DNA of 64,000 nt, taken from NCBI GenBank assembly GCA_963281155.1, contig CAUJLY010000005.1:1240001-1304000 (forward strand), given 5' to 3'. The stretch comes from Rhabditophanes sp. KR3021. Its lineage: Eukaryota; Nematoda; Chromadorea; Rhabditida; Alloionematidae. This document shows, piece by piece, positions 1-64,000 of the stretch (the first letter of the stretch is position 1; each line of letters starts with the position of its first letter). Both the position numbers and the translations under genes were made by a program. Under the pieces are notes generated by a model. The model worked only from the letters and a program-made list of their open reading frames with translations, did not search any database and had not been told where the DNA came from.

Positions 1-1
1 T

Positions 2-1898
2 ATTCCGATAAATGAAAATTTGCGTAAAAATCTAATTAAAGTAAGTTTGATTGTGGCTTTTGGTTGAATAAAGTTGGTGAATGGATTGGACGTGAATATG
101 AACATTTATTTTAATGTAGAATTAATCTAAAGACGCACTTCCAATCGGATGTTTTTTTTGTTGTCGTGGTAAGAAGTTAGACGGTTAAATTCGGAGGAGT
201 AGTATATATAGTGAAATATATAATAAAAAGGAGTATGCATAATTTGACCTTTGTTATAGGAGTTGTTCAATGATAATTATGATAAGAATACTTTGCCGTC
301 GACGAATGCGACGACTGTTGTTGTGGAACTAACTGTTCAAGGTAATAATTTAACTCAAAAAAGGCATCTGAAAGTTGAATTTTTAGACATTGTCGAGATA
401 ACAGAAGTTACTTCTACATTTAAATCTGACCTGTAAGTCTAAATATAAAGTATCTAATAAAAAATTCCAAGGTGGTTTTCTCAAATTTACCAAGACAAAA
501 GACTAGCGTATGAGTCTCATAATTATTGTCTTTCGAATTTGAGTTTGTCTGCACATATGTTGCCAAAATTATGGACACCCAATGTTTGTTTCGTCAATAG
601 CAAGAAGGTTTCGGTACATGAGTCGCCAGAGAAGAATATTCTCCTGTTAATTTTCCCTAATGGGACAGTTTGGCTGAACTTTAGAGTTGCCATTGAAGGG
701 CCTTGTCAGTTGGTAAGATCTAAATATAACTAACTAATTGTGATTTTAAGCAACTCCAATTATTTCCAATGGACTCAATGACATGCAACTATATTTTTGA
801 AAGCTACAGTTACAACACAGCCGAAGTACGGATAGTATGGAGAGATTGGGAAGCGGTGTCAATTCCTGACCCGAATGCTAAGAAACTTCCCGACTTCGAT
901 TTAATTACTTTTTCACACAAAACTGCTTCAAATCTGTATACTGCTGGGTATTGGGATCAGTTGGAAGTCGTTTTTGTATTTAAACGGTTATACGGGTATT
1001 ACGTCCTGCAAGCGTATATGCCTACTTATTTGTAATTAGTATATTTGACTGGATTAATAATTCTTTATTTTAGAAGCGTTGCCATATCCTGGATTTCATT
1101 CTATTTGGATCGAGTAAGTTTGTTACAAAAGCTGTTTTAGAGTCCATTTTAGTCCCAACTACCTGCCAGAATTACATTGAGTGTTAGTTCGCTGATGAGT
1201 TTGACGTTTCGTAAGTTAATTTCTGTAAGTATTTAAGTCCCTTTTAACAGAATTTGGAAATATCATGAAAAATCTACCCCGTTCCTCTGTCCTTAAGTCA
1301 ATAGACATCTTTATGTTTGGTTCTTTGGGGATGATTTTCCTCTCACTGGTTGAACTTGCAGTTGTAGGTTTTGTGGATCGAGTTGAAAATAAGAGAAAAA
1401 GAACTAGAAAAAGTAAGGAAATGTTAATAATGAGAAGTGATTCGGAACAACAATGGTTGGCGAGGTTCAATGGACAGACACAGGCAGGCAATTTTGTTCC
1501 GCCAGGTGGAGGCCCTTATTCCAGTGGTTCTCCTTCAGGTAATTATTTGACAGGTTCTTATTTTATTGTATCTAATGTTAGACGATTACATAAATGGAAT
1601 AACACATACAAATGCTTCAAATTGCCCAACTCCGGACAACAAACACAGGCCCTTAGTAGGCCCAAATGGATCATCCTCCTACTGCCAAAACCATTGTTCC
1701 TGGGACTTGATAAATAAACCTAGCCGGAATGGGAAAAAGAAACACTTCCTGATCCAAGAAACACCAACCATTCTCTCTGGAGAAGCCATCGACTCCATCA
1801 GTGCAAAACTACTCCCCTTACTCTTCACAGCCTTCAATCTCCTCTATTGGGGCTATTACCTAGGCATGTCTACGACTGATAACAATGCAAGTCTCTAA
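2..1898 (+). CDS. Cys-loop ligand-gated anion channel subunit, 5' partial
   Basis: Nine exons splice in one frame to a 463-aa partial protein: 2-40, 260-341, 387-432, 472-712, 751-1031, 1074-1113, 1153-1210, 1251-1538, 1582-1898. The signal peptide and N-terminus lie left of the window. The extracellular domain shows LPS..ATTV, then VQDIVEIT, and a canonical Cys-loop with 13 residues between the cysteines (CQLQLQLFPMDSMTC). M1 carries QAYMPTYLSVAISWISF; the M1-M2 turn has Pro-Ala-Arg (QLPARITLSVSSLMSLTF), the family signature of anion selectivity. M3 is in exon 8 (FLSLVELAVVGF) and M4 near the C-terminus (IDSISAKLLPLLF). A long Lys/Arg-rich then Gly/Pro/Ser-rich M3-M4 loop is cytoplasmic. It is a pentameric neurotransmitter-gated chloride channel subunit of the plasma membrane. 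The M1-M3 wording is closest to nematode LGC/ACC/GGR-type subunits; the ligand cannot be assigned. Confidence 0.9.
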
Positions 1899-3405
1899 CT
1901 AAATGTAAAAGGGTCGTGGTAATAGTCTTTGGCGTCAATCAAATGATATTCAACGACATCTAAAATTGATAAATCAAATTTAATCGGAATCTATCTTGTA
2001 GTGGATTCACTCAATTTTTCTTGTAATTTTTTGGTTGTTAGTAATTATGACACTTTTCTTTTTGGTATCAAAATAAATCTTTTAATATTATTTTTGTGGA
2101 AAAGAGAAAAAAACGATTTGAATAGTCGGTATAAATAAATGTAATTAAATGGTAGAATAAATAAATGACGAAATAATCTAGGAAAGCCTTTGGTCGCCTC
2201 TTTGTGTCAAAGCATTAGATGTACATACATTAAAAAGAAACAAGCCAACAAAAGATGGACGAAAGCTGGTATGTGATATATACAGCCATATATCATAATC
2301 TTCCAATTTGTGTTTGTTTCTTTAAATTAGTAGTAAGAATATATTGGCCTTTTTGGCTTAAAATGAAATTTCATAATTAATTCATTAATTCCAAGTATTC
2401 TTGTGTTGCTTCAGCTGCTTTTTATCATGAAAATTGGTGATAATTGCATTATTAACAACAGCAAATTAAAAGTATGTGTAAAGTTAAAAAGAAGGTGAAT
2501 TATTATTTCTAACATCATCCATCATTGTATTTACTTTTTACGATACAATTGGCTTTTTAATAAATAACAAAATAAGTCCGTTATAATGATTTTACCAACA
2601 ATCAACAGCATCCACCTTTAAAGAATAATCATTTTTGAAATAATAAAAGTTTTGCAATATTAAAAATTCAGACCTATGAATTTATCACAACAACACAAAA
2701 ATCACACCCACCAATCTCACAAACCCAAAATCTGTTCATCTGGATTTGAGGGGTAACTGTGTTGAAATATAAAGATATATGTATTATATATTTGATACAA
2801 ACTTCACCGAATCATAATATATATTATAATGAATGTTGAATGAATTGGTTGGTGTGGACGTTGTCATATCGAGTGAAGTCATCTTTCCAATCGTGTGTGT
2901 ATGTCTTTTTAACTCAACCCCTTTCTTTGTTAAAGGTTGGTATATTCATAAACAAAATTCTCTCTGCTTTTTTGATGGTGAGATAGGGGTTGGGTGTGCA
3001 TATGTTCTCAGCCTTTGCTTTACAAAGAAACAGAGAGTGGTGGGGATTCTTTTTTTACCAACATATGTAAGAAGAAAGTAGGTGGATGGTGGGGAGTGTT
3101 TATACACATATATTCAAATATTTTGTATATTTATTTGTTGTTTTGATCTGTTAAGACTGTTAATAATAAAATGTACGTCACAACAAATAAAGTTAATAAA
3201 GAGATGATGATATAGTTACAACAGCAAAAAATTAGAAGGAATTTGATTTTGGATAAGGAGTTGAGGATATTTTTGAAAGGTTTTAACGATTTTCTTAAAA
3301 GTACATCAAAACAAAACACATGTTAGTAGTTGTCATGACAACTTTAAACGAAACAATCAGCAAACATAAATATGCCATGCTTTCATCTTAAATAAACTGA
3401 TTTAA
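1899..3405. other. gene-free interval
   Basis: About 1.5 kb between the channel and the TTC26 gene. It holds only short open frames without coding character. AATAAA-type signals (near 2072 and 2137) probably serve the channel gene. The right half (about 2,700-3,120) is richer in G and in CACA/TGTG runs. No RNA gene or repeat was recognised. Confidence 0.5.
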
Positions 3406-5128
3406 ATGGTAAGTTTGAAGTTATTTAAGGTCTAATTATGTAAATTTGTTTTAGAATCTTCTTAGATCATTAGCTCCTAAGAGACTCATAAAGTCATCCG
3501 GCACAGACAGTAGTTCAGGTGGTCAAATAGATGATTTAGAGGAGTTTTTGTATAAACGTGATTACTTAGGGGCGATTTCTTTGTTAGAATTTAGACTCTC
3601 AACGTCTCCAGATGATATTTCATTAATGCAATGGCTTGGTCATTGCTCCTTTCATAATGCAGATTACAAAAAAGCAGCAACTACTTACTTAAGAATGCTA
3701 GCATTGCCAAATTATCCTGATGACACTGAAACTAATCTGGGGGTAGTTTATTATTTTCTAGGTTTATACGAAGAAGCTAAATTAATAGCTGGCAAAGGCC
3801 CCGTTCATTCTTTGACAAATCGACTCCTTTACCTAATAAGTTTCAAATTAAATGACGACAAGTCAATGAGATTATTGCATCCGAAAATATCTGGAACAAT
3901 TGAGAATGAAATGTGCGCTGCTGCTATGAATTTTAGTAGATTTCATTACAATGAATCTATTAATATGTACAAGAAGATGTTAGAAGAAAATCCATCCTTT
4001 TTAGCTATTAATTATTATATAGCTTTGTGTTTGTACAGATTAGATTATCATGATGCCAGTCTAAGTCTTCTAAATTTGTATTTAGAAGCTCATCCAGGCT
4101 CCACAACTGCAATTAATTTAGTTTCAGCAAATAGATACAGATTAGGTACTCCTGACCAGGCTTTCAATGAAATCAGACATCTTTCGCATTTAATGGATGA
4201 GGAGACTTTTTTTGGGAGGAATTTGTTAAGACACAATGCAGTGGTGTATAAGAGAGGACAAGGAGCTTTGCAAGTGTTTCCTTCATTAGTCAATTTTATC
4301 CCGGAAGCGACTCACAATTTGATCATATTTCATCTTAAAAGAGAAGATCACGATGCTGCTTATGCAATGGTTAAGGATATGATACCGAGTGAATCTATTG
4401 AATATATAATTAAAGCTATTGCTTTTTATTACATGTACAAGAAAGGAAAATCTTCAGGGAGTGATTTGAGGGCTTTAACAATTGATTTGTATAATTCAGT
4501 TGGACAATCAGACGTAGAAAAAGATACTATTGTTGGCAGACAATGCATGGCAATCGTCAGTTTCATGCAGGAAAATTATGCTGAAGTATGCATGTATTTG
4601 CAATCCATTGAACATTTCTTCTCTAAGAATAATACTTTCAGCTACAACTATGGGCAAGCTTTAGTAGCTATAGACAACTACGAAAGAGCTGAGGAAATTT
4701 TAAAGGATGTAAGAAATGATTTTGTTGACAATATACCTTACCAGTTCTGCCTAATTAAAGCTCTCATCCACAATGACAAGGTCGTCGAGGCAGAAGGTGT
4801 CTTGAAAACTATGAACCGCCAAGATCCTTCATACAATGAAGCTCTAAACATGATAGCAAATGAATGTTACATAGTAGGCATCTACCACAAAGCCCTTATC
4901 TTCTTCGTTGCCCTTCGCAACGTCAATCAAACATCTGAGCTTAACTCCGCAATCAGAGGATGTGCTGTAGGAGTATTAAGACAACATATAGCCAAAAAAG
5001 TTGGAAAAGAAGAACTGATGAATGCTCTACTTATCTTAGATACTGATAAACATCCACGTTCAGTCAAAGCCTGTCAGGCTATTCAACTTTACCTAGAAAC
5101 TTCTACAAAAAAAGAAGAGTTATTTTAA
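3406..5128 (+). CDS. TTC26: Intraflagellar transport protein TTC26 / IFT56 / DYF-13
   Basis: The start codon stands alone in exon 1 (3406-3408), directly followed by a GTAAGT donor; a 46-bp intron (3409-3454) leads to exon 2 at 3455, giving a 558-aa protein, close to the roughly 554 aa of vertebrate TTC26. After a short basic, Ser/Gly-rich start (MNLLRSLAPKRLIKSS) the family hallmarks follow: LEEFLYKRDYLGAISLLEF, then tandem TPR helices (SFHNADYKKAATTYLRML, YYFLGLYEEAKL, NRLLYLISFKLNDDKS, FHYNESINMYKKMLEENPS). TTC26 is a peripheral subunit of the IFT-B complex required for ciliary assembly and transport of motility or signalling cargo; in C. elegans it is DYF-13 and acts in sensory cilia. No catalytic site is expected. 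The reading frame is intact. Confidence 0.93.
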
Positions 5129-5220
5129 GAAATTTATTTTTGTCAAGAACCATTTTTAAAACATAATATTTTGAACTACATAACTAATTATTTTACACGC
5201 ATGTAATAAGAAGCTCCATT

Positions 5221-5445
5221 TCATCCTCGTTTTCTCATAACATCTTCAACTACTTTTTTATGTTCCAAATCATTTAATTCGGCAGGCTTGTATTTGTCGT
5301 AGTTGATGGCGACGAAAACAGGATACGTTAGTAGACAGACCCCATAAAAGCATTTAAGAATTGTTTTTCTCTAAATAAATTTAATTATTTGTTAATGTTG
5401 TGTATGACTTACGGTTGTTGCTTCTAGGTGGTACCATTTCATCAT
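5221..5445 (-). CDS. 60-aa single-pass membrane protein, unrecognised
   Basis: Two exons: 5445-5413 (MMKWYHLEATT) and 5370-5221, separated by a 42-bp GT-AG intron with phase 0. The product is 60 aa: a short N-terminal part, a basic residue pair, one hydrophobic segment (about residues 15-30, ILKCFYGVCLLTYPVFVAI), then a charged tail with KPAELNDLEHKK and an end in MRKRG. The size and layout resemble small mitochondrial inner-membrane or ER accessory proteins, but I recognise no family. It lies tail-to-tail with TTC26, only about 90 bp from its stop, so it is too short for ordinary ORF calling and easily missed. Support is the clean splice pair and the coherent membrane-protein composition. 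Confidence 0.55.
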
Positions 5446-5545
5446 GATTAGATAGATATTTCGTATTCAAAATAAGTTGCTGAACTTTAAAATAAATTTG
5501 TTTTAAGGTCTTGGGTGTAAAGGAATTGGTAGGAGATGTATTTGA

Positions 5546-6107
5546 TTAGTAATTGGTGTTGCATTTTTGCATCAATTTTTTTAAAGAAGCCTTTGGTCGT
5601 CTTTTGGAACAATAAAATTCTGTTGACCCTGGAGTTAGTTTAGATTCCTTTGTAGATTCACTTATTCTGTATAAAGATTCTTCTATCTCACTTTCCAATT
5701 TCTGATTGTGCCTTAATTCAGCTTTGTTAATACTGGCAATTAAGTCATCATCCTGACTGAATGAATATTTGGGTGTCAATTTGATTCTATTCAGATTCAA
5801 AGCATCCTCAACTTCATTGCAAATTAATGTGTCATTCACTGGAAGTGGGTCGTAAGTTCGTTGCTTGAATTTTGGCTGAATTATTTTTTTTAATTTTAAA
5901 ATAGGGGGCGGTATGATGATGAGAGGCTCAAATTGAATGTTAGAATCTAATAAAGGATCCATTTGGTCGGAGATATCAAGAGTTGTGTTGGAAAAGTGAT
6001 TGATCAGATAAAATTCGTCTTTGTAGAAATGTTTGTCTTGACCAGTAAATATTTGATCGTGGATTATATTCTGAGGGCCGTGGAGATCGTAGTCATCTGA
6101 ATAGTAA
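5546..6107 (-). CDS. Unrecognised protein, 5' end uncertain
   Basis: An open frame runs from about 6107 to the stop at 5546. The first in-frame ATG (MDPLLDSNIQF) is at 5962, but coding-like sequence continues upstream (NYYSDDYDLHGPQNIIHDQ, then a Phe/Tyr-rich stretch), so an upstream exon or splice acceptor near 6109 is likely. The protein has a proline-rich strand (IIIPPPILKLKK), a predicted helical region rich in Glu/Lys (around INKAELRHNQKLESEIEESL) and a basic C-terminus (SKRRPKASLKKLMQK). No domain is recognised and no function is assigned. It is convergent with TTC26 and lies head-to-tail with the 60-aa membrane protein. Confidence 0.5.
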
Positions 6108-6471
6108 TTTGCCTTTTATCGAAGTTAAAAATGTCAATGTTACTTTTATGGAAAAATTGAATTTTAGGCTGTTTAGTGAAGCTGAAAATTTATAACTAGA
6201 CTTATTTAAAGCCACACTATTATCCCAGTCAAACTTTTAAATAGCCCAATTTTTTTTACATTCCATTTAACGAAAGTTGAATGAATACTTTTTTACGACC
6301 AAACATAAAAAGCTTGTTAAGTTACTTATCAAAATTGTTTAAATAATCATATTACACTTATTTTGTGTTTTTACCATTACAAGCTGTAATTAAAAGTTTT
6401 TTAAATAATTGCTCATTTAAAAAAGGAAATTAAAAAAGATGTAAAATTGAGTATAACTCAAAATACTGTGA

Positions 6472-6781
6472 TCATATAAATTCAACCACCACGACTATAT
6501 TTTTAAAAGGTTGATTTTAAGCACATAAACAACCAAATCCACAGAATTGATTCATGTTATAAGTTAACAACAATATCACTAAATTTACCTTTAAAAAAAG
6601 CTTCCTTGATTTGATTAGTCTTGCCGCCAACTTTAGTAAAATATCTAACTCCACCACATCTACCAGCCAACGGTTTCGGCACAAACATCGATCTCCTGAC
6701 AGGCTTAAGATCCTCATAGGCATTCTTATATTTGACACCATCCTTGTCAAAATATTCAACATTTTCAAAAATTTTAGGCAT
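6472..6781 (-). CDS. Small ORF, 71 aa, unrecognised
   Basis: Proposed exons 6781-6589 and 6494-6472 with a 94-bp GT-AG intron give MPKIFENVEYFDKDG... through PVRRSMFVPKPLAGRCGG and a hydrophobic end VVVVEFI. The sequence is moderately charged, has one conspicuous Gly/Cys motif (AGRCGGVRYFTKVGGK) and no signal peptide. No family is recognised. The alternative is that the open frame simply stops in the intron, 10 codons after the donor. A start is chosen at the only ATG in frame. The gene lies just downstream of a broken penta-EF-hand copy on the same strand and could itself be a relic. Confidence 0.35.
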
Positions 6782-6920
6782 ACCACCACACAAACAACAA
6801 AATAAACATAAATAAAAATAAACGCAAAGTTAATAATTTATTCATGCATGCCATTAAACTTGCTTCAATAAATTTAAGCAAAAAAGGTTAATTCTATACA
6901 CGACTCAATATTTACAAAGC

Positions 6921-7518
6921 TTATCTACAAACTCCACTTATCATCATAGCCAGAAGAAACTCCCCGTAGTTGAAGTAAGTATTTCCATCTGGTTGAGCAG
7001 CTCCTTTGAAGACACTGACAAAAATGTGGATAGTGATGGCACAGCGGATATAATCGTCGATGTAGAGATGCCCTCTGACTTTCTTGGCGAATTTGTTCAT
7101 GCAATGGCGGAAGAAAGTATCAGATAGACGGAAACCCATTCTAGTGGTGATGCTTTTGAATTCTCTGCCGTCGATGGTTTGGGAATTGTCATAATCTGCA
7201 TTCTTGAAGTTCTTTACCCATTTTCGACGTACTGAAAGAACGCTAAGAAGGCTTCGAAGCTGACTGAGTTGGTGCCGTCTTTGTCTAGGATTGAGGTCAA
7301 AAGAGTACACGTGTCGAGACCGAAATTTTATCCGATTCCTTCGTAAAGAGATGTCTGGATGTCAGGCGGAGAGAAGCTTTCCTTCGATTCTCTTGTAAAT
7401 CGCCAATAAGTTTTCCGTTGAACACATGGTGGAGGTGAAGTTGGTTCACATGTACAGCCTTTCTCATTTTATCAATAAATTTAAAACTTTTCACAAGCGC
7501 TTTATAAATATTAAACAA
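6921..7518 (-). pseudogene. Penta-EF-hand (PDCD6/ALG-2-like) relic with frame breaks
   Basis: The 3' part (7310-6921) encodes a convincing penta-EF-hand core: KWVKNFKNADYDNSQTIDG, then FRLSDTFFRHCMNKFAKK, IDDYIRCAITIHIFVSVF and a final YGEFLLAMM. The preceding EF loop (LDKDGTNSVSFEAFLAFF) is in a different frame, with the shift near 7222 and an immediate stop in that frame. A first EF hand (FKFIDKMRKAVHVNQLHL) is in a third stretch upstream, separated by further disruptions. The only intron-like bridge at the shift would be 22 bp, below the usual minimum, so I favour a decayed gene over a split one. Penta-EF-hand proteins are calcium sensors in membrane repair and ESCRT-linked trafficking. 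Sequencing error is a possible alternative explanation. Confidence 0.6.
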
Positions 7519-7671
7519 AGAAACTAATTTATCCTATAACTTTGCCTTGCATGTTTTATTGGTAAGATATTACTATAGACAACTGCAACAAGTTGTTGCA
7601 AACTCATCATTTCTTTTCTTAAAATTGATTAATACATTTATGTTTATTTATAGATACAAATAACATACAGC

Positions 7672-8496
<825 letters not shown>

Positions 8497-8868
8497 TTGA
8501 GTCTCCTTATTAATCATTTGTTTTGTTAATAGGTATTTTTCAATAGTTTATTTCAACAATTTTGTTATTTTTTATAAATGTTTATGCTGTTGTTTGTATT
8601 TAAACGTAAACTCATTAAGTAACTATTTATTCAATTTATTATAATAATCAAAATGCCTTCAAAACTAGACATATAACAATTACAACCAATTAATGAAAAG
8701 AGGCTCTAGAAGTTGTTTAGACATGGTAAGCAATTATATATACTTGAATTGAATGTGGTTGTTTGATTTTACTAAGATGTTGGAATAGATGTTCTTGATG
8801 TGAATAAATAGTTCTTAACGAAGTGGTGGGGTTTGTAGAGTTAACTGTTGAATCCCAATTAGAGGATC
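8497..8868. other. Convergent intergenic region
   Basis: About 370 bp between two convergent stops. It is AT-rich and holds the 3' UTRs of both neighbours, with AATAAA-like and TTTATT strings. I see no further gene. Confidence 0.5.
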
Positions 8869-16895
<8,027 letters not shown>

Positions 16896-18175
16896 ATGGT
16901 TGATAATATTCCGGTGATGGGGTCGGTAGTACTCCCAGTTGTCAATGCATTGTTAGAAGGGGAAACAGAGAAAGGGCTCAAAAAGAGAGCAAAGAAAGAA
17001 GCCAACGGAGGATGTTGCTCAGACCAAGCAAATGGACCTCCAAAGAAACTACGAAATGTTATCCATTGGAAACTGATGAATACCTTCAACAGCGAGCAAG
17101 AAATGCTGAAAGTACGATGTACTCAACGTGTTTCTAAAAGAAAAACTGATATCATTAAGACTGGGGTTAAACTAACTTTTCGTTGCAATGTTTGGAAGCG
17201 TACTAGATGTACCTATCAAATGTATGTATTGTATAATTTTGAGGAGCAAATTGAATTATATGAGACTGGAACTCATAATCATGACTTTAATACTAAAGCT
17301 AGGTTTCCTAATCCACCCAAGACTTACCTCACCCCGGCTTCGAAGCAATATTTGGATGATTTGATTGAGAATCATAAGAAGGGGAAATCACCAAGTGACG
17401 GGAGGGGACCTTCGAAGGGAAGGAAGATCAAACATGATATTGTTAAGAAAGATGAAAAAGTTTCTACTGAAGAAGGTGCTAATAATGATTTTGAAGACAT
17501 TCTTAAAAAGGTACGGATTGCTCCAAACAATTGCAATTAATCTTTTTGTTTTAGATTATAAATTCTCAGGTTGTAAATAATAATGAGGATTCGATGGAAG
17601 GTCCTGAAGATATAGCTCCTACTCAATTTGGGTCGGAAGAGTTGGTTAATTCGATGAAATTTATCAACATGTTCTCCACTTATCCCCAAGAAACTACTTT
17701 AACTCCGAATGAACCGGTGTCGATTGTGATTAAGAGTGGGGAAGATGAGGCAAATGATACTTGTTCTGAAGGGATCAACGAGGCTTCTCCTAATTCCAAT
17801 ATTTCCTTTGCCTCCTCTTCTTCTTCCCCCACAAATCAAGATACAACTTTATTTTCCTCAAAATTCAGCCTCAATGAAAGTGAATGCATTACCCAATTAA
17901 TAAAAATAGCTCAAGAGTTGGATCTCCAATTTATCTTCAGAAGTGGAGAAGCGGGTGGTAACGAACTATGTCTACAACAACAAAAAAGTAACGATATTGA
18001 AAAAGTTGTCATCTTAGCTGACCTAGGAGAATATGTCCAATACGAAGAAAGAGAAAATGGCGGAGCCGTTGAAATTGAAAAATGGCTAAAGGCTGATTAT
18101 ACTCAATTTCTATGGGCACTTCGGGGCAAATGTTGTTACTTTTTCAGAAGTATTTCTATCAAAACATGCATTTAA
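16896..18175 (+). CDS. CX7CX21HXH zinc-finger-like (FLYWCH/GCM-type) protein
   Basis: Two exons, 16896-17510 and 17555-18175 (44-bp intron), encode 411 aa. Residues about 55-131 form a compact domain: HWKLMNTFNSEQEM, a basic KRKTDIIKTG stretch, FRCNVWKRTRCTYQM, and ETGTHNHDF. The putative metal ligands are C97, C105, H127 and H129, giving C-X7-C-X21-H-X-H, similar in layout to FLYWCH and WRKY/GCM-like DNA-binding modules common in nematode transcription factors. A Lys/Arg-rich linker follows (KGRKIKHDIVKK). The second half is acidic and Ser/Asn-rich and ends in a folded-looking part (EKWLKADYTQFLWALRGK). Likely a nuclear DNA-binding protein, but the family assignment is an inference from spacing only. 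Confidence 0.6.
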
Positions 18176-19053
18176 AAAAGGTGAAATTTAACGGTGCAAA
18201 ATCAATTTGTATTTATCTAATGAACAAAAAGTAGATCTCAAAAAACAATTAATCAAGGCAACTACTGAATATATTTAAAATACCTCTATTTCCTTTTTTA
18301 TTCTCTCAATTATTGAACACTGTCTTCATTTTATTACTATTTATATACATTTATTGTTAGGCACACCAAAATCGAATTTTTAATTTATATTAATTAATTA
18401 TCAATCTAGAAGTATATTCTGACTGCCAGTAAAGTTGGAATATATCATTTGACGATTGCTTCCCTTTTTTAAGTTATATACAACTATTTTCTTATTTTGT
18501 ATTATCCAATGTTTTTTCTTTTTAATTAATTTAAATTTGTTTTTTTATAAGTTGTCCGGTTATTTTTTTAAAATAAATGTAGTTGTGTTTTAAATACATA
18601 GATCATTTAAATACGTAGGAGAGTGCAAAGTTATGACGGAAAAGGGTATGTATGAATCAAAAACTAGAAAAATGAGCTAAATTTGGTGGTGATCTTTTAC
18701 AACTATTATATCAATTAATATCAAATTAGGCTTTTTTGTTTAATATAAACAAGTTGGATGTTTAGAATTGAATGTGTTATTCTATATTTCCTCAATTGGT
18801 ACGAATTTGTCTGATTTTTAATTGGACATAACAACGAGAATATGAGTAATAGAGGATCACATTAGAATCCCGAAATGTTCTTCGTCATGAATGATTGCGA
18901 TAATTTGTTGGAGGTGTGGATTGACCTCCAGAAAATGATTTCTCTTATAAATAGAGATGCATTTCATTTTGATCAGTTGTGTGTGATAACCTTTAAAGCA
19001 ACCCTTTTTATTATTTACAAGTATTAATTATATCTATATTTGCTGAACTCGTT
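18176..19053. other. Gene-free interval
   Basis: About 880 bp of AT-rich sequence (poly-T and TTAATTAA strings) between the zinc-finger-like gene and the SLC26 gene, containing the 3' UTR of the former and the promoter of the latter. Nothing else recognised. Confidence 0.5.
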
Positions 19054-21840
19054 ATGAATCAGGTTTTTTTGCATACATAGTCGTAATTAATTATAAACCA
19101 ATCTTTTTAGTCGCAATTTGATGAAGTATACCAGAAAGTTTCAGATGAAATTATTAAAGGTGGAAAGACAAGCCGAAAATTAAATTTAAAAAGTACTTTA
19201 TTTTCTTTTGTACCAATTCTTTCTTGGCTGCCGAACTATAAATTTGCAGAGTATTTTCAAGGAGATTTTATAGCAGGAGCAACATGTGCAATTATGCATG
19301 TCCCACAAGGCATGGCTTATGCCAGTCTTATTCCAGGACTTCCACTGATCCACGGAGTCTATTCCTCTTTCTTCGCATCATTCGTCTATATGTTCTTCGG
19401 GACATCACGCCATATAAGTGTCGGCGTCTTCGCAGTAGGATCGATGATGGTAGGATCAGTAGTTTCTAAATTTAGCGAACAACTCCCATCACCCACCAAT
19501 TTAACTATGTCTGATGATTCACCATCTCACCTTGATCCATTAATTTTAATCAGTTCAATCACTTTTCTCGTGGGAATAATTCAAGTTACAATGGGAGCAT
19601 TAAAATTAGGTTTCATGACTAATTATATGTCTGATGCTTTAGTTAGTGGATTTACTACTGGATCAGCTTGTCATGTCATGATGTCGCAGTTGAGTAAAGT
19701 CTTTGGCTATAAAATCAACAAGTATTCAGGATTTGGGATGTTGGTTTTTATGGTGAGTGACTTTTACATATGTTTTACTAAAAATGATAAATCAGATCAC
19801 ATTCAATAATAAGTTTCTCCTCGTCTTCAACAATCTCATTAAATACTTCTTCTCCATCGGCCAAAATGTAGTGCCGTTCAGATTAAATTTATAGTCACCT
19901 CTATGGCAAACCATTCTCCTATCCATATCAAAGCATTGTTCAACGTAGAAAATAGCTTTTATTGAGAAAAAAAATCCCATTTTGTACCAAGCTAAAATGG
20001 TTCGAAGGCTAAGTACATCTACCACTCTTGTAGATGTTTTCTGGCTCGGACTTTTTCTTGCCTTCTGGATAGATGTAGTTAAACAATTTGACTCACAGAT
20101 CCTGATCAGCTTTTGAATATGCTAACAATAGACGGGGAGACTTTTTATCTGGTACCGCCAACTCTGTCTCATCTCCTTCTGCAGTTGATAAAAGTTGCTC
20201 TGAGGAAAATAGATATAATTATTACAATTTTAACTTACCAACGATTCCATAATTTGTGCTTCTTGTATCGCCCACGTTCTCCTCATTAGATGTGGTAACT
20301 TTCATTCCACCTGCTTCCAACCACGTCTATTCTTTGCTCTAGAAATTTTTTGGATGCCTCTCTTGGTCGGCTTGATGTCATTTTCTTAGATAAAGTAACA
20401 CACAGATTGAGTGCGATGTTGAAGCATACTAACATAAGAAACTTTGATTAATAAGCATTACTTTCGGTCTTTACACACCACGCAAATAACATAAAGCTAA
20501 CATTTAAATTTCAAATGTCAAAAGTCTTAAAAAGGCATTGTCGATATACTGTCTTAAATTCGATTTCTAATACCACATGAATTTATTTCTAGGCTAAGGA
20601 AATTATTGAAAAATTGGTTGAAATTAATTGGTTAGTGTTTGGAATAGCTATGTTTGGTTTGGTATTCTTATTGGTTGGGAAGGAATTTGTGAATCCTTGG
20701 TTTAAACAATACTCGAAAGTTCCGATTCCACTTGAATTATCATTAGTTGTGATTGGAACCGTTGTGTCGATTGTGTTCAATCTTGGCAATGACTACCACG
20801 TACCAACAGTCAATCACATAACAAATGGTTTCCCATTACCAAGACTTCCTGATTTTACTCTTATTCCAAGTTTATTTCTGGATTGTCTCTCGATAGCTGT
20901 TGTATGTTATATGTTTATAATATCAATGGGTAAACTCTTTGCAAAGAAGCATAAGTATATCGTCGATTCAACACAAGAATTATACGCATGCGGATTTATG
21001 TCTATTTTGGGTTCGATGTTCCCTATCTATCCATCCGGAGCTTCGTTATCACGCAGTTCAGTTTGTGAAATGTCAGGTGTAAAGACTCAGCTTAACGCTT
21101 TATTCAGTTCATTCTTTCTGGTTATTGTAATCATGTGGCTTGGAAAATATGTTGAACCTTTACCTATGTGTATCCTGGCTAGTATAGTCATATCATCTCT
21201 AAAGCCATTGTTTATGCAGTTTTCGGAATTACCAAGATTATGGAAAATTAACAAATACGATTTTATGATCTGGTTAATCGCTTTTTCAACAACAACTTTT
21301 ATTAATGTAACTTCGGGTCTTGCCATTTCACTTGGTTTTACTGTTTTGACAATTGCTTTAAGGGAACAATTTCCAAAGATATTCGAATTAGGAACAGATT
21401 CCAAGCAAAATTACTTTAAACCGTTGAATAATTATGAGAACTTATGCAAGGCTTCAGACAAAGTTAGTATTCTTAAATTTGAATCACCTCTTCATTTTGC
21501 CAATACCACTGCTTTCACTGATAAGATAACAGAAATGATAGAAGAAATTTGCTCAACTCCTACCAAAGTTTTAAACAACGTAGAATTAGATCAAAAAAAC
21601 GACATAACCAAATACGAACATTCAATCATCCTTGATTGCTCAGCAATCTCTTACATCGACACAATGGGTTTAGAAAGTTTGGAAAAAGCTGCCCAAGAAT
21701 GTCATTCAATGAATTTAGCTTTTTATTTAGTTGACGTTAATGATGATGTTTTCAAAGTTATTGCTAGGCATACTGATAAGAAAGAACTGGTGATGGAGGA
21801 TATTTATCCGTCGATTGGGGATGTTTTGGTTAATTTGTGA
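19054..21840 (+). CDS. SLC26: SLC26 / SulP family anion transporter
   Basis: Exons 19054-19062 (only MNQ), 19111-19752 and 20593-21840 give 632 aa, in the family range. The SulP entry motif is clear (CAIMHVPQGMAYASLIPG, then GVYSSFFASFVYMFFGTS and HISVGVFAVGSMM), followed by the transmembrane core (LKLGFMTNYMSDALVSGF; FPLPRLPDF; GSMFPIYPSGASLSRSSV; NALFSSFFLVIVIMWLG). A C-terminal STAS domain starts about residue 480 and includes the phosphosite-like strand IILDCSAISYIDTMG. Family members exchange sulfate, bicarbonate, chloride or oxalate across the plasma membrane; substrate is not determinable. Intron 2 is 840 bp, twenty times the usual size here, and carries foreign-looking sequence. Exon 1 encodes only three residues but gives a perfect in-frame splice and the only good ATG. 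Confidence 0.92.
19753..20592 (-). pseudogene. Degenerate gene relic nested in SLC26 intron 2
   Basis: Read on the minus strand, the intron contains protein-like pieces in several frames: GMKVTTSNEENVGDTRS joined across a 39-bp GT-AG-like intron (about 20200-20240) to EQLLSTAEGDETELAVP, then KLFNYIYPEGKKKSEPENIY, then a piece reading YKFNLNGTTFWPMEKK. The last resembles the tryptophan-containing core of FLYWCH-like modules, weakly. Stops and frame changes separate them. Best explained as an old nested gene or insertion now decayed. The host splice sites (GTGAGT at 19753, TTCTAG at 20592) are intact. Confidence 0.45.
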
Positions 21841-22127
21841 TTTATTGGGAGGGGTTATTTTTTAATAAATATTTTTAATTCTCATATTATTTATGTTCTT
21901 AACAAGATAGATACCATATCCAAAGAATATCCAACTGTTATTTTGAGATTTACCTGGTTTTAGAGGCAGGTATATTTTTGCAAAATAGATGTCATTTAAT
22001 TTATAAATAAACAAACAAAACTATAATAACTTAACTTTATCTACATACATTATTATCAAAAATAGAATTCTATAAAATCCTCGTAACATAAATGCAAAAG
22101 TACCCATCTAAAAATTTGTCATGACTA

Positions 22128-23884
22128 TTAATTAAACATCTCCATATCAATTTCTTTCCATTTTTCTTCAACTTTATAACTTGGAAATAGGCCTTCTTGA
22201 TAACTACCAGTCCTTAAAGTTCCTTTCGAATAACCATCCCAATGATTTCCAGCAATTCCAATTAAATCACCTTTTTTAAAAGTTATATGTCCAGCTTCAT
22301 TTGATTTTTCATCTTGAATAGCAATAAGATTATGTTCTTGTTGTCCACCAAAGTAATAAACATCATCTATGGAGCGAGCATTTCTCCCGCCATCATCTTC
22401 ATTTTCCAGTTGCATCAATTCATAAGCGATTCTGGAGACTTGTGAGCTGAAGGTACCAACAATGTAATTGCACTTTGACAGGAAACGAATATCCTTAATT
22501 ATACCATGTAGTGATTCTTCCTCATAACGAGAGGAGACCTTTGCATGGGAAGCGATGGATTCATCTCCGTAGACTTTGTAATTTTCGTAGTTTGATCGGA
22601 TTTCGGCAATTACGGAGGCATCGTCCGTTGCCACGAAGACCTTTCTTGGTAAAACTTGACCTTGGAGAAGTTCTTGCCGAGTAAACCATTCTTCTACTTC
22701 AGACATATACTCTTTAGCTGGATGAAAATTGGCTTCAGTTCCGATTTTGTCGGTTCTACGGACATGAATTCCTACAATTGGAGTCTCGCCAAAAGGCACT
22801 CCTTTCAGCATATTGTCAAAAATGTCTGAAAATTGTTTGTTTGGTCTCATTGCATACTGTATAATCTAAAACAAATTAATAACTAACAGACACAAATTGC
22901 CCTAAACTTACATTTCCCGTAAAATAAGCAGTGGGAAAGGAATGCAACTCAATCAACTTGCCAGCAATCTGCTTAGGCAGAGCTAACGGCAAAAAATCTG
23001 GTCTAGGTGAAACATAATCAACTATTGGAATCAGAACAATGGCATCACTTTCCCTCGTCCATCTTCCACCACTCCATGTAATAGTTTTTTTCTTAGACAA
23101 ATGAGTATCGTAATCACACTTAGAAATAGGTAGGAAGGTTGAATCCCATCCTTTGGGTGAATACCTCCAAGTTTTCCCATCTTTGGCTAAAACTAAAGTT
23201 CTTCCCATTCCAAAGGCCATGTAAAAACAGTAAGCAACATGATGGATTTGACAACCGAATCCACAACCTTTATTTAAATCACATTCAGCAAATTTAGCTT
23301 TGCTACAATCCTCTGGATTCTGAAGATGATATATTTTAGATTGAATAAATTGAGTCATCTTTTTTAATTCTTGTTTCCTCCACGGTGAACCATCTTCATA
23401 CAATTTTTGAGCATCTACTTCTAATGAAATGACTCTACTTAATCCATCTTTCATCGTTGCTTCACTAGCATTTTGCTTTTTCAATTCGGATTTGACATAA
23501 TAAGTCATTTCTTTGGTTGATTGTAGTATCTTTTTGAGTAACATATCATGGTCGGATGAATATTTTCCATTGTCAATTAGTTCCTTGTTCCATGAAGCTG
23601 GATCTTTATCAAGATTACTTATTTTAGTTTCCAGTAAGGTTCTTAATTTTTTATTTTCATTTAGTAAAGTTTCTGATAATTTAATTGTTTTTTCGAAGTC
23701 TAGTATTAATTTTGATTTGCTGCTTGGTTCTATTGAACTTAAGTCGAATATACCTAGACAAACATACATTTATTTTAACCATTAATCAAAACTTACCCGT
23801 ATTAGTAAATTGTATATAGCAAATCCAAATTAATCCAACCACTAAAGCCCAAATAACAACCCAGTTTCTCGTTATCCTAGCCAT
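22128..23884 (-). CDS. FUT8: Alpha-1,6-fucosyltransferase FUT8
   Basis: Exons 23884-23797, 23753-22912 and 22865-22128 give 555 aa (vertebrate FUT8 575). It is a Golgi type II membrane enzyme adding core fucose from GDP-fucose to the innermost GlcNAc of N-glycans. Visible order: short cytoplasmic MARITRNW, signal anchor about residues 9-26, coiled-coil stem (about 35-130), cysteine-rich GT23 segment (GCGFGCQIHHVAYCFYMAFG), the GDP-fucose-binding motif HVRRTDK at 344-350, donor-site region (VFVATDDASVIAEI, VGTFSSQVSRIAYE) and a C-terminal SH3 domain (about 488-545, FKKGDLIGIAGNHWDGYSKG). The frame stays open upstream of the chosen ATG with another hydrophobic stretch; the chosen start gives the standard type II layout. 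All motif residues look intact. Confidence 0.95.
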
Positions 23885-26079
23885 GTTAATTCTAAAATGT
23901 TCATATAACATCATACTTGTACAAATAGCAAATAATATAAAAAGTATCATGGCCGATTTAGCATATTCATAGCTATTATATATCAAATTCATCAAGGAGG
24001 GATAATATTGTTTAGTTAATGTTATGTACTTTATAAAGCAAAGATTACACACGGGGATTCTCTTTAAATTTTTAATAACAGGAAAAAGATTAAAAATGTT
24101 CTTCTTATTAAGTGAAGCCAATTTAAAAAATATTAATTTCCTTGCCCACAACTTTAAACTGCATTTAAAAAATTAAGATAAGACAAAGATCTCAGCCAAT
24201 TCAAAATGATACTATTTTATGTATATTTTATGAGGACAAGCATCGATTTTGAGTCTCATTATAAATAATTTTGCCTTGTACATAACATAAATTTATATAT
24301 ATGGAATATATAGAATGTATGGAAAGTACAAGACAACACAAAAATTAACAGTCCTTGAGGATGAAAGAAGTAGTAGTTATGAATAAGAACATTAGAAAGA
24401 ATTAAAGGCAGTTTTGGAATACGACAACAAATAAATATTAATAATAAATGTTGCACAGCCATTTTCATTAAGCAATGCCACAATAACAACGAAGTGAGTC
24501 AGTATCAAAAAGTATCATTAGATAATTGTTCATAAATATATGATTACTTGATGACTATATTTTTATTATTATAAAGACACATTTAAATAATTATTGTTAT
24601 TATTGGGAGGAAACAATTACCAGCACACATTGGAACATTAAAATTAGAGATGGCTTTAGTAAACATCTAGCGTTGACTGTTATGTGTTAATAAACTAAGG
24701 CACCACCGCCATCTTTCCCTTTTACTTATTTTTAACTCAAATTAAGTTAAAAATCATTTGACCGCGGGTTAAAGAGATGGTGCAATAGTAGATGAAGTAA
24801 AGGGCCATTTTAACAATAGCTATATTAAATTCAACTAATCCAATCATACCACTACCACCATTTCCTCCTACTTTATGGTCATAGGCTATATAATTTTTGA
24901 TATAAATTTAAAAACCAGGCCATCAATAACAATTTAGCCTGTAAAGGCAAATAATGTGCCACAACATTTAATACTATTTAGTGTCCCAAACCAATATAGA
25001 CTCAAATTTAAGCAGCGAATTGTATATAAAGTCTAAAATAGCATACACATTCAAATGGTACCCAGAAAGTACAACAATCCCAGTTCATTCCAACAAAGTA
25101 TCTTAGTTTGTTATCAGTTGAGATAGGCTTGCTTTATAAAAAAGAGTGGTCATATAGTATGTGTGCTCTTTTCTTATTCACAAATTTTATAATATTCAAA
25201 TATGGAAATTGATACGGTCCAATTGTATAAACGGTTCGTATATTTTTTTATTATTTAGTAATTGATATTTAAATATACAAGTGAAGAAATAAAAAGGTTT
25301 TCTGAAACAAAATAATAATAAATATATACATTTATCACATACACAATAGGCTTGAAATTCAATCAAAGGAGTGGCTTGGGATGATCCAAAAATTATAAAA
25401 GATAAAAGTTGCAGATAAAATGTTACAGTTCTTGTATTTTTATCTTACCCAACAAAAATAGTTGCTTGTCGTTCTTTTATAAATTGTGATATAATTTGTT
25501 TTTATAATCAGCCCAAAAGTAGAGTCTTTCCAAAATGAAATGAATGAATGTTATCCCTGAGTATATGTGTCAAGCTTAATCTAATGAAACGATGCAAAAC
25601 TAATAATGAAACAATGAGCTTTAATGTTTGTTATTTTGCTTGCAATGGATTAAATTGAGTAATAATGTACTTTGTTATATCAGTTGTTATCAAGAGAATA
25701 TAATTTTTGAGGCTGCTAAATCACTGATCAAATTCAATACAGATAAATTAAGTATGTGTCATGTTTAATATGTATACCCTTTGAATGATTGTCCGTACCA
25801 CGACACTGCTCATCTCCCACCACGAGTTCATGTGTACAGATTGGTAGCCAGACACAAGTGCAAAATATTAGACCATTTTTCAGACCATAGTAAGGGCAAA
25901 TAATGTCTTTGAAGCCATGATTCATCAAATTTTAATATAAATAATCATCGCATATTTGATGGGATGTTAGAATATTTTTTTATTTGCTTTTTTTGTTCAA
26001 AATTTGATAACTACGTTTTAAATTAAAATTGTAATTATTGTTAACCTTTTATAGGATTATTTCGACATAAATATAGAGA
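23885..26079. other. 2.2-kb divergent gene-free region
   Basis: Between FUT8 (-) and the Utp12 gene (+). Very AT-rich with only short frames; an acceptor-like TTATAG at about 26049-26054 precedes the Utp12 start by about 25 bases. No repeats or RNA genes recognised. Confidence 0.5.
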
Positions 26080-27113
26080 ATGGGAGAATTTAACGGTCCT
26101 GCAAGAAAGGGTCGTGGTGCTGATAGAGGAAGTTAGTTTAAAATATTTAATTTTAGCAAATAACACCATTTCTAGGTTCACGCGGAGGTTCAAAAAGCGC
26201 AGGACGTGGGTCGGCTGAAAAAGTCAACAAAAAACAATATGAGGGTAAAAAGTTATTAAACGGTACTTGCAATGGGTTCAAATCCAAGGACAACACTGTC
26301 ATAGACTTCACTTCTCATAATGAGGAATTTAGTTCGGAAGATTCAGTGTCTTCGCCAATTCAAGTTGATGCCACCACTTCAGGAGGCAGTAAAAAGGTGC
26401 TACCGGTACAAGCTTCTATCTCTCAAGCCACCAACTTGTTAGCCTCCGAATCAGTAAATGCCATCTCCTGTGCTGTCTCCCTAACTCAGTCACTTTTGTC
26501 TGGAGATTCAGCCAAAATAGATGCTATTTTGTATTCGAAGATGCCTCAAAAGGAAATTAAAGATACTGTCAAGGACTTGCCAACTACCAATGTTATCCGA
26601 CTTCTGAAGTATATCGAAGACAAACTCCGTTCTACAAGTGGGCTTCAAGTAGAATATCTGGTTAGATGGTCTGGATTAATTATATCCCACCACATGTCTT
26701 ACTTAATGACAATCACCAGTCTTGATCAAGAACTGGGTTCCTTCCTGGAATGGATCCGCTCCCGAGTCTCCCAGATGGAAACCATCTTTATTTTGAATGG
26801 AAAGCTAAGACTAATTTGCGAACAAATTGAAAAAAGATCCAATGTAGCATCCTTTGCTACCCAGGCTCCTGCAAATATATTCCAATATGATGAGTCTGAC
26901 GACGATTTCGAAGAAGCCCTAAACCTCGCCAATGAAATCAAGGAAGCAGAAGTTGATGATGGCTGGTGGGATGAAGATGAGGAAATAGCAGAAAAAATGG
27001 TCTCTTCCGAAGTTTCTAAAAAGGCCAAGAGTAATAAACGCAAAGCAGAAGCTGTTGAATCTACTTCAGATGGTGAAGGTAACGTCAGTGTCGACAGTGA
27101 TATGGAAGAATGA
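26080..27113 (+). CDS. Utp12-domain protein (WDR43/Utp5-type) without WD40 repeats
   Basis: Exons 26080-26131 and 26176-27113 give 329 aa. The N-terminus is Arg/Gly-rich (GPARKGRGADRGSRGGS) and basic. Residues about 105-220 match the Utp12 C-terminal helical domain of U3 snoRNP t-UTP subunits (ISCAVSLTQSLLSGDSAKID, then LPTTNVIRLLKYIEDKLR, VEYLVRWSGLIISHHMSYL, LNGKLRLICEQIEKR). The tail is acidic (DESDDDFEEALNLANE, DDGWWDEDEEIAEKM) with a basic patch (KKAKSNKRKAEAVE). In WDR43 this domain follows about 400 residues of WD40 propeller and the RG motifs lie at the C-terminus; here the protein begins at the RG-rich region and no WD40 sequence is found upstream. It probably acts in the nucleolar small-subunit processome, tethering to other UTPs through the helical domain. 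Confidence 0.78.
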
Positions 27114-27622
27114 AAAGTAATTTGTTACACAATTTTGTTTGTTTTGAAATATCTGTATAAGATTTTTGTGGAAATCTGGAGGGGTATAAGCATTGCCTGA
27201 TTATCACCACACGTGCCTTCATCTCTCAAAGTAAATATTTCTAGAATTTGAATAGCCAAACCACAACACCCGATACCATTCTTCCCCCTTCCATTCTTTC
27301 TACACTTGTTTTTTATTAATTTCGTTATTATTTTTGTTGAAGTTTTTTAAAGTTTTCATGAATTATTGCTGATATTATTGTTTAATTATATTTAATAAGT
27401 TTCTTTCCAATATATATCATACCTTTTTGGGATTGACTTGAAGGTGCTTCATTTGTAATTTGATAATAATACATAATTTTGTTGTTTTTGAAAGGGATAT
27501 TTTTATTATTTTGTTGGTAAAGATATGTGCTTAGTTTGTTTAATTGAAGATGGCAGTTTTAATCTGTTTGGATATTTGTTTGAGGGGTTTTAATTAATGA
27601 AATAATATTTTTTAGCATTATT
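27114..27622. other. Intergenic, same-strand neighbours
   Basis: About 510 bp, T-rich, between the Utp12 gene and dynactin p24 on the same strand. It holds the 3' UTR and a promoter or outron ending in TTTTTTAG six bases before the next gene's leader. No coding signal. Confidence 0.5.
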
Positions 27623-28114
27623 ATGGATGGATTAGAATCTTTGGAGTCGAGATTAACTCATTTGGAGAAGTTGATGGGTGTTAATGACGAGGTTTCTGTC
27701 GATTTCACAAATGAAATCCATGACATAAAGAGGAAGTTGAAGGAAAAGAGGTACGATTTTGTATTGGGAGGAGATAGTCAATTTATCCAGCTTCTGGAGA
27801 ATTACGAATTCGATGGTAACATAGAAGATCTTGGTGCTAAGATGGGAACTGTTTTAAACTCTGAGAAGGTCTTAATGAACCGAGTTAATCAACTTGCTGA
27901 GATTGAGAAAATGTCGGGCAAGGTACTATCAAGCGAGGCATTCCAAGAGGTTCAAACCCTAAAAGAAGAGCTCATTCATAGTGAACAAGAATTAGACAAA
28001 CTTTTCAAGACAGTTCAAAAACTAGCATCTATCAATAGACGCTCTCAAGAAGAATTAACCTTAATTTTGGGTGAACTGGACGAACGATTAACACAAATCG
28101 AATCACAAAAATAA
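27623..28114 (+). CDS. DCTN3: Dynactin subunit 3 (p24/p22)
   Basis: Single exon of 163 aa (human DCTN3 186 aa). The start matches the family (MDGLESLESRLTHLEKLMG), followed by continuous heptad-repeat helices (VDFTNEIHDIKRKLKEK, GTVLNSEKVLMNRVNQLAEI, LKEELIHSEQELDKLFKT) and the end ELTLILGELDERLTQIE. DCTN3 sits in the shoulder/sidearm of dynactin with p50 dynamitin and p150, linking the Arp1 filament to dynein. The start codon lies shortly after a TTTTTTAG acceptor-like site. Coiled-coil proteins are compositionally permissive, so the assignment rests on the N-terminal motif and length. Confidence 0.82.
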   Translation: MDGLESLESRLTHLEKLMGVNDEVSVDFTNEIHDIKRKLKEKRYDFVLGGDSQFIQLLENYEFDGNIEDLGAKMGTVLNSEKVLMNRVNQLAEIEKMSGKVLSSEAFQEVQTLKEELIHSEQELDKLFKTVQKLASINRRSQEELTLILGELDERLTQIESQK

Positions 28115-28333
28115 TCAAAATGGGAAACAAATAAATATTTATTCATCATTTCTTTGTAAATTAATTAAAAGACATGTAATTATTTTTTATAATAATAGAT
28201 TTTTTTCAAACCAAACATCTTGTTTCTTCTGCTAAAGCTTTAACTATTTGGGCATTTCTTGCTGCTTTTGGCTTAAGTTGTAGCTTTTTTCAAGGATACT
28301 TCCTAAGATTGAGGATAGATCGATCTCTAAGTA
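28115..28333. other. 3' UTR region between DCTN3 and a relic
   Basis: AAATAAATA strings at about 28130-28140 suit DCTN3 polyadenylation. No gene seen. Confidence 0.4.
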
Positions 28334-28770
28334 TTATGTAATAATGTATTGAGCGTCCTCGCCATAAGTTATGTTAAGCCTCTTAGAAATGTAAGATCCT
28401 ATTATTGGAATAGCGGGAGTTAATTCTTTATTCACATATTGAACAGATTGTGATTCGAATTTTTGTAAATTATCGCCTTGTTCTACCTCCTTTTGAAGTT
28501 CAAGACCCATATAACTGCTCAGTACATTTAAGACAACTTCGGTTAATTTCCCCATCACATTCCTCCTGACTCTTTCCCATAACAACAATCGCAATTTCTT
28601 CCTTCTGTACTGTATTAAATAAGTTCAAGCCCTTCATAGCGTTAGATTTTGTTTTCAAGTTTGCTCGCAAATTCTAACTCAGATTTTTTATTATGTTTCA
28701 GTGGATTTGCTAGAAAATTAGGAAGTTCCAAAGCATTTAACAATCCTCGATTCTAGATATGGATCCACAA
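28334..28770 (-). pseudogene. Decayed coding relic, unrecognised
   Basis: An open piece at 28594-28334 (MGKLTEVVLNVLSSYMGLEL from an internal ATG, then ELTPAIPIIGSYISKRLN) is preceded on the same strand by protein-like fragments in another frame (LLNALELPNFLANPLKHNKK, ELEFASKLENK) broken by stops. Together they look like one helical protein that lost its frame. No family recognised. It may instead be a short real gene (about 73 aa) starting at the internal ATG. Confidence 0.35.
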
Positions 28771-28994
28771 CATGAGTTCTATTTCCCATATTAGGAATGA
28801 ACCGACATGCTCAATGACTCATGGAGCGTCGCGATAGCATTGTTTGACTTTAAAAATGAATTATTGAAAATGTAAGACAATAAGAAGATATTTGATGGCA
28901 AATTAACTATTATTTTGTAAGAGAATAGATTGTTGTATACATTTATTTACAATAAATATATTATTAAAAGACAGAAACAATGTAGCTTCAAAAC

Positions 28995-29399
28995 TTATTT
29001 CCCAGGCCCTGTTTGAGCAATAGTAGGAACTTTCGGCAGCGGCTCAACCCCATACTCCTTCAAAACATCCTGCAGCACATCCATCGTCAACGCATACTTC
29101 ACTTCCTTTGTGCCCTTTTTACCAACTCCTAAGCCACGATGTTTGGTCTGCAGCATACAGTCAAGTAGAATATCAGATATGAATTTTTGTGTGCATACGG
29201 ATATTAGCTTAGATATGTTTGGATCGACGGCATCGACGCCACTTCGGTTGAGGTAGTAATTGGTGACGGAATCTGGTAGAACAGGGTTGAAGCTGTCGAG
29301 AGTTTCCATGAATTGAAAGACGGGATCTATGTCTGGGGCGAAGGCTTGTTTACGGAGGGCAGCTACTATTTCTGGACGGGTATCATTTGGGTTACTCAT
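28995..29399 (-). CDS. TAF10: Transcription initiation factor TFIID subunit 10
   Basis: Single exon, 134 aa. The TAF10 histone-fold domain is unmistakable: FMETLDSFNPVLPDSVTNYY, LNRSGVDAVDPNISKLIS, CTQKFISDILLDCMLQTK, and the conserved final helix region YALTMDVLQDVLKEYGVE. TAF10 is shared by TFIID and SAGA, pairing with TAF3, TAF8 or SUPT7L through its histone fold. Metazoan TAF10 has a long low-complexity N-terminus; here it is only about 24 residues (SNPNDTRPEIVAALRKQ), as in the compact invertebrate forms. The gene is divergent from VIPAS39 and probably shares the 850-bp region between them. Start at 29399 follows directly the leader; frame intact. Confidence 0.93.
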   Translation of the reverse strand: MSNPNDTRPEIVAALRKQAFAPDIDPVFQFMETLDSFNPVLPDSVTNYYLNRSGVDAVDPNISKLISVCTQKFISDILLDCMLQTKHRGLGVGKKGTKEVKYALTMDVLQDVLKEYGVEPLPKVPTIAQTGPGK

Positions 29400-30249
29400 T
29401 TTACTGGTTTGAACAGATTGCAGCTACCTAAATGAATAACTTTATCAATTGTTTTAAAGAAAAAGTAACTTACCGCAAAAATTTATAACTTATAAAATGT
29501 TATGAAATAACATAAAAACACTTATCTGGTCAACAATCTAAATGGAATCTCCTGCAACTACATAATTGGAATGACGTCTTTAATAAATCGTATTAATTTA
29601 ACTATGTCGAACTTTTCAATCCGTTCAAGGAAATATTGCGGTTACAGGCCGGGAGGTAGGAATTTGAGTGCTAGGAATTGTTGCCGGGTGTAAATTGATC
29701 ACCTATATTTATAATCCTGCATAAGTAAGTAAACTGAATGAGTTTATCTATCAACAATACCGTTTTTAGAGCTATCAGATGAAATTAGCAGAAGGAAAAA
29801 AGAAATTATTGCCTAAATACAGAGAATTACACGAAATAAGAATGAAGAAATACGACAACTTAGAGTCAAATTAAAAACCTTTATCAAACCCATCTTTCAT
29901 CAAATAAAGAATTTATAAAAATCCATCTTCACCAAATTTAATGCATTCAAGTAAAATTTCCCCAAATGTCGCGTTAAGGCAACAACAGTTATTTGATGCT
30001 TATCATACATATTCTAACTCTGCCATACATACATAGAAAGATAAAAAAAGTTGGAGTTATGTTGAGTCTACTTGTTAAATCAAGTGTTTGGTATTTAATT
30101 TGTATTGTAGTGTTGTCAATTGTTAAACAGTAACAGTCGGTTTAGGAGAAATCAGGTGTGCTCTATTTTATTTGTTTTAGTGTCGTAGTCAATACTTGAG
30201 GTAATGCATTGTTATCTAATATTTTTGTGATTAAATGTCTATTTTAGGG
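29400..30249. other. Divergent promoter region, TAF10 / VIPAS39
   Basis: About 850 bp with no supported gene. A short protein-like plus-strand stretch near 29770-29870 (Lys/Glu/Arg-rich) has stops and was not called. Confidence 0.45.
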
Positions 30250-32004
30250 ATGGAGATAAGGGAAAGGTTTTGCTTTAATAAACCTGAAGATAATCATTGG
30301 AGTGGAAAAGGTGATAATGAGAAAAGCCAACCAACTAAGGAACATATCGAAGAACCAAACAGAATTTCACCTGGTTCCTTTTTTGATGATTTAGATGATA
30401 CTTTTAAGAAAAGTTATGATGCTGTAAGTTTTTCATTTTATTTTACCTCTCATTTGATTGTAGGAATCAGCTAGAGCTGCTTTAAATGAGTTGTTCCTGA
30501 TTGATACGGACGCTTTTACAACTAAGGCAAACAATTATTTGAGTGAGATAGATTCTAAACTAGTAGAAGCATCTAATGCGTCTGCTGATAATGACAACAT
30601 ATCTGTAATTGATCACCAATCTGTGTTTGGCGATAGTGAGTTGTCAAGTAATCTAAACCAACACACCAACAATCATTCTAATTACAAAGGAAATGAAACG
30701 ACAGTCAAAAGTGCCATTCGCTACTCAACCCCATCTATTTCATCCTTTTCCGGAGCAGATTCAAGCCAATTAGACTACAGAAGACTTCAAGCTGAACATC
30801 GTAAATTGCAGCATTACCTTGAAATTGTAAGAAACGAAAGATTTGTGGCACTACCAGTTAAAGATATTGTTATCCGTTTAATCAAGAGAGAAAGTGTTCC
30901 GTTAGATTTGTTGCGAACTAAGCAAGAAAAAATAGATCTAATTGATTATGCCATTCAGTATGGGTACGATGATGTCATTGTGAGGGTTTTGTTATTTTTG
31001 AAAGCTTCCTTGAAGTCAGCTTTGTTTAGGGAAATTTTGTTGTTGAAACCTGAGGCTGCAAAAGCTTATGTTGAGTATTTGTATCAGGTAAATGATTTTG
31101 AGGAGTTGACGACTACTTTGTATTCACTTGGTCGTGGCAATGAAGCTGCGATGGTTGAATTGCATCAAGCTTCAAAGAAAAGAACTCCGGAAGAGAAAGT
31201 CGTTGCTTTAAAGAAGACTCTAATCAGTGGTTTTTCGGATCCTACGCTTGCTGACTCCAAAGCCATCATTTCCGAGTATATTAATTTAATGGAGCGTCAA
31301 ATGGTCATTGAAGAATCTGACAGTGTTATAATTGCAAATTCAGCTGATATTTTATTCAAGGAATACCCCAAAAAGACCACGTTGATTGGAAAGAGTTTGT
31401 ACACAACTGTTTACTATTGCAGTTTATATCATTACCGTCTTCCTGAAGTAAGTTAAATATCATTTAAATTGATTATAATCTTCCCAGAATACATACGCAT
31501 CACCTCTCTCACTCAAAATAGCTTTCAAATTAAGTGAACGCGAATATTCTTACCAGGCTATTTCAACTCTAGCTAAAAGAGGATGTTGGGTGGAAATTGA
31601 TAAATTAATAACAAACAAGAACTTCTTGGGTATTTCAAAAGTTAGTTGTGCATTTGGATGGAAGCATTTTTTTAATATTTTAATCAAGTACAAAATTCCA
31701 CCTCCAGAAGTAAGTCGTCAATTTTCTACTAATTAGCTTAAGTCAGTTATGTAACATTATTCATTGTCTTTTTTAGTACCTCGAAAAATGGTTATTAGCA
31801 ATCGAAAACATCGACGAAAGAATAAAACTAGCTAATCTACCTAAAATCCGAACAACCATCAACTTAAGTGTTGTATCGAGCGCTGAAGGTACAAACTCCA
31901 GAGACAAACAAATTTCGGGAATGTTTGCTAAAATTAATCAGCAAGTTGAAGTAAAAAAGATTTCTGCTGCCATTAAAAAAAGTAATTTATTTTCTAGGAA
32001 GTAG
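30250..32004 (+). CDS. VIPAS39: VPS33B-interacting protein VIPAS39 / SPE-39
   Basis: Exons 30250-30423, 30464-31447, 31488-31709 and 31777-32004 give 535 aa (human 493). Introns are 40, 40 and 67 bp. The disordered N-terminus (SFFDDLDDTFKKSYDA) is followed by a helix (YRRLQAEHRKLQHYLEIVR) and the diagnostic core: VPLDLLRTKQEKIDLIDYAI, then LKSALFREILLLKPEAAKAY, YSLGRGNEAAMVELHQA. The C-terminal part has the Golgin-like helical end (LLAIENIDERIKLANLPKI). VIPAS39 partners VPS33B in the CHEVI complex for late-endosome/lysosome and alpha-granule-type trafficking; in nematodes SPE-39 is needed for sperm membranous organelles. An upstream in-frame ATG at 30235 lies before a TTTTAG acceptor, so 30250 is preferred. 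Confidence 0.92.
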
Positions 32005-32215
32005 TAAATTGAGATAATGTCGTTTTTGTTTTATGAATTTTATTGTAAATAAAGTGTGTATACATAATTGGTTGATAGAAGGTTTTTTTGACAATACATG
32101 AGTGTAACCATGGTGTTTTTATGTAATCAATATGACAATGCCTCGGCATTACTTTTCCTTTCATTTCACTATTTGTTTTGGCCGTGAAATATTGTTAGGA
32201 TATTGCTAATTTAGT

Positions 32216-32888
32216 ATGACTACCATTAAGCCTGAACATGACAATGAAAACATTGAAATCGGCTGTTGTGGTGCTGAAACCCCAAACTGCAAGGAAGAGT
32301 ATGCTTTGTGGGAAAAAAATCATGAATCTAATGAGGGAATGGACGTTGAATGGCCTGTTTCGGTAACTTATTAACTAAAATATTTTAATTTAATTGTTTT
32401 AACAGAGAACTATTGCAGGAAATAGAGTCATCTATATCCTCATGTTGGCCGCAAATTTTGGTTTTAGTTTTTGCTATTACAATATCATTTTCTTAGATAA
32501 CATTCGGAACCCAAGCTCTGGAACTCAAGCTGAATTATTAGCAATTTACAAGCAAAATGGATTTATGTACTCTAATTTTTTGTGTTGGTTTTTCTTCAAT
32601 CTCCTTTGTGTCAAGAAATTGTGGTATCCTGCTATGGTTTACTTTACCATGTCCCCTTTGTATACCGTTCAACAAGCTAAAGATGATGCAATGTTGAAAT
32701 ATTACAATATGTTTTACTTTTATGTGATGGTGACAATCTTGACAATTGTCAAAACTGGTCTTTTTGATGAATTCTTTTGCTTTACACCAAATGGAGCATC
32801 TTATCAAATTTGTAATTACATGATTTATATAATCACCTTTCATCTAGCCATATTTGGAGTTTCTTATTTCTTCGAAGAAGAAGAATAA
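32216..32888 (+). CDS. Four-pass membrane protein, unrecognised
   Basis: Exons 32216-32362 and 32406-32888 (43-bp intron) give 209 aa. The N-terminal 55 residues are soluble and Cys/Glu-rich (GCCGAETPNCKEEYALWEK). About four hydrophobic segments follow: VIYILMLAANFGFSFCYYNI, SNFLCWFFFNLLCVKKL region, MFYFYVMVTILTIVKTG and YMIYIITFHLAIFGVSY. The C-terminus ends in FFEEEE, a cytosolic acidic tail. No signal peptide is evident. No family recognised; the layout (soluble N-terminus, four TMs, aromatic-rich) resembles nematode-restricted membrane proteins. It is followed within about 130 bp by a transposon relic. Confidence 0.68.
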
Positions 32889-33017
32889 GTAAATAATTTA
32901 TTGACACAACCAATAAATGTTTGCTTCTAAGTTAATACTGTTCTCATGATTATCATAACAATTGCAATTAACTTCATTGAATAAATTGTCATAAAGCTAA
33001 GAAATTGTTTTAAAGAG

Positions 33018-33536
33018 TTGTCTACTATTTTTACTACTTTGCCCTTAAATGATGTCTTAGGTGTTGATGATAACGTATTCACAGACAAACTTGATGACTT
33101 ATGCCTCGAAGATGATTTATGTGAAGCCATTTTGACAAATTACATTAGTACTAAGAATGATCAAGCTGTTGATGACACAGAGATTGTTGCCGAAGTACCA
33201 CCACTATTACAGGTGCTGTATTTCAAAATAGTCTAAACGATGTCAAAAATTACGTACTTGAGAAGGATCCTTGATTGCTTAGTTCTATTGAAGAACTAGC
33301 AAGTCAACTTACATCCTCCTTAGTCCTTTTTCTTACACAAAAACAACTTAGTGATATTTGGAAAATTTAATAATTTATTTAATTGTGTGTTCATTTAATT
33401 TCTTTTAATGCTTTTTTATATTGAAAAATTGTATACTCTTTATGTCCATAAATTAAAACTCCCTATATAACAAACTCTGTCTATAACAGACAAAAATTCC
33501 GGTCCCAAGGGTGTCCGTTGTAGAGGGGTTAGACTG
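33018..33536 (+). mobile_element. pogo/Tigger-type DNA transposon relic with 3' terminal repeat
   Basis: The transposase tail is visible in pieces: LEDDLCEAILTNYISTKNDQ with an acidic stretch, then SLNDVKNYVLEKDP, SSIEELASQLTSS and QKQLSDIWKI, the order and spacing typical of the C-terminal end of Tigger/CENPB-like transposases, with an internal stop and a frame change. It is followed at about 33457-33536 by a terminal repeat whose reverse complement begins CAGTCTAACCCCTCTACAAC and continues with GGACACCCTTGGGACCGGAA, the usual pogo/Tigger end, abutting a TA target dinucleotide at 33537-33538. The 5' part and left terminal repeat are not seen. It is non-autonomous and decayed. Confidence 0.75.
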
Positions 33537-33791
33537 TAGTATAAAAGTCCAAAATATGTCTCTGATTCCAAAATTAATACTGAGCAATTCAGTGTGTAAT
33601 TATAAAGTCTAATAAATTAAAAATGTAAGAATGAGTAAAGTTGAATTTAGAATGAATAAATACAATTAACAACTCAAATAATTATTAACGTAATTTTCAT
33701 TACCTTCCTGGTTTTAAATTATTTTTAAACGTGTCTTTTATATTAAACTATTTTGCCAATCATTGCTGACAATTTCTTAAATATTTCATAA

Positions 33792-34885
33792 ATGTATCCT
33801 TCTTATTATGATATTGCTATTCAGAGTGAATCATGTTTAGCAATTGTCTTGAATTTAATTACATTTATCGTCATTCATAAAAATGCTGATCGTTGTGAAG
33901 GAGCTAAGTTTTTTCATGTCATCAAATATGGCAGATTGCTAGAAATATTATGTCCATTTGCAATCGGACCTGTTTCTGGAGTCCGATTCACTTTGCCAGT
34001 TGTTGGTGGAGCTTGTAGTGGTTAGTTTTTTTCAATTTTAATCACTTATTTTTTCAGGATTATGCCATGTAATAAATTCTCCGTTCATATGCAAGTATGG
34101 AATTTTAATTGGCCTTTTTTCACCTTGTTACATAATGGGATACATGTGCTTTTCATACATCGTTCGTTACAACATATTTGTCCGAGATAAGCATGTCTAT
34201 TACACTACATTTTTTGAAAAAATTTCTATTTCCTTTTTTGGATTTGTATTTCCGGTGATAATTTTAATTTTATACAAAGATTCTGGAGTTTCAAGAGAAC
34301 AATACAGAATTACTTATGCAAATGTTAGTTCAGATAAAGTTGTTAGTTATTTACTAATTATGTCATTATTACAATTTTTAGAGATTGGATATAATAGATA
34401 TGTATGATGATTCTCAACACACGATGGTTATTTTTCAAGTACAAAAGCTGAATTATTTAACTATTTTAACGATTGCAGCTCTAATATTTATGCTTATTTA
34501 TTTTCTAATTGTATTTATTGTCTACTATTTACCGATTGAAAGAAAGCTCCGAAAATCTCAAAAAGAATCCACAATTGCAACAGCAGTACGTATAAAGAAA
34601 AACATCCGCATCCTTCGCATTGTCATTTTAATTCCATTTACCCTAACCTTTGGACCCTTTTTTATTCAAATTATGTTTGCATTACTTAATCTATTTCCAG
34701 AATATCAAAACTTTTTCAAGTCAAATTGGATGTTGGTAATTATGCTTTATTTCGTTGCATCACCATTACACTCTTTATATACTCTTTACAAAAGTCACAA
34801 ATCCAACTCACCCAAAGTTACCAAGGTTGGACATCTAAGAATATCAAATGCATTTAGGTTAAAGCCAGTAATTCATAATAAATAA
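33792..34885 (+). CDS. Nematode chemoreceptor-like 7TM receptor
   Basis: Exons 33792-34020, 34058-34323 and 34382-34885 give 332 aa, the usual size for nematode chemosensory receptors. Seven hydrophobic segments alternate with basic loops: TM1 around SCLAIVLNLITFIVI, TM2-3 around FAIGPVSGVRFTLPVVGG and YGILIGLFSPCYIMGYM, TM4 around FFGFVFPVIILILY, TM5 LTIAALIFMLIYFLIVFI, TM6 IVILIPFTLTFGPFFIQIM and TM7 LVIMLYFVASPLHSLYTLY. The intracellular loop before TM6 is Lys/Arg-rich (RKLRKSQKESTIATA). The TM7 wording with Pro followed by Leu-Tyr and the short N-terminus resemble the Str/Srh/Sri superfamilies. Donors are GTTAGT rather than GTAAGT. Likely a plasma-membrane chemoreceptor in a sensory neuron; ligand unknown. 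Confidence 0.75.
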
Positions 34886-35915
34886 TGTATCATAAAATAT
34901 TTGTTAAACTAAATTTGAGTAATATCACATATTAATTAAATTACGTTTTTTTTAATTAATTTAATGTTTGAACGTTTTTGTAGTAAATATTATGCATCAT
35001 ATCAGCCGAATACATTTTTTAATGATGCATCATAATATATTTTACCTTATTATGCATTGTAATTTTATACATCAAAACCAAAAAATATCTGTTATTATTT
35101 ATTCCAATAATGTTTAGATATTAGAGCCAATTTTCGCAGGCACAAAAAACGATATTCGATATAATATCGTCGGAGTAATAATAAGTGTCGGTCAAGAAGT
35201 GATATCTATTCTAATAAACACACAACACAATAATGCCAATCTACAAAAATGGCATTCTTACCCAGTGGCAAATTGATGTTTTATAAGAATTAGCTCAATC
35301 AGATAGTGTTACAAGTATTAATCTGTCATTTGTCATGCTTTTACGTCATAAACAAAGTAATTGTTATCTAACCATTTTAAAAGAGAGTTGATGGGATGTG
35401 CAGATACCAAATTGCAAGTATATTTCATTTGCAGTTATTGCAACAAAACAATTGCAATTACTTTGAAACACTTCTAAAATAAGAATAAATATCCATCAAC
35501 ATAATATGAAATAGGGAAACTGAGGACTGGAAATCTATTCTTCATTGAGTCTATAAGAAGTGTATCTAACCTAATTTAAAATGACTAAATTTTGTTACAA
35601 TACCTTCAATTTCCTTTTCAATAAAATATAATAACTATTCAATAATATAACTTGCATGTACTCTAAAAATCTTTTATTATTTTCATATACCTGTTTAAAT
35701 AAACAACTTAATTAAATTAAGGTCATACAAATTAGTCATTATTCGAGACCGATGATTATTAACAAGGTTGAGTAGGCAAATTTATTTAAGCAATGTTAGA
35801 AAAATAGTTTACAAATATACAGATTGTGCTAGAAAGATGTGATATCTTAATTGTCAAAATATAAAAGAAACAATCGGATGCTTTATTAAAGTGAGCTGGA
35901 GTAGTTGAGAACTAT
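34886..35915. other. Gene-free interval with short palindromes
   Basis: About 1 kb of AT-rich sequence. An imperfect inverted repeat spans about 34983-35044 (ATTATGCATCAT against ATGATGCATCATAAT), and a short palindromic block CGATATTCGATATAATATCG lies near 35150. These may be hairpins or remnants of a small inverted-repeat element. No gene seen. Confidence 0.45.
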
Positions 35916-36181
35916 CTATTTTCTGCCCCAACCCCCGTAGTGTCCACCATATCCACCTCCATACCCACGCCCATATCCGCCACCATATCCACGTCCATAT
36001 CCACGCCCATATCCGCCATATCCACCTCTTCCATAACCTATAATCGGTTGATTAAAAGCTAACATATTAAGTATTTACCTCCATACATGCCACCACCATA
36101 TGGGTTGCCCCATTGACTCTGAACTCCACTAAAGCAGATAGCAGCCAAAAGCATGAATAAAGTGATAAAGTTAAAAATCAT
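35916..36181 (-). CDS. Secreted Gly/Tyr-rich antimicrobial neuropeptide-like protein (NLP-29/CNC type)
   Basis: Exons 36181-36079 and 36037-35916 (41-bp intron, both sites clean) give a 74-aa precursor. Residues 1-21 form a signal peptide (MIFNFITLFMLLAAICFSGV) with cleavage likely before QWG. The mature peptide begins QWGNPYGGGMYGG and continues as GYGRG/GYGGG repeats to the end HYGGWGRK. This is the architecture of the C. elegans nlp-24 to nlp-34 and caenacin peptides, epidermal antimicrobial effectors induced by fungal infection or wounding; their mature part also starts QWG and ends YGGWG plus a basic residue. The GYGR and WGR basic sites could also be processing points. The longer open frame upstream of the ATG includes no better start. 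This is the clearest nematode marker in the window. Confidence 0.88.
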
Positions 36182-36461
36182 ATTTGTTATTGTGACTAAA
36201 ACAAATTGTGATCTACCAACCATTTTACCTCCTTTAAATACATCCACTCGAAGGTCATTACATCCATCTTTGCCGATTTTCACATTCACCAAACAGAAAC
36301 ACTATTATGCATTTTTAGGGTGGAGCATCTATCCATTACATCACTTTATTATATTTTTTCTTGAATTTATTAATACACAATCTATTTACATTATACTTTA
36401 ACAAAGGCAGTATTTATTGGAAATAACAATTATAAATTATATTTATTAAGAAGAGAACTTT

Positions 36462-39400
36462 TCACCCGTGTCTGTGAGGATAAAAATTATTGAAGTTTTG
36501 AGGAAAATTTGGCCAGTTAGGTGGTTTCACAGGGCGAGGTTGTGTAATTGGATTGTTGTATTGAGTACGAGGGACGAATCCAGCTGGAAGGTTTTGATAA
36601 TTGGCAGTTGGTACGGAATTGTATTGTCTTAGACCATTATTTCGCAAATTTGACACTTGACTTGAAAAGTTACCTGGATTCTGCCCATCTTCAATCCAAC
36701 TTTGATTCCCAGCGAATGCATTCCTACCTTTACCGTGATGATAGACTTCTCCATTATTAGGGTAGGTACTTCCATTTTGATTGAATTGATGTTGTTGTAT
36801 CTTTGGTCGGAAGTTGCCCATTGGAGGATGGAATGTTTCAATGCCTTGTCTGGTGTCGAACTTTGTATTTTGAGGGGGGTAATCTATGAAGTCTGGACTG
36901 AAAGATCTAGGTTCTTCATCGCGTAATGGCATACTTCTATTATTTCTAGGATGTGAGTTATGCAAGCTGTACGAAGGATCATTTCGGTTAAAGTTAGCCT
37001 GATTACGATTGAAAGAAGCTTGAATTAGATTAAAAGAAGCTTCATTTTTATTGAAAGGAACGCGGTTTTTATTGAAAGGAGCTTGATTTCTATTAAAAGA
37101 AGTCTCATTTTGATTTGTAGGAGTTTCATTACGGCCAGATAGACCTTGACTTTGATTAAAAGGTACTTCATTTCGGCTAAAAGGTGCTTCATTTCGGCTA
37201 AGAGGTGCTTCATCCCGATTATGGTGAGTTTCATTCCATTTGACTGGTGAATTAAATTGCGAATTACTAGGTCTATCTCCACTTATGCCTATAGGTATTG
37301 TATTAACAGAATTCCTATTTCCACGAAACTCACGATCCACACAAATAGGTTCATCTGCATGCCTCTGCCACTCCCGTCTAGTATCATCAGGTTTATTATA
37401 AATCATTCTCTTCCTACTGTGGTGATTTTCCGAATACCTTTGTTGTGGTTTTTTATCAGCTGAACTATTTCTGCGCCTTTTCCATTCAACATTTCTCTCA
37501 GCCAACTTATTATTATCACCAAATGACGTCTTGTTGTTGGAGTCGACAACTCGTTTGACTAAAGATGGTAGTGTGTCGGTTGTATGATTAATCATCGACG
37601 CACATGATCCACTATTCATAATATCACCATTATCACCCAAATCAACTCTCGTCTCACTACATTGGACGAATGTACTTTCTTTATAAGTTAAAATTAATGG
37701 GGGAAGCGGAGGTGGGCTCAAAAAAGCTGGGCTCGTTATTGCTAAATCAACTTTAAACTGTTCTCCGTCTTCGCTGATGTCTTCGATAACAGAAGCATTC
37801 GCTTGTTTGACGATCTCCACCACTTCAGTTTCTTTTACAACTTCAATTTCTTTTTCAAGTTCCTTTGCCTTAAACTTTAGCAAGCATATTAACTTGTCAG
37901 AATAGTCAAATCGACTAAGATTTTGTCCAGGCATTTCATAAATTAGATCAGGAATGTCACTAAATGAGTCAACATTCAAAAAGGTTCCATACTCAAGCTC
38001 TGGAATGTTTACAATATCAAACCCAAGGGCTTCATGTTTAGAACGAATCATTTGTTTCATTTCATTAAACCCATCCTGCGCTTCAACTGATGGACTTTCG
38101 ACAATGCAAAGAACAAGTGTTTTCGAATAGTCTGAATTAAGAAGTTTCATCGCAATCTCATGAAAATAGGCAAATCCATCCTCGTAGACTGTAGAAGGTC
38201 TTAGATTTAGTGGCAGAACATCACTTAGAACAGAAAAGGAAATATTCTTTACTGGCAGTAATTTGATTCCCATCGCCGTTTTTCCTTCCACCAAGTTACA
38301 AGTAAAACTTTTCTTTTCAAGTTCTGCTTTGGTTTCACGTTCTTTAGCTAATCTTAGTCTTAAATTTTCCTCTAATTTCTTTTGACGGTCAGCAGCTTTT
38401 TCCCTCAGACGCTTATTTGCTTCATCTATTTTCATTTGTTCCATTCTTTTCTTCTCCGAACATTTCAAGCAATTTACAGCAAACACATGATTGGCGTGAT
38501 CTCGTGTTGTTTCACGGACAATTTTCCCTTGAATATCATCCAACACCTTTTGTTTCTTGTTCTTAGGGATAACTTTTTTGATAGCAACTGATGGCTTGAC
38601 AACTTCCTTAACTAATATTTGAACCGGCTTCACTTCAACAATAGGTTCAGCTTTTTTTTTGATAACTGACATACCAAATTTAACTCTAGACAACGGCATT
38701 TCAAATAACATTTCAACGGTAATTTTTTCTTTCAAAAGCCTTTGATACAAACTCTAAAAATGATATAACATAACACAAATTGCCATTTAATTACCTTTTT
38801 CTCAACTTTACTATGATTGTGCACAAAATTCCTAGCAAACTTCCTATATGTATCCAAGTCGTAAGCCCATTTATTGAACATACCCGCTTCAATTTTCACA
38901 ACTAATTCTTTCACATCCACATTCTCTTCTTTTTTGACTAAGAGCAACAACTTTTCACCTGTCACCCGAAAAGCATTCCTTGTACTTTCAATGATTTGGC
39001 AATTATTCGAGAGAAGCGGAACATAGTATGGCCTTAAAATAAGGAACGGCCTCACTTCATCAGAATTCATTTCCTTTTCAACATTCTTCGAATTGGGCCT
39101 AACTAATTTAGTTTTCTGTTCTTGCTGCCCACTTTCTAACAATTTTTTGTCCACACAACTCGCCCCACAATAAATAACTAAGTGCACATTATGACTTTCG
39201 ACATCAAAGCTAGTATCCCCAATCTTTCCCCCACAAACACAACAACTGTTGGTGCTGCAGGACTGATTAGACGAAGTAGATCTCACACTAAGTGGACTTT
39301 CCGGCTCTGGTGAAGTCTCGTTTCCTCCAAATGTCTCCAAGAAACCATCATCAAAAGTATCCAAGAAGTCTGTGGTATCATTAGGCCCAAATATATCCAA

Positions 39401-39667
39401 CAACTCATCATCAATAAAATCAGACTCTGTATCCATGGAAGTTTCACAACTATCTATGCTATAAAAGTTAGTCCAAGTTTTAATTTCACCACCACCTTGA
39501 TTTTGATATCTTTGTTGCTCCTGGACCCAAGGTTCATTCGTGACTGGGTTTGAAGGATCAAATAATTTCACCACATTTAGGTCATAACAATTTTGAGACA
39601 AACCAGACATAGATAGAGATCCTTCACTCATTTTAGATGGATTCATGTTTGGTAAACTATTCTCCAT
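36462..39667 (-). CDS. PHF3/DIDO1-like protein: TFIIS-central domain plus SPOC domain
   Basis: Exons 39667-38795 and 38753-36462 (41-bp intron) give 1,054 aa. The acidic N-terminus (DDELLDIFGPNDTTDFLD) is followed by a cysteine cluster (CCVCGGKIGD ... CGASC) that may bind zinc. Residues about 245-325 match the TFIIS central domain across the splice junction (VVKIEAGMFNKWAYDLDTYR, then SLYQRLLKEKITVEMLFEM). A basic helix with KRMEQMKIDEANKRLREK follows. A SPOC domain starts about 440 (FTCNLVEGKTAMGIKLLPV, then VEDGF-type strand and TLVLCIVESPS). The C-terminal 400 residues are Asn/Arg/Pro-rich and disordered, with a 7-residue tandem repeat near 810-890. PHF3/DIDO/SPOCD1 homologues bind the phosphorylated RNA polymerase II tail through SPOC. 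The frame is open upstream of the chosen ATG with plausible coding sequence, so a 5' exon may exist. No PHD finger is evident. Confidence 0.8.
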
Positions 39668-41003
39668 ATGGTATTGGGAGTGATTAATAATTGTCTTTTG
39701 GTTTGGCAATAATAAATATGACTCTTCAAATAATCTAAACAAGGACACCAAATTAAATGAGTCTGAATACAATCAAGGAAAAGTATGATAACGCTACACA
39801 AGACTTTTTTGTTAAAAGGCACATCTTTCCACCATTAGCATGCAATAACTAAAAACCTTATCGTGGTGAAATGAAACAGTTGTAGTAGGGGCTGCTTTTT
39901 GCTGGGTGGTTATAAAAATGTTGATGGCAACAAACACAAGAGATATATCATATATGATATTATGCATATGTATAGTATAAATATCTTATACTTATGTTGT
40001 GTGTCATGACGCAGCATCACCACATTTTCCTTGGCTGTATGTGTTAGCCTGGGCGTACGGAAATAATTAGATGAGGCACCACAAAAAAGAGTGGCAGTTG
40101 GGTGCACATGAGGTAAAGTGAATGAAGTTTTTATTCAAAATTATGAAAGCAAATGCACAAAAAGAGAGGCGACGACTTTTTATTTATTTATCAAAGAGAC
40201 TGGCTATTATTAAGGACGAAAGTTATGGCAATTAGTTTGGAGGAGTTAGTGTCAATTTATTTGAACAATTAAGAAGAGTATGGGAATAAGATGATTTATT
40301 AAAGTATGGAATGATAAGATAACAAACTGTGCAAAAAAAGATAATATTTGAAATTAAGGAAAAGGATATTATATGAGATACTACTAAAAAAGGGAAAGTG
40401 TATAAGAACTGTTAAGCAAAATTGCAACTAAAATGGCAAATAAGATTAGTTGCAATAATTCGGCCTAAAAGTAAATGAAAAGGTAATTGTAGTTAGATTA
40501 CCTTCTTTTAAGCCTTCTGCTAATGGCATATTTTTCCATTTAAAGTAAGTACATATTAATATTATGTAGCTCCGTTTTGCCATGTTAATTATAACGGTAA
40601 GGTCTAATAGTACATATAATTATGAATAGGTTACTTAGACACTTTGTTAATCAAGGCTTAATGAGCTGGCTAATAGGTTTTCAATTGCATATTAGGTAAT
40701 CGTAATTTAGTAGACAAAAAATATAAAATCAACATCTAAAATGATAAAAATCTTATTGTTACATCGCCCAATGAATTGGCGATTAAAACAAATTTATCTT
40801 ATTACAAAACTAGTTCCTAAATTAACAATTCAAAAAGTAATTTCAATATAAGCAAACTTATCAAAGCAGAAGAATAATAGGGACAATATTGCCGACTGTT
40901 TTTGTTGTTGTAAAAGGGAGATCATGCTTAAGGGAAAATAATAATATTATTAGGTGAGAATATTTTTATTTATGTGAAGGAAAAGTTTACGTGAAAAATA
41001 ATT
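39668..41003. other. Gene-free interval upstream of the PHF3-like gene
   Basis: About 1.3 kb. The plus strand is purine-rich from about 40.1 to 40.5 kb, so the sense strand of the minus-strand neighbour is pyrimidine-rich, as upstream of other genes here. The left 100 bases continue the PHF3-like frame and may contain a 5' exon. No other gene recognised. Confidence 0.45.
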
Positions 41004-43302
41004 TTATATGATGTTACAGAGGGTACTTTTGTTTTTTCTTGATTTATGCTGGTTTTCTTCCTCATCGATACTCTTTTGGGTATGAAGTCCATTTATTGAT
41101 TCATGGAATTCCTCGAAGCCATCGTGGAGTTCAGAATAACCATCAATTGAGGAGTCTACAGGTCTTGCTTTTCCTGTCAATTCCCAAACACTTTTTCTAT
41201 CGTTTTTAACTAGGAAGTAAGTGTACATTAGGCCCTTGCCTTTAATTTCCACATTTCCACGAGCTGTAAATTCGAATGAGGGGTTTGTTTTTAAAGCTGA
41301 TATTCTAGTTGCATCAGAAACATGGATTTTCATTGGAACTCCGTGTGCTTCCATTTTGTTGGCTACGTTTACTGTATCTCCGAATAAACAATACCTAAAA
41401 TATTTATACAAATAACATCTTTTATCTATTACCTTGGCATTTTGACACCTACAACACCAGCCACACAAGAACCTAAAACTGGTTATTCAATAATCTTGTC
41501 AATTAATTGTACCTGAATTAATGCCGATTCTAATTCCAATAGACTTCTTAGTAATCGGATTCTTAACATTTCTACTTTCCATCAACATTCCTATCGCACA
41601 ATTTAGCACTCTTTCGGCATGATTAGGTACAGCCATTGGTGCCCCTGCGACTACAACAAATGCGTCCCCTGACAAAAATAGTAATTACAAAATATAAGCC
41701 TCACTTACCAATAGTTTCTAACTTATAAATTTCAGATAAAGTTACGAGATTGTCAAATCTCAAATACATATCATTTAACAAGTTGACTACATCATAAGGA
41801 CTGCACATTGAGCAAATCTGAATAAAATAAACAAGAAATATTAAAGGAAAGATAATAAAAAAGATTTTTTGCCTGAGTAAAAGTTACTATATCCGTGAAC
41901 AAGCAAGTCGTTTCCTCGAATTCCTTAGCATCAATTTGTTTGCCCTGTCTTAAACTTTCTGCTACCGAGGCTGGCATTAACTCGCACAATAACTCATCTG
42001 TCCTTTGTGTTTCAACCTCAAGGTCAAGAGCTAATCTTTTGAGAGATTTAGTTGTTTCTTCAAGTTTTTTGTTCAACTCAACTTGAGACATTCTCGACTG
42101 ATTTAACATAATCAAATCTCTTGTTCCATCATGTTGTTGCATATCAGACAAAAAAAGTGAGTTCACCACCAATTCCCTAACAGTAGTTACTGACAACGAA
42201 CACAAATACAACATATAATCAGTATCCTCCAAATGAACAACTGACCCCTTCAACTCAATCACCGCACTCGAATCATTTTCTCCATCGGGCAAAAATGACT
42301 TTATTCTAAATACAAACAACGAATTTTTAAAAGCTATCAACGATTCAAATGATAAAGGTAACTCTGGATGGATAAGGTCTACTATTTCGGAGAGTATAGT
42401 CTCAGTACATCGAATGTGGGGGATGGTGCGTGCTAAGTTTGAGCCCATATGTTGAATTACTAAGTTTCGGTCGAAGCATATGTGATGAGGGAAGGCTGTC
42501 ATAAAGTCGGCAAGGGTTAGTTCGTAACCCCGGTTGGTTGAAAGACTTAGTTCGGAGTTGGAGGATTTGGAAGTAAGGGATTTGGTTACTGAGGAGGAAG
42601 AGCCGTTCTTGACGGTGGTGATGTGAAAGACGACGTGTTCAGTGATGTATGTGTCGAGATGTTCTTGTTTTCTTTCTTGAACTTTCATAACGACTTCGGT
42701 GTCGTAAATACGACGAGCCACCTCGCGGACTACTCCTTTCACGATCGGGTATAGGCCGGAACGTTTTGAATAGTAATGAAGAACTAAGGTTCCGTCTTTT
42801 AAGGTTTCGCACCGGAACGAAGGTCCCTAAATGTTTAAATTAATTGAATAAAAAAATTCTAATTTGAATGAGTCTATTTACCTTCAATTTAGTTCTATAC
42901 ACAACATGATCAATGAAGTAATGTAAAGAATCCAGTGAATCTAAAAAACCTTCCAAATCCGAAGCCATCGCTCTCAACAATTCATCCCACCCAGTTTCCA
43001 TCGTAAATTGAATTAAAAACCCTCCATAAGCTTCCCAAACCTCTTCAACTGGAATTTTAATTACTGTAGCCATGGCATTAACTATCCTCATGGTGTCTTC
43101 ATCCTTATAATAGTGCGAAATTTCTGCCTCCGTCCCTTCGTCAAACTTGGCAATTTCGAGAATTTTCAGCCAAGTTTCACGCGAATACTTGCGTGTAACT
43201 AAAATCAAAAGGGACATATGTATCCAACCAAACTAATGGAGTATCAGGATAAGAGTAAATCTTTAAAAACGATCAACTTACCATCCTGATTTTTTTGGTT
43301 TA
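41004..43302 (-). CDS. Soluble guanylate cyclase, beta-like, haem-binding, C-terminal CaaX-like motif
   Basis: Exons 43198-42882, 42826-41873, 41817-41709, 41668-41513, 41472-41433 and 41394-41004 give 655 aa; a 21-nt microexon (43302-43282) and an unseen start exon probably precede them. Domain order: H-NOX with the proximal haem ligand in LDSLHYFIDHVVY and the propionate-binding Tyr-Ser-Arg in HYYSKRSGL; H-NOXA/PAS; signalling helix (LEETTKSLKRLALDLEVET); class III cyclase domain with both metal aspartates (CLFTDIVTFT, ETIGDAFVVVAG) and MPRYCLFGDTVNVANKMEA, where Lys replaces the usual Arg of the catalytic Asn-X3-Arg. It converts GTP to cGMP in response to NO or O2. The C-terminus ends CNII, fitting a CaaX box, as in vertebrate beta-2. 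Intron 41818-41872 has a GC donor. Confidence 0.87.
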
Positions 43303-43880
43303 CTGAAAATATAGAGATTTGGCGAAAGTCAAATAAATGAAAGTTTAAAAGTAGTTAGTAAAGATCCTGTTTGGTAAAGGTTGAGATGGCATGTCCAATG
43401 GTAATGACACCTTTAAAAGGGGTTTGGCTCACGCAATGTCTGTCAAGAAGATTTAATGCTTTGGGATAGATTAAATGGGTGTATTTAGTTAAAGTGACTT
43501 TTGTGATGCTTAGTCTTAACTGGCAAAGTAAGAGGACATGATACATTTTTAAGTTTGTTGTTTGGAGGAAATGTAATGAAATTGAGAAGGACTTGTGCAG
43601 GAAACTTATTATTTTGGATGTATTAATTTGTATGTTTCATAAATAAAAGGAAATACACTTAACAGGTTGTAACACATTTTAATAGTTTCATCTCTAAATG
43701 CTTGTTGCAGAAGGTTTTGTATGAATATGGTTTGAGTTATTCCTTGCATAATAATGGTTTGTTATTACTGTTATGTTGTTGTTTTGCGGGTCATCTAATT
43801 TGCTGTAGGAAATGATGTTTTAGTAAGATCAACATCAGTCTCTAAGGCAACAGATTTTTTAGTAATAATGTCAAATCTAA
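43303..43880. other. Upstream region of the guanylate cyclase gene
   Basis: About 580 bp; the first coding exon of the cyclase (start MYG-like, a few residues) should lie here or further right but could not be placed. Short frames only. Confidence 0.4.
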
Positions 43881-43909
43881 AAATTGAATAAATTATAAAG
43901 TTATTGCAC

Positions 43910-45063
43910 TTACGTTTTCATTTTTTGACCTTTCTTCCTCCCATCATAAGTAATTTATAGTCAACTAATTCTGAGCATCCATTTTCTCTTTCAAACTGCA
44001 TAGTACTCATTTCGAAAAACTCTTTAGCTTCTACTTCATAATGCAAAATACATTTATTATTTGCTTTATTTCCACCAACTATACAAAGAATAATGTTAAT
44101 AGAAAAATTATGTTAACTTACCAGAAATACATTTTTAACACTTTTAGCTGATTTCGAGAAATTGGTATTCAAATGCAAACTCATTAAATATAATGAGAAT
44201 CCGGAACTTCTTTGCTTTTCGGGTTTTGCATCAATTCATTTGAAACAAACGTCATTGACATTCGAGAGAAGTTAACTTTATTCAGAAGCTCTATCCAAAA
44301 TATTTTTCTAGACTGAAAATCATATTCTACCATCTGTTGAAAATAAAGCATATCATTTCTTTGTTACTAGATTTGACAACATAAGTGTCAAAGATATCAA
44401 GAAGTCCGTAATAGTTAGTAAAGTTAAATGCAGGAGGTACATCGTAAAGCTTCTGCAATAAAATATTTTTCTTTAGAACTAAAAGTCCTTATTTACCCCA
44501 ATGTTTCGTTTAATAAGTATTTTTAATTGTGAATGAAGATCAGGATAATCTGGTTCAGGGAATTGTTCAAATAATAACACACAATGAAAACACAAATCTT
44601 CGTTATTAATCCATTTCGAGATCATTTCTCCAATATCATCACATTTGAATTTCTTGAAAACTTTAACAATCCGATAGATATTTGCTTCGCTTATTTTGAA
44701 GTCATCGAAATCGAAAATATACTTCAAATAACATTGGGCTTCATCAGTGCTTAAATCAATGCATTCGTAAGAGTCTATAATAAAACAATTATTTACTAAT
44801 TGCTAAATATTACATAAGTTTACTGGAGTCAACATTGTATTTGAAATAATCTTTGAAGTGGTCATTGTGGCCAAAGAAGAGGAGTTTTGACGTTTTAACA
44901 ACTCCGTCTTTACAATTATTGTAAAATCCACTAATTGATTTGTTGGCAAGAGTAATTTGAAATTTTTAAGCATTATAAAAAGAACGCAATGAAAATTATA
45001 TAATTTTGAATATATTTGATGCCAAGTGAGTTGCAAAAATGTCTTAGATGATTTTTCAAACAA
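43910..45063 (-). pseudogene. BTB/BACK-domain gene, probably degenerate
   Basis: On the minus strand, pieces read in order FQITLANKSISGFYNNCKDG, VVKTSKLLFFGHNDHFKDYF, then ECIDLSTDEAQCYLKYIFDF, FKISEANIYRIVKVFKKFKC, then KLYDVPPAFNFTNYYGLLDI, then FWIELLNKVNFSRMSMTFVS. This follows the BTB fold (strand, exposed helix, LKYIF helix pair) and the start of a BACK domain. The first junction (intron about 44777-44815) does not keep frame, and no good start codon is found, so it is probably a relic. A real gene with unseen exons remains possible. BTB-BACK proteins are usually CUL3 ligase adaptors. Confidence 0.45.
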
Positions 45064-45719
45064 TTAATGGAACACTTTAAGATGCAATATTATCATGCAA
45101 TCGCTTGGTTGTAAAATGTGGCTCTTAATTACTCTAAATGATAACATATGTTTGTAACAAATTAATATAATGTTTTCGTTTCAAGATAAACTGGTTGGTT
45201 TAAAGTTACTTCAAACATGAGTAACTGAACGCATGTACACTGAAGTATTTTACCAGTTTGATAATTAAATGCTTCTACAAAATACTACTCCAAAATATTA
45301 CGATGACAGCATAAATAGACGGTGATGTTTTAATTTATTGTACACTTAGTGTAAAAAAAAGGTTAGTAACAGTTTCGAATTCTATATGAAATCGGTAACT
45401 AAATTTTGGAATGAAATTGGGAACAATTTCTAATTTATTATGATTATCGTTTATTTGTATGCGTTGTTGGATTCACATAAACTTAAGTGTAATTATTAAA
45501 AGTGGAATGAGCACAACCAATTGCATCGTTGAAATATTAGCATACTAATTGAACATAAATTCAAAAAATCACTAACACAAGAGTCAAATGAAGTGTAGGT
45601 AAAAGGATAAGGAAGACATAATAATGCCAAAATTGGTTGGCGTAAAGAGAAATGAAAGTGAAGACACGGGGTCGTCTGCTCAAGAATTTATGTTGTTGCC
45701 AAGAACATGATGATATGAA

Positions 45720-46500
45720 AATAACGAAGCTAATTTAGGATTTATTGTAACCGATTTATTTAGAGCAGTTGAAAGACTTGACAACAAATTACCTCTAAAC
45801 ATATTAGATAAATTGATTGATGAATTAGGTTTTTCTAGTTCATTTTAGAATGATATTGGCGCATTATTTTAGTTCTCATTACTCGAGTTGTTTAAAGAAC
45901 CAAGTTTTAGAGAATGTCTTTTTTACCAAATCTCAGTTCTCTTGCGTCAAACAAAACGCTAATTTAAAAGTGAATTTAAGTGATGGCGTCAAAATTTCTT
46001 ATGCATGCTCACAATACCTACTTTCGTCACATATTTTCTACCAACTGCACTTGAAGTGGACTGCAAAAGATTAACTGTGCGGCAAATGAAATTATATATT
46101 CAGTATATATGAAAATGATAATACCATGAGTATGATTTTTGTTAACAATGTATTTATGCTCGAGGATATCCAAGTAAGCTACAATATTGGCTCAAGGGTT
46201 TTGAGTGAATTTGGAACTTTATCCGAGTATGCCCAATCTTTTGGATGTGAGTTAGTTGGTGATAGCTTATTTATTTTTGGAGGAGTTCTTAGCCCGCCAT
46301 TGATGGAATTTAATTTGACGACAAGGAAAGATGTGGTCTTACCTTATATGAAGGTAAACGATGCGCTGTATGCCAGTTCATTTGTTTGGCGGTGAAATAG
46401 ATCAACCAATATCCATATCTATAACACTTCGACTGAGACTTGGGGCATAAATGAAAACGTAATTTCAGAACATTATCAGATTGAGCAATTGAATGCCATT
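45720..46500 (+). pseudogene. BTB-kelch relic on the opposite strand
   Basis: Plus-strand fragments include ANLGFIVTDLFRAVERLDNK, LKVNLSDGVKISYACSQYLL (BTB-like exposed strand), and a kelch-like segment ELVGDSLFIFGGVLSPPLME, then NIHIYNTSTETWGINENV across a stop at 46395. Frames change and stops intervene, so no complete gene exists. The kelch motif (FIFGG ... YNTSTETW) is clear. Its orientation is opposite to the BTB/BACK relic on its left. Confidence 0.5.
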
Positions 46501-47578
46501 TAATAGATTATTATTTTTTAAGTATCTGGATTTTTAATTTAATAAACATTATAATATTAAATAACAAAAAAATTGTATTTCATTTTGGTGATCTCTAACT
46601 ATTATTAATACTTTATTGTTACTTTTTAAACAAAATATCATTCCACAATATTTGCAAAATATATTTATCTATTCCTTTTAACTAGGAATATGTATCCAAA
46701 TACAGACGCCTTTTCAGCACATTTTCATTGAAATAAACTTTTAAATTTTACGCATAGTTTTAAGAGCACTAAATTAAATTTGCATCTCTAGCAAATTTTT
46801 AATCTAGCTTTATGAATTTATATGATATCGCTAGTTTACACAAGTAACAAATTGAATATATCCCCAGCTGTTGGTTGCCAATTCAAAGAAACCAATTATT
46901 AACAGGTACGTGTTTATTTGTACTTTAATAATTTGTATATATTCATTTTAACTAAAATGGTATTATCCCAAAGGTTGATATTTTAAATTTGTTTTGAATT
47001 TTAGTATAAAAATATAGTAATGGTTCGTTTAATAAATATTACCTGAATAATGTCGAGCAAATTTTTAAATTAGAACTTACAGAATCAATAGGGATACAAC
47101 TAAATTCGTTCATGAAAACATGTAAATTGAATTCTATGGATATATTTTTATCTTTTTTGTAAATATAGAAATAATTCCAATGTTTTATTGTTTTAAAAAA
47201 TAGTTATACTAAGGACCAAAGTAAATTATTTTAAGATGTATCTTACGATGCTAGAAGCAAAACCATTTTATAGATACGTTTAATAAATACCCATTAGTTT
47301 AGAAATAACATTTTACCTCGTAGTATTGTGGACAATTTAGTTGTAGGGAAGGTTTTACAATCGTTTTGCCAAATGAAGAAGCAAAGTGCGTTACAAAGGA
47401 AAATGCAGATTATGCATAAAAAATAATCCATTTATGATTTTTTATGTAATAATTAATTTTCATATAACGAGACTATGATAATATCACAAAAATAAATAAA
47501 GAATCTTTATTTTACATATTATTAACACATACTACACAACTATGATAGCTAAAATAACTTTTACAGAATACTTAATGT
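46501..47578. other. Gene-free interval
   Basis: About 1.1 kb of very AT-rich sequence. It holds the 3' UTR of the coiled-coil gene at its right end (AATAAATAAAG complement near 47490). Nothing else recognised. Confidence 0.45.
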
Positions 47579-50500
47579 TCAACAGTTAGATTGTCTTCCA
47601 ACACTTCTAGTTCTTGTTCTGACTTTAACGGAATGTGAACTTTTACGTTCATCGAAGCCAATTTTTCTTTCTCCAGATGAAGAGTAGGGAGATTCATAAT
47701 TGTTTGGGGCTTTGTAATCTTGGTGTAAGAAGCTTTTGTTAGGAACTGCATTCATTTTTCGTGATCTGTTGATGGCCATTTTCTTTAGACTACCATTGTC
47801 ACTTGACTCATGACCACCATATCCTTCTCTATGGAGAGATGAAGAACTCGAGCCCGCAACTGGCACATTGTTCCATAAGACAACTGACTCTACACCCGCT
47901 TCATTAAAAGGAGATCCGCCATTCAGAGATTCATTGCTAATCATTTGACTTGCTACAGTAAAGCTTTCAACGGATGAAACTTTTGACTTCAAGTATTCTA
48001 TTTCCAAGTTCTTTACTTCTTCCACATTCTTAATCTTAGTCTGAAGTTTGTTCATCTCCTGGAATTGGAACACCTTTAGCTTGTCTACCTTTTCTTTCAA
48101 ATCTTTCTTTTCGTTTTCTGTTCGCTCAAATTTGCTTTCAATTTTACTTTTTTCATTTGAAACTTCATGGTACCTATTTGTAATAGTAGATAATTCATTT
48201 CTTAACTTGTTGCAGGCTTCCTCAAGATCCCCAATTTTGCCTTCTTTGACATTAAGCATGTTAAGCAACTTTTCCATATGTGAACTGCTTTCGGAACTTT
48301 CACTTTTCTTTGCCAATATTTCGGCTTTGCATTTTAATAGTTGTCTTTCAAGGGAAGTGACGGTAGCTTGGAGAGTTTGTTTTGCTTCAGTTTCCTGAGC
48401 CAATTGCTTTCTAAGATAAATTATTTGTGGAATAGAATATAGAGAACTAACTTTATTACCTTGCAAAATAATACATTAACATATACAATCGGTGTAAGAG
48501 ATAATAGTGGGATAGAGATACAAGGAAAGGACATGCTATCATCATGGGCGTATCCGACATCCCCCGGTTAAAACAGTTCGCACGGAGCTTACTGTGCGGA
48601 AGTGGATTTTACCAAATGTATCTTTTATACAAAATACTTGACCATCACGTGACACAATAATACATTTTTCCCAGCTAAGGCCATCTGAATCAGGATGTCT
48701 TAAAAAGTATCCCTCAGTGTTTAATTTTTCAGTTACCCTTTTTGGTTGTTTGCTCAGGTCAAAAGGTTGAATAGTTTTTGTTAAAAATTGATGTTCAACT
48801 GTCTCGTCGGTGTTTTTTACCATGCGGGTGTTGATTTTTTGTTTTGCTTTTTTCAAAGCTTTAGTTTTACATTCATTTTTAAATTTAACAATTGCATCTT
48901 TTATGGTTCTAACTGCTCTTTCAGCATAGCCATTTGTATGATGTTCGTACGCTATAGCGTAGTCAAGACCTATGTTATTACTATTCAAAAAATTAGTGAA
49001 ATCTTTGTGTTTAAAGCATTTTTGATTGTCACAGACAATTTTTTGAGGGAACCCACGTATTTGTGCAAATTTGTTCAACTCTTTCACAATTGTTTTTGTG
49101 TCTTGTTTCTGCACCCATTCAGCGTAAATGAGTTTGCTGAAACAATCAACGATTACAAGGAACCATGATTTATATTGTTCAACGTAACCTAAATCCATAT
49201 GCACTCTTTCAAGGGGGTATCTACATTTAGGCCAACTTTTAAAAATTTTTCTTTTTCGACAGGTTTCTAAACAGGTCGTACAACTAGCTATCAAGTCTTT
49301 GATTTCTGATGTTATGCCAGGTGCGTAGTACCTATTTTTGATTTGCCTGTAGGAGTCGACAAAACTTCTATGTAATGGCAAATGAATTTCTTTAACCAAC
49401 TTCTTATAGAGTGAGCGGGGAACAACCGGTCTATCTTTATTAATCACAAGTAACCCATTTTGATCTAGTGAGAGTTGGTGTCTCATCTTAATAAATTTAT
49501 TTAATTTTGTGTTTTTGGAAGCAGAGGGGAAGTTGTCTGAATCCAGCCATCTAATGACTTGTCTAAGAATGTTGCATTTATGTTGACATTCAGAGATGAG
49601 AGTGTTGTTAATACCTGTGGTGTTCAAAGCAATAATTTCCATCACTTCTACATCATCATCATCTGCACTATCTACAACCTGGTTAGGTTTTAGGCATCTA
49701 CTAAGACAATCAGCTAAAACATTCTTTTTACCGGCAATATGAATAATCTCTAGATCATACGCTTGAATCACCAGACTCCACCTTAGCAATCTATCGTTGA
49801 GATCTGCTTTTTTAAAGAAGGTAACTAGGGATTGGTGGTCTGTGAAGGCCTTAACTCTAGTATTGTAGATTATGTTTTTGTAGCGCTTTAAACTTTGCAC
49901 TAATGCCAATGCCTCTAAGTCGCTAATATGGTACCTATTTTCGGCATTTTTTAAGGATCTACTATAGAAAAGAATTGGTCTCATCATGCCATCTTTCTTT
50001 TGCATCAGAACACTACCTATTCCTTGATAACTAGCATCAACGTAGATTTCAAAAGGATTCGTACCAGCAACGGCACCTTTAATGTCTGGCTGTATTAGAA
50101 TTGGGGAATGTTTTACAGCACTTTTCACTTTTTCAAAAGCATCATTTTGGCAATCTAACCATTCAAATTTTTTTTTACTGATCAACTCGTAAAGGGGTTT
50201 GGTCATGGCTGCATGATCATAAATAAAACTCCTAAAGTAGTTGACAAAACCTAGGAAACTCTGTAGGGTTACCATGTCATAAGGTTTAGCAAAGTCAAGG
50301 CATTTCTTAACTTTTGCTTCATCCAGTTGGAGACCTTCCTTGCTGATTGTAAAACCAACAAAGTCTAACTTACTCACAAATAACCTGCATTTATCAGGGT
50401 TAATTTTAAGTTTTGCTTTGCCTAACCTAGTTAACACGAGTTCAAGTAACTTTTTGTGTTCTTCTTCTGTTTCTGTTGCCAGCAGAATATCATCAACATA

Positions 50501-53449
50501 GACAAACACAGATTTGCCGATAATATCCGGAAATAAACTTTCAACAAGTCTTTCAAACTCAGAAGGAGCGGTTGCCAGTCCAAAAGGTAGGACGTTAAAC
50601 TCAAACAGACCATAGTCTGTTGTAAAAGCGGTTATGGGCTTGGATTCTTCATCCAATTCAATTTGCCAGTAGCCTTTTGTACAATCCATGGTGGAGAAGT
50701 ACTTTTTGTTGTGAAGGGATAAAAGCAGTTGCTCGATGTTAGGCAGAGGGTAAGAGTCAAGCTTAATAACCTCGTTAAGTCGTCGAAAGTCAACACACAT
50801 TCGTATCGTTTTGTCCTTTTTTGGTACTAAAATAACCGGACTAGCCCATGGGCTTCTACTTTTTCGAATGACACCCATTCTCAACATCCCATCAATAATT
50901 TTCTTAAATTCATCCTTGATGGCTAAGGCAACTTGCCTTTTTTTGCTTCTGATAGGAGTAGCTTTGCCTATGTCAATCTTATGTTTGATAATGTTAGTTC
51001 TACCCAAATCTTCGGGGTGTTGGCTAAACACATCTTTAAATTTAATTTTTAAATCTTTAACTGTTTCGTTGCTATCTTTGAGAGTAGCAATCGTTCTGTT
51101 TTCGCTATCTTGTTCTAAGCAAGACATCAACTTTAGCCGTAGCTCTTTTGATCTATTCAATGCATTTGTACCTATTATAATATCTACATTTGCAAGGGTA
51201 TTTTTTGATATAAGACAATCAATTTGCTTGTCGAAAATTTTGATTTTCGTTTGACCTATAAGAGGTACTTTTTGCCCTTGTGCATCAGAAACTTTTAAGT
51301 GGGGTTGTAATTTGTGCACCTTCAAGCCATGTAATTTTTTAAAGAAACTATTGGTCAATAATGTCATCGACGCACCAGAATCAAGCAAAATGCTAGCATT
51401 AATGCCCTGTACAATAGATGAAATAGTGCACTTAGTGCCAAATAATAAACAATAATTATCAGAATTTATGGAAGGGGAAGAGGATGATAAATTAGCAAAA
51501 GAGGATACAATAGACTGGGAGTTATCCACCGCATTAATTTTTTGTTTATGTTGGTGATTGAAGTTACCGGCTGGTTTCTTTTCTCCCTGTTGTTTAGACT
51601 TCCAGCTAGGTTGCTTGTGCTCCTTGGGTTGTTGTTTCTTGACAACATCGGCTTTGTGTGAGTCTAAGAGTTGCGCAGCTAGTTTGAAACATAGATCCTC
51701 GGGAGACATACACTTATCTTCATAACATCCAACAATCAACTTAGCGGCTTTATCCTTTTGCTTGGTTTTGTTACATGCTTTAAGCAAGATCATGACTTTT
51801 GCGGTAACTTTGTCCAACTGATAAGGAACTACCTTGTGCAGTAATTGCTCCAAGTGAGATAAACTGGACACCGTATCATTTCTTAATTCATACTCCGTGA
51901 GACGCATAAACTTGTTTGCGTTTACTTTGGCTTCCACCTTTTTGTTGAGCATCAAACCTTCTTTCAATCGTTGTACTAACTCTTCGAAATCTAGATCATA
52001 ACCATCCAGCGTAAGTGTTTCAATGACGATTTTGGCCTGTTTTGTACAGAAAGACTCCAAAAGAACAACTTTTTGCTTGTTACTGAAGTTGCCATACCTC
52101 ATGTCGAATCCTGTATAGAACCGCTCCCACGATGACACTCCATCGAAATTTTGTAGTATCGGCAGGTTTGATCTCATAGCATCTGTAAGAGTTGCAGGTG
52201 GACTTGATATTGGCGTTACTTCTTTTTTTACAGCTTTTGTTTGGGCTTTCTTATATGTGTCTTGCCAACTTTCTGTCTTTTTGAGCATTTCTTCAACTTG
52301 TCCGATTTTGTTGAGTTCTTCATTATCATTGCCAGCCTTAGCTTTGCAATATTTTATAATCTTTCGGTGTAGCAATCCGAGAGTGACCAGATTAATTGAT
52401 CCATCCTGACATATAATGTCAGCAGTGGGAACCTCCATGTGGAATAGAATATAGAGAACTAACTTTATTACCTTGCAAAATAATACATTAACATATACAA
52501 TCGGTGTAAGAGATAATAGTGGGATAGAGATACAAGGAAAGGACATGCTATCATCATGGGCGTATCCGACATTATTAATGAAACAAAAACATTTAACTTA
52601 CTCAACAACTTTGATGTCATTTTCCAGTTTAGTAGCCTGAGCACGAATCTTTGCAATGTCCATTACCGATTCCCCACTTTTGACTACACAATCTTCCTCC
52701 TCGTCCAAATCACTCCAGCCATTCTTTTCACTTTTTGTACTACCTTTAAACATTTCACTTAATTCCATAAATTCTCTAGTTAATTTTTCGTGTTCTTTAG
52801 TCAGGAGTTGAAGAGAAGCTTTAAGTTTGTTTGACATAGCCTCGCTGTCATTTTTCTCTAGTTCGCATGTTTTGAGAGTATCAGCAACCCCAGTCAATGC
52901 TAATTGAGCTTCGTTAAACCTATGTTCGAGAGTAGTGTTTGTACTTTTGAGCTCGCAGACCTCACTTTCCAACAAACGCATTTTGTTGTCCATCCCGCCA
53001 ATTTTACTTTCATCTTCAGCAAGCACTTGTTTTAAATGAAGTAGCAGCTCTTGGATTTCTTCATTTTGTTTCTCCAATTTACCCGATTCCAATTCTGTTT
53101 CACTTAATTTACCAGACAATTTCTTAACTTCCTTTTCGGAATCAGTTAATTTGATCAAGACCTTTTCATATTTCCCCAAAACATCGCCCATCTTCTCTAA
53201 CTCTTCTTTCTGCCCCTTCGTCTCAACCTGAGCAGTTCGAAATTGGTTCAGTTCGACCTCTTGTTCTTTAACTTTGGTCACAAAGTCGTGAAGACGTTTG
53301 AGATCGAATCCCTCCTTCGAATCGCCCTTACTCTGCCCTCCGACAACTTTTTTCACCAATAACACCAACGAGCAGAAGCATATCGTCAATATAGACACAA
53401 TCACCTGCATATTCGGATGCTCCAGGTACTCATTCATATCGAACAGCAT
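47579..53449 (-). CDS. N-terminally membrane-anchored coiled-coil protein, interrupted by a retrotransposon in its intron
   Basis: Exons 53449-52602 and 48410-47579 join in frame (VVE to KQLAQETEAK) into 559 aa. The N-terminus is MLFDMNEYLEHPNMQ followed by one TM (about residues 15-35, VIVSILTICFCSLVLLVKKV) and long heptad-repeat coiled coil, a WSDLDEEED acidic patch with VMDIAKIRAQ, more coiled coil, and a Ser/Gly-rich basic tail (KVRTRTRSVGRQSNC). The layout (short lumen, TM, cytosolic coiled coil, low-complexity tail) resembles cTAGE5/TANGO1-type ER-exit proteins, but identity is not established. The intron 48411-52601 is 4,191 bp only because it contains a complete Ty3/gypsy element; without it the intron would be 40 bp. 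Both splice sites are intact, so the gene may still be expressed. Confidence 0.72.
48426..48559 (-). repeat. 3' LTR of the Ty3/gypsy element
   Basis: 134 bp, identical to 52438-52571. Contains the stop codon of the gag-pol frame. Confidence 0.96.
48542..52438 (-). CDS. gag-pol: Gag-Pol polyprotein of Ty3/gypsy element, intact frame
   Basis: About 1,298 aa from the ATG that overlaps the last base of the 5' LTR (MEVPTADIICQDG). Order: Gag capsid-like helices (NFDGVSSWERFYTGFDMRYG) without a visible CCHC zinc knuckle; aspartic protease (ILLDSGASMTLLTN); reverse transcriptase (VDFRRLNEVIKLDSYPLPN, CTKGYWQIEL, VLPFGLATAPSEF, VYVDDILLA); RNase H (FEIYVDASYQGIGSVL, ISDLEALALV); integrase with HHCC region (CTTCLETCR), and DDE residues in VHMDLGYVEQ, VCDNQKCF and NGYAERAVRTI. 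The order PR-RT-RH-IN is that of Ty3/gypsy. No frameshift separates gag from pol. The stop lies inside the 3' LTR. No chromodomain or env was seen. Confidence 0.94.
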   Translation of the reverse strand: MEVPTADIICQDGSINLVTLGLLHRKIIKYCKAKAGNDNEELNKIGQVEEMLKKTESWQDTYKKAQTKAVKKEVTPISSPPATLTDAMRSNLPILQNFDGVSSWERFYTGFDMRYGNFSNKQKVVLLESFCTKQAKIVIETLTLDGYDLDFEELVQRLKEGLMLNKKVEAKVNANKFMRLTEYELRNDTVSSLSHLEQLLHKVVPYQLDKVTAKVMILLKACNKTKQKDKAAKLIVGCYEDKCMSPEDLCFKLAAQLLDSHKADVVKKQQPKEHKQPSWKSKQQGEKKPAGNFNHQHKQKINAVDNSQSIVSSFANLSSSSPSINSDNYCLLFGTKCTISSIVQGINASILLDSGASMTLLTNSFFKKLHGLKVHKLQPHLKVSDAQGQKVPLIGQTKIKIFDKQIDCLISKNTLANVDIIIGTNALNRSKELRLKLMSCLEQDSENRTIATLKDSNETVKDLKIKFKDVFSQHPEDLGRTNIIKHKIDIGKATPIRSKKRQVALAIKDEFKKIIDGMLRMGVIRKSRSPWASPVILVPKKDKTIRMCVDFRRLNEVIKLDSYPLPNIEQLLLSLHNKKYFSTMDCTKGYWQIELDEESKPITAFTTDYGLFEFNVLPFGLATAPSEFERLVESLFPDIIGKSVFVYVDDILLATETEEEHKKLLELVLTRLGKAKLKINPDKCRLFVSKLDFVGFTISKEGLQLDEAKVKKCLDFAKPYDMVTLQSFLGFVNYFRSFIYDHAAMTKPLYELISKKKFEWLDCQNDAFEKVKSAVKHSPILIQPDIKGAVAGTNPFEIYVDASYQGIGSVLMQKKDGMMRPILFYSRSLKNAENRYHISDLEALALVQSLKRYKNIIYNTRVKAFTDHQSLVTFFKKADLNDRLLRWSLVIQAYDLEIIHIAGKKNVLADCLSRCLKPNQVVDSADDDDVEVMEIIALNTTGINNTLISECQHKCNILRQVIRWLDSDNFPSASKNTKLNKFIKMRHQLSLDQNGLLVINKDRPVVPRSLYKKLVKEIHLPLHRSFVDSYRQIKNRYYAPGITSEIKDLIASCTTCLETCRKRKIFKSWPKCRYPLERVHMDLGYVEQYKSWFLVIVDCFSKLIYAEWVQKQDTKTIVKELNKFAQIRGFPQKIVCDNQKCFKHKDFTNFLNSNNIGLDYAIAYEHHTNGYAERAVRTIKDAIVKFKNECKTKALKKAKQKINTRMVKNTDETVEHQFLTKTIQPFDLSKQPKRVTEKLNTEGYFLRHPDSDGLSWEKCIIVSRDGQVFCIKDTFGKIHFRTVSSVRTVLTGGCRIRP
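52438..52571 (-). repeat. 5' LTR of the Ty3/gypsy element
   Basis: 134 bp, identical to the other LTR. Its final base is the A of the proposed gag start codon. Confidence 0.96.
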
Positions 53450-54026
53450 GGTTGATCAATTATTTCAGTTTAGTAGTATGTAATTTTGTTCTATCTAAAA
53501 TAAAGTGCAATGATGACAATATGTTTAGCGAAAGCAAATAGATATTGAAATAAACTAACTGCTACAAGTATACAAATTGTAAACGTATATTTATTCAGCG
53601 CACACAAAACTAAAGTAGTGTTAATGACGATGATGAAAGTAACAGCAATAAAACAGCTGATCTCTAACATGATGACATTTTTTGAATTTTAGCCTACCTT
53701 ACAACGAATCTGTGGAGAAACGATGACATGCATTAATACTATATACTTTGTCATTTCGACAACATTCTTTACTCCGTGCTGACGTAAAGCTAAAACAGCA
53801 AATGATGTAAATAAAATTAAATTAAACCAAGTTTTTATTTTGATTCGAATAACAACAAGTGTATATCAGAAGACATACGACATTTTTTTGTAATGGATTT
53901 AGGGATAAACCTAAAAATTAATATCAAATTATTATAACAATAAAGGAATTCATTATTATTATTACAACAAAGGTGAAATTAAGATTGTGGTTTATCTTTT
54001 TTTAATTTCCCAAATATATTCAGTTT
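53450..54026. other. Promoter of the coiled-coil gene and 3' UTR of PABPC
   Basis: About 580 bp between two same-strand genes. No coding signal or RNA gene recognised. Confidence 0.45.
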
Positions 54027-56042
54027 TTATGGATTGGTGGTTTTGGCTTGATGAAGGACATTGGCAGCTTCATTGACTTTAGCTTGAAGAAGTTCTTCAT
54101 TGTCAAGCATCATCAAGAGTTCGGAGTTGTCCATTTCGAGCATCATGCCGGTGATTTTTCCAACGTCAGCGTCTTTGCAGTTCTTGGCCACGAGGGGGTA
54201 TATTCTTTCCCCGATCATTTGCTTTTGCTCTTGGACAGAGGCTTTGGCAAGCATTTGGGAGGTCAATGCTTCTTGTGGACCTCCTGTTGGTGGGGCCATC
54301 ATGTCACTTTGGTGTTGTCCCATTGGAGCTCTTTGTTGTTGTTGCATGCCATAGTAGTTTCCTTGCATGCCTGGTGCTTTGCCTCCAATTTGTTGAGGAG
54401 CAATTCTCATGTTTTGCCCTTGAACCATGGTTGGAGTTATTCTTGGGTTTCTTCCACCACTTGGATTGAATTGTCTGGGGCCTCCGTTGTTTGGTGGTCT
54501 GTTTCCACGCATTTGGTTGCCTTGGTATCCGCCTCCTTGTTGTGGTTGAACCATGAATTGCCCTGGTTGGCCTTGTTGGAAGTTACCCTGTGGTGGCATT
54601 TGGTTCCATCTTGGGATGAGATTTCTGTTTCCAGCATTGATTGCGGTTTGAGGGTATTGTGGTCTGCCATTGGCTCCCATTGGCTGGGAAACAAAGAAAC
54701 CACCTCCTGGTTGGTACATGTTTGGGGGTATCATTTGCTGGTGTGGTCTTCCCATGTTGTTGACGCGATGCATGTAGTGAGTAGCCAATTGAGCTCTTCT
54801 TTCTTCCTTTCTTTGAGCTAAAGCAACATACAATGGTTTGATTCCGAACATTTTTCCGTTCATTTCTGTGACGGCTTTGGTGGCATCAGTTCTGGACTCG
54901 AAACAGACGAATCCGAAACCTTTGGAACGATCTTGTTCGTCTTTCATGATCTTGGCGGAGGTAATCTTTCCGAACCCTTCAAATTGCTCACGAAGTTGAT
55001 CATCACTCACAGAATCTTCCAAATTCTTGACGTACAAGTTGACTCCAGTGAACTTGGCGAGTCTTTCTTGCTTTTGCATGTCGTGTCTCATTCTGAGGTC
55101 GGTTACTCTTTCGTATTTCTTCTGAGCACGACCGACATACAATTTCTTGTCAGTGTTTGGAACGATACTGTCATTCATGGCATCGACAGCAGCCTTAGCG
55201 TCTTCGGCATTTAAGAAACAGACGAATCCAAAACCTTTACACTTCCCATCTTCTTCCTTCATCACAACGGATGAGGTAACTTCTCCGAACTTTTCGAACA
55301 TAGCCATCAAGTCGGCATCATCAAATTTGTCTTCGAAGTTCTTGACGAAGACATTGGTAAACTCTTGATCTTTTTCACCATTGTCAGTTCTACGGGCATC
55401 TTTTTGGATGAATTTGCCAACGTAAACTTTCTTTCCGTCGAGAAGCATTCCATTGACTCTTTCAATGGCTTTGATGGCGGCTTCTTCAGTCTCAAAGTGG
55501 ATGAAACCATATCCTTTGGAGCTTCCAGTTTCATCGGTAGCAACTTTGCAGGAAAGGATGTTTCCGAACATAGAGAAGGTGTCATGAATAGATTTAGTAT
55601 CAATTGACTTGTCCATGTTCTTGATGAAAACATTCCCAGCTCCTGATCTTCTCAAGGATGGATCTCTTTGAGACCACATGATGCGCATGGGTCTGTCGTC
55701 AAGTGGCTCAAAGTTCATGGTCTCAAGAGCTGATTCGGCGTCTTCAACCTTTTCGAAGTTGACGTAAGCGTAGCCGAGAGAGTTACGGGTGACTGTGTCT
55801 CTGCACACACGGATCGAGATGACAGTTCCAGCGGAAGAAAATTGAGTAAACAATTTGGCTTCAGTGACATCTGGATGAAGATCTCCAACATAAAGTGAAG
55901 CGGACTGGTAACTCTTTGCGTTTGAAGCAGGAGCGGCTGGGGCAGCTGGGGTGGTTCCTGGAGCGGCAGGTGCTGGGGGAGGTTGTGCAGAGACGGCTGT
56001 TGGTACTGGAGCAGCGGTGTTATTCGTAGCAACGGCGGACAT
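54027..56042 (-). CDS. PABPC: Cytoplasmic poly(A)-binding protein
   Basis: One exon of 671 aa. Four RRMs lie at about 47-125 (ASLYVGDLHPDVTEAKLF, LGYAYVNF), 135-212 (GNVFIKNMDKSID, SKGYGFIHFE), 227-307 (TNVFVKNFEDKF, CKGFGFVCF) and 335-412 (VNLYVKNLEDSVSDDQL, SKGFGFVCFES). A Pro/Gln/Gly/Met linker follows, then a C-terminal MLLE domain (about 590-665) with TGMMLEMDNSELLMMLDN, the peptide pocket for PAM2 motifs. The N-terminus carries an Ala/Pro-rich extension of about 45 residues. It binds mRNA poly(A) tails and couples them to eIF4G and deadenylases. An intronless PABPC could be a retrocopy, but full conservation and clean 5' context favour the functional gene. Long antisense open frames here are codon-bias shadows. 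Confidence 0.97.
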   Translation of the reverse strand: MSAVATNNTAAPVPTAVSAQPPPAPAAPGTTPAAPAAPASNAKSYQSASLYVGDLHPDVTEAKLFTQFSSAGTVISIRVCRDTVTRNSLGYAYVNFEKVEDAESALETMNFEPLDDRPMRIMWSQRDPSLRRSGAGNVFIKNMDKSIDTKSIHDTFSMFGNILSCKVATDETGSSKGYGFIHFETEEAAIKAIERVNGMLLDGKKVYVGKFIQKDARRTDNGEKDQEFTNVFVKNFEDKFDDADLMAMFEKFGEVTSSVVMKEEDGKCKGFGFVCFLNAEDAKAAVDAMNDSIVPNTDKKLYVGRAQKKYERVTDLRMRHDMQKQERLAKFTGVNLYVKNLEDSVSDDQLREQFEGFGKITSAKIMKDEQDRSKGFGFVCFESRTDATKAVTEMNGKMFGIKPLYVALAQRKEERRAQLATHYMHRVNNMGRPHQQMIPPNMYQPGGGFFVSQPMGANGRPQYPQTAINAGNRNLIPRWNQMPPQGNFQQGQPGQFMVQPQQGGGYQGNQMRGNRPPNNGGPRQFNPSGGRNPRITPTMVQGQNMRIAPQQIGGKAPGMQGNYYGMQQQQRAPMGQHQSDMMAPPTGGPQEALTSQMLAKASVQEQKQMIGERIYPLVAKNCKDADVGKITGMMLEMDNSELLMMLDNEELLQAKVNEAANVLHQAKTTNP

Positions 56043-57298
56043 GATTTCGATCTAAACATCCAATTAAATGATTAATGGTTCACCTATTTTAGTAACCTAC
56101 TTTTATTCAAGATGTTAACAAGAAATATTTTTTTGAATTTTTTATAGTTTTATTAATTTTTTTTTGCTTTTGTGAATATATATAAACCTCAACAGACAAA
56201 GAAACCTTCAAGAATAGTTAATGAAGATATACTTTGGTCCTTAAGAAGTCTGAAAGTAGAGAAAATATTTTTATTATCGGTTATTAATGTTGCTTTGTGC
56301 AAATAAATGAGATGAGCAAACATTATAAGAGCATAGATGATCTTATTAATTTAATTAATTTTTTTCATCACCCTTTAAAAGATCGAAAGTGTTTTAAACG
56401 TTTACAAACCTCAAATCGCGACTAAATAAAGTTTAAAATTAAAAAGTTCGTGAATTTTTACATAGGGAAGATCATACACAGGGATGTTGGGAAAGTGTAT
56501 ATTTTGAGTGTTGGTAGTAGTGATAGAGAGACAACTATTAAAGACATTCCAAGCAAGAGGGCAGAGGTGAACTATAAGGTCCAAGGCACGTGATATGATT
56601 AATCTTTTGAAAACACTTCAAAGTATACGTAATCAAACCGTAACAATGTTCCATAATATGGTAATGTTATGAAAATATTATGCATAATCAAATCGTCATA
56701 AAAATCACCTCTTCTAAATTAAGAACCAACTTGCAAACACACAAAACTTGAATAATACTTAATCTACAATTATGTTATCTTTTTATACTAAAAGACTAGG
56801 ACTGGGCTGGCTTTCAAAAGGTTGGGTCTTTTTTTCCAATAATGGGCAGGATTTGACTATCATGTGAATGTGGAATGGAGATGAAAGAGCGGGATATCCT
56901 TAGCTGAGGCAATGTATTTCATCAAACCATTAGCTATAAGCACTTTATAGAGTGCCTATCATTTCGCAATAGGCTAATAAAATGTTTTGACAGGCAATCT
57001 TGATAGATTAAAAAGTGTATGCTTGTTGTGCACCGAATTTAGTATATTTTGGTTGTAAAGGAAACTATACATGGTGGCGTGGTTTGACTATATGTCTGTT
57101 CGTTGGTAATATTGTGCGTAATATTCGTGCCAGGATAAACTTTGTTTTGAAATTAATAGTATTGGGAGTATTTTGGTCTTCTTATTTTACATGATTGATA
57201 AGAAGAAGAATTGCTCTTACCAATTTTAAGTTGCTGATTAGGAATCATAACACCGACGTTTACTGTTAGATCCATTCGTAGCATATAATTAAGTCACG
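56043..57298. other. Divergent promoter region, PABPC / COP1
   Basis: About 1.25 kb without a supported gene. A GC-richer block near 56.7-57.0 kb has no coding frame. No tRNA or repeat recognised. Confidence 0.45.
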
Positions 57299-59565
57299 AT
57301 GAAAAGAAATTTACAAGGTATTGCCACAACTATCACTATTTCTAATAATGGCAGTTGTTCGAGCCAAGCGATTGTTCCAGGTGCAAATATCCGGGGTCAG
57401 TCAGAATCCTTTAGAATGTCAATAGATATCCTTAGATGGTAAGTGTTTGTTTTATGTGATGTCATGCTTAATTCAAAATATTTCTTAATGTCGTCTTTTT
57501 TAGCCCCATTTGCAGAGACCATTACAAAGAGCCATATCAAATGAAATGTGGCCATAGTTTTTGTCACTACTGCCTTAAGAAACAGATTGAAACTGCAAAA
57601 GAATGCCCGATTTGCAAGGGCTCAATCTTAGAAATAGCCGAAGCTTTCCCAAATCTGATTCTGGGAAAAATCGTCGACAGTATCGAACGCAAACCAAAAA
57701 TAATGTATGAGTCTGAGTTTATGTCAGTGAACAATAAATATGCTGCCCTTTATCACGATGAAGAGATGGCAGCTTTTAAAGAATACGAGTACAATAAAGC
57801 GCTGAAGGCAGAGAATGACATGAAGCTAAAGGTTCTTTTGAAATATAACTTCTTCGTTGAGTTGATAAAAATTCGATCCTATGAAAACAACATTAAATCC
57901 AGTGAAATGTTAATGGCTATCAACGACAGAGACAAATTAATTTCGCAATTAATCAAGACTTCGATTTCCGGTAACAAAATAGTGGAGACTTCATTGGCTC
58001 GAGAAACAAATGGAAGTCCACTATCAAAAAGAGCTCATTTACAAGGTAATATGCCAGTTATGAATGATCATACTCAATTAATAAGCAATTTAGTGGCAGG
58101 TGAACAAGGAGTACGTGTACCAGACAATCATAATATGTCCCTCAGTAATGCAGATTCATTGCTAGCTGTTCACGAAAATCAATTAGATAACGACACCAAA
58201 ATGTCTGCATCTATGATGAAAAGAGTTGAGAAGATGAGAATACACATGAATGGCCTATCAGCTGCTTATTTCACCCAGTATCGTGGTCCTTACAATAAAA
58301 ATGATCTTGCTAATGTGAGAAGGCCAACCGCGAATGACTTTGATGAAATGCTTGATGGAGTTACAAAGTATTCAAAACTAAAAGTTCTTACTACTTTGGC
58401 TTACCGGGAAGATGTTATGGGCGGATTAGGAATTGTTTCTAGTATGGAATTCGATGCGGATGGAAACAATTTTGCTGTTGGGGGGATTACTTCGAAAATT
58501 AAGATTTACAGATTTAACGATTTGCTGTCTAGGCCAAACGGACAACAAGTAGCTGTTGGACACTTGGATTGCAAAGCCAAAACTACTCACGTGGCTTACA
58601 ATCCTTTTCACAAGAGTCTGCTAGCAGCCAGCGATTACGAAGGCTGCGTTACAATTTGGGATACAGCTAACTGCAAAGTTGTGAAAGCATACCGAGAACA
58701 CACGAAAAGATGTTGGGATGTCAAATTCAATAAGCAAGATCCTACCTTGTTTGCTTCGTGTTCAGATGATACTACGGTGAGGTTATGGTCATTAGGATGT
58801 AGAAAGTCAGTTTCCATTATCACAACTCAGGGTAATGTATGTTCGGTTGAATTCAATCCAAATGATAAGAATTTGTTGTTGCTTGGCTCAGCAGAGCATA
58901 GTGTTTATTTGTATGACATTCGAAATCCAAGTACTGCGGTGCATACCTTTATGGGACATAAACGAACAATTGCTTCTGTCAGACATCTTAGTGATCGGGA
59001 GTTTGTGTCGTCGGCTGTAGATTCATCCCTTCGTGTATGGGATATTCAAACTGGTCAACTTATTCAAGTTCTAAAAGGACATCAGAATGAAAAGCATTTT
59101 GTGGGGTTAAGTACAAATAAAAAACATATAGTGAGTGGAAGTGAAGATGGGAAACTCTACGTTTATAATTACAAATTTCCTGACCCTATTAGTACATTTG
59201 ACATTGGAGCAGTAACTGCAAATGTATTGCCTGGGACCGAGTCAAGAAGCCAATATGATCCATATGAAAGTTATGTGACTTCGGTTTGTTGGAAAAAGGT
59301 AAGTATATATTAGATTCATTTGCAACAATTGAGAATGAGTCACTATTGTTAGTGATTTTCGACATATTGATGCTATAGTAAAAAAGAGATATACACTTTG
59401 CTTTTATGGTAAATGATTACATATAAGTTCTGACATCTTTTAACAACAAATAATTTATTAACTTATCTATTTAAGAATATAATTACATTTGATCTATTTT
59501 AGGACAGTGATTACATTCTTGCCGCGTCAAACAGAGGTCTAATATGCGCATTAGAAATTGTTTAA
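57299..59565 (+). CDS. COP1: E3 ubiquitin ligase COP1 (RFWD2)
   Basis: Exons 57299-57438, 57504-59298 and 59503-59565 give 665 aa (human 731). The RING finger is completed only by the first splice: CPICRDHYKEPYQMKCGHSF, then CHYCLKKQIETAKECPIC (about residues 47-86). A helical coiled-coil region follows (EYEYNKALKAENDMKLKVL), then a short linker ending in LTTLAYREDVM and seven WD40 blades (SSMEFDADGNNFAVGGIT ... CWDVKFNKQDPTLFASCSD, DTTVRLWSLG, HKRTIASVRHLSDREFVSSA, GQLIQVLKGHQNEKHFVGL, YDPYESYVTSVCWKK). COP1 targets transcription factors (c-Jun, ETS, in plants HY5) via the WD40 pocket, partnering DET1/DDB1/CUL4 or acting alone. The final exon adds the last strand SDYILAASNRGLICALEIV. All RING ligands are present. 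Confidence 0.95.
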
Positions 59566-59687
59566 AATATTACTAATTCAAATAACACTTTTTTTACAAA
59601 TTACTAAATTTGTTTTTTTCGATATTTAAATTTTATTAGTATTTAATTCGAATAAAATCATCCATCCATCAATTTGTGTTATTCGTC

Positions 59688-60583
59688 ATGGAAAACGTGC
59701 TCGCAATCAAGGATAAAGTAATCAACCAACTTGTTGTCACTTACAAGGGAGTTTCTTGTCAATGTGATACTTTAATTCCAAGAACAACTATCCAATACAA
59801 CAAATTGAAAGTTAGACTTGAAGAGACGTACAAATTGGCTTTGGACAATGAAATGCTCGAGATTGGACACTTGTACAGGACTGTGATCTATGCTAATGAA
59901 AATGAATTTGAAGCGCATAAGAATGCGTCAGTCGAGATGTACCTGGGTTTAAGTGTTATCTTGATTGCTATGACACTTGGAAATATCCTAGGAGCTTCTA
60001 GCCTTGCCATGCCACTTGACTACATTTTTAGCCCATCAATTGAATTGCTTCTTATCTTGGCTATTCCATTGGCAGTATTCCTTCAAAGTTGTGAAGATCC
60101 ATGTTATGATGAAATTGCAAGAACCAAGGAATTGTTTGGGTCTGCCTTAATTTCATCTGTTTTGGTGGGAAACTTGTTTGGAAGAGGAGTAGTTTCACAA
60201 TATCCATCAGCAGTCTTTGTCTTTTTGATTATCTTAATTCTAATGGTATGTAAATTTCTAACATCAAAGTAATTATCTGTTAAATTTAGATAGACAAAGA
60301 CGGCAGTAAATTCACACCTAACACAATAATCGGCTCCAACTCCTTCAAACTAGTAGGCATCGCATCATGCATATCTGTGATCGTCATGGCCCTTCTTGTA
60401 ACTTTAACATTTAAATCAATGTTACTATTTATCTGCCTTGTCTTCATTACATACCTCCATATGACATATGCAAATGTTCACATTACAACCAAGAATATTC
60501 CTATTGGATTAATTCAATTTGCGTATATTTTTGCTTATATTTTAATGGAACTTACCATTTCATATATTTTAATGATCAATTAA
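59688..60583 (+). CDS. Multi-pass membrane protein, unrecognised
   Basis: Exons 59688-60245 and 60290-60583 (44-bp intron) give 283 aa. The N-terminal 85 residues are soluble (VISQ... QCDTLIPRTTIQYNKLKVRL; LEETYKLALDNEMLE). About seven hydrophobic segments follow: LSVILIAMTLGNILGASSL, SIELLLILAIPLAVFLQS, ALISSVLVGNLFGRGV, AVFVFLIILILM, VGIASCISVIVMALLVT, MLLFICLVFITYL and LIQFAYIFAYILMELTIS. Two Cys (ESCEDPCYDE) lie in a loop. No family recognised. Both it and the protein at 32.2 kb are small, aromatic-rich multi-TM proteins, but I see no clear sequence relationship. Confidence 0.68.
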
Positions 60584-60961
60584 CGAGGATGTGTAGATTG
60601 AATAAAATTTGCTACTATTTTGATTGTTTAATATTATTATGTGAAGTCTATCTAAAATAAATATGATTGTATTATTGCATAGACCATGTTTCTTTGACCA
60701 ACATTAAAGCTGAGCTTAGCGAGATCTTTCACATGCAACAAATCAAAATAGGTAGAACTTATATGTGGATATCTAAGGACTCAACAGTGAAAGACAATTT
60801 TGCAGACTGGTGGATAGAATAGGTGATCCATTTTTAATACGTTCACATGTGTATTAATAAGTATTCTGCCAAACACTTCAATGATTATAAAAATACTTTA
60901 TTCAAAACACCAACTCATCAATCTTATACAGCTCTAAAATCGCCACAAAATAAAAACAAAA
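60584..60961. other. Convergent intergenic region
   Basis: About 380 bp between two convergent stops with AATAAA signals near 60601 and 60656. No gene seen. Confidence 0.45.
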
Positions 60962-62638
60962 TTAAGTCTCAAAAGTGTAATTCTCGAAATATTTGCAATA
61001 CTTGCACTGCCCGAAATGTATAAATTCATTATTATACATAACATCAAAATTAGATTCCTTCGTTGAAATAACAACTTCATAATCAACATCGTCCCGGTGC
61101 GTTAGAATACGGATATAATTCATTGGTCTTGGGAAGTCTTTTAGTAAATTTTCTAATTGTCTTAAGATTCCAGTACCTTGGCCAGAGAAAATCAAAACAT
61201 CGAAGTTTGCTTCTTTTTCACGGCCAGATAATGTTGACAATCGTTCAAGGTATTCAAGAAAAGACTGGCGAACAGTACAATTAGCTTCTTCTAGTGAAAA
61301 GTACCTCAAGTTAGGTAACGATTTGAATATTTCTGACAATACCATTGAATCGTGAGTTAATTTTGAAAAATTGACCATTTCAAGTAGTGGGCATTGGTGG
61401 GCAATCACTTTTAAATGGGGCAAAGTCAATGAATCACATCCCTTCAATGTCAATCTTTTGAGAGTGTCTGGAAAAACATAGATTAATCTCATCAATTGTT
61501 CTCCATTGAATCGAAATTTTTTTTTTATTATTCCTGACAGATTAAGCTCGCTTAAATTGACACATTGCCAGAGACATAATTCGAGAAATAATCCAAAATT
61601 AGGGGTAGTTTCAAATAGAATTATTTGCTTAATGACTTTCTCATTGATGAATAATTTGAATGTTTCCGTTCGATGAAGGAAAGATGCTAGTAAATGATGT
61701 AAAATAGTCGACAAGGAATTGAAATCATCTAAACAATCTACTTTGATTATTAATTCTTCAAACTTTTTAGCGGGAAATAAAGTTGGACAGATATGGACAA
61801 GGTCTGATGGCATGAATGAGAAGGATAAGGAATCTGTTATGTGGAAAATCATATTGAGAACAGTTAATTGCAACGTAGGTTCATTTTCACGGTTTGGCAT
61901 TTTAACTAAATTGAATACTAATTTCTTTAGTTTGAAGTTTTCGCTCCTGAGGGCTAAGAATTTGGAAAATACTCCCGTAAGACGGTATAAATTTTCAGAC
62001 CAAACCAATGTTTCCAATCTCGGCGTAATAATTGAACCTAATGACTGCGAATTCTCCAACAAACTCCCACTAATAGAATGAAAGTTATAATTATCTGAAT
62101 GAAAACAAATAGTCTTCGGACTCAATCCACAAAATTGCTCCAAAATATTTGATACACCTTCTGTATTGACTAATGAAATAACTTCAGCGTTCTTATAAAT
62201 TGCAACAAGTTGCTTATGCAGCTCTAAATGACAATTTAGCATTCTAAAAGTATTGTCATAAGAAATGACGGCATATCTAATAGTTATAGTCTTCACAAAT
62301 TTATTTATCTTTTCAGCTAAAGCTAATATTCTATCATTATTTTTGTAATTCTTGGTTTTGTCATCAAAGTAATACAATCGAATAACAAACCCACAGGCAT
62401 TAACTATGATACGATTGCCAAATGTTGAATCATTATCTGCAAAGTATACGGCAAATGATTTGTTCGTATATGGATCTTCATCCGTATACTTGGCCATACT
62501 AGTTAAATAATAAAGCCATCTTGACGATTTTGCCAAATTAGCACGATCATTGATAGATGTTATTTCTTCGATTATCTTCTCCATTAAATAAATATTGCTG
62601 TAAACTAATGCAATAGCTTCATCTCCGGATAAGTACAT
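60962..62638 (-). CDS. F-box/LRR-like protein, unrecognised subfamily
   Basis: One exon of 558 aa. The N-terminal 50 residues read as an F-box-like helix set (IMEKIIEEITSINDRANLAK, then SSRWLYYLTSMAKYT), though Leu-Pro of the canonical box is lacking. The remainder has leucine-rich stretches: RLETLVWSENLYRLTGVF, FELIIKVDCLDDFNSLSTIL, LSELNLSGIIKKKFRFNG, LKRLTLKGCDSLTLPHLKVI, LLEMVNFSKLTHDSMVLS, LRYFSLEEANCTVRQSFL. This periodicity (about 24-28 residues with LxxLxLxxC) suits the RI-like cysteine-containing LRR of F-box proteins. It would then be a substrate receptor for SCF ubiquitin ligases. Nematode genomes commonly carry many fast-evolving F-box genes, which fits the poor match to known subfamilies. 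Confidence 0.6.
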   Translation of the reverse strand: MYLSGDEAIALVYSNIYLMEKIIEEITSINDRANLAKSSRWLYYLTSMAKYTDEDPYTNKSFAVYFADNDSTFGNRIIVNACGFVIRLYYFDDKTKNYKNNDRILALAEKINKFVKTITIRYAVISYDNTFRMLNCHLELHKQLVAIYKNAEVISLVNTEGVSNILEQFCGLSPKTICFHSDNYNFHSISGSLLENSQSLGSIITPRLETLVWSENLYRLTGVFSKFLALRSENFKLKKLVFNLVKMPNRENEPTLQLTVLNMIFHITDSLSFSFMPSDLVHICPTLFPAKKFEELIIKVDCLDDFNSLSTILHHLLASFLHRTETFKLFINEKVIKQIILFETTPNFGLFLELCLWQCVNLSELNLSGIIKKKFRFNGEQLMRLIYVFPDTLKRLTLKGCDSLTLPHLKVIAHQCPLLEMVNFSKLTHDSMVLSEIFKSLPNLRYFSLEEANCTVRQSFLEYLERLSTLSGREKEANFDVLIFSGQGTGILRQLENLLKDFPRPMNYIRILTHRDDVDYEVVISTKESNFDVMYNNEFIHFGQCKYCKYFENYTFET

Positions 62639-63819
62639 TTTTTGGGAATATAAATTAACTTTACCACTATGATCAATATGATAACAAAGTCACACACATA
62701 TATACAAGTCAAAAAAATCTTATTGAGCTTTTAAATATCACCTCTACCCTCGTCAGCCAACTGCTTTTATTTTAAAATAACTTATCACCCAAAAAAATAG
62801 GGAAAGATCTTGAATCTATTATATGTTTTTTATCCGATATACTAAGCAAATAAATTTTGATGTATATTCTTATAATATTCGCAGATGTCTAGTGAGCTAT
62901 ATATTTTGATTCGCAACAAAAATAATGTCAAAGATAACTAAAATAAAAAATTGTTTTTATTTATTTGTTTAAAATGGTAATAAGAACAAACAAAACGAAA
63001 AAGTATATATTCCAGTAGAAAGAATAACAATAATAAACTACGTTTAAATTAGATTGGCTGATATTATTTGATAATTAACTTTCTTTATTACTTAATAATT
63101 CGAATCCATCATCTGATCAACTTTTAAACAACTTTTTAAGATGCTTATCATGTTCTTTATGTTTCAAATTTAAAGTATAACATGTTTTTGTATTGGATAA
63201 TAATTTAAAGGACTTTTTAATGATATGCAAACGTAATTTTAAAAAAATGGCCTTTCTTTTATATGGAAAGTATATACTTTCTGTGTTTGCGTCCATTAGA
63301 TAGTTATCAAACAAATCAATATACATAGTGACGATAAAAGCAGATGCAATTTTATCTTTTTATTGCTAATTTGTTATGCTAGTGCTGGTATACTTTATCA
63401 AAGGAAAATCAACACTGGCTGCTAGAGTTTTTGTGTTCATTTATTGTATACGAAACAGGCACGTTTCTATACAAAAATGGTCTACTACACAATTTATTCA
63501 TAAACTTTTTTTATATTATTATAAGATATGATCACATTTGCATTTTCACATTTATTTGCTTCAAAAGCAGCAAAATGTGACAGCCTGTCGTTGCCAGATA
63601 ACTTTCTTTAACTATCATATCATACTCTTTTGTTTCCGTATCTTTGATCTCAGGGTAGCAAAAAAAGGGACATGTGTATGTTGTACTTCCTACTACTTTT
63701 GACAAAATAAATTGGTTATTTAAACGGTGGCAAATACTCATTTCTCCTTTACTTTTGAAATATCGTTTTTAAGTGCTATGTTTTAAAAATACCTATATTT
63801 TTTATTTTAGGATTAAACC
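62639..63819. other. Gene-free interval upstream of GMP synthase
   Basis: About 1.2 kb, AT-rich. Two minus-strand short frames (63326-63117 and 63741-63532) lack recognised content. A TTTTAG acceptor-like site at 63805-63810 precedes the GMPS start by nine bases. Confidence 0.45.
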
Positions 63820-63891
63820 ATGCAAGTAGAAAAGATTGCCATCCTTGATTTTGGTTCTCAATATGGGAAAGTTATTGACAGGTAATTTTAT
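63820..63891 (+). CDS. GMPS: GMP synthase, first coding exon (partial gene)
   Basis: The exon starts ATG at 63820 and ends at a GTAATT donor at 63892; the rest lies right of the window. It encodes MQVEKIAILDFGSQYGKVID and Arg, the start of the class I glutamine amidotransferase domain of GMP synthetase (known motif ILDFGSQY or ILDAGAQY). The enzyme makes GMP from XMP, glutamine and ATP in purine biosynthesis. No more can be tested here. Confidence 0.85.
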
Positions 63892-64000
63892 ATTTACGGG
63901 CTACGATTGATATTTTTGTTTGGAACGTGTCGTTTATTCATTTTAAAATCACGCACATATATGAAACACATAGCAAACTTATTAATTTTTAAATAATTAA

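What the first reader, a model, noticed from the sequence alone, without database searches (positions are those of the whole stretch)
48411..52601. Young Ty3/gypsy element sits inside a 40-bp intron, ten bases from the acceptor
Removing the element and one TTATT copy leaves a normal 40-bp GT-AG intron with the coding frame intact (VVE|KQLAQ). The identical LTRs show very recent insertion. The element is in the host's sense orientation and carries its own intact gag-pol, so host and element transcripts can be spliced or read through one another. It is a natural test of how a genome with tiny introns tolerates a 4.2-kb intron, and of nested expression.
Basis: partly seen in the sequence, partly recalled or inferred. 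Interest (0 to 1): 0.75.

Follow-up and report, generated by a model that had tools for sequence, protein, structure and literature searches.

The report
Retrotransposon lodged in a tiny intron
A 4.1-kilobase jumping element, one of at least eleven closely similar young copies, sits inside what would otherwise be a 40-base intron of a gene in the asexual worm Rhabditophanes diutinus; it likely disrupts this copy of the gene and is likely tolerated because an undisturbed copy remains, so it offers a test of how a genome with tiny introns copes with such hits.

Summary
The element is 48426-52571 (minus strand): identical 134-bp LTRs, TTATT duplication, tRNA-Gln-type primer site, one 1,299-codon gag-pol frame. 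Without it the flanks form a 40-nt GT-AG intron in frame. The genome is Rhabditophanes diutinus KR3021, a parthenogenetic nematode. The spliced 559-aa host protein is in UniRef, so the exons are one annotated gene. The family is young: 11 near-full copies found, 10 with identical LTR pairs, two identical to this one over the 3,268 nt compared. Three of 11 lie in or at 39-42-nt introns, two in exon frames. One exonic site (E6) is continuous in a UniRef protein of the same strain, so the assembly behind that protein lacked the insertion: at least that copy is polymorphic. Hence the UniRef model does not show that the worm splices over a 4.2-kb intron. My reading: a recent, likely disruptive insertion, likely masked by an empty allele kept by non-reductional parthenogenesis. 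Normal long-intron splicing remains possible; no RNA was available and no empty allele of this site was seen. Enrichment in tiny introns (2 of the 10 other copies against about 1.5%) is suggestive only. New member of a known kind.

The parts
52601..53449 (-). host exon 1: predicted membrane-anchored coiled-coil N-terminal part (283 codons, the last completed by exon 2)
   Evidence: ORF; identical to the N-terminal part of UniRef P0001; no Pfam family above its cut-off; membrane anchor judged by eye
52596..52601 (-). 5' splice site GTAAGT of the host intron; its TAA is the only stop between the host frame and the gag-pol frame
   Evidence: donor score 6.6, window short introns 2.1-8.0
52572..52576 (-). 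target-site duplication, upstream copy
48426..52571 (-). Ty3/gypsy element, 4,146 bp, in host sense direction
52438..52571 (-). 5' LTR, 134 bp, TGTCGG...CCACA; its gag frame is open for 44 codons (chance about 0.09)
52464..52469 (-). AATAAA in the 5' LTR (also at 48452-48457 in the 3' LTR), predicted cleavage and polyadenylation signal
   Evidence: function inferred
52422..52437 (-). primer-binding site; the first 10 nt complement the 3' end (with CCA) of host tRNA-Gln; the gag ATG uses the last LTR base plus the first two bases of this site
52406..52407 (-). best-scoring acceptor AG inside the element (first exon base 52405), 196 nt from the host donor; would put the joined mRNA out of the gag frame
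   Evidence: score 6.7 against 6.0 for the native acceptor; use is predicted only
52548..52549 (-). first AG after the host branch region, in the 5' LTR (first exon base 52547); use would fuse host exon 1 in frame to gag-pol
   Evidence: weak acceptor, score -0.1
48542..52438 (-). gag-pol, 1,298 aa plus stop; the stop lies inside the 3' LTR
   Evidence: DSG 51368-51388, YVDD 50489-50506, HHCC 49271-49384, integrase D, D, E motifs 49178-48914
48560..48575 (-). polypurine tract next to the 3' LTR
48426..48559 (-). 3' LTR, identical to the 5' LTR
48421..48425 (-). target-site duplication, downstream copy
48411..48420 (-). last 10 nt of the host intron with native acceptor CTTAG
   Evidence: score 6.0, window short introns 1.0-9.4
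47579..48410 (-). host exon 2: coiled-coil and C-terminal part, to the stop codon
   Evidence: ORF; identical to the C-terminal part of UniRef P0001

Best explanation
A 4,146-bp Ty3/gypsy retrotransposon lies in the sense direction inside what is, without it, a 40-nt intron of a Rhabditophanes diutinus gene, and it is likely a recent insertion that disrupts this copy of the gene and is tolerated because an empty copy is likely still present in the strain. Shown: anatomy, intron, single annotated gene, youth of the family, and a template of the same strain without one sister insertion (E6). Inferred: transcripts of the occupied copy are predicted to end at the AATAAA in the 5' LTR, or to splice from the host donor to an acceptor in gag (best-scoring at 52405) about 0.2 kb away rather than to the native acceptor 4.2 kb away; either would truncate the 559-aa protein soon after residue 283. 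Inferred: the parthenogenetic division, which keeps both homologues, would hold such a hit heterozygous, so selection against it is weak at first; older copies are then lost from genes or persist as solo LTRs between genes.
For: Anatomy and intron. One annotated gene: P0001, 100% over 559 aa. Species: UniRef name and assembly size, six scaffold lengths and strain in PMC10676810 section 15 against G000. Youth: LTR pairs identical in 10 of 11 near-full copies; E4 and E5 show 0 differences from this copy over 3,268 nt compared each; the RT piece is identical in 7 of 11. Polymorphism of the family: the E6 exon is continuous in UniRef P0122 and no GT-AG removal restores it. Diploidy kept: passages of PMC11258339 report an aborted meiosis I, one polar body and retained diploidy. 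Age contrast: 0 of 15 distinct older LTR sites fall in a predicted exon, against 164 of 400 random window positions; P = 0.0004 if independent. Signals: acceptor at 52405 scores 6.7, native 6.0, LTR AATAAA in sense.
Against: No empty allele was seen at this site; the E6 test covers one of 11 copies. The native acceptor and donor score as normal and the scores come from 17 donors and 14 acceptors picked by hand, including those of E1, E4 and E11. Longer introns exist here: E2 sits in a gap of about 1.3 kb inside an oxoglutarate-dehydrogenase-like gene, so splicing machinery for kilobase introns is present. The young copies are not significantly short of exon hits (2 of 11 against 41%, P = 0.11). 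The older sites were judged on flanks of only 0.8-1.5 kb, in which the caller missed E11.
Confidence: 0.5

Rival explanations
1. The element is simply carried as a 4,191-nt intron: the native donor and acceptor are still used, the 559-aa protein is made, and the insertion is nearly neutral.
For: Both native splice sites are intact and of normal score; the annotated protein is the spliced one; an intron-like gap of about 1.3 kb exists in another gene.
Against: The branch region TTCATTAAT now lies 5' of the element, 4.2 kb from the native AG, so a new branch point near the LTR end is needed; acceptors and an AATAAA lie in between; P0001 cannot tell 40 from 4,191 nt removed; E6 shows that annotation can come from a template without insertions.
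Confidence: 0.32
2. The occupied allele makes a fusion of host exon 1 to Gag-Pol: splicing to the first AG in the LTR (52547) keeps frame, the LTR frame is open, and a membrane-anchored coiled coil would be placed in front of Gag.
For: 54-nt intron, frame kept, LTR frame 1 without stop for 44 codons, one stop (TAA of the donor) between the host and gag frames.
Against: That AG scores -0.1, below all 20 short-intron acceptors of the window (1.0-9.4); the older LTR copies carry 1-2-base length changes; the annotated protein P0002 starts at the ATG on the LTR border; agreement of frame alone is a one-in-three event.
Confidence: 0.06
3. The family integrates preferentially into tiny introns or at splice sites, so this placement is directed rather than chance.
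For: E1 (40 nt), E4 (TSD CAGTC across the acceptor of a 42-nt innexin intron) and E11 (39-nt intron of an Na/Ca-exchanger-like gene) are 3 of 11; tiny introns are about 1.5% of the window; without the seed copy 2 of 10, P = 0.009.
Against: Two of 11 lie in exon frames; with exons excluded from the target P rises to 0.03 (which kept n = 10); 0 of 15 distinct older sites lie in tiny introns; TSDs show no common motif by eye; the sites were looked at before the test was framed, and E11 is found by the caller only with 1.5-kb flanks or by hand.
Confidence: 0.1
4. Assembly artefact: the element was misplaced or the two exons were joined wrongly.
For: No reads were available to check.
Against: Clean 5-bp TSD, TG..CA ends, exact empty-site frame and intron, and an independent protein model for the flanks.
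Confidence: 0.02

Closest known systems
Cer1 of Caenorhabditis elegans in plg-1 (Ty3/gypsy)
   Same: Nematode Ty3/gypsy element with one long gag-pol frame and identical LTRs, inserted in a host gene and polymorphic among strains (passages of PMC3315495).
   Different: Cer1 is a single intact copy in N2; here 11 near-full copies were found, with 134-bp LTRs, a tRNA-Gln rather than a tRNA-Pro primer site, and a landing inside a 40-nt intron. No tree was built, so kinship to Cer1 is not tested.
Ty3 of yeast
   Same: Closest solved relatives of the RT-RNase H piece are Ty3 chains 4ol8 and 7q5b; 5-bp TSD; PR-RT-RH-IN order.
   Different: Ty3 targets tRNA gene starts (recalled); these sites are not beside tRNA genes as far as the window was scanned. 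No zinc-knuckle motif was found in the frame here.
Intronic endogenous retroviruses and LTRs of mammals
   Same: Sense-oriented copies in introns are expected to disturb splicing and polyadenylation; antisense bias is reported (search listing and outline of PMC1794541).
   Different: Those introns are kilobases long; here the insertion is 100 times the intron.

Membership tests
Ty3/gypsy LTR retrotransposon (Metaviridae) | Direct LTRs with TG..CA ends and a short target-site duplication | tested here: met
Ty3/gypsy LTR retrotransposon (Metaviridae) | tRNA primer site after the 5' LTR and polypurine tract before the 3' LTR | tested here: met
   10-nt match to the tRNA-Gln 3' end (ARAGORN names the tRNA in 6 of 6 loci scanned); tract ACCGGGGGA
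Ty3/gypsy LTR retrotransposon (Metaviridae) | Order protease, RT, RNase H, integrase | tested here: met
   Pfam RVT_1, RT_RNaseH, Integrase_H2C2, rve above cut-off; protease families near cut-off, RVP_2 and Asp_protease_2 just above; motifs
Ty3/gypsy LTR retrotransposon (Metaviridae) | RT nearest to Ty3-type RT | tested here: met
   top PDB matches are Ty3; no tree built
Ty3/gypsy LTR retrotransposon (Metaviridae) | Recognisable Gag | tested here: inconclusive
   first 320 aa match no Pfam family
Ty3/gypsy LTR retrotransposon (Metaviridae) | Transposes via RNA | not testable with these tools
   inferred from identical LTR pairs and TSDs
Insertion in a host spliceosomal intron | Empty site is a GT-AG intron that keeps frame in one gene | tested here: met
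Insertion in a host spliceosomal intron | The occupied intron is removed from RNA | not testable with these tools
   no RNA data
Cer1 lineage | RT groups with Cer1 | not tested
   no tree was built

The most novel reading that the evidence does not exclude
A nematode Ty3-type element that uses the tiny introns of its host as a landing niche: its integration complex is drawn to introns or splice sites of active genes, its target duplication can copy the acceptor (E4), and its stop-free LTR frame lets host exons read into gag-pol. In a parthenogen that keeps both homologues, such hits accumulate unpunished until exposed.
Probability: 0.1. Interest if true: 0.75.

Novelty: new member of a known kind. 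Interest (0 to 1): 0.42.

Why it matters
The family gives at least three matched natural experiments (sense in a 40-nt intron, antisense in a 39-nt intron, antisense across the acceptor of a 42-nt intron) plus two exonic hits by closely similar copies, in a worm kept on plates and frozen like C. elegans (PMC7738172, passages). That makes testable how a splicing system tuned to about 40 nt handles a 4.2-kb insert, and whether asexual diploidy shelters new insertions. An LTR element in a gene is in itself ordinary.

Tried and rejected
Intron targeting looked strong at first (about seven of 11 by eye from flank motifs); reading frames removed E6 (exon), E9 (12 nt past a stop codon) and left E3, E5, E7, E8 unsettled, so it is kept only as a weak rival. 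A self-trained gene caller ran away (1,276 introns) and a second gave few confident introns (24); both were dropped for the seeded one, whose seeds include the E1, E4 and E11 splice sites, so its calls there are partly circular; independent support is the innexin match across the E4 junction, while the exchanger match for E11 lies outside its junction. Dating by the LTR pair alone was rejected: zero changes in 268 sites only bounds the age to about 4 million generations at a recalled rate of 2.7e-9, against about 170,000 from 3,268 nt shared with E4 or E5. No tRNA or Rfam match in the window. Nine paper searches listed no title on this insertion or on intron-targeting Ty3 elements; the 2016 genome paper is not held.

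Full report
Observation. The window holds a complete LTR element at 48426-52571, minus strand: 134-bp LTRs identical at 134 of 134 positions, TTATT duplication, 4,146 bp. Leaving out the element and one TSD copy gives a 40-nt intron GTAAGT...CTTAG in phase 2 and a 559-aa frame.

Organism and gene. A protein search with the spliced product returned one protein, UniRef P0001 of Rhabditophanes sp. KR3021, 100% over 559 aa (7,988 candidates scored). The genome held as G000 (44,845,725 bases, six contigs) fits table 1 of PMC10676810 for R. diutinus KR3021: 44.8 Mb and six scaffolds of 11.2 to 2.3 Mb (section 15 read). The two exons are therefore one annotated gene. Its product has no relative at E <= 0.001 among the candidates scored and no Pfam family above its cut-off.

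The element. Domain matches are RVT_1, RT_RNaseH, Integrase_H2C2 and rve, with weak protease matches; the first 320 aa match nothing. The RT piece is nearest to Ty3 among solved structures and, outside this species, to a Strongyloides papillosus protein at 54% identity (371 found, 120 listed). The layout is very compact: the gag ATG takes its A from the last LTR base and the rest from the primer site TGGAGGTTCC, which complements the 3' end of host tRNA-Gln over 10 nt. The pattern search gave 18 hits, 15 of them tRNA-Gln-like by eye; ARAGORN named tRNA-Gln in 6 of the 6 scanned. The stop lies inside the 3' LTR. A UniRef protein (P0002) starts at that ATG; it skips 151 residues around the protease, joining residue 290 to a point 151 aa further on.

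The family. The LTR search scored 40 of 44 candidates: 22 form 11 pairs (E1 to E11, E1 being the window copy) and 18 stand alone. The count is a lower bound. LTR pairs are identical in 10 of 11; E9 differs by one 2-base gap. Over 3,268 nt compared per copy, E4 and E5 show no difference from E1; E10 and E11 have deletions. The RT piece is identical in 7 of 11, and an open frame of at least 1,305 aa remains in 5 of 11. TSDs of 5 of 5 bases flank all 11 pairs.

Where the copies lie. E1: 40-nt intron, sense. E4: the TSD CAGTC spans the acceptor of a 42-nt intron in an innexin gene, antisense, so the acceptor is duplicated; the innexin domain runs across the joined exons. E11: a 39-nt intron of an Na/Ca-exchanger-like gene, antisense. 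E2: a gap of about 1.3 kb or more between the two halves of a transketolase domain in an oxoglutarate-dehydrogenase-like gene, antisense. E6 and E10: inside exon frames, sense. E9: 12 nt after a stop codon, antisense; E8: 39 nt before a predicted start. E3 and E7 are called in predicted introns of 315 and 361 nt, E7 with a weak score; E5 has no predicted gene within 1.8 kb. I regard E3, E5, E7 and E8 as unsettled.

Controls. With the seeded gene caller the window has 19 predicted genes and 25 introns, 20 of them at most 70 nt, about 1.5% of bases. Of 400 random window positions 164 fell in exons, 6 in introns up to 75 nt, 5 in longer introns and 225 elsewhere. With the same 0.8-kb flanks the 11 young copies gave 2 exon, 2 tiny-intron, 2 longer-intron and 5 none; E11 appeared as a 39-nt intron only with 1.5-kb flanks. 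The 18 lone LTR sites (15 distinct after removing duplicated flanks) gave 0 exon, 0 tiny-intron and 1 longer-intron. Tiny-intron excess without the seed copy: 2 of 10, P = 0.009 at 1.5% and 0.03 at 2.9%. Absence from exons of older sites: P = 0.0004 if independent; young copies, 2 of 11, P = 0.11. The pattern fits purging of genic copies with age, but the older flanks are short.

The decisive side test. P0001 cannot tell removal of 40 nt from removal of 4,191 nt. E6, however, lies inside an exon of a NACHT-WD gene. UniRef P0122 of the same strain reads straight through the site (361 of 361 aa in the region searched; the stretch spanning the site is present), and none of the six possible registers of removal gives GT..AG ends. 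So the template of P0122 lacked E6, while the present assembly has it. Insertions of this family are thus polymorphic, either between homologues or between cultures over time. By extension, which I did not observe, E1 may have an empty counterpart.

Mechanism. In the occupied allele the host donor scores as normal (6.6). The native acceptor (6.0) is 4.2 kb away; an acceptor in gag (52405, score 6.7) lies 196 nt away and would shift frame; the LTR carries AATAAA in sense. I predict truncated host transcripts. The first AG (52547) would fuse host exon 1 in frame to gag-pol through a stop-free LTR, an arresting arrangement, but it is a poor acceptor (-0.1). R. diutinus aborts meiosis I, extrudes one polar body and keeps diploidy (passages of PMC11258339), so a new insertion would tend to remain heterozygous (inference). 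That explains tolerance without long-intron splicing, but the latter is not excluded.

Known and new. Cer1 in plg-1 of C. elegans is the closest precedent: one gag-pol frame, identical LTRs, a gene disrupted, polymorphic among strains (passages of PMC3315495). Disturbance by sense-oriented intronic LTRs is known from mammals (listing and outline of PMC1794541). New here are the family in R. diutinus, its burst, and landings in introns 100 times shorter than the insert. The kind of thing is known; the set of copies is a good natural experiment.

Noticed in passing
window 48542-52438, P0002: The annotated 790-aa gag-pol protein of the family joins residue 290 to a point 151 residues further on, leaving out the protease region; by eye the joint fits a GTAACT...CTTAG intron, so it may be a predicted or real spliced form.
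   Followed up: partly
G000:C5 (whole window): The window lies on the smallest of six chromosomes (2.36 Mb), which PMC10676810 section 15 describes as possibly special because it is seen in only about half of oocyte nuclei.
   Followed up: no
G000:C6:11116463 and C6:10830116; C6:172350, C2:7870175 and C1:2553952: Solo LTRs with the same or nearly the same flanks at two and three places, so they were copied as part of larger repeats.
   Followed up: no
window 54027-56051 and 8869-10853: Poly(A)-binding protein gene without introns just upstream on the same strand as the host gene, and a polyubiquitin gene (named by eye).
   Followed up: no
G000:C2:7838208-7839500: A second, distinct Ty3-type element with an open frame of 1,086 aa, 36% identical in the RT piece.
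   Followed up: no
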